From Aurantiochytrium sp. KH105 (Eukaryota; Sar; Bigyra; Thraustochytrida; Thraustochytriidae), in NCBI GenBank assembly GCA_003116975.1, contig BGKB01000096.1, positions 1 to 64,000 on the forward strand: DNA of 64,000 nucleotides, in the 5' to 3' direction. How positions within the stretch are numbered: position 1 is the first letter of the stretch; the number at the start of each line of letters is the position of its first letter. Under the pieces are notes generated by a model, which ran no database searches, had not been told where the DNA came from, and was given only the letters and a program-made list of their open reading frames with translations. Position numbers and translations under genes: made by a program. Below, in pieces: positions 1 to 64,000 of the stretch.

Positions 1-304
1 CCGTCTGAGCCAGGTCCGGGTCTGCCCATGGCTGACTGAAGTATAGTGCGCTGCCGCCCCGCGGCTACAGTAGGCCGGGCCTATACCCGGTTGGGCGCGC
101 ACGCATAACTCACTTGGCGCCGCCGAGCCCCGAGGCGAGGCAGAGACCGGCCGGGACCGCGCGGCAGACCGCAAAGCAAAGCGCGCGAGACCCGGGCGCG
201 GCGCGGCGCAGAGCGGGCGGCGGAGAGGCGCGCGCGCGGGCAGGCCGGCGGCGCGCGCGGGCGGCGCGGGAGGGAGCGGCGCGGAGGAGACGCGGGTGAG
301 GTCG

Positions 305-601
305 ATGACCCTGGGCACGCAGGCCGCGCCGGGCATGACGGGATGGGGAGGCGCCGAGGCCGGCCGCGGGCACAAGCGAGGCAGGCTCGCGCCCTTCGAG
401 GCCGCCGCGAAGAGGCCAAGGCCAGACGCGGCCGCCGCCGCAGGCTCTGCAGGCCCTGCATCCGCCGTGCCAGAGTTCCTTCCGGCGGTGAACCAAGCCA
501 AGAGGATCCGGACGGCAGAGGCGTCCGCCGCGCCTTTCGGCATTCAGCAGCAGCAACAGCAGCAGCAGTCCCCGCTTGGGCAGTTCGGGACGCAGCAACA
601 A

Positions 602-633
<32 letters not shown>

Positions 634-1219
634 ACAATTGTTCGGCGGGCCGCCTGTGACACGCAGCAAACGCCGTGCAGAGAATGTGGACCCATTCGCA
701 GCAGACGAGACGATGACTCCGGCAGCCGCCTCGTTGCCATCCAAGAAGGCACGCTTGAATCCACCCGACATGGCAGAGGGTCCCATGTTCGGTCAAGCCC
801 AAGCTCAGGCTCAGGCTCAGGCTCAAGCTCAAGAGCCCATGAGCGGTATCACAAAGGAAGAAGCGGAACGCGTGTTGGACCCCTCGCAGCTCCAAATGGT
901 CTTGTATCAGCGCAAGCATGGGCCAGAGCCACCTGCTTCTGTCAACAGCGCGGTTCGTTTTCCACGCATTTGTGATGGAGACGTTCCTACCACAAAGTAC
1001 GACCCTTCTCAGTTGCAAATGGTGCCCTTTCGAAGAGGCGACATGGTCCCTTTCAGAAGGAACTATAATTCTTATGCAAATGGTGGCCGGCCTACACGAG
1101 CACCGCAGGCCCCTCTCAATCCTCATCCTAGCATCGAGATTCTCGGTGAAGTCGATGGGGATGATGGTGTAGCGGACAACAAAGGCAGCGACAATGACGG
1201 CGACGTCGAAATGATGTAA
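305..1219 (+). CDS. Gln-rich low-complexity nuclear-type protein, function unknown
   Basis: A 304-residue protein from the first ATG; the frame is open to a GTG at 296, and a second ATG lies at 335. I do not recognise a domain. It begins Gly/Arg/Lys-rich with several basic clusters that could be nuclear localisation signals (KRGR, KRPRP, SKRRAEN, KKARL). It then carries two polyglutamine runs coded by mixed CAG/CAA at about 544-570 and 592-637, and an Ala-Gln dipeptide tract near 795-830. The only conserved-looking element is an octamer, DPSQLQMV, present twice, each copy followed by a basic stretch. The tail is acidic. Mixed CAG/CAA use and constrained text after the repeats suggest a real protein rather than a chance frame. 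A transcription or chromatin role is a guess from composition only. Confidence 0.6.
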
Positions 1220-1640
1220 TTAGCTCTGGCGTCTGAAACGCCACGACTTGCAAGTTGACGACCCGCCTTGTCCTCTTCTTCGCGAATCCTTCACACAATC
1301 TTTCTCTTTTCTTTCTCTCTCGCTCGCACACAGAGTAAAAGAAAAGGAAAGGAAAAAACAACAACAAACAAAAGGAATGTTTAGTTTTCTCTCTCTCTCT
1401 CACTTCTCGCAAGCTTCTTTTATAAATGTAGTTTCCTCGTCTCAACATGACGTCTCACTTGCTCAGCACGTTGTTTACTGACAATCGAACATGATCACCA
1501 GGTAATGCGTAGTTTTTCCCCTCGTCTGTCTCATTTTGCCAGAGTTGAAGTCCACCGAAGAGTTTGAAATTGAAAAAATTCTTTCGATTTCCCAAGTTTC
1601 CTGCTTTCCTACCTCGATCCGGCGTCAACCAGGCCTCCCG

Positions 1641-2610
1641 CCACGGTGGAAGGCTCAGCACATGGCTCGAAAGATCTAACATCTTTGGTCTCAATCTTGA
1701 CTGCACATGACGGCAGCTACGCCTACTGCCACGGTGGAGGGCTCAGTAATAAAAAATCTAGCATCTTCGGTCTTGACGACGTCGACTGCGGAGAGGGTTG
1801 ATATGACGGCTCAGCAAATGGCCCGAAAGATCTTGGTCTCAACTTTGACTGTGTATGACGGCAACTAGACCTCCTGCCACGGTGGAGGGCTCAGGCAATG
1901 AAAATCTAGCATCTTAGGTCTCGACCTCGACTGCGAATAGGATCGATATGATAGCAACTAGGCCTCCTGCCACGGTGGAAGGCTCAGCACATGGCTCGAA
2001 AGATCTCACATCTTTGGTCTCAATCTTGACTGCACATGACGGCAGCTACGCCTACTGCCACGGTGGAGGGCTCAGTAATAAAAAATCTAGCATCTTCGGT
2101 CTTGACGTCGACTGCGGAGAGGATTGATATGACGGCTCAGCAAATGGCCCGAAAGATCTTGGCCTCAACTTTGACTGCGTATGACGACAGCTTGGCCCCC
2201 TGCCACGGTGGAAGACTCAGGGAATGAAAATCTAGCATCTTAGGTCTCGACCTCGACTGCGAATAGGGTCGATATGATAGCAACTTGGCCTCCTGCCACG
2301 GTGGAAGGCTCAGCACATGGCTCGGAAGATCTAACATCTTTGGTCTAAACTTTGACTGCGAACAGGATCAATGTAACGGTGATTAGGCCTACTTCCACGG
2401 TGGAAGGCTCAACATATGGCTCGGAAGATCTCACAACTTCGGTCTCGATCTTGACTGCATATGACAGCAGCTAGGCCTCCTGCCACGGTGGAGGGCTTAG
2501 TGAATGACCCGTAAGATCTAACATCTCCGGTCTCAACCTTGAGCAGGATCGATATGACGGCGACTAGACCTACACTGCCTACACTGCCACGGTGGAGGAA
2601 GATCTAACAT
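1641..2610. repeat. Minisatellite with higher-order structure, CCACGGTGG core
   Basis: The 9-bp core CCACGGTGG (arms CCAC/GTGG around one central base) occurs ten times, starting at 1641, 1729, 1877, 1970, 2058, 2203, 2296, 2395, 2483 and 2587. Spacings are 88, 148, 93, then 88, 145, 93, then 99, 88, 104, so a three-monomer unit of about 326-329 bp is present twice and then decays. Monomers also share an AAGATCT box, a TTGGTCTC box and a TTGACTGC box. The 145-148-bp intervals hold a monomer that has lost the core. No long coding frame crosses the array. It fills the spacer between the Gln-rich gene and GFAT. Confidence 0.9.
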
Positions 2611-3211
2611 TTTCATAGTCTCGACTTTGTGTGGCTGCTTCAAGTTGCTTTCGAATTATTTTGGCTCAATTCTTTCTGCGGACCTTGCAATAGCTCCCGT
2701 TCTTGCTGCTTACATGAATCTGATCTACCAGAGTGGAAGAGCAGGCTGGCTGGCCGACCACCTTTGGAGTTCCGCAGTTCGCAGTTCGCAGTTCGCGACC
2801 CGCAGAGAGCAAAACCGCAACTTGCAACAGTACCGGCTACAGTGCTCTGGCCAAAGTGCGCGCACGTCGAGCAGGCAAGGCGGACGTGGCGCGTGCGCCA
2901 GCTGCAGACCGTCGCCGGGAAGCCCTACCGCGGCAAAGACTGGTGCGCGGGAAGGGCTCGCCTCGCTTCGAGCAAGTCGAGGAGGTGTTCTTTGCGCCAA
3001 GCTGGCGTGAGTTGATCGACCGCCCACTCCTCTCGTACGCACAGCGGCACAGCGGTACAGCGACGCAGCCGCACAGGGGGGCGGTCGGAAGGGGGCGTGC
3101 CTTATCAGCGTGGGCGAAACCTGCTTGGCGACGCCGGACACGCCCTGCCTTGCTGCTCCCACTGCAAATCGATCATCTGCGGCCCCGAATCAACGCGCAT
3201 CTTCAGGGAAA

Positions 3212-5269
3212 ATGTGTGGCATCATCGCGTATCTCGGCGATGGCGAAACGGTCGCGGTCCTCCTCGAGGGTCTGAAGCGCATGGAGTATCGGGGATATGA
3301 CTCGTCAGGCATGTGCGTAATCACGCGCGACGGCGCAAAACTAGAAATTGAAAAGCAGGCCGGCAAGGTCGCAAATCTGGAACAGGCAGTAGCCGGGCGC
3401 AACTTCAAGGGCAATGCCAGTCTCGGTATTGCCCATACTCGCTGGGCCACCCACGGCCCGCCGACGGCAATCAATGCCCACCCGCACGCCTCCTCGGACG
3501 GCAAGCTGGCCATCGTGCATAACGGCATCATTGAGAACCACTCGAGCCTCAAGAAGAAGCTCTCGGCCATGGGCTATGAATTCGTCTCGGACACCGACAC
3601 CGAGGTTCTGGCCGCGCTCATCCGCCACGTGCAATCGCTTGAGCCCAACCTCTCGCTCGCTGGCGCGGTGAGTCTTGCTCTCACTCAGGTTCGGGGTGCC
3701 TATGGCATCGCCGTTGTAGACGAAAGCAAGCCCGACGTCCTTGTTGGCGCCCGGCGTGGATCGCCGCTGATTCTTGGCGTTAGCGACGACTCCCTCGTGC
3801 TCGCCTCTGACGCGACTGCTGTCGTGGGTCTCACGGCAAAGGTCGTGTACTTGGAAGAGGAGGACATCGTCAGCTGCCAGCGAGAACATGATCAGGAAAG
3901 CGGCAAGACCAAGTACTCGTTTTCGGTCTCGAGCATGAAGCGGGACAGCTTGCTCGTCGAAGCTGGGGAGACGTCAGCTGCAGGAGGCGACGAGGGCGCC
4001 GATCAGAGCGCTGGAGTCTTTTCCTCCGAGGACGAGGGTCCGATGATGTCTCACAAGCTTGACTCGCGCATCATGCGTCAAATGACGCTGTCTAACAAGG
4101 CAATCTCCGGGGAGGTAATTCGCCAGATGCACGAACTCAAGATGAACCTGCAGACCATTGAAAAGGGCGGATACCGGCACTTTATGCTCAAGGAGATCAT
4201 GGAGCAACCTCGCGTGCTCCGCGACTGCATGCGAGGCCGCCTCGACCCGCTCTCGGGCAAAGTCACGCTCGGAGGCCTCATGCCAGCGCTCGATCGCCTC
4301 GCCAAGGCGCGTCGCATCATTATCTGTGGCTGCGGAACGTCTTGGCACGCTGCTCTCGTCGGCGAGTATCTCATCGAGACCCTTGCCAAGATCCCAGTCG
4401 AGGTAGAGTACGCGTCCGAATTCCGATACCGCAACCCAGTCCTTTTCAAGGACGACGTGGTGATTGTCATTAGCCAGTCCGGCGAGACGGCGGATACTCT
4501 CGAGGCAGTTCGCGTGGCCAAAAAGCATGGCTGTCTCTGTGTGGGCATTGTCAACGTTGTTGGCTCAAGCATCGCGCGCGAGACGGACGCCGGCATTTAT
4601 CTCCACATTGGACCCGAGATCGGCGTCGCGTCCACCAAGGCGTTCACGGGCCAGGTCATGGCGCTGAGCATGTTCACGCTTGTGCTGGCCGTCCAGACTG
4701 GCGCACTGTTGCAAGACGAGGCCAACAGGCTCGGCTTGGAGCTAGCCGAGATCCCGGACAAGATTGCGCGCATGCTCAACGAAGACACGCTCAACAAGAT
4801 CCAAAACATGGCGTCCACTTATCGCTATGCGCACAACTTCTTGTATCTTGGTCGCGGAACGAACTTTCCCGTCGCCCTCGAGGGTGCACTCAAGCTCAAG
4901 GAGATCAGTTACATTCACGCCGAAGGCTATGCGGCAGCCGAGATGAAGCACGGGCCCATTGCGCTCATTGACGAGATGATGCCCGTCGTCATCTTGGCGC
5001 CCAAGTCAGATGTCATTTACGAAAAGGTCAAGTCCGGCGTCCAGGAGGTCGTGGCGCGCAAAGGCTCTGTGGTCATCATTACGGATGAGGGCAACCACGA
5101 TCTTGACGACATGGCAGAGTTTGTCATTGAAACCCCCATTACGAGCGAATACTTTTCTGCCATGATTACGGGCATCCCGCTGCAGCTTTTGGCCTACTAC
5201 ATTGCCGACTACCGTGGCTGCGAAATTGACACGCCCCGCAATCTCGCCAAGAGCGTTACTGTCGAGTGA
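3212..5269 (+). CDS. GFAT: Glutamine:fructose-6-phosphate amidotransferase (GFAT)
   Basis: The 685-residue cytosolic enzyme makes glucosamine-6-phosphate from fructose-6-phosphate and glutamine, the first committed step of the hexosamine pathway to UDP-GlcNAc. The ATG at 3212 was chosen because it puts the catalytic nucleophile Cys at residue 2 (MCGIIAYLG), as in all class-II amidotransferases; the upstream frame is an untranslated extension. The glutaminase part shows GYDSSG, HTRWATHG and the HNGIIEN stretch. A variable acidic linker follows, then two SIS isomerase domains with CGTSWHA, SQSGETADT and GVASTKAFTGQ, and the C-terminal AKSVTVE that closes the sugar site in this family. Length matches eukaryotic GFATs. 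It is a single exon and ends tail to tail with the next gene. Confidence 0.97.
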   Translation: MCGIIAYLGDGETVAVLLEGLKRMEYRGYDSSGMCVITRDGAKLEIEKQAGKVANLEQAVAGRNFKGNASLGIAHTRWATHGPPTAINAHPHASSDGKLAIVHNGIIENHSSLKKKLSAMGYEFVSDTDTEVLAALIRHVQSLEPNLSLAGAVSLALTQVRGAYGIAVVDESKPDVLVGARRGSPLILGVSDDSLVLASDATAVVGLTAKVVYLEEEDIVSCQREHDQESGKTKYSFSVSSMKRDSLLVEAGETSAAGGDEGADQSAGVFSSEDEGPMMSHKLDSRIMRQMTLSNKAISGEVIRQMHELKMNLQTIEKGGYRHFMLKEIMEQPRVLRDCMRGRLDPLSGKVTLGGLMPALDRLAKARRIIICGCGTSWHAALVGEYLIETLAKIPVEVEYASEFRYRNPVLFKDDVVIVISQSGETADTLEAVRVAKKHGCLCVGIVNVVGSSIARETDAGIYLHIGPEIGVASTKAFTGQVMALSMFTLVLAVQTGALLQDEANRLGLELAEIPDKIARMLNEDTLNKIQNMASTYRYAHNFLYLGRGTNFPVALEGALKLKEISYIHAEGYAAAEMKHGPIALIDEMMPVVILAPKSDVIYEKVKSGVQEVVARKGSVVIITDEGNHDLDDMAEFVIETPITSEYFSAMITGIPLQLLAYYIADYRGCEIDTPRNLAKSVTVE

Positions 5270-5507
5270 GAATACCATAGCCTACCGCTCAATCTGAGCG
5301 TGTGTGTGTATGAGAAAGTAAATTTGCAAAGAATGGAACATGAGTATAGACATGTTGTAAACTTGACGTGACGTGACGGAGGCGGACGCGATAGAGGAGA
5401 CAAATCAGTGCCTATTCGATTGTGACGCGATAGTCGAGAAAAGGCTCGGAAACGTAACTATCGACTTTGTTGCGGCAATGGCTTGCGGCAGTATGGCAAT
5501 GTATATA

Positions 5508-6035
5508 TCACTCCATTGTGCGAAGCTGCTGCTCGCCGAGTTTGGCCTTTTGCTCGCGCATTTCCATTACCATGAGTACGAAGCAGACCTCAAAGCCGAG
5601 GCCGATGCCAAAAAGGAGCCGCGTGGGGAGCGAGACACGGAGCGGGGTCACAGCTGCAGTCGCAGCGAGTCCAGGAACGACCAGGCGGGAACGATCGTCA
5701 AAGCGGGTCTGCGCCGGATTGTTGGCCAAACGTAGTGCACGATCACGCACGCCATCGGCGTCAAAGCTGTCGGGCTTGCTGAGCACCTTGCTCGATAGCA
5801 TTCCGGCTCCAACGAGCGATCCGCCCAGAGTGCCGAAGGCGGCTGTGCTGGCGACGGCCGTCAGAGAAGACTTTGCGATGCCACGTACTAGGCCGCCCAG
5901 CAGGCCCGCCGCGGCGCCGAGCGCCGTGGCCCGCGTCACAACGTGCAGCGCCAGGGCCACTCCGGGTCGCAGCGGCATCGTCTCGTCGTCGTCGAACTGC
6001 CGCCGCAGCTGCACCATCTCCTCGAGGCGCTCCAT
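5508..6035 (-). CDS. Small Gly/Ala-rich predicted membrane protein
   Basis: A 175-residue protein from an ATG at 6035. It starts with a short charged, coiled helix (MERLEEMVQLRRQF). A long small-residue hydrophobic stretch at about residues 25-80, rich in Gly, Ala and Leu, could form two close-packed membrane helices, and another hydrophobic segment lies near residues 130-158. The C-terminus is charged and helical. I do not recognise the family. The Gly-rich helix pair recalls mitochondrial inner-membrane proteins, but no motif proves that. It is convergent with GFAT, with a 238-bp spacer. Confidence 0.6.
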   Translation of the reverse strand: MERLEEMVQLRRQFDDDETMPLRPGVALALHVVTRATALGAAAGLLGGLVRGIAKSSLTAVASTAAFGTLGGSLVGAGMLSSKVLSKPDSFDADGVRDRALRLANNPAQTRFDDRSRLVVPGLAATAAVTPLRVSLPTRLLFGIGLGFEVCFVLMVMEMREQKAKLGEQQLRTME

Positions 6036-6227
6036 CGTTCCCCCGCGTCCCGTCCTCTTCTTCGCGTCGTCTCGTCCGAGCTCCTTGCGCGGCGCGCCAG
6101 ACCTGGTACACTCTGCAAGCGACTGCGAGCGTCCGCCTTCGGGGTTCTTCGATCGGGATTTGCCATGGTCGATCGAGGGAGGGACGCCTTGAACATGTCC
6201 ATCGCCCTTACGAGCATCTGCAGCTCG

Positions 6228-6688
6228 TCATGGCGGCTCCGTTGCGGCGAGCAAAGAGTCCACCTGCGGCCAGTTGCTCGTCTTGGTTTGGTGGCAGGAA
6301 ATGTATAGAATAGAATAGAGTAGAGAGGTAGGTGCTGGCAGCGCCGTGGACTTCGAGCCTGACTCGTCGCCAACAGAAAAGCGCTCCGCTTCATGCTGAA
6401 AGACCATTTTCCTTTTAAGGGTATCGACAAGGTCGTAGCTTTGCAGCCACGCAAACAACGGCAAGGCTACATAAGAGACGCGCGGTGAGCAAATCACTTC
6501 CTCGTTTCACCGTTTTAGGCTCAAGCTTTCGTAGCATCCAATTCTCGAGTGCAAGCGCAGATGATTTCGCATTCACCAGGTCCCTCGCGTTCGTACCCGT
6601 CTTTGTAGGCGTGCGCCGCGCCCGAGACAGTCTCAAAAGGCGCTTGGAGCTTTGGCTCGCGAGATCTCGTCATCGACAGCCTCTGCAT
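6228..6688 (-). CDS. Tentative two-exon small protein, unrecognised
   Basis: Proposed model: exon 1 at 6688-6577, a 110-bp intron 6576-6467 (donor GTGAAT, acceptor TATGTAG) and exon 2 at 6466-6228, giving 116 residues. The phases match (1/1). The joined middle, with APFETVSGAAHAYKDGY before the junction and LFAWLQSYDLVDTLKRKMVF after it, looks like real protein and is not low-complexity. The last 35 codons look less protein-like, so a further intron or a different 3' end is possible. Without this gene, the 6036-6934 spacer has nothing I can support. Family not recognised. Confidence 0.35.
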
Positions 6689-6934
6689 TGAACTTGACTC
6701 ACAGTCCCCGACTTGGCCCAATACAAAAATAGGCCGTTTGAATTTTTTTCCCCTTGCTGGCCAAGCCCAAGCACGATCATAACCCCGACGCGAGCCGTGG
6801 ACACGGTGCGCTGCTCGCTCGCTCGCTCGCTCGCTCAACATAGGCGCGCCACCACTTTCTGCGGCGCGTTCGCAGGGCTGCGCGTCTGGTTGCTGCCGTG
6901 AGGCTGGCTGGCTGTCGGCCTGGCGAACTCCAAG

Positions 6935-7469
6935 ATGCAGTCCGGGCAGGATGATGTTGTCGGCGTGCCGGTCGCGTCGCGCGGGGAGGGGGCAGATGCT
7001 GGGGAGAGGGCGCGAAGGCGCGCAAGGGGGCGCACGAGGAGAGGGAGGAGCGCAAGGGTAAGTTCACAAACGCTGTAGCGTGGCTTTAAAGCGCGCGTTT
7101 TGGTCTCGACAGTGGTCGACCGCAACGATTTACTCACCAGTTTCTTCTACACGCGCACAGCGACGAACACTCGATGGTGGCCTCGATGAGGGCGATGATG
7201 ACGAACTAGAAGAAGAAGAAGAAAAGGAGGAGAAGAAAGAGGAATTGGCGACAAAGTCGACTCCTCGAGTCTGGAACAAACCTTCGAGACGCCTTCGCTC
7301 GACAAGCAAAACCCCGACACGACGTGACAGACTCGGCAAGACCAAGCGCGCAACTCCGCGAAAAGACTCTCTGGGTTTGGATTCCGTTGGTGCTTTCTGG
7401 AGCACAGATCGTAAATCAAAAGGAGGATCACGCCGATCACGCAAGCTAATGCTTGGCGATTTGAATGCA

Positions 7470-7506
<37 letters not shown>

Positions 7507-9638
7507 GTTTCCAGGATGATAACGATGACCAAGCCGAGAATCACGGTCAGCGCGAAAAAGTTCTTCAATCTGACGATGACAGCAGTACAGAGGGCGGCTT
7601 CACGCGACCTGGACCCGCGTCGACTGCGTCCGTAATGTCGAGCCCGAGCCGAAACTGGGCCACCGTTCAGCCCACGCTCGAGACGCAAAAGTCTCCCAGA
7701 AGGAATGCGATTCTTCTCATTTCATCCAGCCCTGCCAAGGATACTGGGGCCATGAAAGAAGAACCTGGTAGCCCATCACTCGCGACCATATCTGCTCATA
7801 ATGATGGTGCTGACGATTCGGATGACTCTGACGCTCTGGGCATTCGCAAAATGATTTCGACCTCGCGGCAATCGCCCGCCCCAAGACCCGTGGCAGCGCT
7901 GCAAGCTCCTCCGCCCCGCAGTGCACTTCGAAAGTCACCGCGATTGAAAAGGTCCCCCCGATCCCAAAAAAGTGTTCGTTTTTCTGTGCAAAAGGTGAAA
8001 CAAGCTGCGTCGCCGCTGTCGCCTCCTACGCTGCAACATAGCTCTGCTACACCTTCCAGCGTGAAGAAGCACCGCAAGTCCGCCAGCAGACTCGCCGGCG
8101 GCTCTTTGAGCAGTCTGCGCCAGAAACATGGACGCTTGCTCCGGCCCGAAGAACAAGAGGACACGCTCGTGACGTTCGGAGGCGAAAATGAAGAGAATGA
8201 TGCAGCCAGCAGCACCGGTGGCGAAGACACCACCCCGCTTGAAGCAACCAACATGCTCGATATTCTTGCGAGCACAGACATTCAGTCTAATGATGGCGAG
8301 GCTGACGACAGCGCGAGTGAGCCGACGATCCGCAGCGCGACGTCACCTTCGATTGCGCTAACGCCCATCTCACGCGGTTCTTCATCGCGTTCCTCGTTGC
8401 GCTCAAGTACACAGCGATCGCGCGCTACGTCACGAACAATAGAGACGGTCAGGTCGAGCGCGTCAAGACGGTCTCGCGATATCGCCGTGACACCCGCGAC
8501 GTCGCGATCAAGTGTCGACAGCAATGCTCCGTACACGGGTGGGGCGGTATCGATGTCGACAACATCATCTTCGTCGTCGTCAGGACGCAGAGGCTCTTTG
8601 GCCACCCCCGTCTCATTTTCTTTCCGCGATGCTCCAGGGTCTGAAGACACGCGACGGTCCAGGAGTGCACATCGTGACGACGATGAGGACGACAATGACG
8701 AAGACGACAATGATGACGATGAGAACAACCTTGACGCTTCTTACCGCACCGCAGAACGTAAATCGCGGCGTATCGTGGAGCCTGTCTTTGACCCAAGCAA
8801 AGACCCGGTGACGCCGGGGCGGAGACGGTCGCTTCGTAAGCGCTGGCAAACCCTTGACCACTGGAAGGGCGAGCGTTTAATTCAGCAACGTAAGAGGGAC
8901 AAGGAATTGGGTGTCTACATTGACGAGGTCGTAGGCGCCGAGAAATCAGACAGTTTCGTGACCCCAGCGCCTCCCAAACGAAGAAAGAAACGCAGGCATG
9001 ATGGCGCAGCATCGTCAGCAACGGGTAGCCGCAAGAAATCGAAAAAGGAAAAGGAGAACGAGTCCAATCTATTCTTTGAGGATGCTAAGCCTGTCAAGTA
9101 CCCGAAAGGTCTCGTATTACAGTCTTCGGATATCCCCGTGACCCATCGCGATCTAGAAGGCAACACGGTGATGGACTCGGTGGTCGTTCGTCGCGCTGAG
9201 GATATTGAGCTGGAAGAAATGCCAGGAGACGGGGACGCTCATTTTACAACATTGAGTGGTAAACGTGTTGCAGCCTCGAACGCCCTCGCAGGGGCAGCTT
9301 TTGAGGATAGTCGCTTCATTTCGGGTGTGTGTGATCTCCCGCCGTTGTGTTGCAAACCGGTGGAGGGCTCGTTAGGATTCACACAAATCTTTATCGTCTC
9401 TGAAGCCCAGCCGGGCGCTGTCGTCGTTCAGATAGAGAACAACAGCTACAAGTTGTCCGCCGGGGACCATTTTTGGGTTCCCCGCCATACGAGCTATGGC
9501 TTGCGCAATTTTTCAGAGACGAAGCGAGCGCGTGTGAATTTTATTCTTCTCAAGCCGCCGATTGGGCCCGGAGACGACGCCGCCACGGACAACTCGGTCG
9601 AGTCCTCGTCAGAGGCAGAAACAAGCGGGGCGGTCTGA
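6935..9638 (+). CDS. CENPC: CENP-C/Mif2 inner-kinetochore protein, two exons
   Basis: CENP-C binds centromeric CENP-A nucleosomes and links them to the outer kinetochore. The large exon (7113-9638) has no early ATG: its longest frame opens with GTG at 7080. A first exon at 6935-7057 (41 codons), donor AGG|GTAAGT and acceptor CTCGACAG at 7112 join in phase through a 55-bp intron, giving 882 residues. Seen in order: an acidic Lys/Glu and Asp-repeat region, a long Ser/Arg-rich disordered part, a CENP-C motif near residues 610-630 (RRSLRKRWQTLDHWKGER, with the nucleosome-anchoring Arg and a Trp), and a C-terminal cupin at about 768-857 (VCDLPPLCCKP, YKLSAGDHFWVPRHTSYGLRNF), the dimerisation fold of this family. 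Motif order and position are diagnostic. The first exon rests on splice logic alone. Confidence 0.85.
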
Positions 9639-10045
9639 AGGTGAGAACGTTGACTATGGCGAGAGAGCATTCGAGAAAGGACGTTTTAGAGAGCGGTCGA
9701 TCACGAAAAGAGAGAGAGAGAGAGAGACGGACACGTTGCGAACAATACCTCGCATTTGGAATGAATGAATGGAGTGGAGTATATCATCATCGCCTTCCAA
9801 GAACATCTTTTTCCGTCATTGCGATTGGCGCAAACGAAGACGCGTTCATAATTCAAAAAATGGGGGAAAGACGAGAAACGAATTGAAAAGAAACACGAAG
9901 AAAAGAAAAAACACGTCCGCTTGTATTTGTTTTATATGCCTATTGCTTTTCGCTTGCTGGCTATGAATGTCAATGAAAAGGGAAAAGAGAAAATGAAGAA
10001 GAGAGGAAAAAGGGGACAAGGATGGTGAAAAAAGGCATTTCCCTT
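9639..10045. other. Convergent 3' spacer with GA repeat
   Basis: Spacer between the stop of CENP-C and the stop of VPS4. It holds a short (GA)n run near 9710-9728 and A-rich text typical of 3' untranslated DNA. I see no gene in it. Confidence 0.6.
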
Positions 10046-11368
10046 CTAGCCGTCCTGACCAAATTCTGCGGTCCACTCGTCGAAGCGACCCAGCTCGCTT
10101 TGAGAAACTGAGGTGTTGGAGTTTTCCACAGCGTAAAAGAAGTCCTCTGCCTTGACAGGTGGGACAAAGAGCTTGTCAGGCTCGACGTCGTACAGAGAGA
10201 TAAACACTGCTCCGCAGGAATCGCAGCGTTTCTTCTTGGACTTGGACGTCTGCGGGGGGCACCGAGAGCAGTTTGGAGTTTCCTCTAAAGGCACCGGCTC
10301 ATACATGCCGTCATCTGGATGCACCTTGAATTGCTTGGCTTCCTGGCAAATGCGCAGGGGCCGCATGAGAGCCTCGCGCACTGCAATGGAAACATCTGCG
10401 CCAGAGTATCCTTCGGTCATTTCCGCGAGACTGTCGAGATCCTGTCGCGTCATCGTGTGCTCGGTCTCACCGATGCAGAGCTCAAAGAGCCTCTTGCGCG
10501 CGGCCTTCTCGGGGAGCGAAATATACACGCGCTTTTCAAAACGACGGCGCATGGCCGGATCCAGGCTCCAGGGCGTGTTCGTAGCGCCGAGGACGAGGAG
10601 GCCCTTGTCGTCCTTGCCTACGCCCTGCATCTGCACGAGGAACTCGGTCTTGATGCGGCGCTGGGAGTCGTTCTCACCATCGGTGCGCGAGCCGCAGAGA
10701 GAATCAACTTCGTCAATGAAGATGATGGCGGGCCTGGCCTCGCGGGCCATTTCAAAGAGGTTGCGCACGAGGCGCTCGGATTCACCCTGCCATTTGGAGA
10801 CGAGATCCGAGGAAGACACGGAGAAGAACTGCGCGTCGGCCTCGGTAGCGACGGCCTTGGCAAGGTACGATTTACCAGTACCAGGCGGGCCGTAGAGAAG
10901 GATGCCCTTCCAGGGTCGCCTTTCGCCCTCGAAGAGTTGCGGAAAGCGGGTGGGAAGAATGACCGCCTCCTTGAGAGCAGCCTTTGCGCGGTCGAGGCCT
11001 GCGACATCGTCCCAGCTCACGTTGGGCTTTTCGGTGACGATGGCCGACGCGAGCGCGCCGCGCAGCTTGGACTTTTCGGCGTCCTCGGCGCCTCCGCCGT
11101 TGCCGACCGCGGCGGCGGCCTTTGGCTTGTCCCTCTCCGCGTCAATGGCCTCCTTGAGCTGTTCCGCGCGGACCATGTACCCCTCGACGCGTTTCGTGAG
11201 GATCTCCTTGGACCGCGGGTTCTTCTCGTACTTGAGCGCGACCAGGAACATCTCCAGCGCGCGCTGGTACTTGGCGTACGCCTCCGCGTACTCCTTCTCG
11301 TTGTCCAGCTTGATGGCCTCGGCCACGGTGGCCGTGGCCTGCTTGATCATCGACGAGTTGTCCGTCAT
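10046..11368 (-). CDS. VPS4: VPS4 AAA-ATPase of the ESCRT pathway
   Basis: VPS4 disassembles ESCRT-III polymers at endosomes, the cytokinetic bridge and other membranes. The 440-residue protein shows an N-terminal MIT domain (about 1-75, binds ESCRT-III tails), a linker, an AAA module with Walker A GPPGTGKS at 160-167, Walker B IIFIDE at 215-220, the sensor GATN and arginine-finger MRRRFEKR, then the small domain and the VPS4-type C-terminal helix (FDEWTAEFGQDG). Length is normal. The odd part is at residues 367-385, where the usual CSPGDP loop of the beta domain is replaced by two CxxC pairs, C367-S-R-C370 and C382-D-S-C385, separated by 11 residues. That looks like a small metal-binding knuckle. 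Single exon. Confidence 0.95.
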   Translation of the reverse strand: MTDNSSMIKQATATVAEAIKLDNEKEYAEAYAKYQRALEMFLVALKYEKNPRSKEILTKRVEGYMVRAEQLKEAIDAERDKPKAAAAVGNGGGAEDAEKSKLRGALASAIVTEKPNVSWDDVAGLDRAKAALKEAVILPTRFPQLFEGERRPWKGILLYGPPGTGKSYLAKAVATEADAQFFSVSSSDLVSKWQGESERLVRNLFEMAREARPAIIFIDEVDSLCGSRTDGENDSQRRIKTEFLVQMQGVGKDDKGLLVLGATNTPWSLDPAMRRRFEKRVYISLPEKAARKRLFELCIGETEHTMTRQDLDSLAEMTEGYSGADVSIAVREALMRPLRICQEAKQFKVHPDDGMYEPVPLEETPNCSRCPPQTSKSKKKRCDSCGAVFISLYDVEPDKLFVPPVKAEDFFYAVENSNTSVSQSELGRFDEWTAEFGQDG

Positions 11369-12000
11369 CGTCCCTGCTCCTCGCAGCGTGCTCCGCGAGG
11401 GCTCTCTCCCGCGCGCTCGACGCTCGCGCGCTCCCTCGCGCGCTCCCTCGGCACGGAGATGGATACGGCGCGGGCGGGCAACCGCGGCACCTTCCTCGGC
11501 CGCCTCCGCGACGCCGGCTCGCGCGGCTGCGCGCGGCTCTGCGCGCGGCGGCGGAGGGCGGGCGGGCGGGCGCGCGCGCGGGGGCGGGCGGGCGCGCGCG
11601 GGCGGCGGCTGCGGACGGCCTCTGCGCGCGCGGGCGTCTGCGGGCGCGGCGGCTGCGCGGGGGCTGGCTCGCTCGATCGGGTTCTGTCTCTATCTCTTGT
11701 TTTTGATGTAGCATACACAGGAAGGAGAAGCGAGGAAGGGGCAGAAGGCGAGAGGAGGAGGAGGACGAGGGGGGGGAAGGAGAGGGAAGGGAGAGGAAAG
11801 ATGGATCGCGATTGAGGAGTGACAGCGGCGCAGACGAGGACGACGAGGCACGTGCCGCGGAGATGGTGAGGAGCAGAGGCGGATGTTGAGGGACGGGGTG
11901 AAGAAGAAGATGAAGAAAAGAAGAAGAAGGAGATGATGAGGCGGATGAAGATGAAGATGATAAAATGATGATGAGGGTGGTGAAAATGCATGGAAGAGTG

Positions 12001-12040
<40 letters not shown>

Positions 12041-12943
12041 TGCTGCTGCTGCTGCTCCTAGAGGACGCTGGAAAAACAGAAAAAAGAAAAGGTGGAGCCG
12101 AGAACAGACGAGATGAACGATATGGCAAATGGAGTGCCCAGACTTTCTGAAAAGGATCAAGACTCGGGTGGTAACTCTTTGATCCGATACGAAGGACTGT
12201 GGAAGACAGACTGAGGGTGGTGAAGCGAGGTGTCAACTTTGTTACGAACGCGATCAAATCAGCTGTTTGTGTTGTTTTCGCAGCGCGCGTAATCCCGTTT
12301 CATCTGCGTTTTGAAAAATGGAATTCCTCTCGAATTTCATGGTTTGTTTCCGTGTTGTCCGTGTGGAGTGGAAACAAATGTATGATGAGAAGCGGCAGCG
12401 GCCACTGATGCTAGTCCAAGCTAGCTTGCTACCAGAGGCCCAACCTGCTCTTCTTCCGAGGTTCTTTTTTCGTCGCAACTTCTTTCTTTGAAGCGGCAAT
12501 GCCCCATTGCTGGAGGTTATAGTCTTGATGTGACTTCGTGGGGAGTCACACCGGGTCGTACCGTTCGGACTGGCCCACAGATTGCTGCTGTCCTGGGCCG
12601 GCATGCGGTCTCTAGACAGTGCCCTAGGGCTTGGGTGATAGGGCTGTGGATGCAGCATTTGTCGCGGCTGTGACGGGCGTGCCTGCTGGTGCTTTTTCAA
12701 GTTTCTTGCTTTTGCAAACTCTCTCTGGGTTCACCTCCTCCTGCTGCTAATACTGTTCTTGAATGCAAGTTGCAGGTTTTGCAGGTTTGCTTTGAAGTTT
12801 GGTGGACCTGCCGCTGCCGGTAAGAACTTGAAGAAATTGTCCCACAAAACACGCGCTGCGCTACTCCCTCTTGTGGTTGGCTGCAAATGCTAGTAGGCCT
12901 ATACGACTAGGCCGCGGCGGCAAAGAGTGATACGGGCGGCGCG
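11369..12943. other. Divergent upstream region with GC-rich repeats and CTG microsatellite
   Basis: The 1.6-kb spacer between the VPS4 start and the PPIL2 start. Near VPS4 it is extremely GC-rich with GCGCGCTC and GGGCGGGC repeats. Purine-rich text follows, then a microsatellite at 12001-12057. Long open frames here are serine- or leucine-rich readings of repeats. A reading at 12254-12700 on the minus strand has no recognisable content. I support no gene in it. Confidence 0.5.
12001..12057. repeat. (CTG)n trinucleotide microsatellite
   Basis: About nineteen CTG or near-CTG units with two interruptions (CTC CTG and a 5' TTG), outside any supported gene. Confidence 0.9.
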
Positions 12944-14503
12944 ATGGCCAAGGGCGCGAAGAAGCTGCACGAGCGCGCCACGGAGCGGCGCCGCGGCGAC
13001 CAGGATGGCGGGACACAGGCCTCGGAGGCAGAGGGCCTGCCGTTCGACTGCTGCGCGCTCTCGCTAGCGCCGTGGACCTCACCCGTCATGGCGGTCGTTC
13101 GGGAGGGCCGCGGGCTGGTCTTCGAGCTCTCGCACATTGCGGTCTACGTCAAGAAACACGGCGTTGACCCCGTGTATCATAAACCGCTCGCGCGCGAGGA
13201 CCTCGTGACACTGCACTGGTCGCGAAACGGAGAGGGCAAGCTGCATTGTCCCGTCACTTTCAAGGTGTTCACGCAGTTCTCCAACATTGTAGCCATCCGC
13301 GACACAGGCAACGTCTTCAGCCGCGAAGCCGTCGAGAATCTTTGCATCCTGCCACGCGTGTGGCGCGATCCCATCACGAACGAGCAATTTGCCGGCCGAG
13401 AGGCGATCATCACTCTGCACTCTGCGCAGTCCCAATCCTCGGGAACGCCAACAACAGGGCTCGATGGTCCACCTTCTGCCAAGTCTGCCAGGAAAGCACC
13501 CGGCGCGTCTACAGAAAGTGCGCCTAGCATTCGGATGTCTGGCATCGCAGAACGCATTCTTCAGAAAGCTGAGGCTTCTGCGCGGAGACGCGCTGCCGCA
13601 GCGAGCAGTGCCCAGACATCCTCCGCCGATGTCAGCGTTGCCAAGTCTGCTGAGATTCAGACGTCCTTTACATCGGGTATGTGCGCAGCATCGTTGACAA
13701 GCACTGCGGTGACTCCTCAAACGAGCAACGCACGTCAGATTGCGAACGCACGCGAGCTGGAATTGCGCCGATATCGAGCCATTCGCCAGCTTAAAAAGAA
13801 AGCATATGCACGACTGGAGACCACGCACGGCGATCTAAATCTCGAAGTGTACTGCAACTTTACGCCGCAAACAGCAGAAAACTTTCTCGGTCTCGCGGAA
13901 AAGGGTTATTATGACGGTACGAGCTTTCATCGACTCATCCCGGGCTTCATGGTCCAGGGCGGCGATCCGACGGGAACGGGGCGCGGGGGCGAATCGCTAT
14001 GGGGCGAAGCCTTTCCGGATGAGCTTGATCCAGGAAACATGCATCTCAAGCACAGCAAACGCGGTATCCTGAGCATGGCGAATTCAGGGCCAAACACGAA
14101 TCGATCGCAATTCTTCATCACCTTTGCGCCAAAGGCACATCTCGACACCAAGCATACCGTCTTTGGGCGTGTAGTTGGCGGTCTGGAGGTTCTCGACAAG
14201 ATCGAGGCTATCAAGACCGGCAAAGACAACCTGCCTCTCGAGCCCATTACGATTAAGCGCGCTCTCGTTTTTGTCAACCCAATTCGCGAATTTGATAAGG
14301 CGCAGCAGGCACAGGAGCACTCTGACAGTGCCACGAACGAAGGCGTCGCGAACCCTGTAGCAGAATATGCAGAAGCCCGGCAGAAAGACGCTGAAAGCAT
14401 TGCCCCGAAGGCCAAGAAGCGCCGTGTTCGCGAAGAAGACGTCGCTGCAGCCCGCAAGCCTTCAAGGACGGGCGTGGTATTCAAGAACTTTAGTGACTGG
14501 TAA
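12944..14503 (+). CDS. PPIL2: U-box cyclophilin PPIL2 (Cyp60)
   Basis: PPIL2 is a nuclear peptidyl-prolyl isomerase fused to a U-box, associated with spliceosomes and with ubiquitin ligase activity. The 519-residue product starts with the family's basic leader, then the degenerate and canonical U-box halves at about residues 30-160 (LPFDCCALSLAPW, KLHCPVTFKVFT, RDTGNVFSREAVE, WRDPITNEQFAGREAIITL). A Ser/Ala-rich linker leads to a complete cyclophilin domain at about 283-445 with FHRLIPGFMVQGGDPTGTG, the catalytic-pocket MANSGPNTNRSQFFITF and HTVFGRVVGG. The C-terminal KAKKRRVREE is a probable nuclear signal. All pocket residues I can check are kept, so isomerase activity is likely. Single exon, ATG at 12944. 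Confidence 0.95.
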   Translation: MAKGAKKLHERATERRRGDQDGGTQASEAEGLPFDCCALSLAPWTSPVMAVVREGRGLVFELSHIAVYVKKHGVDPVYHKPLAREDLVTLHWSRNGEGKLHCPVTFKVFTQFSNIVAIRDTGNVFSREAVENLCILPRVWRDPITNEQFAGREAIITLHSAQSQSSGTPTTGLDGPPSAKSARKAPGASTESAPSIRMSGIAERILQKAEASARRRAAAASSAQTSSADVSVAKSAEIQTSFTSGMCAASLTSTAVTPQTSNARQIANARELELRRYRAIRQLKKKAYARLETTHGDLNLEVYCNFTPQTAENFLGLAEKGYYDGTSFHRLIPGFMVQGGDPTGTGRGGESLWGEAFPDELDPGNMHLKHSKRGILSMANSGPNTNRSQFFITFAPKAHLDTKHTVFGRVVGGLEVLDKIEAIKTGKDNLPLEPITIKRALVFVNPIREFDKAQQAQEHSDSATNEGVANPVAEYAEARQKDAESIAPKAKKRRVREEDVAAARKPSRTGVVFKNFSDW

Positions 14504-14943
14504 TTATATTTCTGACTGACCAATTTGATGCCGTCTGACGGTCCCATGCTCACACGTCAAGCGACTTCAAATTCATGCGAGGCACCATGACCGATGGTCC
14601 TCTGCAAGCGAGGCGTTTTGAGCTGTTGAGAAGGGACGTTTTGTAAAGAGACCTAATTTTTAAATTGGGCCTCTTCATTTTCGACTCGCGGCGCACCTAA
14701 CCGTCAAGTCAAAGACTTGGAGCTGAGGAGCTGAGCACGGTCAATCGGCCTTCTCTCGCGGCCTCGCGCGCCAAACGAGCAAGCGAGCGACAGATCTGGC
14801 GGGGGGCGCTCGGCGCGCCACGGTGCGCGAGCGGTCGAGCACGAGAGAGCTGAGCGAAATTGACGGCAGAATTGAGCTTGTTCTGTTTTCCTTCTCGTAA
14901 AGACTGCACCCCCAAAGCGTAGGGTAACCACGACATCGCGACC
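14504..14943. other. Spacer between PPIL2 and the Claspin-like gene
   Basis: A 440-bp spacer, same-strand arrangement. It contains the PPIL2 3' end and a GC-rich promoter-side stretch near 14740-14850. No gene seen. Confidence 0.5.
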
Positions 14944-15174
14944 ATGAGCGACGCCAGCGATGTCGAGGAGGCGCTGCAGCAGGAGCAGGAGCAACAAGGC
15001 AAACAAGACCAATCGAAGCTGGCGCTCGCAAAGCGTGGCAATGAGAGCGACAGCGAGAGTGACAGCGATGTGGACATGGAAAGTCGAAGCAAAGCAGATC
15101 AGGATGATGACAAGGCTCAACAAGCAAAGTCTCGATCTCTCGACCTTGACTTGAGCTCCGAAGAGGAGGATCAA

Positions 15175-15209
<35 letters not shown>

Positions 15210-18147
15210 CGATGGCGCGGCAAAAAAGCTCAAAATCAAAATGAAAAACAAAATCAGGAAAAGGAAGAAGGATGAGGCAGGCAACAACAAGAATGAGGTG
15301 GAGAACAAAAGCTTTGCGGATCAAGAAGAAGAAGAAGACGAAGACCAAGAGGAAGACGAAGAAGAAGGCCAAGAGGAATATGAAGATGAAGAGTCCATGA
15401 GTGACACCGGCGATGGCCTCAAGGGATGTCTACCGCGTCCTTCCGATGCAAGCCTTTTGCGCTCTACCAGCAAAGCAAAAATGTCTCGTCAGGAAATCCG
15501 CAGACTCGGTCCCTGGGCCTACCTTGCAGTGGGAGACAAGAAGAAGCGCAGTACATGGCACTTTCCTGTACGCCAAGCAGATGGACGCATCAACACATAC
15601 CTCCTGCAGACTGCGCGTAGTGAAATTCAGACGGGAAAACGCATGATCAAACGAGAGGATCGATTTTCACTTTCCACTGGCGCCATTCAACATTTACGGC
15701 AGCTCTGCTCCATCGTTTGGCCAGGCGTTCCTGATCTGCAAGTCGCACACTGCTACAGGGACCGACACGTGCCTCAGCTTAGCAACAAGTACTGGATTTC
15801 GACCACGTCAGACCTTCGCAACGAAACCGAAGAACTCCTGCAGGACGTTAATGCCAATGCCAATGACAATGCTGCTGATGGCGAAGACGAAGAAGACCGA
15901 ATCGCGCGCGAAGAAGAGGAAAAGGCTCAACGCGAAAAGGAGCGTCTTCGCGAAAAGCAAGCCCTCCAGGCAGCGAGCCTCGTCGAGCGATTTCGTGCCA
16001 AGCGCATGGGGACAAAGCTTCGCACATCTAAACTGCCTGCAAAGTCGTCCACAAAGCCGGCGCCATTCTCTTCTAGAAATGCTGCCCATGTAGAGGAAGC
16101 ACAAAAAGAAGAAGAGGACCTCTTTTTCATTGTTGGAGGTCCAGATGACCCCAAAGGTGCACGCCCTGAAAAGAGCAAGCGAAAATCGTCAAGTAAAGTG
16201 AAAAAGTCAGCGCTCAAGCAACGGTCGTCGTCTTTGGAGCCAGGACAAAGCCATCGTGGTATGCGAGGTCGAGGACTTGTGCTTCAAACGCTGCGGAGCG
16301 AGGCCATGCGTCGTACCGCCGACAAACTTGCGGTGGACATGGGCTACAAGAACGTCGAGCATCATTTCGAAGAAACAGCAGCAGCCGCCGCACTCAGCGA
16401 CGAAGATGCTCCAGAAGCCCTTCTCGAGGAGTACGATGAGGAAGAGGAGGAGGAGGAAGAAGAGATCGAGGAAGAAGACAATGAAGAGCAAGATCAAGAC
16501 CAAGACCCGCGCGACGAGGACGACAGCGATGAAGGTGAGGCCGAGCTCGGTCACGCTTATGACGCAGCCGATGAAGGTCAAGACGGCGACAACGAAGACA
16601 TTGACGAGAACGCCAACGCCGGCGAGGCCAAGGCAGAACAGTCGAAGATATCCAAGTCTGTGCGCACATACGGACGTTTCCGGCCGAGCGAAAAGAATGA
16701 AGCCACCAAGGCACTTCGCAAATATAACCTTCAGAACGACAACGCGGCCGATCATGCCGACGATGACGAGGAAGTCGAGGAGGAGAGCCGTGCGAAAACA
16801 GGCGCTGCTGAATCCCAAGACGCTCAAGAAGCAACGCAGAGTGCTCAAGAAGCATCAGAGGACAATGCACAAAAGGTGCCGCAAAAAGTCCAAGAAGCAG
16901 CAAAGGATCGAAGCGCCGCTTACAGAAAGATGCTCGAGCGAGAGAACGCAGTCTTGTCTGGGCGGCGCAAGGCCAAGGGCAACTTCGGGGACGAAGAGGC
17001 CGAGGAAGAAGATCTCGACGATGGCGTCGACGACTTTGGCAACGCAGCTGCCGGTGGACGAAAATTTCGCTCTCTCAGTGATGAGCGCGAGGCTCGTCTT
17101 GATCGCGCCCTGAATCGAATTACCGAAGGCGATCTCGAGGACATCGTGGACGACGTTTCGGATGGCGAGGGTGACGATGGCGGGGACATTGGTGAGCTGT
17201 ACCGTACAAGCATGCAAGAAAAGGAGGAAAAGGAGCTCGAGCGTCTGCAAGAGGATTTGCGTGAGCATCGCCTCATGGCTGCCATCTCGAGGCGAAATAC
17301 GACAAGCGCGCGACTTGATCGAGCTCTGGGTGAGACTTCGGAGGCCGAAGACACGGACGAGGAAGAGGAACTTGCACGTGTGGAGCGTTTTCGTACGCTC
17401 GATGTACAACGGCGCGAGATGATTGCCAGCGGAGAGCAGACCGGCGAAACGATCGAAGACGTCGACAACGAGGCCGAGCAGCTCGCCAGTTTCCTCATGC
17501 TCTCCAAAGAGGAGCGCCAGCGTCGCAAACTCGAGCGCATTCGCGAGCGTGCACTTGTAAAACGAATGGCTCATGCTTCTTCCTCGCAAGACCCGGATCA
17601 GCAAAGTAGTCATGTGGAAGAACGCGATGCGGAGAACAAGCTGCGCAAGACCGTATCTCTCGAGGACGCGGCCGGTCCACGCGAAGACCACGAAGACCTT
17701 TTGCGCTGTATCCGTCGCTCTGACAGTCTTTTGAGCACCGCCAGCCGGAGTACGCGGACCGGACTCGTCAAAACGGTGTCCACGTCGTCGACGGGTTCGA
17801 GTTCGACCATTTCTGCTACGCTTGGCAAACGCACATTCGGTGGTCTTGCGTCGGCTCCGCGTTTTGGTCGCGCGGGAAGTCTCATTAGCTCAGATGGTAT
17901 CCCTACTATGAGCTCTCTCGACGATCTTGGCGCCATTTCTACCGCCGGCTCTGAGGTGGCGAATGTATCCAACCAATTCATTTTTACCATGACGGGCGTC
18001 CCTGACAGCACCACTGCAGCAAGTGCTCCCAAGTCGAACAAACCAGCGCCACTTGCCAAAAAGAAGTCCCTCACGCCCCACCGTCAACTCCCGCCCACGA
18101 AGAAGCGCAAGAAGCAGGGTCGACTTGCAGCACTTATCGCGAATTAG
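14944..18147 (+). CDS. Large acidic protein, Claspin/Mrc1-like (tentative)
   Basis: A 1,067-residue, very acidic, single-exon protein. Residues about 186-300 form a folded-looking island rich in Trp, Tyr and aliphatics (LGPWAYLAVGDKKKRSTW to CYRDRHVPQLSNKYWISTT) that I cannot place. Long Glu/Asp tracts follow. Residues about 657-870 resemble the Mrc1/Claspin conserved region: an acidic run, then GELYRTSMQEKEEKELERLQEDL, further helices, and QLASFLMLSKEERQRRKLERIRERA. The tail is Ser/Thr-rich with several basic clusters ending KKRKKQGRLAALIAN. Claspin/Mrc1 couples replication forks to checkpoint kinases. The assignment rests on composition and the order of these helices, so other acidic nuclear scaffolds remain possible. 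ATG at 14944 follows an ACC context. Confidence 0.55.
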
Positions 18148-18914
18148 AGAGTAATAAAAGCAAACCAACTTACTGACCACAAACAGAGTTTTTCTTTGGG
18201 GAAGGGGGGGGGGGGCAGGTATATATAGATAGGCCTATCTCCCAATAGATTTCGTACTGCATGCAAGGTGAGTCGCAGGACTTTTGCAGTAGGACTGCCA
18301 CCCGAATAATCATTTTGAAATGTTGCATCGCTCTTGTTCGAGGCCATTCATTACACTGTGTTGACTCTGACCCGGAACCGTATGGTCGCATGTACATATT
18401 GGCCTTGTTGCTTGGACACGCTCTTTTCTCGCAACGCTGTTTTATAAGCAACCTTTTTTCCGGAACGAAAAAATGCTTGACTCCTCGCATCATCACTTCA
18501 GCGCTCGGCGCTCTAATATTTCCGTATTTTCTGGAGCTGCAAATCCCACTAGGCGAGGTCTTACTCGACCGGAGCTTCGCACGCTCGACCGGTCGTCCCA
18601 AGCTAGATCTCGCGAAAGCTTCCGGGCCCCAAGAACGAGTCGCCCCCCCCCCAAAAAAAAAGTGAACTTAGGCAAACTTGGGACAAAAAAAGACCGTTGC
18701 CCTGGGTCGAGTCCGAGTCCTCTGGTGCTTGTCGCTTAAGCAGCTCAGGCCGGGGGCGCAAGTGCGACTTGCTCAAAGCACGAGCCCCGCCCGGACCTTG
18801 ATGGCATCGGAGGGCTCGCGTCGCGGAGTCGTCGCCGATCGCGCTCATCGCGTAGGCGCTGCTGTACGGAGCAGCGCTGGATGGTGGAGACCCAAAGGCC
18901 AGGGCACGGTAAAG
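18148..18914. other. Spacer with homopolymer tracts
   Basis: A 767-bp spacer. It holds a poly-G run near 18203-18215 and a poly-C run joined directly to a poly-A run near 18648-18661. An open reading at 18261-18665 has no recognisable content. In-frame sequence upstream of the next gene includes an alternative ATG at 18801. Confidence 0.5.
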
Positions 18915-21900
18915 ATGGCGGCGGGCTGGCGGCCAACAACGAGGAGGAGGAGGAGGCGAAGCGCGCTGCAGGTCGTGTTGCTGAGCATGGTAATTGCCGT
19001 GACGACGGCGACGACGTGCACGCACCAGTGGCAAGTTCGTGCGACGCTAGAACCAGTTTTAGGTAGTGAGGAGTCCGTCATGGAGACTGTTGTGCGGTCG
19101 ACAGCTACAAAGGACAACAAAACATTCGCAGACGCAGCGCGCATGCGACTGCAGTGGACACTAACCCGTAAAGTTGGGGCCACTGGTTTCTTTGTGCAGG
19201 ACGAGCGCGCAACGGCGCAAGCAAGTGGCTTGGGCATTCTACCAGACGTCCTGGTGGACCCAATCTTTGAGGACACTGCTTGCGGACCGAACGATTGGTG
19301 CGGTTCTTTATCTCCACAAATTGCCTCGACGTCGTCAGAAGGATGGTTTGACGTCATCACCATCAATGACGCTCTTGGGTATGGTCCTGTGGTCATCACA
19401 ACGTCAACGCCATGGAGAAATCAGCAAGGTCGCATGGACATTTGCTCAAATAAAGTGGTTTTACGAATGCCTCTCTTGGAGCTTCTCGACATTACTGATG
19501 AAGAGCCATATGTAGAGCTCAGTGAGCTTCGAGAGCGTGCGGATTTGGATCACGCCACGTGGGCCGCGGCGGTACTTGCTCTCCCACCACATCTCGCGCG
19601 CGCAAATGACTGGAACACGCTTCGCGTTCTGAGCGTACCTGGCTTTTCATGGATCACAGCAGTCCTCGCCTATAATTCAAGCGCAAATGGAGCACACTTG
19701 TCACTTCAGGTATCGAGCAATTCCTTCCAGCAGATTGGATCTCGTAATTTTCCTGCGCTCGATCTCATGAGCATCTATCCGTTCCAGACTTCGCGCTCGG
19801 TCGTCCAATATGACTGGGATCTCCAACACCAAGGCGGCGACGCATACGATGGCAACGAAGAGATTGACACCTATCTCAACGCTTTGGTAGATGATGAGTT
19901 TTCATGGGAGACAGGACCTTGCGCAACATCACTTGGGTATTGGCGCCCTGAGCTCTGGTCTCTGGGAAGCATACTCGTAGCGCCCACGACGTGGGGTCTC
20001 GCATTTCGACGCGCCGATGACATGGGTCTGCATGAAGAGGAAATCATGGAAGACTGGGTGCCCCTTGCTCCTCTGTGCGGGCGCGTCTTGCCTTCTGCTC
20101 AGCTCGATCCCGTCGACAAGAATGCGGCTTGCGCATTCCTCTTTATTCCTGGACTTAGCAATACGACCGTTCAGCTTGAGGACGAGACGTATGATCACAG
20201 CCAGTTTAGTAATCTCACAATGCCCACAATCTTTGCTGCTGCAGGTACCGAGGGCACGTGCGAGCCAGGAGCAGAGCAGGTTGGCTTTCGCCTAACCGAG
20301 CTCAAAGATGCAAGCGGAGCAAACCTTCACGACTTTCTCGAGAGCCAAAACGAAGGCTTTATGGTGAACCTCGAGCTGGTAGATGCCGCGGCGATGCAGC
20401 CCAACGGCCTGGGACCCATTGTGGTTCTTGTACGCTTTGAAAGTGCCCACGAGACTTCTTTCCGAACTGTAAGTTATGAGAACTCGACGTGGGTTCTTGG
20501 TCTTGAGCTCCCTCAAAAAACAGTCCCGATTCCATTTCGCTCATTCTCGCGCGGGGAACGACTCTTTCCAAACATCGAACGTGAGCGAATCGCCCAGGGG
20601 GAAAACGGCACACACCTCGACATTCGCGGCGTGGACACTCTTCCAAGAATGTCTCAGCTGCTCTACACATGGGGCAACGCGCTCTTTGTAAGCCAAAATG
20701 CGGGTCACACGTTCTGGAAGGTGGCCCAGACATCGAGCTCGGTCATGATGGACCTCATGGACGTCGAAGCGAGCGAACTCGAAACCTTGCTTTTTGCTGA
20801 TGACCCAATTACTCGTTTCACCGCGGCCCAGGATGGATGGATTGCGGTGCTCACGGAAAATGCTCGCATCTGGCTCGGCAAGGCCGGAGCAGACGTTGTC
20901 TTCCCGCTGACTTTGAACTTGACCTCTTCGCTGGATCTCCTGCCTCCGTATGACCTCTTCTTTGACGAAGCTGGGGCTCTTCGCGTCACGGGCTTGGAGG
21001 TGACTGGTGTGGAGGCTGGCAAGCGGCAGGCTCGTCCTGCAGAGACCTTGAACACAGATCGAGTCAAGGATCTTGCACTCTACTTTGATGAGAACGACCC
21101 GGAATGTCTTTTGGATGACGCTCTCATTGTTGCAAAACATGATGTCGAGCACACGCGCACTGTATACAAGAGTGCAGGGCTTACGACCTCCATGGCGCGC
21201 GATGTGCAGGCCCATGGATTTCGCAACACCCTCCCTTCGCGCATCTTTCTTAATCGTGGGGGCAACTACACTTTTCGAATTAGGCTTTTTAGCGCTGTTG
21301 AGCACAACGAGATTCCACATCAGCAGGTCGCTACACTCGCTGGACTGCACGTTGGTTTCGAACTTAGCACGCAGGAACTCATTTCCTTGAGCTTTCAACG
21401 CCAAGAAAACCTTATCGAAGGCACGGTCGACTACGATGTGATGTTGGAGGATCGAGGCCGCTGGGATCTGACAAGTAGTGTTCTCAAAGCCCCATATGAT
21501 GCCGAGATGCTAGCAGCGACCCATGCCCAGCCAGGGAGCCAGCTTTTAGTCACAAGCGTTGGCATTCGAGGCTTGAGTCAAGGCTGCACATCTGAAGTTG
21601 ACCCTGCCGCACTCGTGACGAGGACCTCGGCCTCGCCAGCCATTCGGCTAGATGTGTACTCTGGGTGCCCGCCGCATCAGCGGTTGGAATTTGACAGAGA
21701 AGCTAGTCTCGATGGCGTCAATCAGGGCTGTGAGGAGACCGATGAGGACATTTGCGTATTTTACGACAATACCTTTACGCCTCGTTTCCGTCTCATTGAC
21801 AGCAGCATCGACGCAAGCACAATTCTGGATGCAAGCTTTGGAGAACTCATTGCCATCGGAGGCGGGCTCACCTACGACACTATTGTCGATTATCCTGAAA

Positions 21901-22535
21901 ACGATCGCGCTGCCTTGACGCTCGCTTCGTTCTCTGTCAGCTCCACAAGCACCGTTCGCTGGCTGTGTATGGCGGCAAGCAGTCCTTGCGCAGCGGTGGC
22001 TCCCGAGTTTCCCAAGCCCCCCCAATACTTTTTCAAGCTCCGCCTCGTGGCAACCTCGAACGACTCGTACTGCGACTTTTCCACGGACTTTGTTGTCCGC
22101 ATTCATAATCTACCAATCACACTGCAAGCTATCATGGTCACCAACGGCATCACGATCATGGTCTGTATGATTCCACTTCTCTACTTTTACAATCGCAGAC
22201 AAAAGCGGAACCAACACAAGCGCCTTCGTGGTTTGCGCGGCGTTGGAATGATGGATCTTGCCAACGGCGCACTTGACTTGGACAAAAACTCGGATTCGGA
22301 CCGGTCTTCGGATAGTTCTGATGATGATGCAGAGAGTCCGAGGCGTGATCGCAGCAAGACCCGAAGAGGAAGCAGGAGTCGAGGCGACGACGAGGATGAA
22401 GATGAAGATGACGAGGACGATGAAGATGAAGATGAAGATGACGACGAGGTTGATGACGACGACGACGAGGACGATGAAGATGACGACGACGGGATGGACG
22501 GGAACAGAGCTAGTGGTCGCGCGCGACAACAATAA
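18915..22535 (+). CDS. CatSper auxiliary-subunit-like type I membrane protein
   Basis: About 1,206 residues from the ATG at 18915, chosen because it places a basic n-region and a hydrophobic signal sequence right at the N-terminus (RRRRRRSALQVVLLSMVIAV). The frame stays open upstream with another ATG at 18801. The long ectodomain carries propeller-like blades (LLYTWGNALFVSQNAGHTFW, ITRFTAAQDGWIAVLTENARIWLG) and ends in a stem with YFFKLRLVATSNDSYCDF and FVVRIHNLP. One membrane helix follows at about 1072-1095, then a short basic and very acidic tail. That architecture is that of the CatSper beta/gamma/delta/epsilon subunits, which cap the flagellar Ca2+ channel. I cannot say which subunit. 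The two flanking genes to its right are also flagellar. Confidence 0.6.
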   Translation: MAAGWRPTTRRRRRRSALQVVLLSMVIAVTTATTCTHQWQVRATLEPVLGSEESVMETVVRSTATKDNKTFADAARMRLQWTLTRKVGATGFFVQDERATAQASGLGILPDVLVDPIFEDTACGPNDWCGSLSPQIASTSSEGWFDVITINDALGYGPVVITTSTPWRNQQGRMDICSNKVVLRMPLLELLDITDEEPYVELSELRERADLDHATWAAAVLALPPHLARANDWNTLRVLSVPGFSWITAVLAYNSSANGAHLSLQVSSNSFQQIGSRNFPALDLMSIYPFQTSRSVVQYDWDLQHQGGDAYDGNEEIDTYLNALVDDEFSWETGPCATSLGYWRPELWSLGSILVAPTTWGLAFRRADDMGLHEEEIMEDWVPLAPLCGRVLPSAQLDPVDKNAACAFLFIPGLSNTTVQLEDETYDHSQFSNLTMPTIFAAAGTEGTCEPGAEQVGFRLTELKDASGANLHDFLESQNEGFMVNLELVDAAAMQPNGLGPIVVLVRFESAHETSFRTVSYENSTWVLGLELPQKTVPIPFRSFSRGERLFPNIERERIAQGENGTHLDIRGVDTLPRMSQLLYTWGNALFVSQNAGHTFWKVAQTSSSVMMDLMDVEASELETLLFADDPITRFTAAQDGWIAVLTENARIWLGKAGADVVFPLTLNLTSSLDLLPPYDLFFDEAGALRVTGLEVTGVEAGKRQARPAETLNTDRVKDLALYFDENDPECLLDDALIVAKHDVEHTRTVYKSAGLTTSMARDVQAHGFRNTLPSRIFLNRGGNYTFRIRLFSAVEHNEIPHQQVATLAGLHVGFELSTQELISLSFQRQENLIEGTVDYDVMLEDRGRWDLTSSVLKAPYDAEMLAATHAQPGSQLLVTSVGIRGLSQGCTSEVDPAALVTRTSASPAIRLDVYSGCPPHQRLEFDREASLDGVNQGCEETDEDICVFYDNTFTPRFRLIDSSIDASTILDASFGELIAIGGGLTYDTIVDYPENDRAALTLASFSVSSTSTVRWLCMAASSPCAAVAPEFPKPPQYFFKLRLVATSNDSYCDFSTDFVVRIHNLPITLQAIMVTNGITIMVCMIPLLYFYNRRQKRNQHKRLRGLRGVGMMDLANGALDLDKNSDSDRSSDSSDDDAESPRRDRSKTRRGSRSRGDDEDEDEDDEDDEDEDEDDDEVDDDDDEDDEDDDDGMDGNRASGRARQQ

Positions 22536-22816
22536 TGGACATAGTGGAGACTGTCTCTTGCTTTGTTTCGCCTTTATGAAAAACAAAAACAACAAAAATA
22601 TCGTTTGTAGTGTGTGCATTGCATGCTATGCGTTTTTGCTTTTTCTTTCCTCATGTCGCGATTCATAACAAGTTGATACTAGACTGTAAGAGTGCAGCCT
22701 GATTGATAAGTGAACGCACAACGGCCGAAAATGTTTCTTTTGTTGACTCGCTGTCAAGTATACATTGGAATTAGGAGAGTGCATTCATTCATTTATGCAT
22801 TTATTCGTTTCTTTGT

Positions 22817-23818
22817 TCATGCATCGATAGATAGGCGCTCCTTGCGCGTGAAGATACCACAGCCAGTAATTTCGCAGCGACCCATGGGACGTTCATTCTT
22901 TCGTGGCATGCCTTCGATGGCAAAAAAGGCGTCCATGCCGTAAACAACACGTCCAAACGCAACGCGCTTGCAATCGAGCCACTTAAGCGGAGCCAACGTT
23001 ACAAAAAATTGGCTGCCGTTCGTGTGTGGCTTTCCCTCGCTTGCCATGGAAACAACCCCAGCGCTATCGTGCTTGATGGCAAAGGTTTCATCGGGGAATC
23101 GCCCGCTCTTGTCAATCGCTGCGACGCTGTGTTTGCCAGAGCCATCAACGACATCGCCGCCTTGAACCCACCCGCCTTCGACGACTCGATGAAAGGACGA
23201 CCCCTTGTATCCTTGACCAACATTGTTTTCTTGACAGAGGAGCACAAAGTTATCGCACGTGTTTGGGCAAATATCATCATAAAGTTCAATGACAACACGG
23301 TGCCTCGAACCCGATGCCGATGGCGCTCCAGGATTCTTCTCTTCCGCGTTTTCCTTGCACTCCTTGCACTCGTGGTCTGGGCTGGACTGCTTTCCCTCCT
23401 CATCTTGGTCAATACTTGCATGTGGGCTTGCTGTCGCCAGAACATCAAGATAACAAAAGGTGTGGCCTGTTGCATCCATCATGGCGTGAAGGTGCGAATG
23501 TGCGGCGCCCTCGAAAATGCTAGTGTCAAGCACGCGCTGAAAGTCGTAGACTTTGACGGCCCAGGTCGCGAGATCATGGACGTCGCCAATGTAGTGGTGT
23601 TTGTTATAGAACACTAGCGGCGAGGAGGTATGCTCCACGCCGAGCTCGCGCGATTTGGTGGCAACAAAAACCTCCCAGTCTGTGCCAAACATGGGTCGCA
23701 CGTCCACCGTGACATTGGCCTGCTCGTGCGCCAGCTGCTCTGCATGGCTCTGCGCGGCCTGGAAACACGGGTCGTCCACGCGACCGGCCACCACGAGGTT
23801 GCACGACGTCGTCGACAT
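22817..23818 (-). CDS. PPIL6: Cyclophilin-like protein PPIL6
   Basis: A 333-residue product. The first half (to about residue 165) is not cyclophilin: it has the PPIL6-specific region with SPLVFYNKHHYIGDVHDLATWA. The second half is a cyclophilin domain with VIELYDDICPNTCDNF, FHRVVEGGWVQGGDVV, VSMASEGKPHTNGSQFFVTLAP, a VAFGRVVYG strand and the NERPMGRCEITGCG ending typical of PPIL6. The canonical catalytic Arg is kept in FHRVV. PPIL6 is found mainly in organisms with motile cilia. Here it lies tail to tail with the CatSper-like gene (281-bp spacer) and head to head with DRC10. Its exact role in cilia is not known to me. Confidence 0.88.
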   Translation of the reverse strand: MSTTSCNLVVAGRVDDPCFQAAQSHAEQLAHEQANVTVDVRPMFGTDWEVFVATKSRELGVEHTSSPLVFYNKHHYIGDVHDLATWAVKVYDFQRVLDTSIFEGAAHSHLHAMMDATGHTFCYLDVLATASPHASIDQDEEGKQSSPDHECKECKENAEEKNPGAPSASGSRHRVVIELYDDICPNTCDNFVLLCQENNVGQGYKGSSFHRVVEGGWVQGGDVVDGSGKHSVAAIDKSGRFPDETFAIKHDSAGVVSMASEGKPHTNGSQFFVTLAPLKWLDCKRVAFGRVVYGMDAFFAIEGMPRKNERPMGRCEITGCGIFTRKERLSIDA

Positions 23819-24481
23819 GCTTTGCTCGCCGCTGTCCTTTCGGAGGGTCTTGTTGTCTCCGGGTCTGCGCGCGTCACCTCTCCAGAGTCCTCCTGCCCGC
23901 GCTCTGCGCAGTGGAGCTAGCTAGCTGGGCAGGCCGCACGCTAGAGAGAGCAAGCGACAGAAAGGGAGACAGGAAAGAGAGGGAGATTTGTCTATTTGCG
24001 AAACGGTGTGTACTTCGAGTTCGGGCATTTGGACTCACTGTTTGACTCGCGCCATTGAAGTTCGACTTCCGAGGTGTCTCATCGCGTTTCACAACGGATA
24101 GTGAGCGCGGCGCCATGAGGGAAGTGGCTGGCTTCGTCTGGCCCACGCTCGCTTGGGGTACGAAGTCGCTGCGCGCGCGCTGCGAAACAACCCGTCGCGG
24201 GCAAGAGGAGTACTCGGCGCGTAGGAGCGACGCGACCAGACGCTCGTTGACGTTTTCCCGACGTCTTTTGGCAGCTTGCAGGGGTCTGTCTGTCTTTCTG
24301 CGTGCAACTAGCGCGAGCAAAAACGAGGCAAAGCGGAGCTTGTGGAAAAGGACTTACTAAGCGTCCTTTCTGGCATTTCCTGGCGGGCAAAGCATCCTTG
24401 CAGCTCTCCAGGAGCTGCAGTTGCAGTCGCAGTCGCAGTATCAGGCGCAGCTGCAGCTGCAGAAAACCTTAATTGCTGAAA
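23819..24481. promoter_or_regulatory. Shared divergent upstream region of PPIL6 and DRC10
   Basis: A 663-bp intergenic region between two head-to-head flagellar genes, a layout that could permit co-regulation. It contains tandem GCTAGCTAGCT text near 23916-23929 and a CAGCTGCAGCTGCAG / CAGTCGCAGTCGCAG repeat at about 24405-24462, just upstream of DRC10. No coding region I can support. Confidence 0.4.
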
Positions 24482-25870
24482 ATGAATAAGCTTATTCGCG
24501 GCGAGGCGTCGCGCGTCATTGCCGTCTTGGACGATTCCCTTGCCGCTTTAGACGTCGTTCTCGAGCTACCGCCTTCTGGGGTCAGCGGCAACAAGCTTGC
24601 CGAAGCGGAGCGCCAGTGGGAGATTGCCAAGAGCAACCTTGGAAAAGCTGGCTTTTATGAAGCGCGCGATCATCTCGAGGGCTTGCAACATGCCGAGGCA
24701 CAATATCTTAAAGCAAAGCGTGCCAATGCGCGAGAACAAGCCGACCTTGCGGCTGCTGCTCTTCATGAGGCGACGCGACACATGTGCCGAAGCGTTCGCA
24801 AGGATCCAGCCGTGGGCGAAATCTTAGCAGCAGCCGCAACAAGCACGCCAGATGACGTTCACGATGAGAGGAATGCCGCAGATAGTACCGCTTTTCACGG
24901 CGACGAGAGGCTAGAAGACGCCCGCAACTACGAAGAGGAGAAGCGTGGTCGCGAGACCAAGTCACAGGACAGTGTCGAGTCAAAGACCAGCTATAGTAAA
25001 AGATTGGCGGTACCCTCCCCCGTCGAGCGAACGCCAAGTCGAGGTGGCATGGTTCCAGGCGGTGGTGGCGGGGGAATGCGCAAAGAGCACTCGTTGTTGA
25101 CATTGCATGGGACACTTCACGAGTTCCGGAAAAACATCCTTGACCAGTTGTCAACCACCGTCGAGCAAAAGGACGCGCAAGCTGACTTTTTCCAAGATCT
25201 AAATGTTCGCATTCGAGAAATGGAAGAGGATTTGGTCCTGCTCAAGAACGAATTGGAGGTCGAGGCAGTGCGAGAGGAGGAGCTTGCGTCAAAGAAAGAG
25301 GCTGAAGACAAGCTATGGCGCGCCATTGAAGAAGTGCGCAGCAGCTATGAGCGCGAAATGGTGGAGATAAACACTTCGCAAGCTGAGCAAAAGGAGGCAG
25401 TACGAACGAGCTTCCTCGAGCGCAATGCCAAGGCCCTCGAGGCCTTTGATAAGGCTGGGGAAGCCTTTGTGCAAGAGTGCGTGGCACATGGCGAAGTCGA
25501 AGAAGGTTTACGCAAGAAGATGAATCGCGCGGTAGTAGAGGTGAACTCGCTCATTGACAAGTACGATGCCGTCATGCTTGAGAAGCGCGCACAATACGAG
25601 CTTGTCAAACGACAACACAAGGACGAGTCCGCCCGGCTGGCTGTGTTGGAAGAGTATTTTCGCAAGGTCGATCGTGACCTTGCAAACGAGGCGGAGGAAG
25701 AACGCATTATTGCCGAGGAACTGGCTGCGATTGAGGCGCTTCATAAGCGCGACAACGACGCAGCAGCGCGCATCCAGGCGCTCTTTCGAGGGAATCAGTG
25801 CCGTCGGAAGCTGAAAAAGAAGAAGAAGGGCAAGGGGAAAGGCAAGAAGGGCAAGGGGAAAAAGAAGTGA
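24482..25870 (+). CDS. DRC10: Dynein regulatory complex subunit DRC10 (IQCD)
   Basis: DRC10 is a subunit of the nexin-dynein regulatory complex that links doublet microtubules and regulates dynein in motile axonemes. The 462-residue protein from the ATG at 24482 begins with the family's helix (GEASRVIAVLDDSLAAL), has a disordered middle, then a long coiled coil at about 205-425 including LHEFRKNILDQL, FFQDLNVRIREMEEDL and VNSLIDKYDAVMLEK. It ends in one IQ motif (AARIQALFRGNQCRRKL) and a Lys/Gly tail of repeated GKGKK type. The domain order, IQ position and Lys-Gly tail match IQCD; the sister subunit DRC9/IQCG is the main alternative. A frame extension of three codons upstream begins with TTG and is not needed. 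Confidence 0.8.
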   Translation: MNKLIRGEASRVIAVLDDSLAALDVVLELPPSGVSGNKLAEAERQWEIAKSNLGKAGFYEARDHLEGLQHAEAQYLKAKRANAREQADLAAAALHEATRHMCRSVRKDPAVGEILAAAATSTPDDVHDERNAADSTAFHGDERLEDARNYEEEKRGRETKSQDSVESKTSYSKRLAVPSPVERTPSRGGMVPGGGGGGMRKEHSLLTLHGTLHEFRKNILDQLSTTVEQKDAQADFFQDLNVRIREMEEDLVLLKNELEVEAVREEELASKKEAEDKLWRAIEEVRSSYEREMVEINTSQAEQKEAVRTSFLERNAKALEAFDKAGEAFVQECVAHGEVEEGLRKKMNRAVVEVNSLIDKYDAVMLEKRAQYELVKRQHKDESARLAVLEEYFRKVDRDLANEAEEERIIAEELAAIEALHKRDNDAAARIQALFRGNQCRRKLKKKKKGKGKGKKGKGKKK

Positions 25871-26248
25871 TACATGGGGGGACGGGGTGGACGAGGAGTG
25901 GGCAGGTGAGGGCCGATGAAAGCCCAGCGTGGCGCGCGGCACGTGTACGAACAAAATTCAATTTGAATGCGGACGTTTCTGTGGAAAAGCAAGATGTGCA
26001 ACTCTCTCTCTCTCTCTCTCTCTCTGTCTGTCTTTTCTCTCACTGTGTCTTTTAAAAACACACATAACTTTCTGTCTCTCATAATATTCTCATTTTTGTT
26101 GCTGCTGGCTTCTTTCTTCATCCAGTCCCGGGCCATATACGAGCGTAACGCGCACTTAGGCTCTACGCAGCCCTTGCCAACTATACGGGGCGGGGAGCTC
26201 GAAAACTTGCATTCCGCCTTGCCTTTATGGAAATACAAAGCCTTCAAC
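25871..26248. other. Convergent spacer with (TC)n microsatellite
   Basis: Spacer between the 3' ends of DRC10 and the phosphatase-inhibitor gene. A (TC)n run lies at about 26002-26025. No gene seen. Confidence 0.6.
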
Positions 26249-26818
26249 TTAGGCGTCCTCGTCATCATCATCGAGATCCTCGTCTTCGTCTCCATCAGGG
26301 TGCTCCTGTCGCCAGCGGCGCAGCGCCTCGATCTCGTTGTAGTGCTGCTTCCGCTTGGACACAAAGTCGTCGTGTGCGGATTTCTGTGCTGCTGCTGGCC
26401 GCGCGTCGTCGCTATCCGCGGTGGCAGCCTTGTCGAGCTGGGACTGCAGAGCGTCCATGTCCAGCATGTCCGTGGGGGCGTGCGAGGTCGGCGCGGTGGC
26501 GCCGCCAGGCTTGACGCCATCTTCGAAGACAACCTTGACGGCGCTGTCTCCGTCCTCGTCGAAATCCTCGTCTGCCTCGGAATCAAAGCTGTCCCTGTGA
26601 AAGGGCGTGTCCGGCTCGTCGATCTTCTGCCGCGTGCCGCGCAGCTTGTCGTGCTCCGCGATCGTCGCCTCGTCCCACCGCACGTGCCTGCTGCCCTCGG
26701 GGTCGTCGTCCTCCTCGCCCGCCGCGCCGCCGCGGCCCTTGGGCGACAGCGAGAAGAAGGGCATCCTCGACTTCTTGCTGCCGCCGCCGCCGCCCTCCGC
26801 GGCGCCCCTGCCGCTCAT
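26249..26818 (-). CDS. PPP1R2: Protein phosphatase inhibitor-2 homologue
   Basis: Inhibitor-2 binds and regulates protein phosphatase 1. The 189-residue product shows the family core HVRWDEATIAEHDKLRGTRQ, the IDEPDTPFH site (the Thr-Pro that GSK3-type kinases phosphorylate), the PP1 active-site helix KRKQHYNEIEALRRWRQ near the C-terminus, and an acidic tail. The N-terminal SILK/KGILK-type docking motif is not evident; a basic KKSRMPFF stretch sits there instead. The ATG at 26818 (MSGRG) was chosen because the frame upstream, open to 27757, is GC-rich low-complexity text containing promoter-type repeats. Length matches the family. Divergent from the rhomboid-like gene. Confidence 0.9.
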   Translation of the reverse strand: MSGRGAAEGGGGGSKKSRMPFFSLSPKGRGGAAGEEDDDPEGSRHVRWDEATIAEHDKLRGTRQKIDEPDTPFHRDSFDSEADEDFDEDGDSAVKVVFEDGVKPGGATAPTSHAPTDMLDMDALQSQLDKAATADSDDARPAAAQKSAHDDFVSKRKQHYNEIEALRRWRQEHPDGDEDEDLDDDDEDA

Positions 26819-27636
26819 CGCGCCCGCGCTCGCAAGCCGCCCGGCCTTCCTCCTCCGCGCGCCTCCCGCGCCGGACCCCGCCCTGCGCTCCCTGATGCGG
26901 GTCTGCCCGCGCGCGCCGCCCTCCTCCCCGTCCTCGAGCAGGTCCTCCTCCAGATCCTCCTCCTCCTCCTCCTCCTCCTCCCCGCCGCCAATGGAACGCG
27001 CTGAACAGAACGGAGTGGAACGGAACGGAACGGAACAGAGCAGAGCAGAACAGACCCAGCTGAGCGTCTCGCGGCGGGCGCAAGTGCAGAATCGGCCGCG
27101 CGCAAGTGGGCGGAGCGGCCATTCCGCACTTGCAGCGGCCGCTCCGCACTTTTTGCGCGCGCGGCCAGCCAAGCCGGGAGAAAGAGAGACGGGCAGACAG
27201 ACACGGAGACAGACAGGCAGACGAGACTCGAGACTCGAGGCAGGCCCGAGGCAGACCCGAGACGAGCCGCGCGAGGAGCGGGCGGCGCGGAGCTCGTGCG
27301 CGAGGCCCCGGCGCGGGCCCCGGCGCCCCGGCGCGAGGCACCGAGCGCGGCGAGCAGGAGGCAGCGGGGAGACGCGGCAGCCAGCCGCAGCTGCAGCTGC
27401 AAAAGCTGCTGTTGCTGCAGCTTTTAAAAATTGAGCTGCGAGAGCTGCGAAAGCTGCTGCGCGAGGGCGCGAAGAAGGCGCGAAGGAGCTGCGAGCGCGA
27501 GGCGGAGCGACGAGGCGTTCGATCTCGACCTCGAGGCTGGAGAAGAAGGGAACCTGCGTTCTCGCGCCAGGGGCTGCGGAAGCAGCGACCTTGAAGAAGT
27601 CGCCTTCATTCCTGTACCCGCGAACCCTGCGCAAGG
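26819..27636. promoter_or_regulatory. Divergent promoter region with CACTTGC boxes
   Basis: The 818-bp region between two divergently transcribed genes. It holds a GGAAC/GAGCA pentanucleotide run (27001-27055), two GCAAGTG boxes at 27080 and 27102 (22 bp apart) and one CACTTGC box at 27127 in the other orientation. The 19-mer GCGGCCATTCCGCACTTGC at 27115-27133 recurs exactly, twice, at 44840 and 44862. CAGCTGCAGCTGCAG-type repeats lie near 27385-27420. A promoter role is inferred from position and recurrence. Confidence 0.55.
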
Positions 27637-28923
27637 ATGCCAAATGGAGGCGATGCCGGCGCGGCAGGGCCCGTGGACTTGAGACAAACGCTGGTACGTG
27701 TTCATGGCTCGACATCAAAGACGTTTTTTTCTGTGCGAATGGAAACGCAGCGAGCACCTCTTGTACTGACAGTGAGAAATGACGTGTTCTGATGACACAT
27801 AGGATGCGTGGCTTGAGCGCACGCCCATTGTAACGCGGGCACTCAGCATTTTGACCATTACATGCTTTTTCTTGGGCATCGCAGTGGGAAATCAGGCGAT
27901 TGCCACCGTGCCGTACGTGAAGAAAAGGCAGGGCAATAATTTTTTTCCGACATATTTTACGCGCTGACTAACCACATTGCTGGAAAATACCGCAGACTTT
28001 TTGTACTGGAGAATCTTGAGCTGTATAGGCTCATTATTAGCCCTTTATTTGAGTCGCATCTTCTTGCGTTGCTCATTGTCCTATTCTGGCTCAATCGTGT
28101 GGGCATCAAGCTTGAGAACGAGCTCGGGTCCCGCAGAGTCTTCACCGTTTTTGCACAGGTTTCTGTTTCCATCAATCTGGTCTTTTGCGCAATAGTCATT
28201 ACTCTCTCTCAGCTGATTGGCGCCGGATACATGATGACGCTGGGGTGCCAGGGTTTTTTCCCGACCATCGTGTCTCTTCTTGTCATTCTCCCGCCGCAAG
28301 GCCCAATGTCAATTACGTTCATCCCTGTCATGGTGCCTCCTAAATACGCCCCGTATGCCCTCATTGCGCTATCGACGATTCTTTCCGGTTCGCTTCCTCT
28401 CGACTTGCTCTGTGCGCTCGTTGTTGGCATCTTTTTCAAGCGCGTGCTGGCGCGACTTACAGGTTTGGGTGAAGGCGAGAGCAGCGATGGGGAGGCAGGG
28501 GTGCTTCCCATTTTCTTTCGCCCGTCAAACCGCTCGCTTGGCGGAACACACCGAGCTAATGACGCACCACGGTCTGTTGGCTGGCCGTTGTCGCCCTCGT
28601 CTGCGGGGACCTCTGGGAACTCACCCGTCCAGCCTTCACGAGAGCTTTTGCGAGACGCAGCCCAAGCACGCCTTTCGGCGTTCGAGGCGCGCGCCGGTAA
28701 GGCGTCGCCTTCGAGGGTACCGGGCACGACGCCAGGCAGCTTCATCACAACCTCCGCGGGAGCGCGCGCAAATCGTACTTCATCACTTCCGGCACGAGCA
28801 TACCCGACGGCAGCGATGCCCCCGACTATGGCCGCCTCAGGAGTAGAACCAACGCCGGCGACTACAACAAGCGGTGGAGATTCCTTGACCGCTCACATGG
28901 TGACAAAGGAGTCGACAGCCTGA
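27637..28923 (+). CDS. Inactive rhomboid-like membrane protein (UBAC2/Derlin type), three exons
   Basis: Model: exons 27637-27693, 27803-27912 and 27996-28923, with introns of 109 bp (GTACGT..ATAG) and 83 bp (GTACGT..CGCAG, branch-like CTGACTAAC at 27964). Phases 0 and 2 fit, giving 364 residues; without splicing, the last exon has no early ATG. The protein starts WLERTPIVTRALSILTI, then has about six membrane helices including LFESHLLALLIVLFW and LGSRRVF, in the order of rhomboid-like ER proteins. The position of the catalytic serine motif reads GCQG (139-142), and no partner His is visible, so proteolysis is unlikely. The C-terminal 150 residues are Ser/Thr/Ala-rich with no visible UBA domain. 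By family, a role in ER quality control is possible. Confidence 0.65.
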
Positions 28924-29302
28924 TGTAGATTTCTTTTCTTCTTTTTTTCCTTTTTTGAAAAAGCTAGGAATTCGAAGCAACGCCGGTCCCTTCGCGCTCA
29001 CTCGTCCAACCACACATCGAGGTCATGCATTGCTCGTAGGCGTCGGAAACTTGACTACAACAATGATTGCACTTGTTTTATTTCCTTTTATGATAACTTC
29101 AGATCTTTTTGCAAACACCCTCCCCGTCCCCCTCTGGACTGTTCCTGTTGCATGTTCTCCAAGAGAAGGAGAGCAGGCCACTTTGTAGATGAGTATTGGA
29201 GGCGCTTTATCTGGTCCAGAACGTTCAGCAATGCCCTGTGTGCAATCGGAGGTGAAAGACCTGACTCCTTCGTCCATCGTTTCCCATGAAATGATTTCAT
29301 TC
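28924..29302. other. Convergent spacer
   Basis: A 379-bp spacer between the rhomboid-like and DHHC 3' ends. It has poly-pyrimidine text just after the first stop. No gene seen. Confidence 0.6.
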
Positions 29303-30913
29303 TCAGTCATCCTTTTTCAGGCGCTCGCGCGCCGTATCCTTGTCTGAACGATGGAGGTCACGTAATGGAATAGGAAGGAGCCAAAGCAGAGAACATCCTC
29401 TTCCATGGCACGCATACTTTTGTAGACCGCGGTACAAGCTGAGCTCTTCATCAACGCCAACCTGCTGCATCGCATCAATGCCCGGGATACCGGTGGTGAC
29501 GGCCTCGTATTGTTCGCACGACATGGCCACAACAAAGGCGCAAAAGAAGCCACAAAGAAGCACCGCGAAAATACAGCCCAGCACACCCCACGGACTTACG
29601 GGCGGCTCGCCCGGTCGACGAGGCAACACAGGCTCATGATAGACAACCCTGTAACTGCGATAGATGAAAAGCACAATCGAGTACAAAGAGGAGACGAAAA
29701 CGTAGAACAGAAAAAGCAAAAAGTATCGTAGGTTGCGCTCCCCAACGCAGCCCGCGATCCATGGACAGTGATGATCCAGACGTTCGATACAACGCCCACA
29801 TGTGCGACAGTGGTGAGCACTCGCTGGCTTGAAGATGCGGCATGCACTGCAATAACGCACTTTGCGTCGAAACTTTTCAACAGCCCGCTCGCACTTGTAG
29901 GTAATCTCGGCGTCAGAGACTACCGCGCGTGCAGGTAAGTCCACCTTTACTTGCTTCGTCGTGCCGTCCGGAAGGCGAACTTCCCGCTCGCCCTGACGGC
30001 CGGCCCTATTCTCGGCAATAATGAGATCCCTTCGCGCTTCGAGCCTCTTGCGCATACCCACGCGAACATCCGTGCTGAGCTCTTCCCATTTCTCCACCCC
30101 GCTGTCTCGTGGCACGTACCCTGGATCACTTAGTGACGCCATGAGGTGCGAGACCATGGCCATGCCCACTAACAGTACATAAGGCCCTAGCACAGCAGGC
30201 GATAGATTACGCAAGTAAAAGACAACCATAGCGCTGCAGAATATCAAAGTGAACCAGGCGATCGATGAGCAGAGCACGCCACAAAGGTCACGTCCGCAGC
30301 ATCTTGCCTTGGCGCAGCATTCGTCGTCGTCGTCGACGTCATTTTCGCCGCTTTCACTGTCGCCACTGCTGCAGCATCCTGGGCATACGCAGCACGGATC
30401 GCGTCGATGGTTGTTTTTCTCATTAATACTGCTGCCGCTACTGCAGCAGCATCGAGGCCTCCAGAGGCCAAACCATGCGGAAGGCACATTGTCTTGCATA
30501 GGCTCGGGACCTACGGACGATGCGGCACCAGCAAGAGTTGTGGTGTCAGGTACGCGGCCGAGTGCGCTCTCGGAGTCTCCCGCTCTGTCACCGTCGTGCG
30601 AAACATCTAGGAAATTTTCTCGCGACGCCTCGGACGCAGCCACGTCAGAGGCGACAAGGTCGGCGAGTGTGACTTTTTCCCTGGTTTGCGGGCTGTATCC
30701 GGAGACTTCGTCTTCTCCAAGCTCAACCTGACGCTTGCGCAGCGAGCCCTGCCGCTCCCGCTCCCGCTCCTGTTGCTCCTGCTTCTGCTGCTGCTGCAGC
30801 CGCGGTGCTTGCTGCTCTCGCTGCCGCGGCCGGCGAGGTTGTCCGCCGAGCCCGTTTCCGTCGCTCGAAGCCTCGTCGCCGGCGGGTCTCGCCGGCAACA
30901 GGAGGTTGCCCAT
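29303..30913 (-). CDS. DHHC protein S-acyltransferase
   Basis: A membrane palmitoyltransferase that moves fatty acyl groups to protein cysteines. It is 536 residues from the ATG at 30913; two further upstream codons begin with GTG. The N-terminal half is disordered and Gln/Arg-rich, then cysteine-rich (WRPRCCC, CCVCPGCC, ECCAKARCC). Two membrane helices follow, then the zinc-binding Cys-rich domain CSACRIFKPASAHHCRTC with catalytic DHHC (Cys383 in RLDHHCPWIAGCVG), then two more helices and a cytoplasmic tail ending KKDD. All zinc ligands and the DHHC are present. Its 5' end lies inside a segmental duplication, and a start-less copy of it sits at about 38.6-39.0 kb. Confidence 0.93.
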   Translation of the reverse strand: MGNLLLPARPAGDEASSDGNGLGGQPRRPRQREQQAPRLQQQQKQEQQERERERQGSLRKRQVELGEDEVSGYSPQTREKVTLADLVASDVAASEASRENFLDVSHDGDRAGDSESALGRVPDTTTLAGAASSVGPEPMQDNVPSAWFGLWRPRCCCSSGSSINEKNNHRRDPCCVCPGCCSSGDSESGENDVDDDDECCAKARCCGRDLCGVLCSSIAWFTLIFCSAMVVFYLRNLSPAVLGPYVLLVGMAMVSHLMASLSDPGYVPRDSGVEKWEELSTDVRVGMRKRLEARRDLIIAENRAGRQGEREVRLPDGTTKQVKVDLPARAVVSDAEITYKCERAVEKFRRKVRYCSACRIFKPASAHHCRTCGRCIERLDHHCPWIAGCVGERNLRYFLLFLFYVFVSSLYSIVLFIYRSYRVVYHEPVLPRRPGEPPVSPWGVLGCIFAVLLCGFFCAFVVAMSCEQYEAVTTGIPGIDAMQQVGVDEELSLYRGLQKYACHGRGCSLLWLLPIPLRDLHRSDKDTARERLKKDD

Positions 30914-31503
30914 GGCCACGATCTCGCCGCACTACTTGACGGACAGCGCCGCACGAGCCCTGTCTCTCGAGGCCGGCGCAGCGTGGGGAGAGACACGGCG
31001 CGCGCGGGCCGTAACGCCGCGTGCCCTGGTCTCGACTTTGGCTGAGACAAGAGCAGGACGATTAGGGGTCTGGTCTATTTTTTTAGATTGGTCAAGGCGG
31101 TTCAAGAGCATGCACGGCGATACTTTGCAGCAGCGCAAGCTCAATCGTCGGGACTAGAAAGTCCTTGATGTGCTTGGCTGCTTGCATCTTGCTGTCCATG
31201 CTTTCGATGGAACGACTTCGTGACGGTCCTTGCATTTTGTTGTGATCACCTTCGTAAAAATCTCAACAAACTTGCTGTCAAGTTGCATCGATCCACCAAT
31301 CCATCAACTCAGCAATTGCACTTAACTTTCTCAAAGTGGTGGAACTGATTCATCTTGGTTTGCCGGACGCAAGCTGAGACGACCAACGTTGCGACTGTAT
31401 ATAGAATCAATAACAAAAAACGAAAGAACGATTTATACCATAGAAAGTCGAAAGAATACCTTGGGTCGATTTTAGGCAGCTGAAAGAATACCTTGGGTCG
31501 ATT
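30914..31503. other. Spacer between DHHC and PAN-domain gene
   Basis: A 590-bp spacer, duplicated at about 38880-39420. It includes the DHHC upstream region and the 3' flank of the PAN gene; near 31440-31515 a short direct repeat (GAAAGAATACCTTGGGTCG) occurs twice around the stop codon. No separate gene seen. Confidence 0.5.
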
Positions 31504-34500
31504 TTAGGCAGCTGAAAACCCGTGGCCGTCTTCTACGGTCTTGGCCTCAGGAACCTTGGCTGCCTGACGCCGACGGCGCCACAATACCGCAAGAGTGGAG
31601 ACGACAATTATCACGACGGCTGCGCTTACGCCGAGTCCAATAGCAAGAGCTTGCGAATCGTCTGAGGAGGTTGCAACATCGCCCTGCTCTTTGTTGGTCC
31701 CGGGTTGCGCCAGTTCACTCGGTAGCACCTGTTCACGCTTCGCTTGTACCGCCTGCTGTTTCATTTCCAAGGTCTCCTCAACCCACGGCACCAGCGACGC
31801 AGTATCTGCATATGCATCAACAGGAAGCTCAGGCACCACAAACTTCTTGGTCATGGCTCCGGCGGCAAGGACACGACGACGTCTGCTGCCAGCAACGACA
31901 TCCTCGGCGGCGTTGCCGAACAAGTCGTGAATACCCTGGAGGGTAATCTTGACAGTCGAGTTACTCCATGCGGCAGCCTTCTCTGCATCCACATCCACCA
32001 TTGCCACGGTGAGGTCGTAAAGCTGTCCAGCGCACACAATGGTCGCGTTGAATGTCATGGTCTCTGCATCATCCGTTACAATCGCTTGGAGATCATCGTG
32101 AGCGCAGTCGACGGGCTCATCGAAGCGGAAGGTAGCCATCGGAAAAGAGCTTAGTCCAGTTTTCACGCTGCTCACAGGTGCCCAGTTCATGAGAATGGGC
32201 CCCGTAGTATCAAAGACACCAAGACGTCGGCTCGAAAATGCCGATCCGGCGCCTCGACCATCGCTTGCGCAGGTTGCCCGCAGCTCCAAGAGAAACCTAC
32301 CCTCTGCGACCCCAGTTGCCTCAAACTGTGCCAGGGTCAGGGGACTCGTCGGACCAAAGCTCGGCACTTGGAACCACGAATTCTCGTCAATCGTAGACCC
32401 GACAAAGCGCGTCGCCCAGAGCGTAACCGTTGAAGACACCGAGGAATCTGAAGCTTGTCCGCGCGAAAAAGCAAGCGGCAATGTTGGCGAGCTTGAGGTC
32501 AAGGCCCACGTTGCCGCCGGGTCGAGGAGAGCGCCGTCCCAGTCGATGGCCGGGCATTCTGTGGCCCAATTGAGTCTGAACGATAAGGATCGAGAGATGC
32601 TCTCATCACAGGCAGAAGCGACGGTAATAACAACAGTGCTGGACAAAACGAGCTCGTCAAGCCGTTCGTAAAAGACGGTTACCACTTGATCAGTGCCCGC
32701 GTCCATTGTGATATCTATCGGCTGGTGAAGAGAGGAGGCACCCACGGTGTACGCGATACTTCCTGTTGCGCTCTCACTGTCGACCGAAATTCTGAGATCG
32801 ATCGAATCGTCGTCATTGGGCATAGTAGACGTGTCGATGCGAAACGAAAAGCTACCCTCGTTCTCTGTAAGCTCGGTGTCAGGATTCTTCTCCGTTGTAA
32901 GCGCAAGTGCCTCCCTTGCGTCCGTGCCGTCGATGTGTGGGCAGGAGGTGATGCCGCCGCATACGCGATAGACAAAGGTACCACTGAATGGAGAAAGGAA
33001 GACCTCCAAACAAAGTTCGTTTCCGCTGGCCCCGGGCTCAATGTGGGCCAAAATCTCGTTGGAAGAGTCTACACCCTCAGTGACCGTGCGCTCAACAGAA
33101 GTTGATTCCTGAATTGAGACCGACGATGTTGCCTCCACTGACACTTCAGCGGAAACGAAAATAGCATCTTCAGACAAACCCGCTCCAATTATGGCACCGA
33201 GACTATCGCTCTGGGACCTTGACCAAGACGAATAGTCAACAACCGTTTCCGAAGCCACAGATCTGGTCTTGGTAAACTCGTAGCTTGATCCGCTCAGTTG
33301 AAGGCGGTTGTAGTCAGTCAAACTCGCAGCAGGCGCCAGTGTTTGCAGATTGACAGGGTTCAGGTACGCAGCTAGCTTGTCAAGATCCCAGTGTCGGAGT
33401 AGGGCTTGCCAGCGTTGCTGCTCTTGCCGTGCCTGCTCAACCAAGCTCTCAGATTCTGGATCATCCTTTTCAACTTCAATGGTTTTCTCAATGAAGTCTA
33501 AAGCACTCTGGCAGGCGGAGCGCGAGTAGTACACCAGCGACGAGACCTTGCTGCCCCACACGATGCTTGGTTCGCCGAAGATACTGCATGAGGCTTCGTC
33601 CAAAGATACACTGACGGCTTCCGTGACTGTGGACGTGCCACCCATGAAATAGACCATGTCCGAGTTGCTGCCGGGCTCTTCGGAAGACGTCGCCAAGGTG
33701 ACCGTTTGTGAAGCAGTTTGGACTCTCACCTGATCGTCGTACGAGAGAACTCGCGCAAAGACAGTTTCAGAGGTCGTCTCTAAAGAAGAAGAAACAAAAG
33801 AACCGAAGGCTTCTAGACTGGCAGAAACGCTGACGCCAAGTCCAATGCCGTTCTCCTTTTCAACGACTGCTTGCATGCTCGTTTGCGTTGTGTACGTTCC
33901 AGTGTAGGTAAGCTGCGAGAATGATCCTTCGCCGCCGGGCGGCGAGTAAACATACTCGAGAGGCAAGGAGTTCTCGCTGACAAAGGCAAGAGTTTTGTCC
34001 TCCAGCACCGTCTTTTCGCCAAGAATAAGCGCGCTCCAGGTCTTCGTGCTCGTGGCAGACCAGACCTTGTCGTTTCTGATATAAAGCGTCACTTTGCGCA
34101 CATAGTCCTGCAACTCGTCGCCGTCAGTAGGGTTCTTGGGTTCCCCAGCGACAACATCGACATACACGACGGAACGATTCAAGGTGTGGACCTCTCCAAT
34201 GCTAAAGTTCCCCGTGCACGGCTCATTCGTGTCGCAGGCAATGTCAATCTCCGGAGCCAGTTCGCTGGCTACTTCGATTGTCGTATTCGGCGGAAGAACG
34301 GCGCAGACCTGATCATTGAAAGTTTGCGACGAGGTGACTCTCAATGAAATTGTCTGGCTTCCCTCGACGATATCGTCAAAGGCGCCAGATGTACATTCTG
34401 CGGTGTCGAACTGAAGATTGCCAGACTCGACGTGAAGGCCGATTTCGGGCTCAGGCTCATGCAGCACACTCACAGTCGAGGCTCCAGAGGTAAGGTTCAC

Positions 34501-37143
34501 GTGCCGAGCCGAGGTGTCGACAGGAAACTGGAATTCAAAGCTGTTTCGAAGAGTCCCTTCGGCATCGTCGTCGCTAAAAGCCACGTCGAGAATGTAATTG
34601 GCTGCTGGTACTTCGAGGACTGTTTCAACAGTGTCGGTAGAATAGGATAGTGTAATCTCTGGACAAACTTGCACTTCGAGATCTATGTTAACGCCACCGA
34701 CATTGAAGCCGCACTGAGTGGATCCCACGAGCAAGGTGAGTGCACGTGTCGTCTCGTCCCAGACTTGGACACCTGCAATGTTTTCGCTGACCTGGTAGCC
34801 TCCGGTTGCGAGAAAGTCTGCGTAAGTCGTTCCGTCGATGCCAAAGGTGTGATCCTCCAATGTAAAAACGAGACGCGTTTCTGTGTTATGGGGAACGCTG
34901 ACCACGAAACTACCGTCGCTCTCGGAGTAGTTGGCCGCGATAGCGACAGACCCAGATTCTCCGGCATTGAATGCTTCGACCAGGACATTGGAAACGTCAC
35001 ACGAGGCTTCGCCAAAACTTTGCTTGATCGTGCCCTTGATCGAACGGCTCAGCGTGTCGACAAGACGAATGTCGTACTCGTTGAGATGCTCGATGTCAAA
35101 TGACGCAGGCAGAGTCAATGCATTGTCGAGCGTGCAGGTCTCATCGAGTGGGCAAAGCTTGATGTCAGTATCAATGCCAGTCTTATTTGCGCTGATAATT
35201 GTCACCTCCGTTGAATACTCATTGGTCGAGTCTTCGTAAAGGTCACCGGTGATACGACCTTGACCATTTGTCGTGAGGTACTGCTCTGTACCGCTCCCGA
35301 CCTTGACGGCAAGAACGACATCATTTGACCCGGCGTTGCCATTGATATCATTTACCAGAAAGTTGCCACGGGCGTGGAAGCGAATTTTCGTGACCGTACA
35401 AGACTTAGCCGTCTCTAATTCCGTGTTAGAGAGGTCGTTTAAGGCCCCCCACACGTCCGGTTTCATCAGACCGGGCGCCCAGACGAGGCTTACGCATCCT
35501 TCGACCTCATCTCCAATCTTCGCACTAGAAGAAAGAGTTATGGTCGATGCAGCCTCGATTTTGTCCTGGAAGTTTTCCTCGCAAGTGTCAACTTCATTTT
35601 CCACTGTTTCCGTTGGGTCGGTGTCCTTCCAAAAGATTTGGAAACTATAACTCCCAACAACATCTTGATGAATCATGGAATTGAACGAAGCCATGAAACT
35701 GACACTTGCATCAGACTGGGATGAAAACGTCTGGACCAAGGCCCAGCCGTTTGCGTGCTGGGACTGGGTGGGAATGGCATACTCGGAAAAGTCGAAATTA
35801 GAAGGCTGAGGCTGATAGTCGAGCCCGCTGAGATGCTTGCCAAGAGCAGAGTCTCTGCAGACGTTATGCTCGCAGGCGGTGCCACTCTTCTCCGATTCAC
35901 ATGCGTTCGTGTCGCTGGGCTCTAGAGGCGATTCAAGACCTTCCACAGCGCAGAATTTCCCTCCAGGACACGGAGTTTTCTCGCCATTTGCACAGTAGAA
36001 TCCGATCGGACAGATTTCGCAGCTATCCAGTCCATCTCCGGGGTCTGAATTGGTGATGTAGTAGCCTGGAAGGCAGGTGTGGCAATCCTTGAGTCCAGAG
36101 AAGTGCATGCGACTGGGGTCGACCTGTATTTCGTTCGTCGCAGCTTTAGCTCTTTTCAGCCAGCAGGTCTTAATATCTGCCTTGTGAGCGAACACAACGC
36201 AATTCGCATTTTCCTGGCACAGACGACGGCAGTGGTGCGGCGTAGACACTTCTTGCTTCCTCCCAATATCATGACTATTCCAGTCAATATCTTTCACCAT
36301 GCAACCAGGCGTCTCGTAAACGTTGGCAATTTTGCGCGCCAAGTCCTCCTTCTCAAAGTCGTTCTCACAGTACAAGCTTCCAGTGACCCTCGTCGTCGTA
36401 CTGTCGGGCCTTGTGTAGCTGCCCTTTTTAGGCGCGGTGGATGACATACTGCATCTCTGCATTGCGGAATCATACGCCCATCCAAGACAAGGTACTTGAT
36501 TCACCGTTGCTTCCTCGTAATCTTGGTTAGATCTCGCCCACGAGCATATGTAGGGCGAGTCGGCGACCTTGACAGTGAGCTTGTCCGGGGGATGGCTCCC
36601 TGTCGCGCCAGTTGTAGCCGTTCGAATGTCGCTGCTATAGCTGTTGTATTTGAACTGGTCAAAAACATACCAATACGAAGATTCCCGCCAATCCGTCATT
36701 TGGCCCCTATAGCATGGCATCACAGTCCAACCGCTAATGGTGTTTTGCTTAAATTGGTTTGTGTCCCCTGCGCGGCTCTTTTCGCAGTCCCAGCGTGCTG
36801 TGTTTTCAACATAGCAGCCTTCGTGACGAAAGATGGCCTGGTACGAGGAGGACTTGTGGACTTGAATCCCACGAAATTTGGAGTTTTTCCAAGATTCAAA
36901 GCAGATATCTTGACACGCCCCAGCAGATACAACGCCGTCCACATGCGCATCTTCGGCAAAGTCGCGAGACATCGGGCTGTCCTTCCAGTCATGATGACCA
37001 AGAATGACGCAGCCGGGGAACTTGGTGATGACGCTCGCTCGATTTGCGACATTCTGCGTCACAACAGACTCGGCGACGCTTATAATGCTGGCCGCCACCA
37101 GCATCGCTAGCGCTACCAGCGCTAGCATAGCGGCTTTCATCAT
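31504..37143 (-). CDS. Giant PAN/Apple-domain type I membrane protein
   Basis: A 1,879-residue single-exon product from tandem ATGs at 37143. A signal peptide covers residues 1-25 (AAMLALVALAMLVAASI). Cys-rich repeats follow: an N-terminal region with FPGCVILGHHDW, then a PAN/Apple-like module at about 280-350 (PGCMVKDIDW, HHCRRLCQENANCVVF, CWLK), then a GCC2/GCC3-type Cys cluster (CHTCLPGYYI, CEICPIGFYCANGEKTPCPGG). The remaining 1,400 residues are beta-rich ectodomain that I cannot assign, with many Ser/Thr. One membrane helix (about 1830-1853) and a 25-residue tail ending EDGHGFSAA close the protein. It is probably a cell-surface adhesion or receptor-like protein; the ligand is unknown. 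A truncated paralogue lies downstream. Confidence 0.85.
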   Translation of the reverse strand: MMKAAMLALVALAMLVAASIISVAESVVTQNVANRASVITKFPGCVILGHHDWKDSPMSRDFAEDAHVDGVVSAGACQDICFESWKNSKFRGIQVHKSSSYQAIFRHEGCYVENTARWDCEKSRAGDTNQFKQNTISGWTVMPCYRGQMTDWRESSYWYVFDQFKYNSYSSDIRTATTGATGSHPPDKLTVKVADSPYICSWARSNQDYEEATVNQVPCLGWAYDSAMQRCSMSSTAPKKGSYTRPDSTTTRVTGSLYCENDFEKEDLARKIANVYETPGCMVKDIDWNSHDIGRKQEVSTPHHCRRLCQENANCVVFAHKADIKTCWLKRAKAATNEIQVDPSRMHFSGLKDCHTCLPGYYITNSDPGDGLDSCEICPIGFYCANGEKTPCPGGKFCAVEGLESPLEPSDTNACESEKSGTACEHNVCRDSALGKHLSGLDYQPQPSNFDFSEYAIPTQSQHANGWALVQTFSSQSDASVSFMASFNSMIHQDVVGSYSFQIFWKDTDPTETVENEVDTCEENFQDKIEAASTITLSSSAKIGDEVEGCVSLVWAPGLMKPDVWGALNDLSNTELETAKSCTVTKIRFHARGNFLVNDINGNAGSNDVVLAVKVGSGTEQYLTTNGQGRITGDLYEDSTNEYSTEVTIISANKTGIDTDIKLCPLDETCTLDNALTLPASFDIEHLNEYDIRLVDTLSRSIKGTIKQSFGEASCDVSNVLVEAFNAGESGSVAIAANYSESDGSFVVSVPHNTETRLVFTLEDHTFGIDGTTYADFLATGGYQVSENIAGVQVWDETTRALTLLVGSTQCGFNVGGVNIDLEVQVCPEITLSYSTDTVETVLEVPAANYILDVAFSDDDAEGTLRNSFEFQFPVDTSARHVNLTSGASTVSVLHEPEPEIGLHVESGNLQFDTAECTSGAFDDIVEGSQTISLRVTSSQTFNDQVCAVLPPNTTIEVASELAPEIDIACDTNEPCTGNFSIGEVHTLNRSVVYVDVVAGEPKNPTDGDELQDYVRKVTLYIRNDKVWSATSTKTWSALILGEKTVLEDKTLAFVSENSLPLEYVYSPPGGEGSFSQLTYTGTYTTQTSMQAVVEKENGIGLGVSVSASLEAFGSFVSSSLETTSETVFARVLSYDDQVRVQTASQTVTLATSSEEPGSNSDMVYFMGGTSTVTEAVSVSLDEASCSIFGEPSIVWGSKVSSLVYYSRSACQSALDFIEKTIEVEKDDPESESLVEQARQEQQRWQALLRHWDLDKLAAYLNPVNLQTLAPAASLTDYNRLQLSGSSYEFTKTRSVASETVVDYSSWSRSQSDSLGAIIGAGLSEDAIFVSAEVSVEATSSVSIQESTSVERTVTEGVDSSNEILAHIEPGASGNELCLEVFLSPFSGTFVYRVCGGITSCPHIDGTDAREALALTTEKNPDTELTENEGSFSFRIDTSTMPNDDDSIDLRISVDSESATGSIAYTVGASSLHQPIDITMDAGTDQVVTVFYERLDELVLSSTVVITVASACDESISRSLSFRLNWATECPAIDWDGALLDPAATWALTSSSPTLPLAFSRGQASDSSVSSTVTLWATRFVGSTIDENSWFQVPSFGPTSPLTLAQFEATGVAEGRFLLELRATCASDGRGAGSAFSSRRLGVFDTTGPILMNWAPVSSVKTGLSSFPMATFRFDEPVDCAHDDLQAIVTDDAETMTFNATIVCAGQLYDLTVAMVDVDAEKAAAWSNSTVKITLQGIHDLFGNAAEDVVAGSRRRRVLAAGAMTKKFVVPELPVDAYADTASLVPWVEETLEMKQQAVQAKREQVLPSELAQPGTNKEQGDVATSSDDSQALAIGLGVSAAVVIIVVSTLAVLWRRRRQAAKVPEAKTVEDGHGFSAA

Positions 37144-38589
37144 GGTTGGATGTTCTTGTCAGTATTCCTTGGAAATCTGTTTGCTGGCTCGATCGATGGC
37201 TTGTTCGGGATTTGCTGGCTCGTCGCTCCGGCCCGAGCTCCAACCCCCCCCCCGAACCCTAGCAGCCAGCCAGGATCCTTGGCTGCCTGCTTGACTTATT
37301 GCACGCCGACCAGCATTTCGGGCTGCGCCGCCTGTCCCGCGAGTACCCCCCCCACTCCCCCGTCCGTCCGCTTTGGATCTGGAGCGCTACCGCCCCACAC
37401 ATACAGGTTCTCTTCCCCGGGCCGGGTACCGCCTAGGTCCCGAATAGGGTGCGGGTACTGCAGGGTACCGCCACAGAGAGAACCCGGCCCACGAGCCGAG
37501 CGCGTGAAGCCGGCGGAGAAGCTGCGGCCTGGCCGGAGCCACGGCGACATTACGCGAGACGCGCCGATTGAGAAGCGTCCGCGCGTCCAGCGCGTGCGCG
37601 TATCCCTTCTGATCTCCCTCGTGCAGCCGTCGTGGCGAGCGTCCGTCGGCCAGCTCACGAGCCACAGCAGAGGCCCATCAAGGATGAATAAATGTATGGT
37701 CAGCAAGCAACAGAGCCCTTGTGTGCGGTGGATGTCTGAAAAGCTGCATCAGATGGGGCGACGCGCCACGCGGACGAAGCATGAATGTCTCGCCTCGCCT
37801 CGCCACGCCTCAGTGTCAATGAAGCGGGCCGAAGGTAGGATTTTCTTCTTCTTTTTTCTTTTTCATAAAGCGACAATGCCACTCGCGATCTGGCCGTCCA
37901 GCGGTGTGCAAATTCATCCCCATGCCTTTGCATGGGGTACAAGCTCGATCGCGCGCGGGCCGAGCCGGCCGATCCCAGAAAAAGTCTTGAGTCTAGGCAC
38001 GACCAGCGGGACAGATGGAGGCGGAGAATCATAATCGGATTTCCGCTGGCTGAAAACGACCAACGCGTTTGCAATGAAATTTGGCTCTGTTACAACGGAA
38101 GGTGAAAAGAAAAATCATCAGCTGGGAACATGCTAACAGGAAATTTTGGAAGGAAATATCGAGTCCTAAACAAAGAAAATTTGTTTCGTGATCAACGCGA
38201 AGCCTCTCACTTTGAAACTGTCGCCGGCCCGGGTACCCGGGCTTGCACAAATCACGACGCTACTCGAAGACGGACAATTTCGCGGCTGCAGTAGCCGAGA
38301 TTGTCCCATGAGTGCTGCGCCAGTCAACGACTGGCAACTGGTAGTCGGCCGAATATAAAGACTACGCTCGTCTGCCCGTCCGCCCGCCTGTGTGCGCTAT
38401 TCCGTCAAGTATACGCTTGGGCTGATCAATGTCATGCCCAGCATGCACATATGCGAAGAGCAGCACGTACTGGACGATTTGCCTTTAACCGCCAGGGGGC
38501 ATCGCCGGTCCGGGTACCCGGGCAGACTCGCAGTTCCTGCATTGAATTGATCTGTTGCCAAATTTAGTAATTGAGTTCCCCATGGCTGC
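37144..38589. other. Upstream region of the giant PAN gene and inter-unit segment
   Basis: The first 1 kb is duplicated upstream of the second PAN gene (41109-42200). Within it is CTCGCCTCGCC pentamer text near 37788-37803. The 38151-38589 part belongs to neither unit; it carries two near-identical 22-bp direct repeats (38221-38242 and 38502-38523) with the palindromic core CCGGGTACCCGG. No gene supported. Confidence 0.5.
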
Positions 38590-39010
38590 TACGACGCCCT
38601 CGAGAAGGTACTGACTGCCGCCACTTCCATGGCGAGTGTGACTTCTTCACTGATTTGCAGGCCGTATCCGGAGACTTCGTCTTCGCCAAGCTCGATCTGA
38701 CGCTTGCGCAGCGATACCTGCTGCTCTCGCTCCCGCTCCTGCTGCTCCTGTTTCAACTCCAGCTGCATCTGCGGCGCTTGCTGCTCTCGCTGCTGCGGCC
38801 GGCGAAATTGTTCACCAAGCGCATTTCGTCACTTAGAATTTCGTCGCCGGCGGGTCTCGCCGGAAACTTTAGACTCCCACGATCTCGCCGCACTACTTGA
38901 CGTACAGCGCCGCACGAGCCCTGTCACTCGAGGCCGGCGCAGCGTGGGGAGAGGCACGGCGCGAGAGGGTTGTAGAACCGGAAGGGCTGGTCTCGACTTC
39001 GGTTGAGAAA
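38590..39010 (-). pseudogene. 5' relic of the DHHC acyltransferase gene
   Basis: This stretch matches the coding start and upstream region of the DHHC gene at 30625-31045. Shared landmarks include the stretch coding for the Gln/Arg-rich N-terminus (about 38700-38790) and the upstream segment ATCTCGCCGCACTAC. At the start codon the parent reads TTGCCCATGGCCACGATC on the plus strand, while the copy reads ACTCCCACGATC, so the CAT that encodes the ATG is deleted. The zinc finger and membrane helices are absent. It cannot encode an acyltransferase. Confidence 0.8.
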
Positions 39011-39416
39011 AGTGCAGGACAAGCAGGAATTTGGTCGATACTTTAAGGGGTGTCATTCAAGGACATTCGCGGCGAGCCTCTGCAGCAGCGCAAACTCAAC
39101 AGTCGGCACCAGAAGGTCGTTTGATGTGTTCAGCTGCTTGAATCTTGCTGTCTATGTTTTCGATGAAATGGCTTTGTGGCGATCCGTGCATTTTGTGTCG
39201 ATCACCATCGTAGAAGGTCAGAAAACTTAGGTTTTATCGATCCACCAATCCATCAACTCAGCAATTGCACTTAACATTCTCAAAGTGGTGGAACTGATTC
39301 ACTTTGGTTTGCCGGACGTAAGCTGAGACGCCCAACGTTGCGACTGTAAAATCAATCACAACAAACGAAAGAATGATTGATACCATAGGAAGTCGAAAGA
39401 ATACCTTGGCTCGATT

Positions 39417-39518
39417 TCAGGTAGCTGAAAACCCGTGGCCGTCTTCTACGGTCTTGGCCTCAAAAAACGTAGCTGCGACGATGTCCTTGCTACTCGCTGC
39501 CCAACGCAGACGGCGCCA
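39417..39518 (-). pseudogene. Relic cytoplasmic tail of the short PAN paralogue
   Basis: Directly after the TAG of the short PAN gene (39519-39521) the same frame continues for 33 codons to a TGA. It reads as a basic WRRLRW segment, an insertion, then EAKTVEDGHGFSA, the same as the tail of the 1,879-residue paralogue. The parent has TTG (Leu) where the copy has TAG. The tail is therefore cut off by one substitution while its text is still intact. Confidence 0.85.
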
Positions 39519-41108
39519 CTAGACCACAAGAGCGGAGAGAACAGTCACCACGACGGCTGCGCTCACACCGAGTCCAGTAGCGAGGCCTTGCGAACCGCCT
39601 GATGCAGGAGGCCCAATGCCGTCAACATAGCAGCTATCCGCTTTACCATAACGGTTTAGCTTGGTAGGATAGAAGCCTGGAAGGCAGGTATGGCAATTTC
39701 TGAGCCCAGAGTAGATATCGGTGGAGTATGTGTGGTCTGTCGCAGCAATAGCTTCCTTTAGCCAGCAGAGCTGATCTATTGCCCTGTAAACAAAAACAGC
39801 GCACTTCCGTTTTTTTTGGCACAAACGACGGCAGTCGTGCGGAGTATCAACTCCGTAATGTCGTTTGATATATGCTCCCGATCCTCCTCTCCATTCCGAA
39901 TCCTTGACCATGCAACCAGGCATATCTTCAACCGGAGTTACCTCGCCATCTGCACAGTGGTGGTATTTGGTCGGACAGATTTCGCAGCTATCCAGTCCAT
40001 CTTCTGGGTCTGAATTGGTGATGTAGTAGCCTGGAAGGCAGGTGTGGCAGTCCTTGAGCCCAGCGACATACATTTGCTCGGAGCCGACCTGTTTTTCGTT
40101 CGTCACAGCTTCAGCTGTTTTCAGCCAGCATACCTGATCAGTCCCTCTGTAAACGAAAACAACGCAATTCGCATTTTCCTGGCACAGACGACGGCAGTCG
40201 TGCGGTGTATCCGCTGCATGCTTGCTCCCAATGTCATGACCATTCCAGTCAATATCTTTCACCATGCAACCAGGCGTCTCGTAAATGTTGGCAATTTTGC
40301 GCGCCAAGTCCTCCTCCTCAAAGTCGTTCTCACAGTACAAGCTTCCAGTGACCCTCGTCGTCGTACTATTGGGGCTTGTGTAGCTGCCCTCCTTAGGCGC
40401 GGTGGATGACATACTGCATCTCTGCATTGCGGAATCATACGCCCATCCAAGACAAGGTACTTGATTCACCGTTGCTTCCTCGTAATCTTGGTTAGATCTC
40501 GCCCACGAGCATATGTAGGGCGAGTCGGCGACCTCGACAGTGAGCTTGTCCGGGGGATGGCTCCCTGTCGCGCCAGTTGTAGCCGTTCGAATGTCGCTGC
40601 TATAGCTGTTGTATTTGAACTGGTCAAAAGTATACCAATACGAAGAATCCCGCCAATCCGTCATTTGGCCCCTATAGCATGGCATTACAGACCAGTCGGT
40701 AATGGTGTCTTGCTTAAATTGGTTTGTGTCCCCTGCGCGGCTACTTTCGCAGTCCCAGCGTGCTGTGTCTTCAACATAGCAGCCGTCATGACGAAAGATG
40801 GCCTGGTACGAGGAGGACTTGTGGACTTGAATCCCACGAAATTTGGAGTTTTTCCAAGATTCAAAGCAGATATCTTGACACGCCCCAGCAGATGCAACGC
40901 CGTCCACATGCGCATCTTCGGCAAAGTCGCGAGACATCGGGCTGTCCTTCCAGTCATGATGACCAAGAATGACGCAGCCGGGGAACTTGGTGATGACGCT
41001 CGCTCGATTTGCGACCTTCTGCGTCACAACAGACTCGGCGACGCTTACAATGCTGGCCGCCACCAGCATCGCTAGCGCTACCAGCGCTAGCATAGCGGCT
41101 TTCATCAT
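39519..41108 (-). CDS. Short PAN/Apple-domain paralogue, truncated
   Basis: A 529-residue product from tandem ATGs at 41108. Residues 1 to about 385 match the long paralogue closely, including the signal peptide, Cys-rich N-terminus, PAN module and CHTCLPGYYI cluster. It then has an extra PAN module not present at that place in the long protein (PGCMVKDSEWRGG, HDCRRLCQKKRKCAVF, CWLKEA) and a second CHTCLPGFY cluster, and lacks the 1,400-residue ectodomain. It ends with the hydrophobic segment GLATGLGVSAAVVVTVLSALVV at a TAG. With no cytoplasmic basic stop-transfer, it could be held by the bare helix, processed to a GPI anchor or released; sequence alone does not decide. It may be expressed, as the frame is otherwise clean. 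Confidence 0.8.
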   Translation of the reverse strand: MMKAAMLALVALAMLVAASIVSVAESVVTQKVANRASVITKFPGCVILGHHDWKDSPMSRDFAEDAHVDGVASAGACQDICFESWKNSKFRGIQVHKSSSYQAIFRHDGCYVEDTARWDCESSRAGDTNQFKQDTITDWSVMPCYRGQMTDWRDSSYWYTFDQFKYNSYSSDIRTATTGATGSHPPDKLTVEVADSPYICSWARSNQDYEEATVNQVPCLGWAYDSAMQRCSMSSTAPKEGSYTSPNSTTTRVTGSLYCENDFEEEDLARKIANIYETPGCMVKDIDWNGHDIGSKHAADTPHDCRRLCQENANCVVFVYRGTDQVCWLKTAEAVTNEKQVGSEQMYVAGLKDCHTCLPGYYITNSDPEDGLDSCEICPTKYHHCADGEVTPVEDMPGCMVKDSEWRGGSGAYIKRHYGVDTPHDCRRLCQKKRKCAVFVYRAIDQLCWLKEAIAATDHTYSTDIYSGLRNCHTCLPGFYPTKLNRYGKADSCYVDGIGPPASGGSQGLATGLGVSAAVVVTVLSALVV

Positions 41109-41822
41109 GGTTGGATGTTCTTGTCAGTGTTCCTTCGAAATCTGTTTGCTGCCTCGATCGATGGCTTGTTCGGGATTTGCTGGCTCATCGCTCCGGCCCG
41201 AGCTCCACCCACCCGAACCCTAGCAGCCAGCTAGGATCCTTGGCTGCCTGCTCGACTGACTGCACGCCGACCAGCAACTCGGGCTGCGCCGCCTGTCCCC
41301 CCCACCCCCACTCCCTCGCCGTCGGTCCGCTTTGGATCTGGAGCATGCCCCCGCAGGTTCGCTGGAGAAGGTTCTCTTCATCTACCCTCGCCGGTCCGGG
41401 TACCCCCTAGGCCCCGTGTAGGGTGCGGGTACTGCAGCGTACCGCCACAGAGGGAATCCGGCCCACGAGCCGAGCGCGCGAAGCCGGCGGAGAACCTGCG
41501 GCCTGGCCGTCGTCGCGGCGACATTACGCGGACCGCGCCGATCGCGAAAGGTTCGTGCGTCCGAGCGCGTGCGCGTACCCCTTCTGATCTCACTCGTGCA
41601 GCCGTCGTGGCGAGCGTCCGTCGGCCAGCTCACGAGCAACAGCAGAGGCCCATCAAGGATGAATAAATGTATGGTCAGCAATCAAAAGAGCCCTTGTGTG
41701 CGGTGGATGTCTGAAAAGCTGCATCAGATGGGGCGACGCGCCACGCGGACGAAGCATGAATGTCTCGCCTCGCCTCGCCACGCCTCAGTGTCAATGAAGC
41801 GGGCCGAAGGTAGGATTTTTGG

Positions 41823-41878
41823 TTCTTCTTCTTCTTCTTCTTCTTCTTCTTCTTCTTCTTCTTCTTCTTCTTCTTCTT
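41823..41878. repeat. (TTC)n microsatellite expanded in unit 2
   Basis: About eighteen TTC units. The matching place in unit 1 (about 37848-37866) has only a short imperfect TTC/T-rich seed, so the expansion came after the duplication. Confidence 0.92.
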
Positions 41879-42464
41879 TCTTTTTCATAAAGCGACAATG
41901 CCACGCGCGATCTTGCCGTCCAGCGGTGTGCAAATTCATCCTCAAGCCTTTGTACGGGGTACAAGCTCGATCGCGCGCAGGCCGAGCCTGTCTGCCGCCA
42001 AAAATGTTCGCGAGTTAGGCACGACTAGCGGGGCAAATGGAAGGGAATTGTTATTATTTGGACTTTCCCTGCTGGAAACAACGACCAACGTCGGCAAGAG
42101 CAACAAGTAACAAGAGAGATGAGCGCTTGGAACGAAATGTGACTTCGAGACAATGGAAGTTGAAACCAAAAGTCGTCAGCTCGAATCATGTCAAGAGCGA
42201 CTTTTGAGAAATAGACCCCCATTGTAGGCCTACTTATACCGTGAAAAGAAAAAGTTCAGAAAGCAACAACAGAAATCGATCTCGTACTTAGGTTGATACT
42301 TTGCGCGAGGCAAGAAAAGGAACCCGATGAAAAGACTCGTGTATGTAGATAGCTTGCATAGCACATACAAGGGACGCTCTTTATGTCCTTAAAGAGCTTG
42401 CGTACATCGTGCGGCAAGTTGTGAAGAAAAGTGACTGACGGTGATGCGCACGTAGAGACCCTTC

Positions 42465-43943
42465 TCATGCGGCCTCGGCGCGAGACTTCATGACGTAAAG
42501 CGAATCACGCGGGTAGAGCGTGGGCAGGTAGATGATGTCCTCGCCGCCAGGCTTGCGGATGCGGTCAACGTCGTAGCCGTGGACAAGCGTGGCCATGAAC
42601 AGAGCCACAGTGTTGCTGGCGTAAAAGCGACCCGGGCACATGTGTGGGCCGCCGCCAAAGCAGAGAACCTTCTTGAAGGCAGGGTCCAGCATGTTATCCG
42701 GATCAGGCTCGAAACGGTCAGCGCCCTCAATGTTGGCCTTGGAGCCCATGACAGAGGCGAAAGCAATGGTGCCCTTTTCAATCTTGTGGTCGCCAAGCTC
42801 AGTGTCATGGCGCGCAATATGCGGGACCATGGGCACGGGTGGGCGGTACTGCAGCTGGTTGATGGCGGCGGCACGAAGGTAGGGAAGCTTGTTGGCGTTG
42901 TAGGCACGGGGAAGAGCCTCGGTGAAGTCGACGTCCTTGTCAAGGACGCGGTCAAGCTCCTCGCGAATCTTGTCGGCGACCTCTGGGTGCTTCTCCATCG
43001 AATGGATGCACCAGCAAAGGGCGGAGGTGGTGGCATCCTGGGCCGCAAAGCAAAAGTCGAGGCCAGCGTGGGCAATATCTGCCGGGGTGCGGCCGTAACC
43101 CTTGATTCCTGCCTTAATGCACGAGTCCGTGATGCGGTCAAGAACGCAGAGAGGCTCCTCGTTGTTCTTCATGCGGCGGAAGCACTCGTCCGAGATGCGG
43201 TGAAGTACCTTCATGATGCGCTGGCTAGCAGCCTTGCCCTTGCCGAGGTCGGTGAAGGGAAGGTCAATGGGGGCCGCGATGAAGCCGTTGGTGACAACGA
43301 TGAGATCGTCAGCGATCCACTCTGCCTCGCCCTTTTGCAGGTAGCCTCCGAGGAAGACCTTGAGCGACAGGTGGGCGTTCATGAGGCGGATGTCGTAGCG
43401 AACGTCGTTTTCGGCCTGCTCAGCGGGCGAGCGAGCGGCGATCTTGCGAAGCATGTTCGAGCAGCTATTGACGGCAGTGTAGGCGGCGGCATGCAGGACT
43501 TCGGCCTTTTTGAGGTTGGGCACCATGGCGCGGCGCCAGCGAACGAGGTCCTCGCGAGACATGTACACGAGGTTGTCTTCGCCGAGCAGCTTGGGCGAGT
43601 TCGGGTGCACAAAAAGAGTAAAGTTTTCCTGGTCGTCAAAAATCTTCTTGGCGAACTTGGGGTTCGTCACGAAGATGGCAGCCTGCGTGAGGATCTTAAA
43701 GGCCGAGATGCCGTTCGGGGCAAGGGCGATAAGGTTATCCCAGAATTTGGTGGGGTCAGCCACGATGGTGGGGAAGTCTCCGAGGAAGGGGAGCGAGAAC
43801 CACCTTGCCCGTGCCTTCATCTTCATGCGCTTAAAGTGGTAGCGGATCATGTCGAGGGCCATCAGAAGGATGATCACGACGGCGACCTTGCGAAAGATCG
43901 AGCGCGCCGGTGTGACGGCGGCGGCGGTGGATGCGGCGGCCAT
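42465..43943 (-). CDS. Cytochrome P450, sterol C22-desaturase-like (CYP710/CYP61)
   Basis: A 492-residue product from the ATG at 43943; the frame extends three codons to a TTG. An N-terminal membrane anchor (about 20-35) is followed by a full P450: I-helix AAQDATTSA, the substrate-site PPVPMVPHIARHDTELG, DRFEPD, and the haem signature FGGGPHMCPGR with Cys436. The I-helix and the PPVPMVPH stretch are those of CYP710/CYP61 sterol C22-desaturases, which act late in sterol synthesis at the ER. The near-universal K-helix ExxR is not present: the aligned position reads NQLQ (362-365), just before YRPP. That Glu-Arg pair normally stabilises the haem core, so activity or specificity may differ. Otherwise the frame is intact. 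Confidence 0.88.
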   Translation of the reverse strand: MAAASTAAAVTPARSIFRKVAVVIILLMALDMIRYHFKRMKMKARARWFSLPFLGDFPTIVADPTKFWDNLIALAPNGISAFKILTQAAIFVTNPKFAKKIFDDQENFTLFVHPNSPKLLGEDNLVYMSREDLVRWRRAMVPNLKKAEVLHAAAYTAVNSCSNMLRKIAARSPAEQAENDVRYDIRLMNAHLSLKVFLGGYLQKGEAEWIADDLIVVTNGFIAAPIDLPFTDLGKGKAASQRIMKVLHRISDECFRRMKNNEEPLCVLDRITDSCIKAGIKGYGRTPADIAHAGLDFCFAAQDATTSALCWCIHSMEKHPEVADKIREELDRVLDKDVDFTEALPRAYNANKLPYLRAAAINQLQYRPPVPMVPHIARHDTELGDHKIEKGTIAFASVMGSKANIEGADRFEPDPDNMLDPAFKKVLCFGGGPHMCPGRFYASNTVALFMATLVHGYDVDRIRKPGGEDIIYLPTLYPRDSLYVMKSRAEAA

Positions 43944-43961
43944 TTTCACCAAAGTACAAGA

Positions 43962-43991
43962 GCGTTGCGTCGCGTCGCGTTGCGTTGCGTC
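43962..43991. repeat. GCGTT/GCGTC pentanucleotide run upstream of the P450
   Basis: Six 5-bp units lie about 20 bp upstream of the P450 ATG, probably in its 5' leader or core promoter. Confidence 0.7.
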
Positions 43992-44073
43992 CCTCGACGT
44001 ATCTATTTGGAATTTACAGCCACTTTGCTAGCTAGCGAGTTCTGTGCGAGTAAACACAATTGTAGGAATGGTC

Positions 44074-44136
44074 CATCACATCACATCACATCACATCACA
44101 TCACATCACATCACATCACATCATATCACATCACAT
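44074..44136. repeat. (CATCA)n pentanucleotide microsatellite
   Basis: About twelve CATCA/CACAT units with one CATAT interruption. Confidence 0.92.
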
Positions 44137-44829
44137 CGGGGTGTGCGTGCGTGCATGCGTGGGGTGCGAGAGCGTCAAAGCGTCAGAGCGTCAGTCATCA
44201 TGCATGTATGTATGGATCATTTTCGAGCGAGCAAGTTCACGCAACCTGCCACTTGTGCAGCCTGCCTTGCCCTCGTCTAGCCTAGCCCAGCCCAGCCCAG
44301 CGAGCAGACCAGCGAGTAAGCGACCAATGTCGACGGCATTGGCCGCTCGGAATTTCGGCCAAACCATCCGGCGCCTGCGCGTCACCCGCTCGCTCGCTCG
44401 CTCGCTCCTCGGACGCGACGCTCTTTTCGCGCGGCCTCTCCCATATCCCTCTACGTGTGCGGCGGCTTCGCGTGCGAGCATCCGCGCAATCGTGCTCGCA
44501 CGCGTGCGGCCAGCGTCAACGGCCCCGCGTCGCTCCGCGTCGTCTCCCCTCCTCGCTCCCCGCTTCCCCCGCATCGCGCCCGAGTCGACGGTTCGCGGGC
44601 GGCCCGCATCCGCCCGGGCCCTGGCCGGCCCCGCGCCCGGCCGCGCGGCGGGGGCGGCATCCAGCACGTACCTGCGCTGCGCGTCCGCGTGCGCGTCCTC
44701 GTGCGCGTCCTCCTCGAGCGAGCTCGCTCGCCTCGCGCGGCCTCTTCCGGCGAAAGCGCGGCTGGTCTTCGGGGTTTGGATTCGAACTCGAGCGAGGCCG
44801 GCGAAGCTGCGCTGTGCCGCGGCCCGGGC

Positions 44830-45088
44830 CACTTGCGCCGCGGCCATTCCGCACTTGCGCCGCGGCCATTCCGCACTTGCATTCCCGACTTGCAGCGCAT
44901 GCATGCCCCGCGTCTTCGCAGCCCGCCGGACTCGAGCTGAAGCCGCGCCGAACGAACGCCTAGCCGCGCCCTACGGGGCCCTACCGCCGCCCCCGGAGTC
45001 AGCGCCGCCGCGAGAGATCCACTTGCGCCGCGCGGAGTTTCACTTGCGCCGCGCGGAGTTTCACTTGCGCGCGGCGAGCCGCACTTGC
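44830..45088. promoter_or_regulatory. Two arrays of phased CACTTGC boxes
   Basis: CACTTGC starts at 44830, 44852 and 44874 (22-bp steps) and again at 45020, 45041, 45062 and 45082 (21, 21 and 20 bp). In the first array, the 19-mer GCGGCCATTCCGCACTTGC is repeated at 44840 and 44862 and is also present exactly at 27115 in another divergent promoter. Steps of 20-22 bp equal two helical turns, so the sites lie on the same DNA face. A transcription-factor or initiator function is inferred. Confidence 0.6.
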
Positions 45089-46622
45089 AGCCGCGCCGTC
45101 GCCGCCATCGCCGTCATCGCCGGCGCTGTGGTGGTTAGGCGCGCCCGGATCCCATCGCCGCACGACAGCGCAGACCAGACAAGACGCCAACTCGCGCCTG
45201 GGCCCCAGCGCGCAGCGCGCCTGCTCTGCCTGAGCGGGTCTCGACGCGCGAGCGCGAGCGGCGACAGCGACCAGAGGGGCCGCTCGCTACTTGGTCTCCT
45301 TGTTGCTGCCACTCTTCTGGCTACTTCTTCGTCTTTGTCTCCGTCTCTCCCAGGCGAGGCCGCCCTTCCAGCGCCTCGCTCGCGACCACCGTCCTCGGGA
45401 CGGCCGTGCTCAGCGTCATGCAGCAGCCGCTGCTGCTGCTGCAGCCGCTGCCCGGGCACGAGGCGGAGGAGACGGCGGAGACGACGGCCGCAGAAGCACG
45501 GCGTCACCACCGACTTCGACGATGCGAGCGATGCCCGAGCTCGAGCTCGACGCCAAGCTAGCAAGCTAGCTAGCTCGCAGTCCAGGCCGCCGCGGCGAGA
45601 CGCCTCCGGCCATCATGCCTGGCGCCTCGGGCGGCTGGCCTCGCCTCCGCGGCTGGAACCCCGTGCGACAGACCGTCGAGCCTCATTGCGCGGCGTCATC
45701 ATGGTGTGCGCTGCAGTGCTGGGAGGAAGACGTGCGTGAAGATGAGGTGAGGACGAGGAAGGAGATGCAGCTCGAGATGGAGCTTGAGGTGGATGGCGAC
45801 CTCCATAAATTCTGCTTTTTCACGCTGAGAGACTGTGGTGAGGGTGACTCGCCATCCATCCTGAGCGTCTGCGCCGTGTGCGTCCCGTCCCGCCGGTCAC
45901 GGGCGTCCCGCCGGTCACGGACATCCTCCCGAAGCGAGCGAGCGAGGCCTGGCCGGACATCGGGTTGGCTGCCCCGACGGCGGCCTGGCTGGCGGATGAT
46001 CCCGGCGTCCGTGGTCAGTGAGTAGTGCTAGCTAGGTGAGCGAGGTCATGCATGTATGCATGCGCGGGGAATTCGCGGCAAGCGCAACTGACTCACACTC
46101 TCACGCACGCACCGGGACGAGGTCGTTTCGGGGCAGGCGGAGGGCGGGATAAGGGCAGGGCAGCGCAAGGCACGGCAAGGGCAAGGGCCAAGGGCAGGGG
46201 GGCCAAGGGGGCGAGACTCGAGGCGAGCAAATGTCGACTGGAGCCAGCCAGCGCAGTCAGCGAGCGAGCTGACCAAACCTATTGGCCTGTGTTTGTTCAG
46301 CCGCCAACCCATAACTATTCTGCAAGCAATGGTCGAAAGCAAGACGTTTCTGTGCACAGACTGGTCATTGATCAAGGAAAGCAAGACGATTTTCTACTCG
46401 CGGTCTGACTCATGAGTCTCACCGAGAGTACTAAAGAGGTGGAAGAGCAAAATGGTTCTGGGGATAGAAAAACAAGCAAAGAGTATTGATCCAGGCGTCA
46501 CGCCTCGAGAAAAAAGGGAGCGTTACGTTTCGGCCGCGGAAATAAGAGGGAGCCGCCGCGCTCCTTCTACCTACCTACCTACCTGCCTACCTATCCGCCG
46601 TCCCACCAATCTTCCTCCCGGC

Positions 46623-48086
46623 CTACCAGTCATCGTCGTCCTCGTCCGCGGCGTTGGCTCTCCTGATGGATAACTTGGAAACACGGTTTTGCAAGAGATC
46701 AACACGGCCCAGCGACTGCGCAGACGAACTCTGCCACTTGTCCTCGTTTTGATCAGCGTCCATGTCGACGCGAGACTTGGCGCGCTCGGACGCAGATACG
46801 TCGACGCCCTGCATCTCGATTCCATACCGAGAAGAAAAGAAGAATTCAAGGTCCGAAAGACCAAAGTCACCGGACCCAAATTCGTTCTCGTTAATCGCCA
46901 CCGAAGAGTCGTTGACGATCTCACCCGCACGGTATACGAGAAAAGCAGGGAGCGCGCGGTGAGAAAGAGTCTGGTCCGCTTCAGTGGCCACAAGCTTGCA
47001 GATTTTCACGTGCGATTGCTTTTGCGCCAGCTGTTCCAGCACTTGATTCATCTTCCGACATGCAGCAATGTACTCCTCGTAAATGTGGGTCACCACAAAA
47101 GTTCGCGGATCAGCATTATCAATCTCGTCCAGGAACTGAAACTTGTCTACAGGGATCACGCGGCCAAACTTTGGGAGGGCGTTGAGGCCCGACATTTGAT
47201 CCATGCGATGCTGGCGATACGCGGCCAAAAACGCTTCGTCGTCATCATCAGAGTCACCATCCTCGTCAGAGTTGTCCTCGGCGTCTGCGTCGTATTTACG
47301 GACATGTGAGCCCACGAGCCCTCGCTGCGCGCGCGAATGGTATGAAATAGACTCCTCCGTTGTTGTGGCGCCGTACCCTTGGCGCTTGAAGGCCTCCAAG
47401 TCTTGCAGCTTTTTTGTCTCGATGCGTCGTCGCATAATGGCCTTTGCCTCCTCGTAGTCTGCCTTGACACCCTTGGGCCCCGTGTTGTTCTTTCTGCGAA
47501 CCTTGGTCAGCACCTCGGCCCAATTTTCCTTTTTCGGGTCCGCCTCAACGGCGTCATCCGGCACAATGTCGTTTTCTTCGTCCTCGTCAAGACTATGCAC
47601 ATGCACGGAATGCGCGTGTACGGCACAGCAAGACAATGCGTCGCAGCAATTCGCTTTGTTAGTTCACGATCCTCTTTCCTGATGGTATCTCCTCCCATCG
47701 AATGTCACGTTGATGAGCTTTGTGCGTTCGTGTGCATGGGACCGGCAGAGAGAGATATAGGCAAACCCTTCGCAGGTTTCCTCTGCTGAGGTTTCTTTGC
47801 TCTCTGCAAGGCCTGACTTCGCCAGCCAGCATGCCAGCTAGCCTCGCCATCTGTGCCCGACGTTGCCCGCTCGGCCGCCCGCGCCCCTCTCGCTCTGCAC
47901 GTACCTGACGTCCGAGTCGACCTCGAGGCGCGCGCGGGGCCCGCCGTCTTCGTCGGAGTCCCTTTCCTTGGCGAGATCCTGGCTCAGCAGCTTCTTCTCC
48001 ATGTCGCCGCTCAGCGTCTGGATCTTCTGCGGCCCGCGCTGCACGGCGCCGTCGCCCAGGTACCCGCTGCCGCCCTCGCCGTCCAT
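46623..48086 (-). CDS. PDCL: Phosducin-like protein (PDCL/PhLP1), two exons
   Basis: PhLP1 works with the CCT chaperonin in assembling G-protein beta-gamma dimers. Exon 1 is 48086-47905; the intron 47904-47593 (312 bp) has donor GTACGT and acceptor GCATAG; exon 2 is 47592-46623. Phase 2 joins to form a Ser codon, giving 383 residues. Exon 1 alone has the start (MDGEGGSGYLG); exon 2 alone starts with unrelated text before the acceptor. Family marks are NNTGPKGVKADYEEAK, DEAFLAAYRQHRMDQM, a thioredoxin-like domain with FVVTHIYEEYIAACRKMNQVL and ALPAFLVYRAGEIVND, and an acidic C-terminus. It is divergent from the GT8 gene with a 327-bp shared upstream region. Confidence 0.88.
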
Positions 48087-48090
48087 CGTG

Positions 48091-48300
48091 CCGCCTCGCC
48101 TCGCCTCGCCTCGCGCCGCTTCGCTTCGTTCGACCTGCGCCGCCTCGCCTCTTGCACGTTTGAAGACTCGGAAAACTTGAAAGTTGGCTCGCGTGTTGCC
48201 GCCGCTTTTCTTCTGTTGTTTCCCCCTTCGCGACTGTGTTTCGCCGGCGTTTGTTTCTGTGTTTGTCTGCTGCCCGCTCGTGTTGACCCACCGCCACGTG

Positions 48301-48343
<43 letters not shown>

Positions 48344-48345
48344 CG
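48091..48345. repeat. Pentamer and hexamer runs in the PDCL/GT8 divergent promoter
   Basis: (CGCCT)n and CGCTT units at 48091-48132 lie just upstream of the PDCL ATG. A (GTGCTC)n run of about seven units lies at 48300-48345, about 70 bp upstream of the GT8 ATG. Confidence 0.85.
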
Positions 48346-48413
48346 CGGCTCGGCCGCTCGGTCGCACGCTCGAAGGCAGAACCGGTCGGGCGGAGGCCAG
48401 GAGGGGGGAGACC

Positions 48414-49565
48414 ATGGCGTCGAGCGGGGTCAAGGAGAACGACGGCGCGGCCGCCAAGCGCGCGCGACTCTGGCGCCTCGCGGCCGCCGCGCTCCTCGGG
48501 CTAACGCTCCTCTCGCTCGCCACCGCATGGACCGAGCTGCCGCCGCCGCCGCAGCAGCAGCAGCAGCAGCAGCAGCAGCGTCTCGGGGCCGGCGGACCCG
48601 CTGCCGCGGCGCGCACTGCGCTCGCGGGGCCGGGGCTGGCGCTCGACGCCCGTCTGCGCGGCGTGGCGGCCAGCGACGATTTTAACCGGCTCAAGATCGC
48701 CTTCGCGGTGACCATTACCAAGGACGGCAAGTATCTCGATGGCGCCGCCGTGCTCAAGCACTCGGTGGACATGCTCGGATCTGCGCACGACGTCAGCTTT
48801 GTTGCCATCGTGCATCCCTCCGTGACAACAACGCGGCCCGCGCTGCGCGAACTCGGCATTGAGATCCTTGAATACCCGGAGCCCATCACCAGCGCCGAGA
48901 TCCAGGGCAAGCATCTGCGCGAGACCATTGACAAGTCAGGCTGCTGCGGCGTGCTTGAGCTCCTCAAGTTGCGCGCGTTCCAGCTCACAGCCTATGACCG
49001 TGTCGTCCTCCTCGACATGGACACGCTCATTGTGCAAAGCTTGGACCATCTCTTTGACTTTCCCGAAGAAATGCTCTTTACGTATGATCATGCCATGGAC
49101 TCGGGACACAGCGCAGCGCCTCCCGTGCAGGGTGGATTTATGGTGCTGCGGCCGAGTGTCAAGACCTTTGAGCGGCTCGTGGACATTGTTCGCGAGGGCG
49201 ACTTTCGCCCGGGTTCGGGCTGGGCTGGCCAGAATATTGGCTGGTGTTGGGGCGGTCAGACGATTCAGGGTCTCATTTCATATTACTACAATCGCGTTGA
49301 CCCTGACAATAAGCGTGTGCTCGACTACTGTCGCTACAATGCCATGGTCTCGACCAAGAACTGCGAGGAGACGCCGATTTCCGAGGTCATTTCCATTCAT
49401 TTCACCGTTTGTCAAAAACCTTGGGAGTGCCGCAAACTTGAAAAGCCTCTCTGTAATGAAATGCATGCCGAGTGGTGGAAGGTCCGAAGGAACTTTGAGC
49501 AGGCGCATGGGCTTCCTGTTTCGCCACCTTGCAAGCGGCGAAGCGATTACCGGCCACTGTTTTGA
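48414..49565 (+). CDS. GT8/glycogenin-like type II glycosyltransferase
   Basis: A 383-residue product from the ATG at 48414 (CC ATG G context). A short basic N-terminus, one membrane anchor at about 22-40 (AAAALLGLTLLSLATAW), a Pro- and Gln-run stem, then a GT8-like catalytic domain. Visible marks are FAVTITKDGKYLDGAAVL, LKLRAFQLTAYDRVVLLDMDTLIV with the metal-binding DxD at 201-203, and PPVQGGFMVLRPS. A C-terminal Cys-rich region (CRYNAMVSTKNCEE, CQKPWECRKL, PLCNEM) is unusual for glycogenin and suggests disulfides in the Golgi lumen. Substrate not predictable. The glycogenin name refers only to the fold family. Confidence 0.8.
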   Translation: MASSGVKENDGAAAKRARLWRLAAAALLGLTLLSLATAWTELPPPPQQQQQQQQQRLGAGGPAAAARTALAGPGLALDARLRGVAASDDFNRLKIAFAVTITKDGKYLDGAAVLKHSVDMLGSAHDVSFVAIVHPSVTTTRPALRELGIEILEYPEPITSAEIQGKHLRETIDKSGCCGVLELLKLRAFQLTAYDRVVLLDMDTLIVQSLDHLFDFPEEMLFTYDHAMDSGHSAAPPVQGGFMVLRPSVKTFERLVDIVREGDFRPGSGWAGQNIGWCWGGQTIQGLISYYYNRVDPDNKRVLDYCRYNAMVSTKNCEETPISEVISIHFTVCQKPWECRKLEKPLCNEMHAEWWKVRRNFEQAHGLPVSPPCKRRSDYRPLF

Positions 49566-50171
49566 TTTGGAGATCATCGTCCAAACGAACAACAAAACAA
49601 GCAAGCAAACAAATACACGCAAGCAAACATTAAGGTATTCGTCGTGTGAAAGGAACTGTAATGACACGACAGCCTTTTTGCATAGATGTCGATTGTGAAC
49701 ATCAGCTTTCACGCTCTGAAATACTCAACGTGAGTATCGTTCGTCTGAATTTAAATGTTATAAGAACTGATCTCTCTGCCAGCCTGCACAACTGTCATGT
49801 TTTGCTGAGGCAGGCATGTCACGCCATAACCCCTCCCCCCCCCCAAAAAAAAAAAAAAATCAGATCCGGGAAAGAAAAGTAATTGCAGCACACGAGGAGT
49901 CAGAGCCCCATTGGGGGATGGGGCCCGATGACGGCACTACTCTTCTGCTGTATGGTATTGTATTGCAGCGAACGATGCACCTTCTTTCCTTCTTTCTTTT
50001 TGTAATTTTTGGACGGATAAAATTATAAAATGTGGTGGACCAAGGCCAAGTTCGCGTGATGATTGATTGTCTCAAGCAATATATCTTACTGAAAAGGAAG
50101 CAATAACACTTCTCTGAATAGGGTGTCGACCAGGGCACACTGAGCTCGTTCATTCAAACCAAATGATCTCG
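49566..50171. other. Convergent spacer with poly-C/poly-A junction
   Basis: A 606-bp spacer, lower in GC than its neighbours. It contains a poly-C run joined to a poly-A run near 49834-49859. No gene seen. Confidence 0.55.
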
Positions 50172-51272
50172 TCAATTGGGAATGTTGAAGGCATGGTGTG
50201 TCGTGCCCAGCGGCTCGAGAAAACCGTCATCCACGGTCATCTTCTTGCCAGGGCTACGCTTGAAGCGACCTCGTGTCGCGGTTTTACCGCCTTCCGCGCG
50301 TCCAATGACAGACTCGAACTGGTGTCCGCCAAAGGACTCCGGCTGGCTCGGCTGCCAGCCCGCATAGCCAGGCGACATGGACTCGGGCCTCTCCATTTGA
50401 GGCGAGTCGAGGGTCCCCCGTTGCCATTGACTTTCGGCGCCCCACTGCGTCTGCATCTGCGTCTGCATCTGCGCGTGCGTGTGTGTCTGGGGCTGGGGAG
50501 CAAAGTGCGAAGGCTGCGACGGTTCGACACCCCACGGTTGCTGCGCCATGGGTTGCTGGGTTTTCTGCTGCTCCATACGTTGCATGTGCTGCATGTGCGG
50601 ATTTTGGTTGTATTGCTGCTGCTGCGGCATTTGCTGCGTTTGCCACGACGGTTGCTGGACCGGCCGTTGCTGCACCGGTTGCGGCTGCGTCTTAGCGGCT
50701 TGTTGAGTCTGGACCGGGGCCGTGTGCTGAACCATGTTCCCAGTCTTATCCTCGTTATCGTCGAACTGGACAAAGTCCGAGGCGATCGTCCAGTCACTCT
50801 GCACGTCTGTGCGCGCCGAGCGTCCAGACCGAAAGGCGCCGCGCAGGCTCTTGCCAGAAGCCCACGGCTTGCGCATCCTGGCGCTGGCGCTCCTCCGCAC
50901 GTCGAGCTCGTCTTCCTCGTCCGTCGCGTCCTCGTCGTCTCCAACCTCCATGGTCCCGTGCTCGCTCAGCTGGCGCTGCAGCTGGCGCTGCAGCTGCTGC
51001 TCGCCCTTGGAGCTCCGCTTGCGCCTGGTCATCCTCGGGATCCGCCTCGCGCGCCGGGGCTCGGCGGCCTCGGCGGCCTCGGCGGCGCGTCCGCTCGTCA
51101 CGGGCCCGTCCGAGCGCGCCATCTGCGCCGCGGGCGCCGCCGTTGCCGTTCCGGGGCCGCCCAGCGTGCCGCTCTCCTCCTCCTGGCCCACCTCCTCGGC
51201 CCCAAACCCGTGCGCCTCCCAGCCGCCGGCCCTGTCCCCGCGCCGCAGCGCGCGCCGCCCGCGCGCAAGCAT
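50172..51272 (-). CDS. Gln-rich disordered protein, function unknown
   Basis: A 366-residue product if the ATG at 51272 is used; the frame stays open to a TTG at 51329, and later Mets are also possible, so the start is uncertain. The N-terminal third is Arg/Ala/Glu-rich. A Leu-Gln repeat (LQRQLQRQLSEHG) precedes an acidic segment (DDEDATDEEDELD) and a Ser/Arg basic part. A distinct DWTIASDFVQFDD motif is followed by a long Gln/Met/Pro/His-rich region with MQTQMQTQ and MQHMQRM text. The C-terminus is better ordered (FGGHQFESVIGRAEG, SPGKKMTVDDGFLEPLG) and could be a short binding motif. Prion-like composition. I do not recognise the family. Confidence 0.6.
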   Translation of the reverse strand: MLARGRRALRRGDRAGGWEAHGFGAEEVGQEEESGTLGGPGTATAAPAAQMARSDGPVTSGRAAEAAEAAEPRRARRIPRMTRRKRSSKGEQQLQRQLQRQLSEHGTMEVGDDEDATDEEDELDVRRSASARMRKPWASGKSLRGAFRSGRSARTDVQSDWTIASDFVQFDDNEDKTGNMVQHTAPVQTQQAAKTQPQPVQQRPVQQPSWQTQQMPQQQQYNQNPHMQHMQRMEQQKTQQPMAQQPWGVEPSQPSHFAPQPQTHTHAQMQTQMQTQWGAESQWQRGTLDSPQMERPESMSPGYAGWQPSQPESFGGHQFESVIGRAEGGKTATRGRFKRSPGKKMTVDDGFLEPLGTTHHAFNIPN

Positions 51273-52337
51273 GCTCGCCGCCCGCTCGCTCGCGCCCGCC
51301 TCGCGCGCCTCGCCCGCCTCGCGTTGCAAGTCTGCCTCCGCGGTTCTGGCGCGTTGCCCGACCCTCCCTCCTGCTTCCCCTCTCTTTCCTCTCTTTCTCT
51401 TCCCGCCTCCTAGTCCGGCCGGCCTGGCGCCGCCCTGCCGCGCCGCGGCCGATATTTACCCCGCCGCCGCGCCGCGATCGAGCGGCCGCCCGGGCTCCGC
51501 CTCCCGCAGAGCCTGCCGGCGGCGGCACGCCGCGGCGTGCCGGCACGCCGCGGCCGAGCGCCGCGCACGGGAGGGCGCCGAGACCGAGCTGGGCCTCGGG
51601 GCGTGCGCAGGCATGGATGGCGCCGCGCGGGAGCTCGCGGCGGCGGGCTGCGATCGATCGATGGTCGACGCGGCGAAGGCGAGGCGAGCGCGGCAGCTCG
51701 CGGCGAGGGACGGCGGAAGAGCGCGGCGGGGCGAGCGTGGCTGGCAGGGCCGTGCGGAGCGGAGCGGTGCGGTGCGTTCGCGCGTGTGGCTGCGGCCGTG
51801 GCGTGGCGTGGCTGGCCTGGCCTGGCAAGACAAGGCACGGGCCGCACGCGTCATCCGCCATTGGTGCGAAGATCCGCGCCGGGGGGCGGCTCTGCGACCT
51901 GGGACTTGGGGCGGGGACCCCCGGCTGCTGGAGCAGAGGCTGTGAAAGGGACCTAAGGGAGCGGCGCAGCGGAATAGGCCGGGGCCGCGGCGCCCAATCC
52001 TCCTGGGCTGGCACAGTGGCGAGCGCGGGGCCGAGGCGAGACGGAGGGCCAGCGCAGCGCGGCGCAGCGCGACGCAGTGGCGGTGCGAGAGTCTATACGT
52101 CAGAGCGAAGGGGAGAGAGAGAGAAATACAGCGTAGCGGGCCCGCGTCGTGAAAGCCTGAGGCTCCTAAAGACTACAGGCTAAAAATCAGAACGTTGCAC
52201 GGAGGAGCTTGCAATGCATCCGCTCTCGGTGTACGCGGGCAGAGCGGTAAGCAACATGGAGAAGAGAGCGACATGAAGCGAAGAGATGACTGACAGCTAG
52301 CCACGCGCACTAGTCAGTTCCTGATGAAAAAAATCTC
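51273..52337. other. GC-rich upstream region with degenerate pentamers
   Basis: A 1.07-kb spacer between divergent starts. It is rich in GCGGA/GCGGT/GCGTG pentamers near 51740-51830 and CGCAG/GCGCAG units near 52040-52080. The long open readings on both strands here are Arg/Ala/Pro-rich and look like shadows of base composition. No gene supported. Confidence 0.45.
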
Positions 52338-53687
52338 ATGGCTACTAGAGCCGCCTTTCGAAGGGTCTGCTCGAAACGAAAACGGGTCGACTGGAAGCGA
52401 GACGATGCCGCAGAAGCCGTCGCACGAGGTCTTCTCGAGGCTGACTTTGGCATTGCTTGGAGCGCCAGCAAGGACAGCGTCTTCCTGACGCCCGCAGTCC
52501 CGCGCAGCGTCAACTATCTCGAATGGGTGCAGGATCTACTCGACGCCGCTGCTGCCGCGACTCCTAGTCCTGCGACCGAGCGCGAAACGATCATCGATGT
52601 CGGCACGGGCGCCTCGTGCATTCTCCCTCTTATTGGCTGCGGTAGCACAAAGGCAAACCGCGGCCGAGCGTGGCGTTTCATTGGCACCGAAATTGATCCG
52701 CGCGCGGTCCAACACGCCGAACATCTCGTTCGTGCCAATGGACTGGGGCATCGAATTACTGTCACCAAGGTCTCGCCAGGAACATATCTTGTTGGTGCGC
52801 TAACACCAGCTCTCGACACAGTGCCCGGGCCTGTTGCCAGTGTCTGCAATCCGCCGTTCTTTGCAACATACCGAACAGCAGCGCCAACGAGCGGGGACAA
52901 ACAAGCTCGTCTGGGATCTCAAACAGCTCCCGCGGAGGCAGACTTCCGCGGCACAGAGAACGAGAAATCTTTTGCCCTTGGAGGTGAGCTTTCTTTTTTC
53001 AAGGCCATGGTTCAAGAAATGGTACAGAGCGAGAAAGCCCGCGCGAGAATGACCTGGGCAACATGCATGTTTGGTCACAAGGCTTCGATTGAAGGCGCAA
53101 TTGACTTTCTTGAACAGCAACTTGACATGCCTGTCGCCGTAGCTGCGACCTGGCTCGTCCAGGGTCGCAAGTTGCGCTGGGCCCTTGCATGGTCATTTCA
53201 CCCTGCCCTCGTCCGTCTCAAGGCTCGCTCGTCGCTTCTGAATGCCAAAGAGACAGCCACAAGCGATGCCGATTGCGCACTTTTCTTTACGCTTGCAGCC
53301 GCAAGAGATCGCATCGAGCGAAGTCCTCACAAGCAGCACCCGTCACTTGAATTCGAGTCTCCCGTTGATCTCCTCGAGACCCAGACACGTCTCGACGAAT
53401 TCTGGGGTGCTCATTCATGGCAGGTTCAAAAGCATTGTTTGGAGAACAACACCAGTGGCTATCGGGCGCGAATCGTCATATGTCGAGACAATGCGCTTTG
53501 CTTGTGCATTGCCGTGCTTATTTCTGCTCAGCGCAATGTCCGTCTTGCAATCCTCTTGGCCCCGCATGGCGACGAAGCAGCCTCCCATAACCTCATGCAA
53601 CGAATTCGCACCGACGTGATCCGCCAGTCCCGTTTCTGGAAACGTCGCGCGCGTCAGCACGGCCAGGATGACCCGCATCAAGACTAA
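52338..53687 (+). CDS. METTL16: METTL16-type RNA N6-adenosine methyltransferase
   Basis: METTL16 methylates an adenosine in U6 snRNA and certain hairpins in mRNA, using S-adenosylmethionine, mostly in the nucleus. The 449-residue product shows the family start (SKRKRVDWKRDDAAEAVARGLLEADFG), the RSVNYLEWVQDLL helix, the SAM-binding IDVGTGASCILPLIG (about 86-100), TEIDPRAV, and the catalytic NPPF at 171-174. The LGGELSFF segment, the MFGHKAS stretch and the conserved QGRKLRWALAWSF near residue 275 agree with METTL16/YbiN-like enzymes. The C-terminal vertebrate-specific RNA-binding extension is not recognisable. Single exon; ATG at 52338. Confidence 0.92.
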   Translation: MATRAAFRRVCSKRKRVDWKRDDAAEAVARGLLEADFGIAWSASKDSVFLTPAVPRSVNYLEWVQDLLDAAAAATPSPATERETIIDVGTGASCILPLIGCGSTKANRGRAWRFIGTEIDPRAVQHAEHLVRANGLGHRITVTKVSPGTYLVGALTPALDTVPGPVASVCNPPFFATYRTAAPTSGDKQARLGSQTAPAEADFRGTENEKSFALGGELSFFKAMVQEMVQSEKARARMTWATCMFGHKASIEGAIDFLEQQLDMPVAVAATWLVQGRKLRWALAWSFHPALVRLKARSSLLNAKETATSDADCALFFTLAAARDRIERSPHKQHPSLEFESPVDLLETQTRLDEFWGAHSWQVQKHCLENNTSGYRARIVICRDNALCLCIAVLISAQRNVRLAILLAPHGDEAASHNLMQRIRTDVIRQSRFWKRRARQHGQDDPHQD

Positions 53688-54022
53688 ACTGAAGACCAAG
53701 ACAAGCAGCGGTGACGTGACATCATGATCTGATGTCCTTAAGGTTATGGCGCACAAACGTCAGGCTAACAGCCAGGTGTGCTTGCTGGTCAGCCAGCCTG
53801 CCAGTGAGGCCTGGGTGTATATGTGTGTAACAATGCACTTTTCGTGCTCGCAGGCAAACTTGATACGACAGGGGTGGCTCGTAGACGTTGCTGCAAGAAG
53901 CGCGCGCGCGCGCGCGCACGAACGAACGCACGCTCGTGTCCACGCATCGCGTGTATTCCGAGGCGACAGCTCGCCCACAAGCCAGGCAGCCAGCCGACCT
54001 ACATCGCAAGCATCGATCAATC
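53688..54022. other. Spacer with (GC)n run
   Basis: A 335-bp spacer containing a CGCGCGCGCGCG run at about 53900-53917. No gene seen. Confidence 0.55.
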
Positions 54023-54973
54023 ATGGCGCTGCGACTCAAGCGCGAGGCGCGCTCGGTGCTAGCGCCGGTGGCGCGCAAAGACCTAGAGGCCGTGCGCGAG
54101 GACCTGCAGCGGGATGGCATGGCGATCTGGGACTTTACCGATGTCAAGAACGAAAACCCAGAGTTTTCCTTTGAGCGCTTCGCCGAGCAAGTGCCTAACA
54201 TGGTTCTCGGGGACGCTTGCCTGGCGACGCTCGCCCCGACGGAGATCCGTATGAAAATTAGCGATGATGGGACAGCGGAAGCAGTAACCCTCGCCGCAAG
54301 TGCAGAGGCGAAAACCCACAACAAGTATGGAACAGCGTCGAGCACAAAACAAAACAAAACGACCAACCAAACCCTCGACCCGCTCCATCTTGATGGCACC
54401 AAGGTCTACGGGTACCAGATGCCCGACTTTATCTTTTTGGTGTGCGAACGCCCGTGTAGCAACGGCGGGGGTGCCAACTTTGCTGTTGAAGCCGAAGCCG
54501 TCTTGGCAAGCATTCGCGCAGACCCGAGCGAGGCCTGGGTCGCGGACGCCCTCTTCTCCACCCCAGTACAAATGCTCTACTTTAGTGTGACATCGACCGG
54601 CCAAGGGCGCTGGGTTGGCCCACTTGCGGTACGGCTGCCGGATGGCCGTCTCTTGCTTCAGTGTCCGAACGTCTTTGACGCTGTCGAGCCCCGTGTGCGC
54701 CCCGTCGAGGACAGCCAAGACCCAACCAAGGACCAAGCCATGATTGACGTCTTTGCCAAGCACATGCGTCAGGCCATGAACAAGGCTGCGCGCTTTCACA
54801 TGAGCGCCAACCAGGTCCTCTGCGTCGACAATCTGGGCACCTCGCACGGTCGCGAGCCCTACGAAGACCTGCAGCGAACCCTGTGGCGCGTATGGACCTG
54901 GTCCTCCCAGAGCAACGGTCTTCCAGAGGGCGTCGAGGCCGGTGCTTCAAGAAAGCGCGATTGCGAGGTATGA
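54023..54973 (+). CDS. TauD-like Fe(II)/2-oxoglutarate dioxygenase
   Basis: A 316-residue soluble enzyme from the ATG at 54023. The iron facial triad is visible: His122-x-Asp124 in LHLDGTKVYG and a distal His275 in NLGTSHGREPYEDLQRTLWRVWTW. Arg285 or Arg289 probably holds the 2-oxoglutarate carboxylate, as in the TauD/TfdA and clavaminate-synthase-like family. The N-terminus (VARKDLEAVREDLQRDGMAIWDF) has the lid helix and strand usual before this core. Substrate is not predictable. An Asn/Thr/Lys-rich insert (about 96-117, SSTKQNKTTNQT) precedes the HxD and has different codon texture from its surroundings. Single exon. Confidence 0.8.
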   Translation: MALRLKREARSVLAPVARKDLEAVREDLQRDGMAIWDFTDVKNENPEFSFERFAEQVPNMVLGDACLATLAPTEIRMKISDDGTAEAVTLAASAEAKTHNKYGTASSTKQNKTTNQTLDPLHLDGTKVYGYQMPDFIFLVCERPCSNGGGANFAVEAEAVLASIRADPSEAWVADALFSTPVQMLYFSVTSTGQGRWVGPLAVRLPDGRLLLQCPNVFDAVEPRVRPVEDSQDPTKDQAMIDVFAKHMRQAMNKAARFHMSANQVLCVDNLGTSHGREPYEDLQRTLWRVWTWSSQSNGLPEGVEAGASRKRDCEV

Positions 54974-55159
54974 TATAAAGATCAAGACGATTTTGATAAA
55001 TGAGAGATTGTAGGGGGGGGTGGGGGGTGTCCCTATCAGGAATGACTCGATTCACAATCTGCAGGATCAGAGCGTCCGACAGAGATCTACAGCTCCGCTT
55101 ATCTTTGTCACGAATGACAGCGCCTGCCTGGCTCATATTGTGGCTTGACAGTGAAAAAT
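54974..55159. other. Convergent spacer with poly-G tracts
   Basis: A short spacer with two G runs near 55012-55028. No gene seen. Confidence 0.5.
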
Positions 55160-55615
55160 CTATGAAGTGCGCGCGGCCGTGGGCGCAGGGTCAGATGTGG
55201 CCGGATCGTGAGCCGGATCAGCAAACGGCGAGGGTTCCGGAAGGGGCTCGGCCCTTTCGGCCTCGGAAAAGTTGTAAAACCCGGCTGCCAGAAGCGCAGA
55301 GTGCACAAAGGCGGTGGCCAGCGTGGCGCGAAAGGCAATGTCGCGCACCTTGGGTTGTCTCCGCAGCGTGATGCGAATCAGCGGCAAAATGGGTGCAAAC
55401 GCGAGCGGGCTCAGCAAGAACCAGTTAATCCTCCGCTCCCGCTTCGACAAGGTGCTCTCCTGGCGCCGGGCCTCCATCTCCTTCATGAGCGCATCCTTGC
55501 GCGCCTCCACAGCCGCGGCCGTGATCTTCTTCTTCCTCTCCTCCTCGAGATCGGCGGCCGTCGGCACTTGCGCCTCGGGCTTTGTCGCCTCGGGCGTCGA
55601 TGTCGAAGATCCCAT
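55160..55615 (-). CDS. Small two-helix membrane protein, possibly N-myristoylated
   Basis: A 151-residue product from the ATG at 55615. The start MGSSTS fits an N-myristoylation site (Gly2, Ser6). A charged coiled helix (LEEERKKKITAAAVEARKDA) precedes two hydrophobic segments, WFLLSPLAFAPILPLI and ATLATAFVHSALLAAGFY, separated by a basic loop. The C-terminus is Pro/Ala/Glu-rich. I do not recognise the family. Divergent from EngB with a 358-bp spacer full of CTCTG/CTCGG pentamers. Confidence 0.6.
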   Translation of the reverse strand: MGSSTSTPEATKPEAQVPTAADLEEERKKKITAAAVEARKDALMKEMEARRQESTLSKRERRINWFLLSPLAFAPILPLIRITLRRQPKVRDIAFRATLATAFVHSALLAAGFYNFSEAERAEPLPEPSPFADPAHDPATSDPAPTAARTS

Positions 55616-55644
55616 CTCGCCACCTCTTCTCCTCTCCTTTCTTC

Positions 55645-55715
55645 TCTGCTCTGCTTGGCTCTCCTCTGCTCGGCTCGGCTCGGCTCGGCTCGGCTCTGCC
55701 CTGCCTCTGCTCTGT
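55645..55715. repeat. CTCGG/CTCTG pentanucleotide run
   Basis: Five perfect CTCGG units and several CTCTG units in the divergent promoter between the small membrane-protein gene and EngB. Confidence 0.85.
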
Positions 55716-55973
55716 CCTCCTCAGCCTCCGCCAGCGTCGCTCCAGCCCGGTCGCGTCGAGTAGCTTTTGGCTTTGCTCTGCTCTGCTCTCTGCGGGCGCG
55801 TCCCTTTAAGTTTGGCAGCGACTTTCACATCAAGCTTTTTCTTGTTCTTCTTCGTTCTTCTCCGCGGCGCGTCCTCTTTTCCTTGTCTTCTCGTTCTGGG
55901 CAGAGCACGCCATGGCACGCCGCGGCGCAAAGGCAAACAAAGCTGCTCGCGCGGAGAGCGAGCGACCCTGGCC

Positions 55974-57431
55974 ATGCTCGGCGCGGCGCGGGCCGCGGCG
56001 CGGCGCAGGTCCGGCGGCGCCGGCCTCGAGGCCCTCTTTGCCGGCGCCGCGCGAAACGCGAGCTCGCGCGCAGGCCCAGGCCCAGGCGTGGCTGGCGGCA
56101 GAGGCGCAGGAGGAGGAGGGAGCGCGGGATGGCGGGCAGACGCCGCGCGCAAGGCCAAGACCGTCGCCAAGGCAAAGGCCAGGGCGAAAGGGAGGAAGAA
56201 GCGCCTCGGCCTCGAGCCGCCGCCGCCGCCGCCGCCCCAAATGCTGTCCAAGGAGGTCGTGCGCACCGTCCGAGCCGAGGCACGCAAAACCAAGAAACAG
56301 CTCCAGCTGCAGCAGCAAAAACAACAGCAACAGCAACAGCAGCAGCAAGCGACGACAAAGGGCGCCAGGGAGGAGGACAAGCTCGTCTGGAAGAATCTCG
56401 TCAATGTCGTTCGTAACGAAGAGGGCCTTGAGACGCGGAGACACGCTGCATTCACGGAATCGACTCCAAGTCACGTGAATGGTGGTGCGCATAGCCAAGG
56501 CAATGCTTTTGGACATGAAGTGGACGACGATGACATGGACCTTCTGCATCATTATCACATGCAGTCGTCTGGAGCAAGCGGTAACCTTCATGAGACAGGA
56601 ATATGGGCATGGACCATTCCTGGCTTTGGCGAGCCGTACAGACCAAGCACACAAACCAAAAGCGAGGCACGCAAGCTTTTTAGGAACGGATTCAACTACC
56701 TTGGCGCAGGCAGACGCGCAGAGCATATCGGAAAACTCATCGATGGCAAGGCTCCCGAGATTGCTGTGCTAGGCCGCTCCAACGTCGGCAAGTCATCGCT
56801 CATGAATGCGCTTTTAGGCGTGCAAAAATCCAACAGCAAGGATGGAGCCCTCGTCTCCAACAAGCAGGGCCGAACGAGGCAAGTTCACGCTTGGGGCCTT
56901 GGTCGGAATCAGGACTGGTCCTCCAATATCTCCTTGCCTGCGTACCGTTTGGTTCTTACTGATCTTCCTGGCTATGGGTATGCTGCACTCGATCATAAGG
57001 GCCTCAAGGACCTCTCACGTACCATATTTGACTACCTTACGGAGCGCGATCGATCGCGCCTCGTACACGCCATCGTGCTCGCTGACGCTCGTATTGGCGT
57101 CACTGACCATGACGAGAACATGATGCGCATGCTGGATACCATCGGCCTGACGTACACGCTGGTTTTTACCAAGTGCGACCGACTGAACGAGGCAGAACTG
57201 GAAACACGTCTCAATCAATTGTTCCAATGGCTGGAGGAACACCCGCACAGCTCTATCTTCCCGCGCATCCTCGGTTTCACCTCCAAGCCGCACCTGCTAA
57301 AGGCGAGCTTGGGCGACACATATCCCTCAATGTCTCAGGATGGCAACCTCACTCGCTTGCGCGAGGAACTTCTTATGCATGCCGACGCTGCTTTCTACGC
57401 ACGCCAAACTTCGACTACACATCATCGCTGA
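55974..57431 (+). CDS. engB: EngB/YihA-type GTPase, probably mitochondrial
   Basis: EngB GTPases act in large-ribosomal-subunit assembly. The 485-residue product starts at 55974; earlier in-frame sequence has no ATG. The N-terminus (MLGAARAAARRRSGG) is Arg/Ala-rich without acids, a plausible mitochondrial presequence. A long variable region with poly-Pro and poly-Gln runs follows to about residue 150. The GTPase domain shows G1 GRSNVGKSS (about 266), G2 in QGRTRQVHA, G3 DLPGYGYA (about 330) and G4 FTKCD (about 399, where bacteria usually have TKAD or TKSD). All nucleotide-binding elements are present. Organelle location is inferred from the leader and family. Confidence 0.9.
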   Translation: MLGAARAAARRRSGGAGLEALFAGAARNASSRAGPGPGVAGGRGAGGGGSAGWRADAARKAKTVAKAKARAKGRKKRLGLEPPPPPPPQMLSKEVVRTVRAEARKTKKQLQLQQQKQQQQQQQQQATTKGAREEDKLVWKNLVNVVRNEEGLETRRHAAFTESTPSHVNGGAHSQGNAFGHEVDDDDMDLLHHYHMQSSGASGNLHETGIWAWTIPGFGEPYRPSTQTKSEARKLFRNGFNYLGAGRRAEHIGKLIDGKAPEIAVLGRSNVGKSSLMNALLGVQKSNSKDGALVSNKQGRTRQVHAWGLGRNQDWSSNISLPAYRLVLTDLPGYGYAALDHKGLKDLSRTIFDYLTERDRSRLVHAIVLADARIGVTDHDENMMRMLDTIGLTYTLVFTKCDRLNEAELETRLNQLFQWLEEHPHSSIFPRILGFTSKPHLLKASLGDTYPSMSQDGNLTRLREELLMHADAAFYARQTSTTHHR

Positions 57432-57531
57432 CGTGCCCAGTTTCATGGGGGAAAGACGCAGCTTACCACTTTTGAAAAGAAACATTGAGACCGCCTACAT
57501 GGCACTGACACGATTTCTCTGAAGAAAAAAA

Positions 57532-58077
57532 TTACTTGTTGTCGAAATAGTACTTGAGCGGCCTGAACAAGGTGGCCTCCGGACCAAGGTCAGCGAGATC
57601 TTTGATCCAGCGCCACTCGACGCACTTGTCTGGTTCACAAATGCGTACAACGCCCTCATTACCTGCAGTGAGCCGACACGTTACAAAGACGCTCACGCTT
57701 CCGAACTCGGCATTGTTGCAGGAACGAATATTGGCCACTTCAACGGGATACCGGGAATCAAGATGACGCTTTTCAACGCCAGTTTCTTCTGCGAGTTCAC
57801 GGAGCGCGCATTCTTCAAAAGCTTCGCCTCGCTCGAGCCAGCCTCCTGGAAGGGCCCACTGCCCGCTCCCATGGGATCCCTTGCGGAGTCCTACAAGGAC
57901 GCTCTTTCCATCCGCACTTTGCAGGGCCACGCCAATACCGACACCGACCTTGACCGGTTTCGACTTGCTCTTGGCGTTGTCGCAACTAGCTTGGGTCTGC
58001 GACACGTAGAGCATCGTTGCCGCCGCGCCTGCGATGACGCCCGCGGCAAAGACCACGACCTTGTGGTCAAGCTCCAT
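57532..58077 (-). CDS. Membrane-anchored NUDIX hydrolase
   Basis: A 181-residue product from the ATG at 58077; upstream in-frame codons to 58200 are not needed. It begins with a hydrophobic anchor (VVVFAAGVIAGAAATMLYV, about 7-25), then a NUDIX domain starting KVGVGIGVALQSADGKSVLVGLRKGSHGSG. The NUDIX box is complete: Gly79, Glu85, Arg93-Glu94 and Glu97-Glu98 in GEAFEECALRELAEETGV. The core resembles NUDT15/MTH3-like nucleotide hydrolases by the GLRKGSHG and QWALPGGWLE text. An N-terminal anchor is unusual for those, which are normally cytosolic. Tail to tail with EngB (100-bp spacer). Confidence 0.87.
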   Translation of the reverse strand: MELDHKVVVFAAGVIAGAAATMLYVSQTQASCDNAKSKSKPVKVGVGIGVALQSADGKSVLVGLRKGSHGSGQWALPGGWLERGEAFEECALRELAEETGVEKRHLDSRYPVEVANIRSCNNAEFGSVSVFVTCRLTAGNEGVVRICEPDKCVEWRWIKDLADLGPEATLFRPLKYYFDNK

Positions 58078-58645
58078 CACACCTAAGCGTTTGTACACGT
58101 GTGTTTCTGTCGTCCAAGGCGAGCTGGCGCCGACGGATAACCAACTGCAGAGCACCACGGCCTCTTCGCCGCGAGTCACGGCCACCTGGCGAGCCCTCAA
58201 GCCACCACGCCACGATGATCACGGTTTGGACGCCTCGTTCGATAATTCCTAGAACACGAATCGCGACGACCCTTGCACAGGTCATCGTCTTCAACGCCTA
58301 CAGCAGCAGGCTGAAAACGTAAAGCATGCGCGACACCGTCGAACGCGCTCTCTTTCTTTCGAGCCCGGCATTCATACAGTCAACCAAGATACTCTTCGCC
58401 ACGAAACGCGGCCTCGCAATACTGTTCGTCTCGAAGCCAAAGCCGCCGCCGCTGCTGCTGCTGCTGCTGCTGCTGTTCGCATTCGAGGAAGAGAAGGAGA
58501 GAGACCCTTGCAAGGGTCGCGCGGAGTCGAGAGCGTGACCGAGCGGGCGGGCGAGGCAGACTCGAGTCGCAGTCCGAGCGGGCGGGCGTGCGGGCGTGCG
58601 TGCGGGCGGAGCGACTCGGCTCGCGCGCAGGGCGGCTCGGCGGAG
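58078..58645. other. Divergent upstream region
   Basis: A 568-bp spacer between the NUDIX and TUL1-like starts. It includes a short (CTG)n run near 58449-58474 and GC-rich pentamer-like text (CGGGCGGGCGTG) near 58578-58610. No gene supported. Confidence 0.5.
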
Positions 58646-60448
58646 ATGCGTCCCGGCGGTCGCGGCCGCGGCCTCGCGGCCCCTCGCGGCGGCGGCCGGC
58701 GCGGCGGAGCCGGCGGCGGCGGCGATGGCGGCGGCGATGGCGGCGCCCTGGAGGCGGAAGCCGTCGCGCGGCAACGCGCGGCGCCGCTGCGGCTGGCGCT
58801 GCTCGNGGCTATCGAATACTTTGCGAGCCCGCGCGAGGACCTCATCAAGGCTCTTGCTCCCTCTGAAACCGAGCGTGGCACCGAACACAGCAATGCAAAG
58901 GGCGCAGACGATCCGGAAGAAAGTGATAGCACTGATGACGCCAGCCTTGCGGAGTCCTCCGTCTCCAACGGGCGTGACCCGGCGGTTGTAAACGATGATG
59001 ATAACGAGGAAAATGGAACGGGTCACGAGAAAGTGATCGATTTCGACCCATATAAATCGAAGATAGTCAGCTCCGGAAATGACAAGAGTGACAATCAAGC
59101 GGACAAGGTCGTTGTCGCCGATAAAGATCCTAAAACAATGGAAGCAGACAGTCAGCTAGCGCTACAAGAGGACCCGGTTGCAAAGATGCTTCACCTTTTG
59201 GATGCCGAGGACTCGACAGAGGCCCACCTTCCGGGATCATCATGGGTCAGACTTTGGGATACCGAACTTGGCCTGAGCAAGTCACAAATTCAGCGCAAGG
59301 CTCGGCCCAACTCTCTCTATGGAGAGAAGCCGCCGTGCTTCTTGCGCCTCGAGCTTCAAGTGCAGAGTTCCGCCGCTCCGGACGGAGACCAAGTGCAGAC
59401 AGCCTCGGCACCCCCATCATCTCGCTTTCGAAAGACCGAGGTGCACGGCATTGCTTCGAGCTCCTCATGTGAAAATGCCCGCTTGGTTGTGAACTTAAAC
59501 ACAATGGGGGAAGACATCGGTCAACTTTTGTCCAAGGCTAGCGACTACTTTTCGCTTGATCTTCCGTTGACCGTGGTGGCAGCACTCGCAGTCGTGACAC
59601 AACACGTGCACACGCGTGCGTTGCCTCGCGCAGCAACGGTGTCGCTACTCACCGTCGGTAGTTTGGCTATTCTCGACGGCTGCTTGGCGCTTGCATACCT
59701 CAGCAGCGGACTTCTTGTGGAGAAACTTGGGGCCTCGGCCATTTTCGTGGCCTTTGCAAAGTCTCTTTTGGTGACGCTGCTCGATATGCGCTACCTGATG
59801 CACATTTGGCGCGGTCGGCATCCGCAGACGGCGTGGGACACGTGGGCCGAAATGCAGCGGCTGCAGACGATGCTCCACCGTCGTTTCTACGCATCTCTTT
59901 TGGGCGCGGTCGCTCTAGCATTTCTCCTTGCAGACTTTCACCGCTTGCTGTGGTTTGTGGCTCTCTCGTTCTGGGTGCCGCAGATTTACTGTAATATCAA
60001 GACGAATTCGGCCTCGCAGGTAAACGTCTTCTTTGTGTTTGGAGTGTCGCTGCCGCACCTCTTTGCGCCGCTGTACATATATGCCTGCCCGCGCAACTTT
60101 CTCACGCTGCTGTTGACGAGCCCAACGATTGGCCACAGCCCAATTTTTGCCTGTTTTCTGGCGTTTTGGATGTTTCTGCAAATCACGGCATTAATGCTGC
60201 AACGATTTGTGTCCCCGCACATTTTCGTCCCTGCGCGCTTTTTGCCACCAAAGTATGACTACAATCGCAAGATCCCCGAGCGCCTTCGCGATACGCAGTG
60301 CGCAATTTGTCTATTAACCGTCACTGGCGTTGACGAGGAGCACATGATCACGCCTTGCAACCATCTCTTTCACCGGGATTGTCTCCGTGTCTGGATTAAC
60401 GAGAAGCTCGAGTGTCCCACCTGCCGCGCGGTCCTTCCTCCCATGTAG
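58646..60448 (+). CDS. TUL1: TUL1/FLY-type transmembrane RING E3 ubiquitin ligase
   Basis: Tul1 is the catalytic RING ligase of the Golgi/endosome Dsc complex that ubiquitinates membrane proteins. A 600-residue product if the ATG at 58646 is used; the frame is open to a TTG at 58508. The N-terminus is Gly/Arg-rich then hydrophobic (LRLALL). A luminal domain with many acidic residues follows, then about six to seven membrane helices from residue 300 on, including the conserved LLDMRYLMHIWRGRHP. The cytosolic end has RFLPPKYDYNRKIPERL and a RING at 552-595 (CAICLLTV, CNHLFHRDCLRVW, CPTCR) with all ligands. One base is undetermined (n at 58806), making one codon ambiguous in the signal region. 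Single exon. Confidence 0.85.
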   Translation: MRPGGRGRGLAAPRGGGRRGGAGGGGDGGGDGGALEAEAVARQRAAPLRLALLXAIEYFASPREDLIKALAPSETERGTEHSNAKGADDPEESDSTDDASLAESSVSNGRDPAVVNDDDNEENGTGHEKVIDFDPYKSKIVSSGNDKSDNQADKVVVADKDPKTMEADSQLALQEDPVAKMLHLLDAEDSTEAHLPGSSWVRLWDTELGLSKSQIQRKARPNSLYGEKPPCFLRLELQVQSSAAPDGDQVQTASAPPSSRFRKTEVHGIASSSSCENARLVVNLNTMGEDIGQLLSKASDYFSLDLPLTVVAALAVVTQHVHTRALPRAATVSLLTVGSLAILDGCLALAYLSSGLLVEKLGASAIFVAFAKSLLVTLLDMRYLMHIWRGRHPQTAWDTWAEMQRLQTMLHRRFYASLLGAVALAFLLADFHRLLWFVALSFWVPQIYCNIKTNSASQVNVFFVFGVSLPHLFAPLYIYACPRNFLTLLLTSPTIGHSPIFACFLAFWMFLQITALMLQRFVSPHIFVPARFLPPKYDYNRKIPERLRDTQCAICLLTVTGVDEEHMITPCNHLFHRDCLRVWINEKLECPTCRAVLPPM

Positions 60449-61911
60449 GCTATCGTAACTACTTTCTTGGTAAAACCCATTTTTCCCCTTTTGGTAGCAA
60501 CACAAAGCGAACCTTTTAGGATAGTAACAAGTCACGAGCGAGCGAATCATGAACGTCTATCTTGAGCTGCGCTCCCGATCCGAGTGCCCTAAGCGAGGAC
60601 GTCCAATAGAAGGCCGTGGCGGCGCTCATGGCTGTGCATGCGGTCGGCGTAGCGCACCGCGACGTGCGGCTGCGACATTTTGTCATGGATACCACCAGCG
60701 CCATCGCGCCATCGCCAACGATGGACGCCTCGAGTCGGGACATTCTCAAGGACCACGACGACTATGACCACGTCTTCTATCGCTCGCAACTTTGAGAGCG
60801 CCGCAAGGACCTGACTCATCGCAAGGCTGCTTTTCTTCTCTTCCTCTTCTTCTGGTTGTTCTTGTTGTCGTTGTTGTTTACGTTCACTGTCCCCAAACCA
60901 CCATCGCTCAGCCCGTGGCAAACAACAGCCTCCATGGAGGGCCGATGCGCGGGGCGCTCCTTGGACAATTAATTTTAATTAATTCTCTGCGCCGGCTGCA
61001 TTCTCACATGCGGCCCTTCTTGCTGCCGCCTTCGTTGCGCTATTGCGCGATCGCGATCGATCAACTCGCTGTATACTTGTTAGAACCTTCGTGGCCAGAA
61101 AATTGGGACGGAAAGAGAAACCGGCGGGCCCGCCAAGACGGCCTCGCTTGGCGCAGATTGCGGCGGCTTGCTTACGCGGCCCGCATACGCCAGGCCGCCT
61201 CTAGTCTGCTTGACCTCGAGAAGGCAGGTAGGTATCAGTGGCCGGTGCGAAAAGGGGTGAGTTGATGAAGAATTGAGTCTCATTCGCGCACACACGTCGT
61301 TCTTCCGCGTCCAACTCTTCGTTTGCTTGGGACCGTTCTGCATCTTGGGACGGGACGTGGTCTCTGCGAGGGGGGGAGGGAGAGAAGGGTGCTGCGCTCT
61401 GTGCACGCAGAAGGGAGACGGGCAACGTGGTGATGCTGGGGCGCGGCCTCCGCCATGGACGACGCAAAATACGACAAGAGACTGAACATGCCTCGCCGCT
61501 CTGACTGAGAAGAGCAAGCCGAAAGCTTCGAGGGGCGACGACGCGATTCTCCCAAGTTTCGATCGGTCGATCGATTGATTGATCGATAGAGACGCTTTAT
61601 GCGCCCGCCGCTACCGGTCAACAAACCTTCGCGAGGAGAGCAGCAGGAGATGCTTTCTGAACGACAATAACGTCGACGACGATGGCACAACGCAAACGCG
61701 GGAATTGCGGCGAGCTAGCGAGCGAGTTGGTGCGGCCCTGCAAAAGTTCAGTTCAGAGACCGACGTGACGGCTTGGACTGGTCGTCGCTGCTGGCCGCCT
61801 CGGCTCAAAGAGTGTGGAGGGGAGGGGAGGGGAGGGGGGCGGGGGAACGCTGCCAGCAAAGCAAGAATTCCAGGAGCATCTTGTCTCAACGAGGAAGAGA
61901 CGAAGAGGAAG
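60449..61911. other. Long spacer with a kinase-loop-like relic
   Basis: A 1.46-kb spacer. It contains the 60610-60795 relic, an AT-rich AATTAATT cluster at 60967-60984, and GATTGATTGATCGAT text near 61567-61586. No full gene supported. Confidence 0.45.
60610..60795 (+). pseudogene. Possible protein-kinase fragment
   Basis: A 61-codon reading directly after a TAG acceptor-like triplet. It encodes AALMAVHAVGVAHRDVRLRHF, which resembles a kinase catalytic loop (the helix before HRD, then HRDVxLxxF), and stops at TGA after HDDYDHVFY. No P-loop, VAIK or DFG is visible nearby. It could be one exon of an unmodelled gene, a relic, or chance resemblance. Confidence 0.25.
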
Positions 61912-62778
61912 ATGATGCACCTTCGAGCAACGACGGAGCACGAGGTCATTGTCCATGTCGATTGGTCGAAGTTGGTGCAAGAGAAGACCACCTTCGCATG
62001 CCGTAAAGAGCTTCGACTCTGCTCGCGAGTGGAAAAGCTTGTCGGCCCCAGTGTTATGGAAGCGTGGGATAAAGTCTTGGGACGCCTGTGCGATCTCGCA
62101 GAGGACATCGCTCATGAAGCAAAAGTAGAAGATGAAGAGACAAACGTCGCGCACGAGCTTTGCCGGGAATTTCGAGAATGCGGCTTTGCAGCGACGTGGC
62201 GCGCAAACGGAGTCCTCAAAATATCGTGGTTCCGCGATGGCGTACCCACACGGAGCGATGAGATCATTGGCACAATTTCGAGCTCCGTCATCAAGCATCG
62301 AAAGTTAAGTCGAGCACGCCTTTCGACGTCTCACAGCGGAGTTAGTTGCACCTTTGAGTGCAAGGCAGGCAGCGTCTACGCACCTCAGCACCTGAAATGG
62401 GACAACGCTGGCGAAGTTCTCGCGCAATACATGAGTGTGCAAAAGTGGAATTCGGTGCTGGCCAATCTTGTGGCCCTTGCCGATGGCATTTGCCAAAAGA
62501 AAACACTGGTCAAGAGCACGCTAGCAGTGCTTACGCAACGGCGACTTCGCCATCTTTTGCCCGAAGCGCGCATCCATGTGCAGCGTTATTCCTCACAACA
62601 TTATTGCGTGGTGGTCATCTTTCGGAAACGAATCTTACCCTTGGCACAAGCAAGCGCCTCGGCAAGATCAAGAGGTCGAGCCACGGTGGCGCGTGCGGAA
62701 GCACCGTGTGCCCAGGTTGTGACGGGCATTCGAAGCGCAACCCTCCCTCAGGCTCTTGTGGTGGCCACTGTGATTTGA
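61912..62778 (+). CDS. Unrecognised basic protein
   Basis: A 288-residue product from tandem ATGs at 61912 and 61915; the frame is open from a TTG at 61579 but the upstream part is low-complexity. It has mixed, protein-like composition: HEVIVHVDWSKLV, a Cys/Leu-rich helix (MEAWDKVLGRLCDLAEDIAHEA), LCREFRECGFAATWRANGVLKISWFRDG, and a basic C-terminal half (VLTQRRLRHLLPEARIHVQRY). No domain recognised. Upstream in-frame sequence and a nearby ATG at 61682 in another frame leave room for a 5' exon. Tail to tail with RAB21. Confidence 0.55.
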   Translation: MMHLRATTEHEVIVHVDWSKLVQEKTTFACRKELRLCSRVEKLVGPSVMEAWDKVLGRLCDLAEDIAHEAKVEDEETNVAHELCREFRECGFAATWRANGVLKISWFRDGVPTRSDEIIGTISSSVIKHRKLSRARLSTSHSGVSCTFECKAGSVYAPQHLKWDNAGEVLAQYMSVQKWNSVLANLVALADGICQKKTLVKSTLAVLTQRRLRHLLPEARIHVQRYSSQHYCVVVIFRKRILPLAQASASARSRGRATVARAEAPCAQVVTGIRSATLPQALVVATVI

Positions 62779-62999
62779 GCAAAACTTTTGACATGTTATG
62801 ATAGTACGTGGTTTGTATGATAAATTTCTCACCTGTTTGCAGCTTGCGAGAATGTTGAAAGGTTGGATTTGACTGTCTTGCCGTAAAAACACCGCTATGC
62901 CATGGCTTTGATCTCAATTTGCTCACGGCATTGGCTTTTCGAGCTTTCGGCGTCTCTGTCTTGTGAAATCTGAAAAAGAAAATGTTGTGTCTCGGTCAA

Positions 63000-63725
63000 T
63001 CAGCAGCATGAAGAAGCTGCCGATGGCGTTGGATCTGAACCGTTATTATCGTCGTCGTCATCTGCAACGAGAACAATCTTACCGCGTCCAGCTGTCGCAG
63101 CATCAGGTTGACTCGAAGCAGAGCCTGGTGCAAGAGAGCCTTCAATGTGGCTCTCGTCGACAGGTGATGTCGATTGTGCCAACATTTTTCGGGTCAATTC
63201 TACAAAACACTCTTCGAGACCCTTGTTAAGCTTGGCAGAGACTTGAAAGTGCTCGGCGCCTACGGCGGCGGCGTACTGTGCAGCCTCTTGCTCGTCAACA
63301 CTGCGATTGCGCGCGAGATCGAGCTTGTTTCCTGCAATAGCGATGGCAATGCCCTCGCCCACCACTTTGCGCAGTTCGCGAACCCACGTCTTGACCTTGG
63401 CAAAGGACTCAATGTCGGTAATGTCATACACGAGCAAGGCAGCGTCGGCATCACGGTAGTAAATAGGTCCCAGCGCGTGAAAGCGTTCCTGGCCCGCGGT
63501 GTCCCAAATGGAGAGCTGTACAGGCTTGCCATCGATCGTCACGCGTCGATCCATGTATGAGGCATTCAGTGTTGGTGGTTGCCGCCCGTCGAATTCATTT
63601 CTGCAGAAGCGAAGTAGAATCGAAGTTTTACCCACCCGGCCTTCGCCCAGCAGCACGAACTTGTACTTGCGCCGCCGCGAGCTTCCCCCGCGCGCAAGCC
63701 CCGGCCGCGCGTTTTCCAGACTCAT
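63000..63725 (-). CDS. RAB21: RAB21-like small GTPase
   Basis: Rab21 regulates early endosome traffic and cargo such as integrins in animals. The 241-residue product uses the ATG at 63725; the frame is open upstream to a TTG. It shows P-loop GEGRVGKTS (27-35), an effector region with PPTLNASYMDRRV, switch II WDTAGQERFHALGPIYYRDA, GNKLDL and SAK guanine-binding motifs, and the C-terminal SSCC for double geranylgeranylation. The switch-II and effector text is Rab21-like, with Rab5-group GTPases the next choice. An acidic Asp-rich insert (VADDDDDNN) lies before the tail. Confidence 0.9.
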   Translation of the reverse strand: MSLENARPGLARGGSSRRRKYKFVLLGEGRVGKTSILLRFCRNEFDGRQPPTLNASYMDRRVTIDGKPVQLSIWDTAGQERFHALGPIYYRDADAALLVYDITDIESFAKVKTWVRELRKVVGEGIAIAIAGNKLDLARNRSVDEQEAAQYAAAVGAEHFQVSAKLNKGLEECFVELTRKMLAQSTSPVDESHIEGSLAPGSASSQPDAATAGRGKIVLVADDDDDNNGSDPTPSAASSCC

Positions 63726-64000
63726 GTTTGCGCCGATCGGCGATGTCGTTGGCTGCCTGCCCACGCCCTGCGGGTCGGCGCGTTTGCGCAAGAGAGCGCA
63801 CGCCTCCTCGTCTCCCGCCGTTGCTCGTTGCTCTGCTCTGCTCTGCTCTGCTCTGCGCCGCGCGGCGCCCTCCTACCCCAAGGGGGCGCGACCGGTACGC
63901 GCTTATACGATACGAGTTCTGCCACACCCTCACATCGTCATCACGCACGCAACGCGTGCCTACCAACTGACAATACAAGCCAGTGTCATTGGCAAGGCAA
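63726..64000. other. Upstream region of RAB21, cut by the window edge
   Basis: It holds a (CTCTG)n run of five to six units at 63830-63856, about 105 bp upstream of the RAB21 ATG. No gene seen in the remaining 140 bp. Confidence 0.5.

Follow-up and report, generated by a model that had tools for sequence, protein, structure and literature searches.

We analysed a 64,000-nt window of contig BGKB01000096.1 from Aurantiochytrium sp. KH105. The interval 18915..25870 carries three consecutive genes, which a preliminary description had read as a CatSper auxiliary subunit, PPIL6, and DRC10 within 7 kb. Pfam and PDB matches bear out both the reading frames and the identities, and the start-codon coordinates agree with the 663-bp gap that it gave between the divergent PPIL6 and DRC10 genes (Table 1). 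The CatSper and PPIL6 genes are arranged tail to tail with a gap of 281 bp, so that a promoter could be shared by PPIL6 and DRC10 only. All three genes recur in identical order and orientation on the second haplotype (C147:140438-147378), and each is represented in the genome by one allele pair. The gene identities are far above chance level, whereas an adjacency above chance was not demonstrated.

Table 1. Predicted features of the three-gene interval, in window coordinates.
Feature	Position	Strand	Evidence
CATSPERG orthologue	18915..22535	+	uninterrupted frame, 1206 aa; Pfam and PDB matches
CATSPERG_Ig-like domain (residues 772-848)	21228..21458	+	Pfam PF22851, 8.8e-6, 26.1 bits, just below cut-off 27
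CATSPERG_C domain (residues 1010-1084)	21942..22166	+	Pfam PF22846, 1.5e-11, 44.9 bits, over cut-off 27.6
PPIL6 orthologue	22817..23818	-	uninterrupted frame, 333 aa; N-terminal and cyclophilin domains
PPIL6/DRC10 divergent intergenic region	23819..24481	.	663 bp between start codons
DRC10 orthologue	24482..25870	+	uninterrupted frame, 462 aa; PDB DRC10 chains

The preliminary description had staked its reading of the first gene on a match to CatSper-subunit models, and such a match was found with CATSPERG_C. In the PDB, the gamma chains 9ubw_F (3.5e-13) and 7eeb_F (4.7e-13) aligned over residues 913-1073 of the protein, and beta, delta, and epsilon chains were absent among the 6 matches up to E = 10. 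With gamma as the sole CatSper subunit type matched in the PDB, 18915-22535 is assigned as CATSPERG, the CatSper gamma subunit. Hydropathy predicts a single-pass type I layout, with hydrophobic segments at residues ~16-36, near the N-terminus, and ~1066-1092, a large ectodomain between them, and an acidic C-terminal tail of ~110 aa. The whole protein contains 17 Cys and 9 N-glycosylation sequons. Its start codon is a choice, as the frame is open upstream with a further ATG at 18801. Neither Pfam nor the PDB gave a CATSPERG match before residue 772. A single-sequence structure prediction of residues 740-1120, a part that excludes the beta-propeller, was discarded at a mean pLDDT of 29.6, and own-genome matches on C46 and C86 (4.6e-4 and 4.7e-4; residues 1075-1205) were attributed, by judgement, to the acidic tail. 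The likeness to CATSPERG (7eeb, 9ubw) thus lies in the C-terminal domain, the Ig-like domain just under cut-off, the layout with its large ectodomain, and, in the rest of the genome, genes for CatSper1-4-like, beta, and epsilon-type subunits; the differences are an N-terminal region unrecognisable by sequence, the long acidic tail, and a host that is a protist, not an animal. The two alleles gave a pN/pS of 0.144 over 1204 codons, and the gene is under purifying selection.

The PPIL6 protein consists of a PPIL6-type N-terminal domain (residues ~9-133) and a cyclophilin domain of the radial-spoke type (172-321). Searched whole against the PDB, its best two of 160 matches were chains of mammalian axonemal PPIL6 (7.9e-47 and 1.3e-45), with radial spoke protein 12 (RSP12; 3.7e-37) and other cyclophilins ranking below them. 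For residues 1-171 alone, the PPIL6 chains were the sole matches up to E = 10 (9.2e-9 and 3.1e-6). The cyclophilin domain alone scored about equally with RSP12 (131.2 bits) and the PPIL6 chains (126.7 and 130.1 bits). GW[VI]QGGD and NERP stretches are common to this protein, PPIL6, and RSP12 and are absent from the two ordinary cyclophilins compared. The N-terminal domain and, less distinctly, the cyclophilin domain point to PPIL6 at 22817-23818, the likeness to PPIL6 and RSP12 (8j07, 9fqr, 7jtk) comprising the N-terminal domain of PPIL6 and a cyclophilin with the spoke-type stretches. The protist protein differs in having ~40 additional residues between the domains, and the Arg of its KRVAFGR stretch is shared with RSP12 but replaced by Phe or Tyr in the two PPIL6 chains. 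This gene is also under purifying selection (pN/pS = 0.110 over 333 codons, two haplotypes). In bovine sperm axonemes, PPIL6 is described as contacting AK8 and contributing to the CAMK4 pocket in RS1/RS2 (PMC11779644).

The third protein matched DRC10 chains in the PDB entries 9fqr (2.8e-12), 8j07 (1.7e-6), and 8glv (3.4e-6), and weakly 9y6s (0.59); no DRC9 chain appeared among the matches up to E = 1. We assign 24482-25870 to DRC10, as distinct from DRC9. The likeness to DRC10 (IQCD) of the nexin-dynein regulatory complex resides in residues 211-462, which align to the DRC10 chains and include an IQ motif at residue 431 (Pfam IQ 18.6 bits, below the cut-off of 20.3) and a Lys/Gly-rich tail, whereas the N-terminal part aligns without significance. 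The allele on C147 scored 971.5/976.2 bits, and a relative with 30% identity lies on C236. According to the same bovine study, DRC9/DRC10 contact dynein f-alpha at its microtubule-binding domain (PMC11779644).

Gamma does not stand alone, as searches of the genome recovered a near-complete set of predicted CatSper genes, namely CatSper1- to CatSper4-like, CATSPERB, and epsilon-type genes besides gamma. CATSPERB was matched by CATSPERB_C at 3.2e-41 (5.2e-42 in a second search). The epsilon-type gene matched CATSPERD-E_C at 2.7e-33, and in the PDB epsilon (2.3e-28) came ahead of delta (3e-22). For the delta propeller of the CatSper complex, the model PF15020 found no match in the whole-genome search, a result that does not demonstrate the absence of delta; this subunit has been described as a later arrival (PMC5362262). 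The pore genes were assigned by best-match ranking in sequence comparison. CatSper2 was the best PDB match overall for its gene (1.1e-64). For the other three, the best single-domain PDB chains were CatSper3 (8.8e-43, among the best 60 of 170 matches), CatSper1 (2.5e-36, best 60 of 168), and CatSper4 (1.2e-31, best 60 of 150). The filter stretches read TLDQW in CatSper2 and TLDSW, TLDDW, and TQEGW in the CatSper3-, CatSper1-, and CatSper4-like proteins. Six further channels were rejected as CatSper by their filters: L068, L070, and L071 carry TVGYGD, and L073, L074, and L075 carry SVGYGD, TIGFGD, and SIGYGT. Since the Ion_trans search gave 199 candidates, of which 150 were scored and ten were read, further CatSper-like channels may exist. 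A limited literature search found no report of CatSper in thraustochytrids, which is not proof that it is unreported. A time course has been published for Aurantiochytrium limacinum (PMC12221091), in main-text passages of which neither CatSper nor the axoneme is mentioned.

These partners bear on a rival reading, in which the 18915 gene encodes a membrane protein that descends from gamma but has lost its role in CatSper, and in which certain pore genes encode other one-domain channels. The confinement of the gamma match to the C-terminal part would fit this reading. So would the scores of the CatSper1-, 3-, and 4-like genes, three of the four pore genes, which were higher with four-domain CaV chains (for 1 and 4 also with NaV chains) than with CatSper chains, though partly because phmmer sums several domains. 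However, CatSper2 tops the matches of its own gene, the beta and epsilon-type subunits are present with strong scores, and the gamma gene is constrained by selection. The partner pattern is that predicted of a working complex, and we consider the rival reading very unlikely.

Profile searches of the genome also revealed 20 loci of the dynein-heavy-chain type, together with TPH, DM10, and HYDIN-like genes; the HYDIN-like model is unspecific because it matches 4 of 14 prokaryote controls. Along with the remaining CatSper genes, these loci support the flagellated stage that had been proposed. In keeping with a labyrinthulomycete host, the same genome contains pieces of a PfaA-like PUFA synthase (930 bits against a cut-off of 1010, with a model that matches weakly in 11 of 14 controls). 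The expectation that the trio would guide to more flagellar genes nearby was not realised: among 25 window proteins, no further one was recognisable as flagellar by Pfam, which is weak for coiled-coil axonemal proteins, and 6 of the 25 had no match at all. These 25 were drawn from 28 longer frames, those at 44066, 47817, and 50696 being left out.

The trio had further been taken as a sign of co-regulation. As a selected cluster, PPIL6 and DRC10 would be transcribed from one bidirectional zoospore promoter, with gamma in the same open chromatin, and the Ca2+ channel and axonemal regulators would be produced together. In keeping with this, three flagellar neighbours lie within 7 kb on both haplotypes, two of them head to head, and the genome holds two more loosely close flagellar pairs, CatSper4 with a HYDIN-like gene (~15 kb) and a dynein heavy chain with a TPH gene (~10-15 kb), which make a mild clustering tendency possible. 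However, both haplotypes come from one organism and are not independent as evidence of synteny, and the six other CatSper genes sit on contigs other than that of gamma, though these contigs could belong to one chromosome. Further flagellar pairs were counted among 46 gene positions, with one haplotype per gene and the trio as a single locus. In this small sample of low power, whose members were not confirmed individually as flagellar and include HYDIN-like matches, dyneins that may be cytoplasmic, and a DHC_N2 frame of just 1,921 codons, the counts were near expectation (observed vs expected: ≤10 kb, 0 vs 0.50; ≤16 kb, 1 vs 0.81; ≤30 kb, 2 vs 1.47). The dynein/TPH pair was counted on the C18 haplotype; on the C73 haplotype its matches start 11.5 kb apart, closer than on C18, and with C73 the 16-kb count becomes 2 vs 0.81 (Poisson ~0.19, by hand). 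A run of three flagellar genes arose by chance in 6.5-56% of simulated random-order genomes. In these simulations the haplotype size (38 Mb) and the gene number (16,500) were estimated, and the number of flagellar genes was assumed to be 250, 400, or 600.

The promoter evidence likewise weighs against a selected cluster. The gap between PPIL6 and DRC10, of which 202 bp were compared with the other allele and found 95% identical, is of ordinary size, the window's remaining divergent gene pairs, as called, being separated by 515, 568, 1575, and 4902 bp. We compared five of eight flagellar upstream regions (gamma, PPIL6/DRC10, and CatSper1, 2, and 3, leaving out CatSper4, beta, and epsilon) with 18 other upstream regions of the window. 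The X-box was absent from all of them, and no shared word was enriched, the observed count being reached in 156 of 300 permutations for 7-mers and 53 of 300 for 8-mers. The five regions gave no common promoter signal, and we regard co-regulated clustering as unlikely. The head-to-head PPIL6 and DRC10 genes by themselves may be expressed together.

The reading that we favour as a whole, with good though not complete confidence, is the following. The three flagellar genes belong to a diploid, near-intronless protist, probably a labyrinthulomycete (thraustochytrid), and in its compact genome chance gene order accounts best for their adjacency. Gamma would form an extracellular canopy subunit of a CatSper Ca2+ channel composed of CatSper1-4, beta, gamma, and an epsilon-type subunit, and by homology we infer that it is expressed in zoospores and resides in their flagellar membrane, where it would aid Ca2+ entry. 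In radial spokes 1 and 2, PPIL6 would serve as a cyclophilin of the spoke type, and DRC10 would supply the nexin-dynein regulatory complex (N-DRC) with a subunit carrying an IQ motif; the two proteins would be parts of the axonemal apparatus that tunes the dynein beat. A bolder proposal has a seven-subunit CatSper (1-4, beta, gamma, and epsilon; delta not found) providing Ca2+ entry for the steering of dispersal zoospores, with gamma, spoke cyclophilin, and IQ-motif N-DRC subunit as a functional locus. We judge it quite unlikely; if true, a sperm-type channel would work outside gametes, and it is at the spoke cyclophilin and the N-DRC subunit that Ca2+ signals could reach the axoneme.

The gene neighbourhood carries little weight unless its order proves conserved. 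The main value of the finding is the near-complete CatSper set in a probable labyrinthulomycete. CatSper is best known as an animal sperm channel, and thraustochytrid-type protists are culturable and transformable. Such a gene set in a culturable protist would make an ancestral non-gametic role of CatSper, in the steering of dispersal spores, directly testable.

The first gene of the trio encodes a CatSper subunit, as the preliminary description had proposed, and the matches specify it as gamma. The protein contains the CATSPERG C-terminal domain of Pfam (1.5e-11, above cut-off) and the CATSPERG Ig-like domain slightly below cut-off (8.8e-6), and gamma was the sole CatSper subunit matched in the PDB search (3.5e-13 and 4.7e-13). 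It carries an N-terminal hydrophobic segment, a second one near residues 1066-1092, an acidic tail, 17 cysteines, and nine N-glycosylation sequons. The start at 18915 was chosen among alternatives, the frame remaining open upstream with a further ATG at 18801. Approximately 4.4 kb upstream of gamma lies a second cyclophilin-domain gene, whose product is 42% identical to PPIL6 in the cyclophilin domain only.

Loci in the assembly of Aurantiochytrium sp. KH105 (C numbers are contigs; C96, BGKB01000096.1, carries the window)
Feature	Contig	Position	Strand	Remark
CATSPERG (gamma)	C96	18915-22535	+	1206 residues, open frame; Pfam and PDB matches
PPIL6	C96	22817-23818	-	whole-protein and N-terminal matches to PPIL6
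DRC10	C96	24482-25870	+	DRC10 chain matches; IQ motif
Second cyclophilin-domain gene	C96	12944-14503	+	519 aa
PAN-domain gene	C96	31504-37143	-	
PAN-domain gene	C96	39519-41108	-	
DRC10 relative	C236	51609-52907		
CatSper4-like candidate L072	C14	334944-335645		
HYDIN-like match	C14	350824-351060		
CatSper4-like, other haplotype	C76	311910		
HYDIN-like, other haplotype	C76	296491		
Dynein heavy chain and TPH-domain gene	C18	300239-317375		
Same pair, other haplotype	C73	111627-124299		
PfaA-like PUFA synthase piece	C72	311448-314912		
PfaA-like PUFA synthase piece	C155	172083-175544		reaches contig end, ACP side
PfaA-like PUFA synthase piece	C290	39390-42377		
PfaA-like PUFA synthase piece	C61	32-2791		reaches contig end, ACP side

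The identities of the two neighbours were likewise confirmed. The whole PPIL6 protein has PPIL6 as its nearest match and radial spoke protein 12 (RSP12) as the next, the two score about equally against the cyclophilin domain alone, and residues 1-171 match PPIL6 only. A passage of PMC6367277 gives PPIL6 as the RSP12 counterpart. The DRC10 protein matched three DRC10 chains at 2.8e-12, 1.7e-6, and 3.4e-6 and a fourth at 0.59, with DRC9 chains absent from the matches to E=1. A relative of DRC10, 30% identical across almost the entire length and present on one contig only, is possibly DRC9 or a diverged DRC10.

The assembly comprises 76 Mb in 367 contigs, the window being the initial 64 kb of C96. 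Both haplotypes of a diploid seem to be present, because most searched genes were found twice, on different contigs and with near-equal scores. The gene order and orientation of C96 recur on contig C147, which carries gamma (98%), PPIL6 (98%), and DRC10 (971.5/976.2 bits). Allele pN/pS equals 0.144 over 1204 codons in gamma and 0.110 over 333 codons in PPIL6, so both are maintained as proteins; allele identity is 91-95% in three non-coding stretches versus 97-98% in three coding stretches. Introns are few or absent and genes run as long open frames; dynein frames of more than 4,000 codons are uninterrupted. A PfaA-type PUFA synthase was found in pieces (best 930 bits, below the model cut-off of 1010), which hints at a labyrinthulomycete (thraustochytrid); the model also matches weakly in 11 of 14 controls.

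Judged by homology, the genome appears to encode seven subunits of CatSper, since gamma is accompanied by CATSPERB (3.2e-41), an epsilon-type CATSPERD/E gene (2.7e-33; epsilon, 2.3e-28, closer than delta, 3e-22), CatSper2 (best PDB match CatSper2, 1.1e-64), and three further single-domain channels. Among the best 60 matches of these three, the closest single-domain chains are CatSper3, CatSper1, and CatSper4, with four-domain CaV chains outscoring CatSper chains for all three and NaV chains doing likewise for the CatSper1- and 4-like genes. The filter stretches read TLDDW (CatSper1-like), TLDQW (CatSper2), TLDSW (CatSper3-like), and TQEGW (CatSper4-like). A profile search of the genome with the delta propeller gave no match, which does not prove absence; this and the epsilon-type gene agree with the description, in part of PMC5362262, of epsilon as ancient and delta as later. 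Every one of these CatSper genes is present on two contigs. Besides gamma, the six are spread over six other contigs, though some of these contigs may belong to one chromosome. Additional CatSper-like channels may exist, as the ten Ion_trans (Pfam channel domain) genes read came from a much longer match list. The CatSper4-like candidate lies ~15 kb from a HYDIN-like match on both haplotypes; given the length of the HYDIN-like frame (4854-4875 codons), the two genes could directly adjoin.

The clustering had been taken to suggest co-regulation and to offer a way to look for more flagellar genes nearby; co-regulation was not supported. A Pfam scan of 25 window proteins (from 28 longer frames) recognised no flagellar gene outside the trio; all others with a match are of housekeeping or unrelated types: glutamine amidotransferase/SIS, CENP-C, VPS4-like, the second cyclophilin, phosphatase inhibitor 2, DHHC, a rhomboid-like membrane protein (below cut-off), two PAN proteins, phosducin-like, RNA methyltransferase, TauD, GTPase, NUDIX, RING, and Rab/Ras. 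An overlooked one is possible, because six of the 25 had no Pfam match and Pfam is weak on coiled-coil axonemal proteins; DRC10 itself gave sub-threshold matches only. The PAN-domain genes stand in tandem with near-identical N-termini and are likely a local duplication.

Across 46 flagellar-type genes (one haplotype per gene, the trio as one locus), further pairs showed no clear excess, numbering none within 10 kb (0.50 expected), one within 16 kb (0.81 expected), and two within 30 kb (1.47 expected); one pair is closer on the other haplotype, and the 16-kb count would then be 2. Random placement produced at least one run of three in 6.5%, 21%, and 56% of simulated genomes for an assumed 250, 400, and 600 flagellar genes, respectively, among an estimated 16,500. 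On both haplotypes, ~10-15 kb separate a dynein heavy chain gene from a TPH-domain gene. The proposed divergent PPIL6/DRC10 promoter stands as a real 663-bp gap, but its spacing is ordinary (the window's remaining called divergent pairs have gaps of 515, 568, 1575, and 4902 bp), and five flagellar upstream regions shared neither an X-box nor a common word exceeding random sets of five.

Biflagellate zoospores occur in thraustochytrids (PMC12221091, in part). Excerpted reports describe CatSper homologues from two oomycetes (PMC4820453) and list stramenopiles among CatSper holders (PMC10120453); in the searched text of a 2008 paper cited by the latter (PMC2572835), 'stramenopile' and 'heterokont' are both absent. 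Portions of two further papers state that, of three calcium channels annotated in zoospore membranes of Phytophthora parasitica, none is CatSper2-like (PMC12223298) and that flagellated fungi do not universally retain CatSper (PMC13358043). Among the matches listed from the open-licence literature, no earlier report of CatSper in thraustochytrids was found.

By homology, CatSper would admit Ca2+ to the flagellum, and published structures place gamma in its extracellular canopy. In bovine sperm, as described in sections of PMC11779644, PPIL6 lies beside AK8 within radial spokes 1 and 2 and forms a CAMK4 pocket with RSPH1 and DYDC2, while DRC9/DRC10 of the N-DRC contact the microtubule-binding domain of dynein f-alpha. 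A direct functional link among the trio products would be an inference, gene order being no demonstration of it. Given the CatSper role and these positions of PPIL6 and DRC10, the trio products would have parts in Ca2+ entry and in axonemal regulation close to possible sites of Ca2+ signals.
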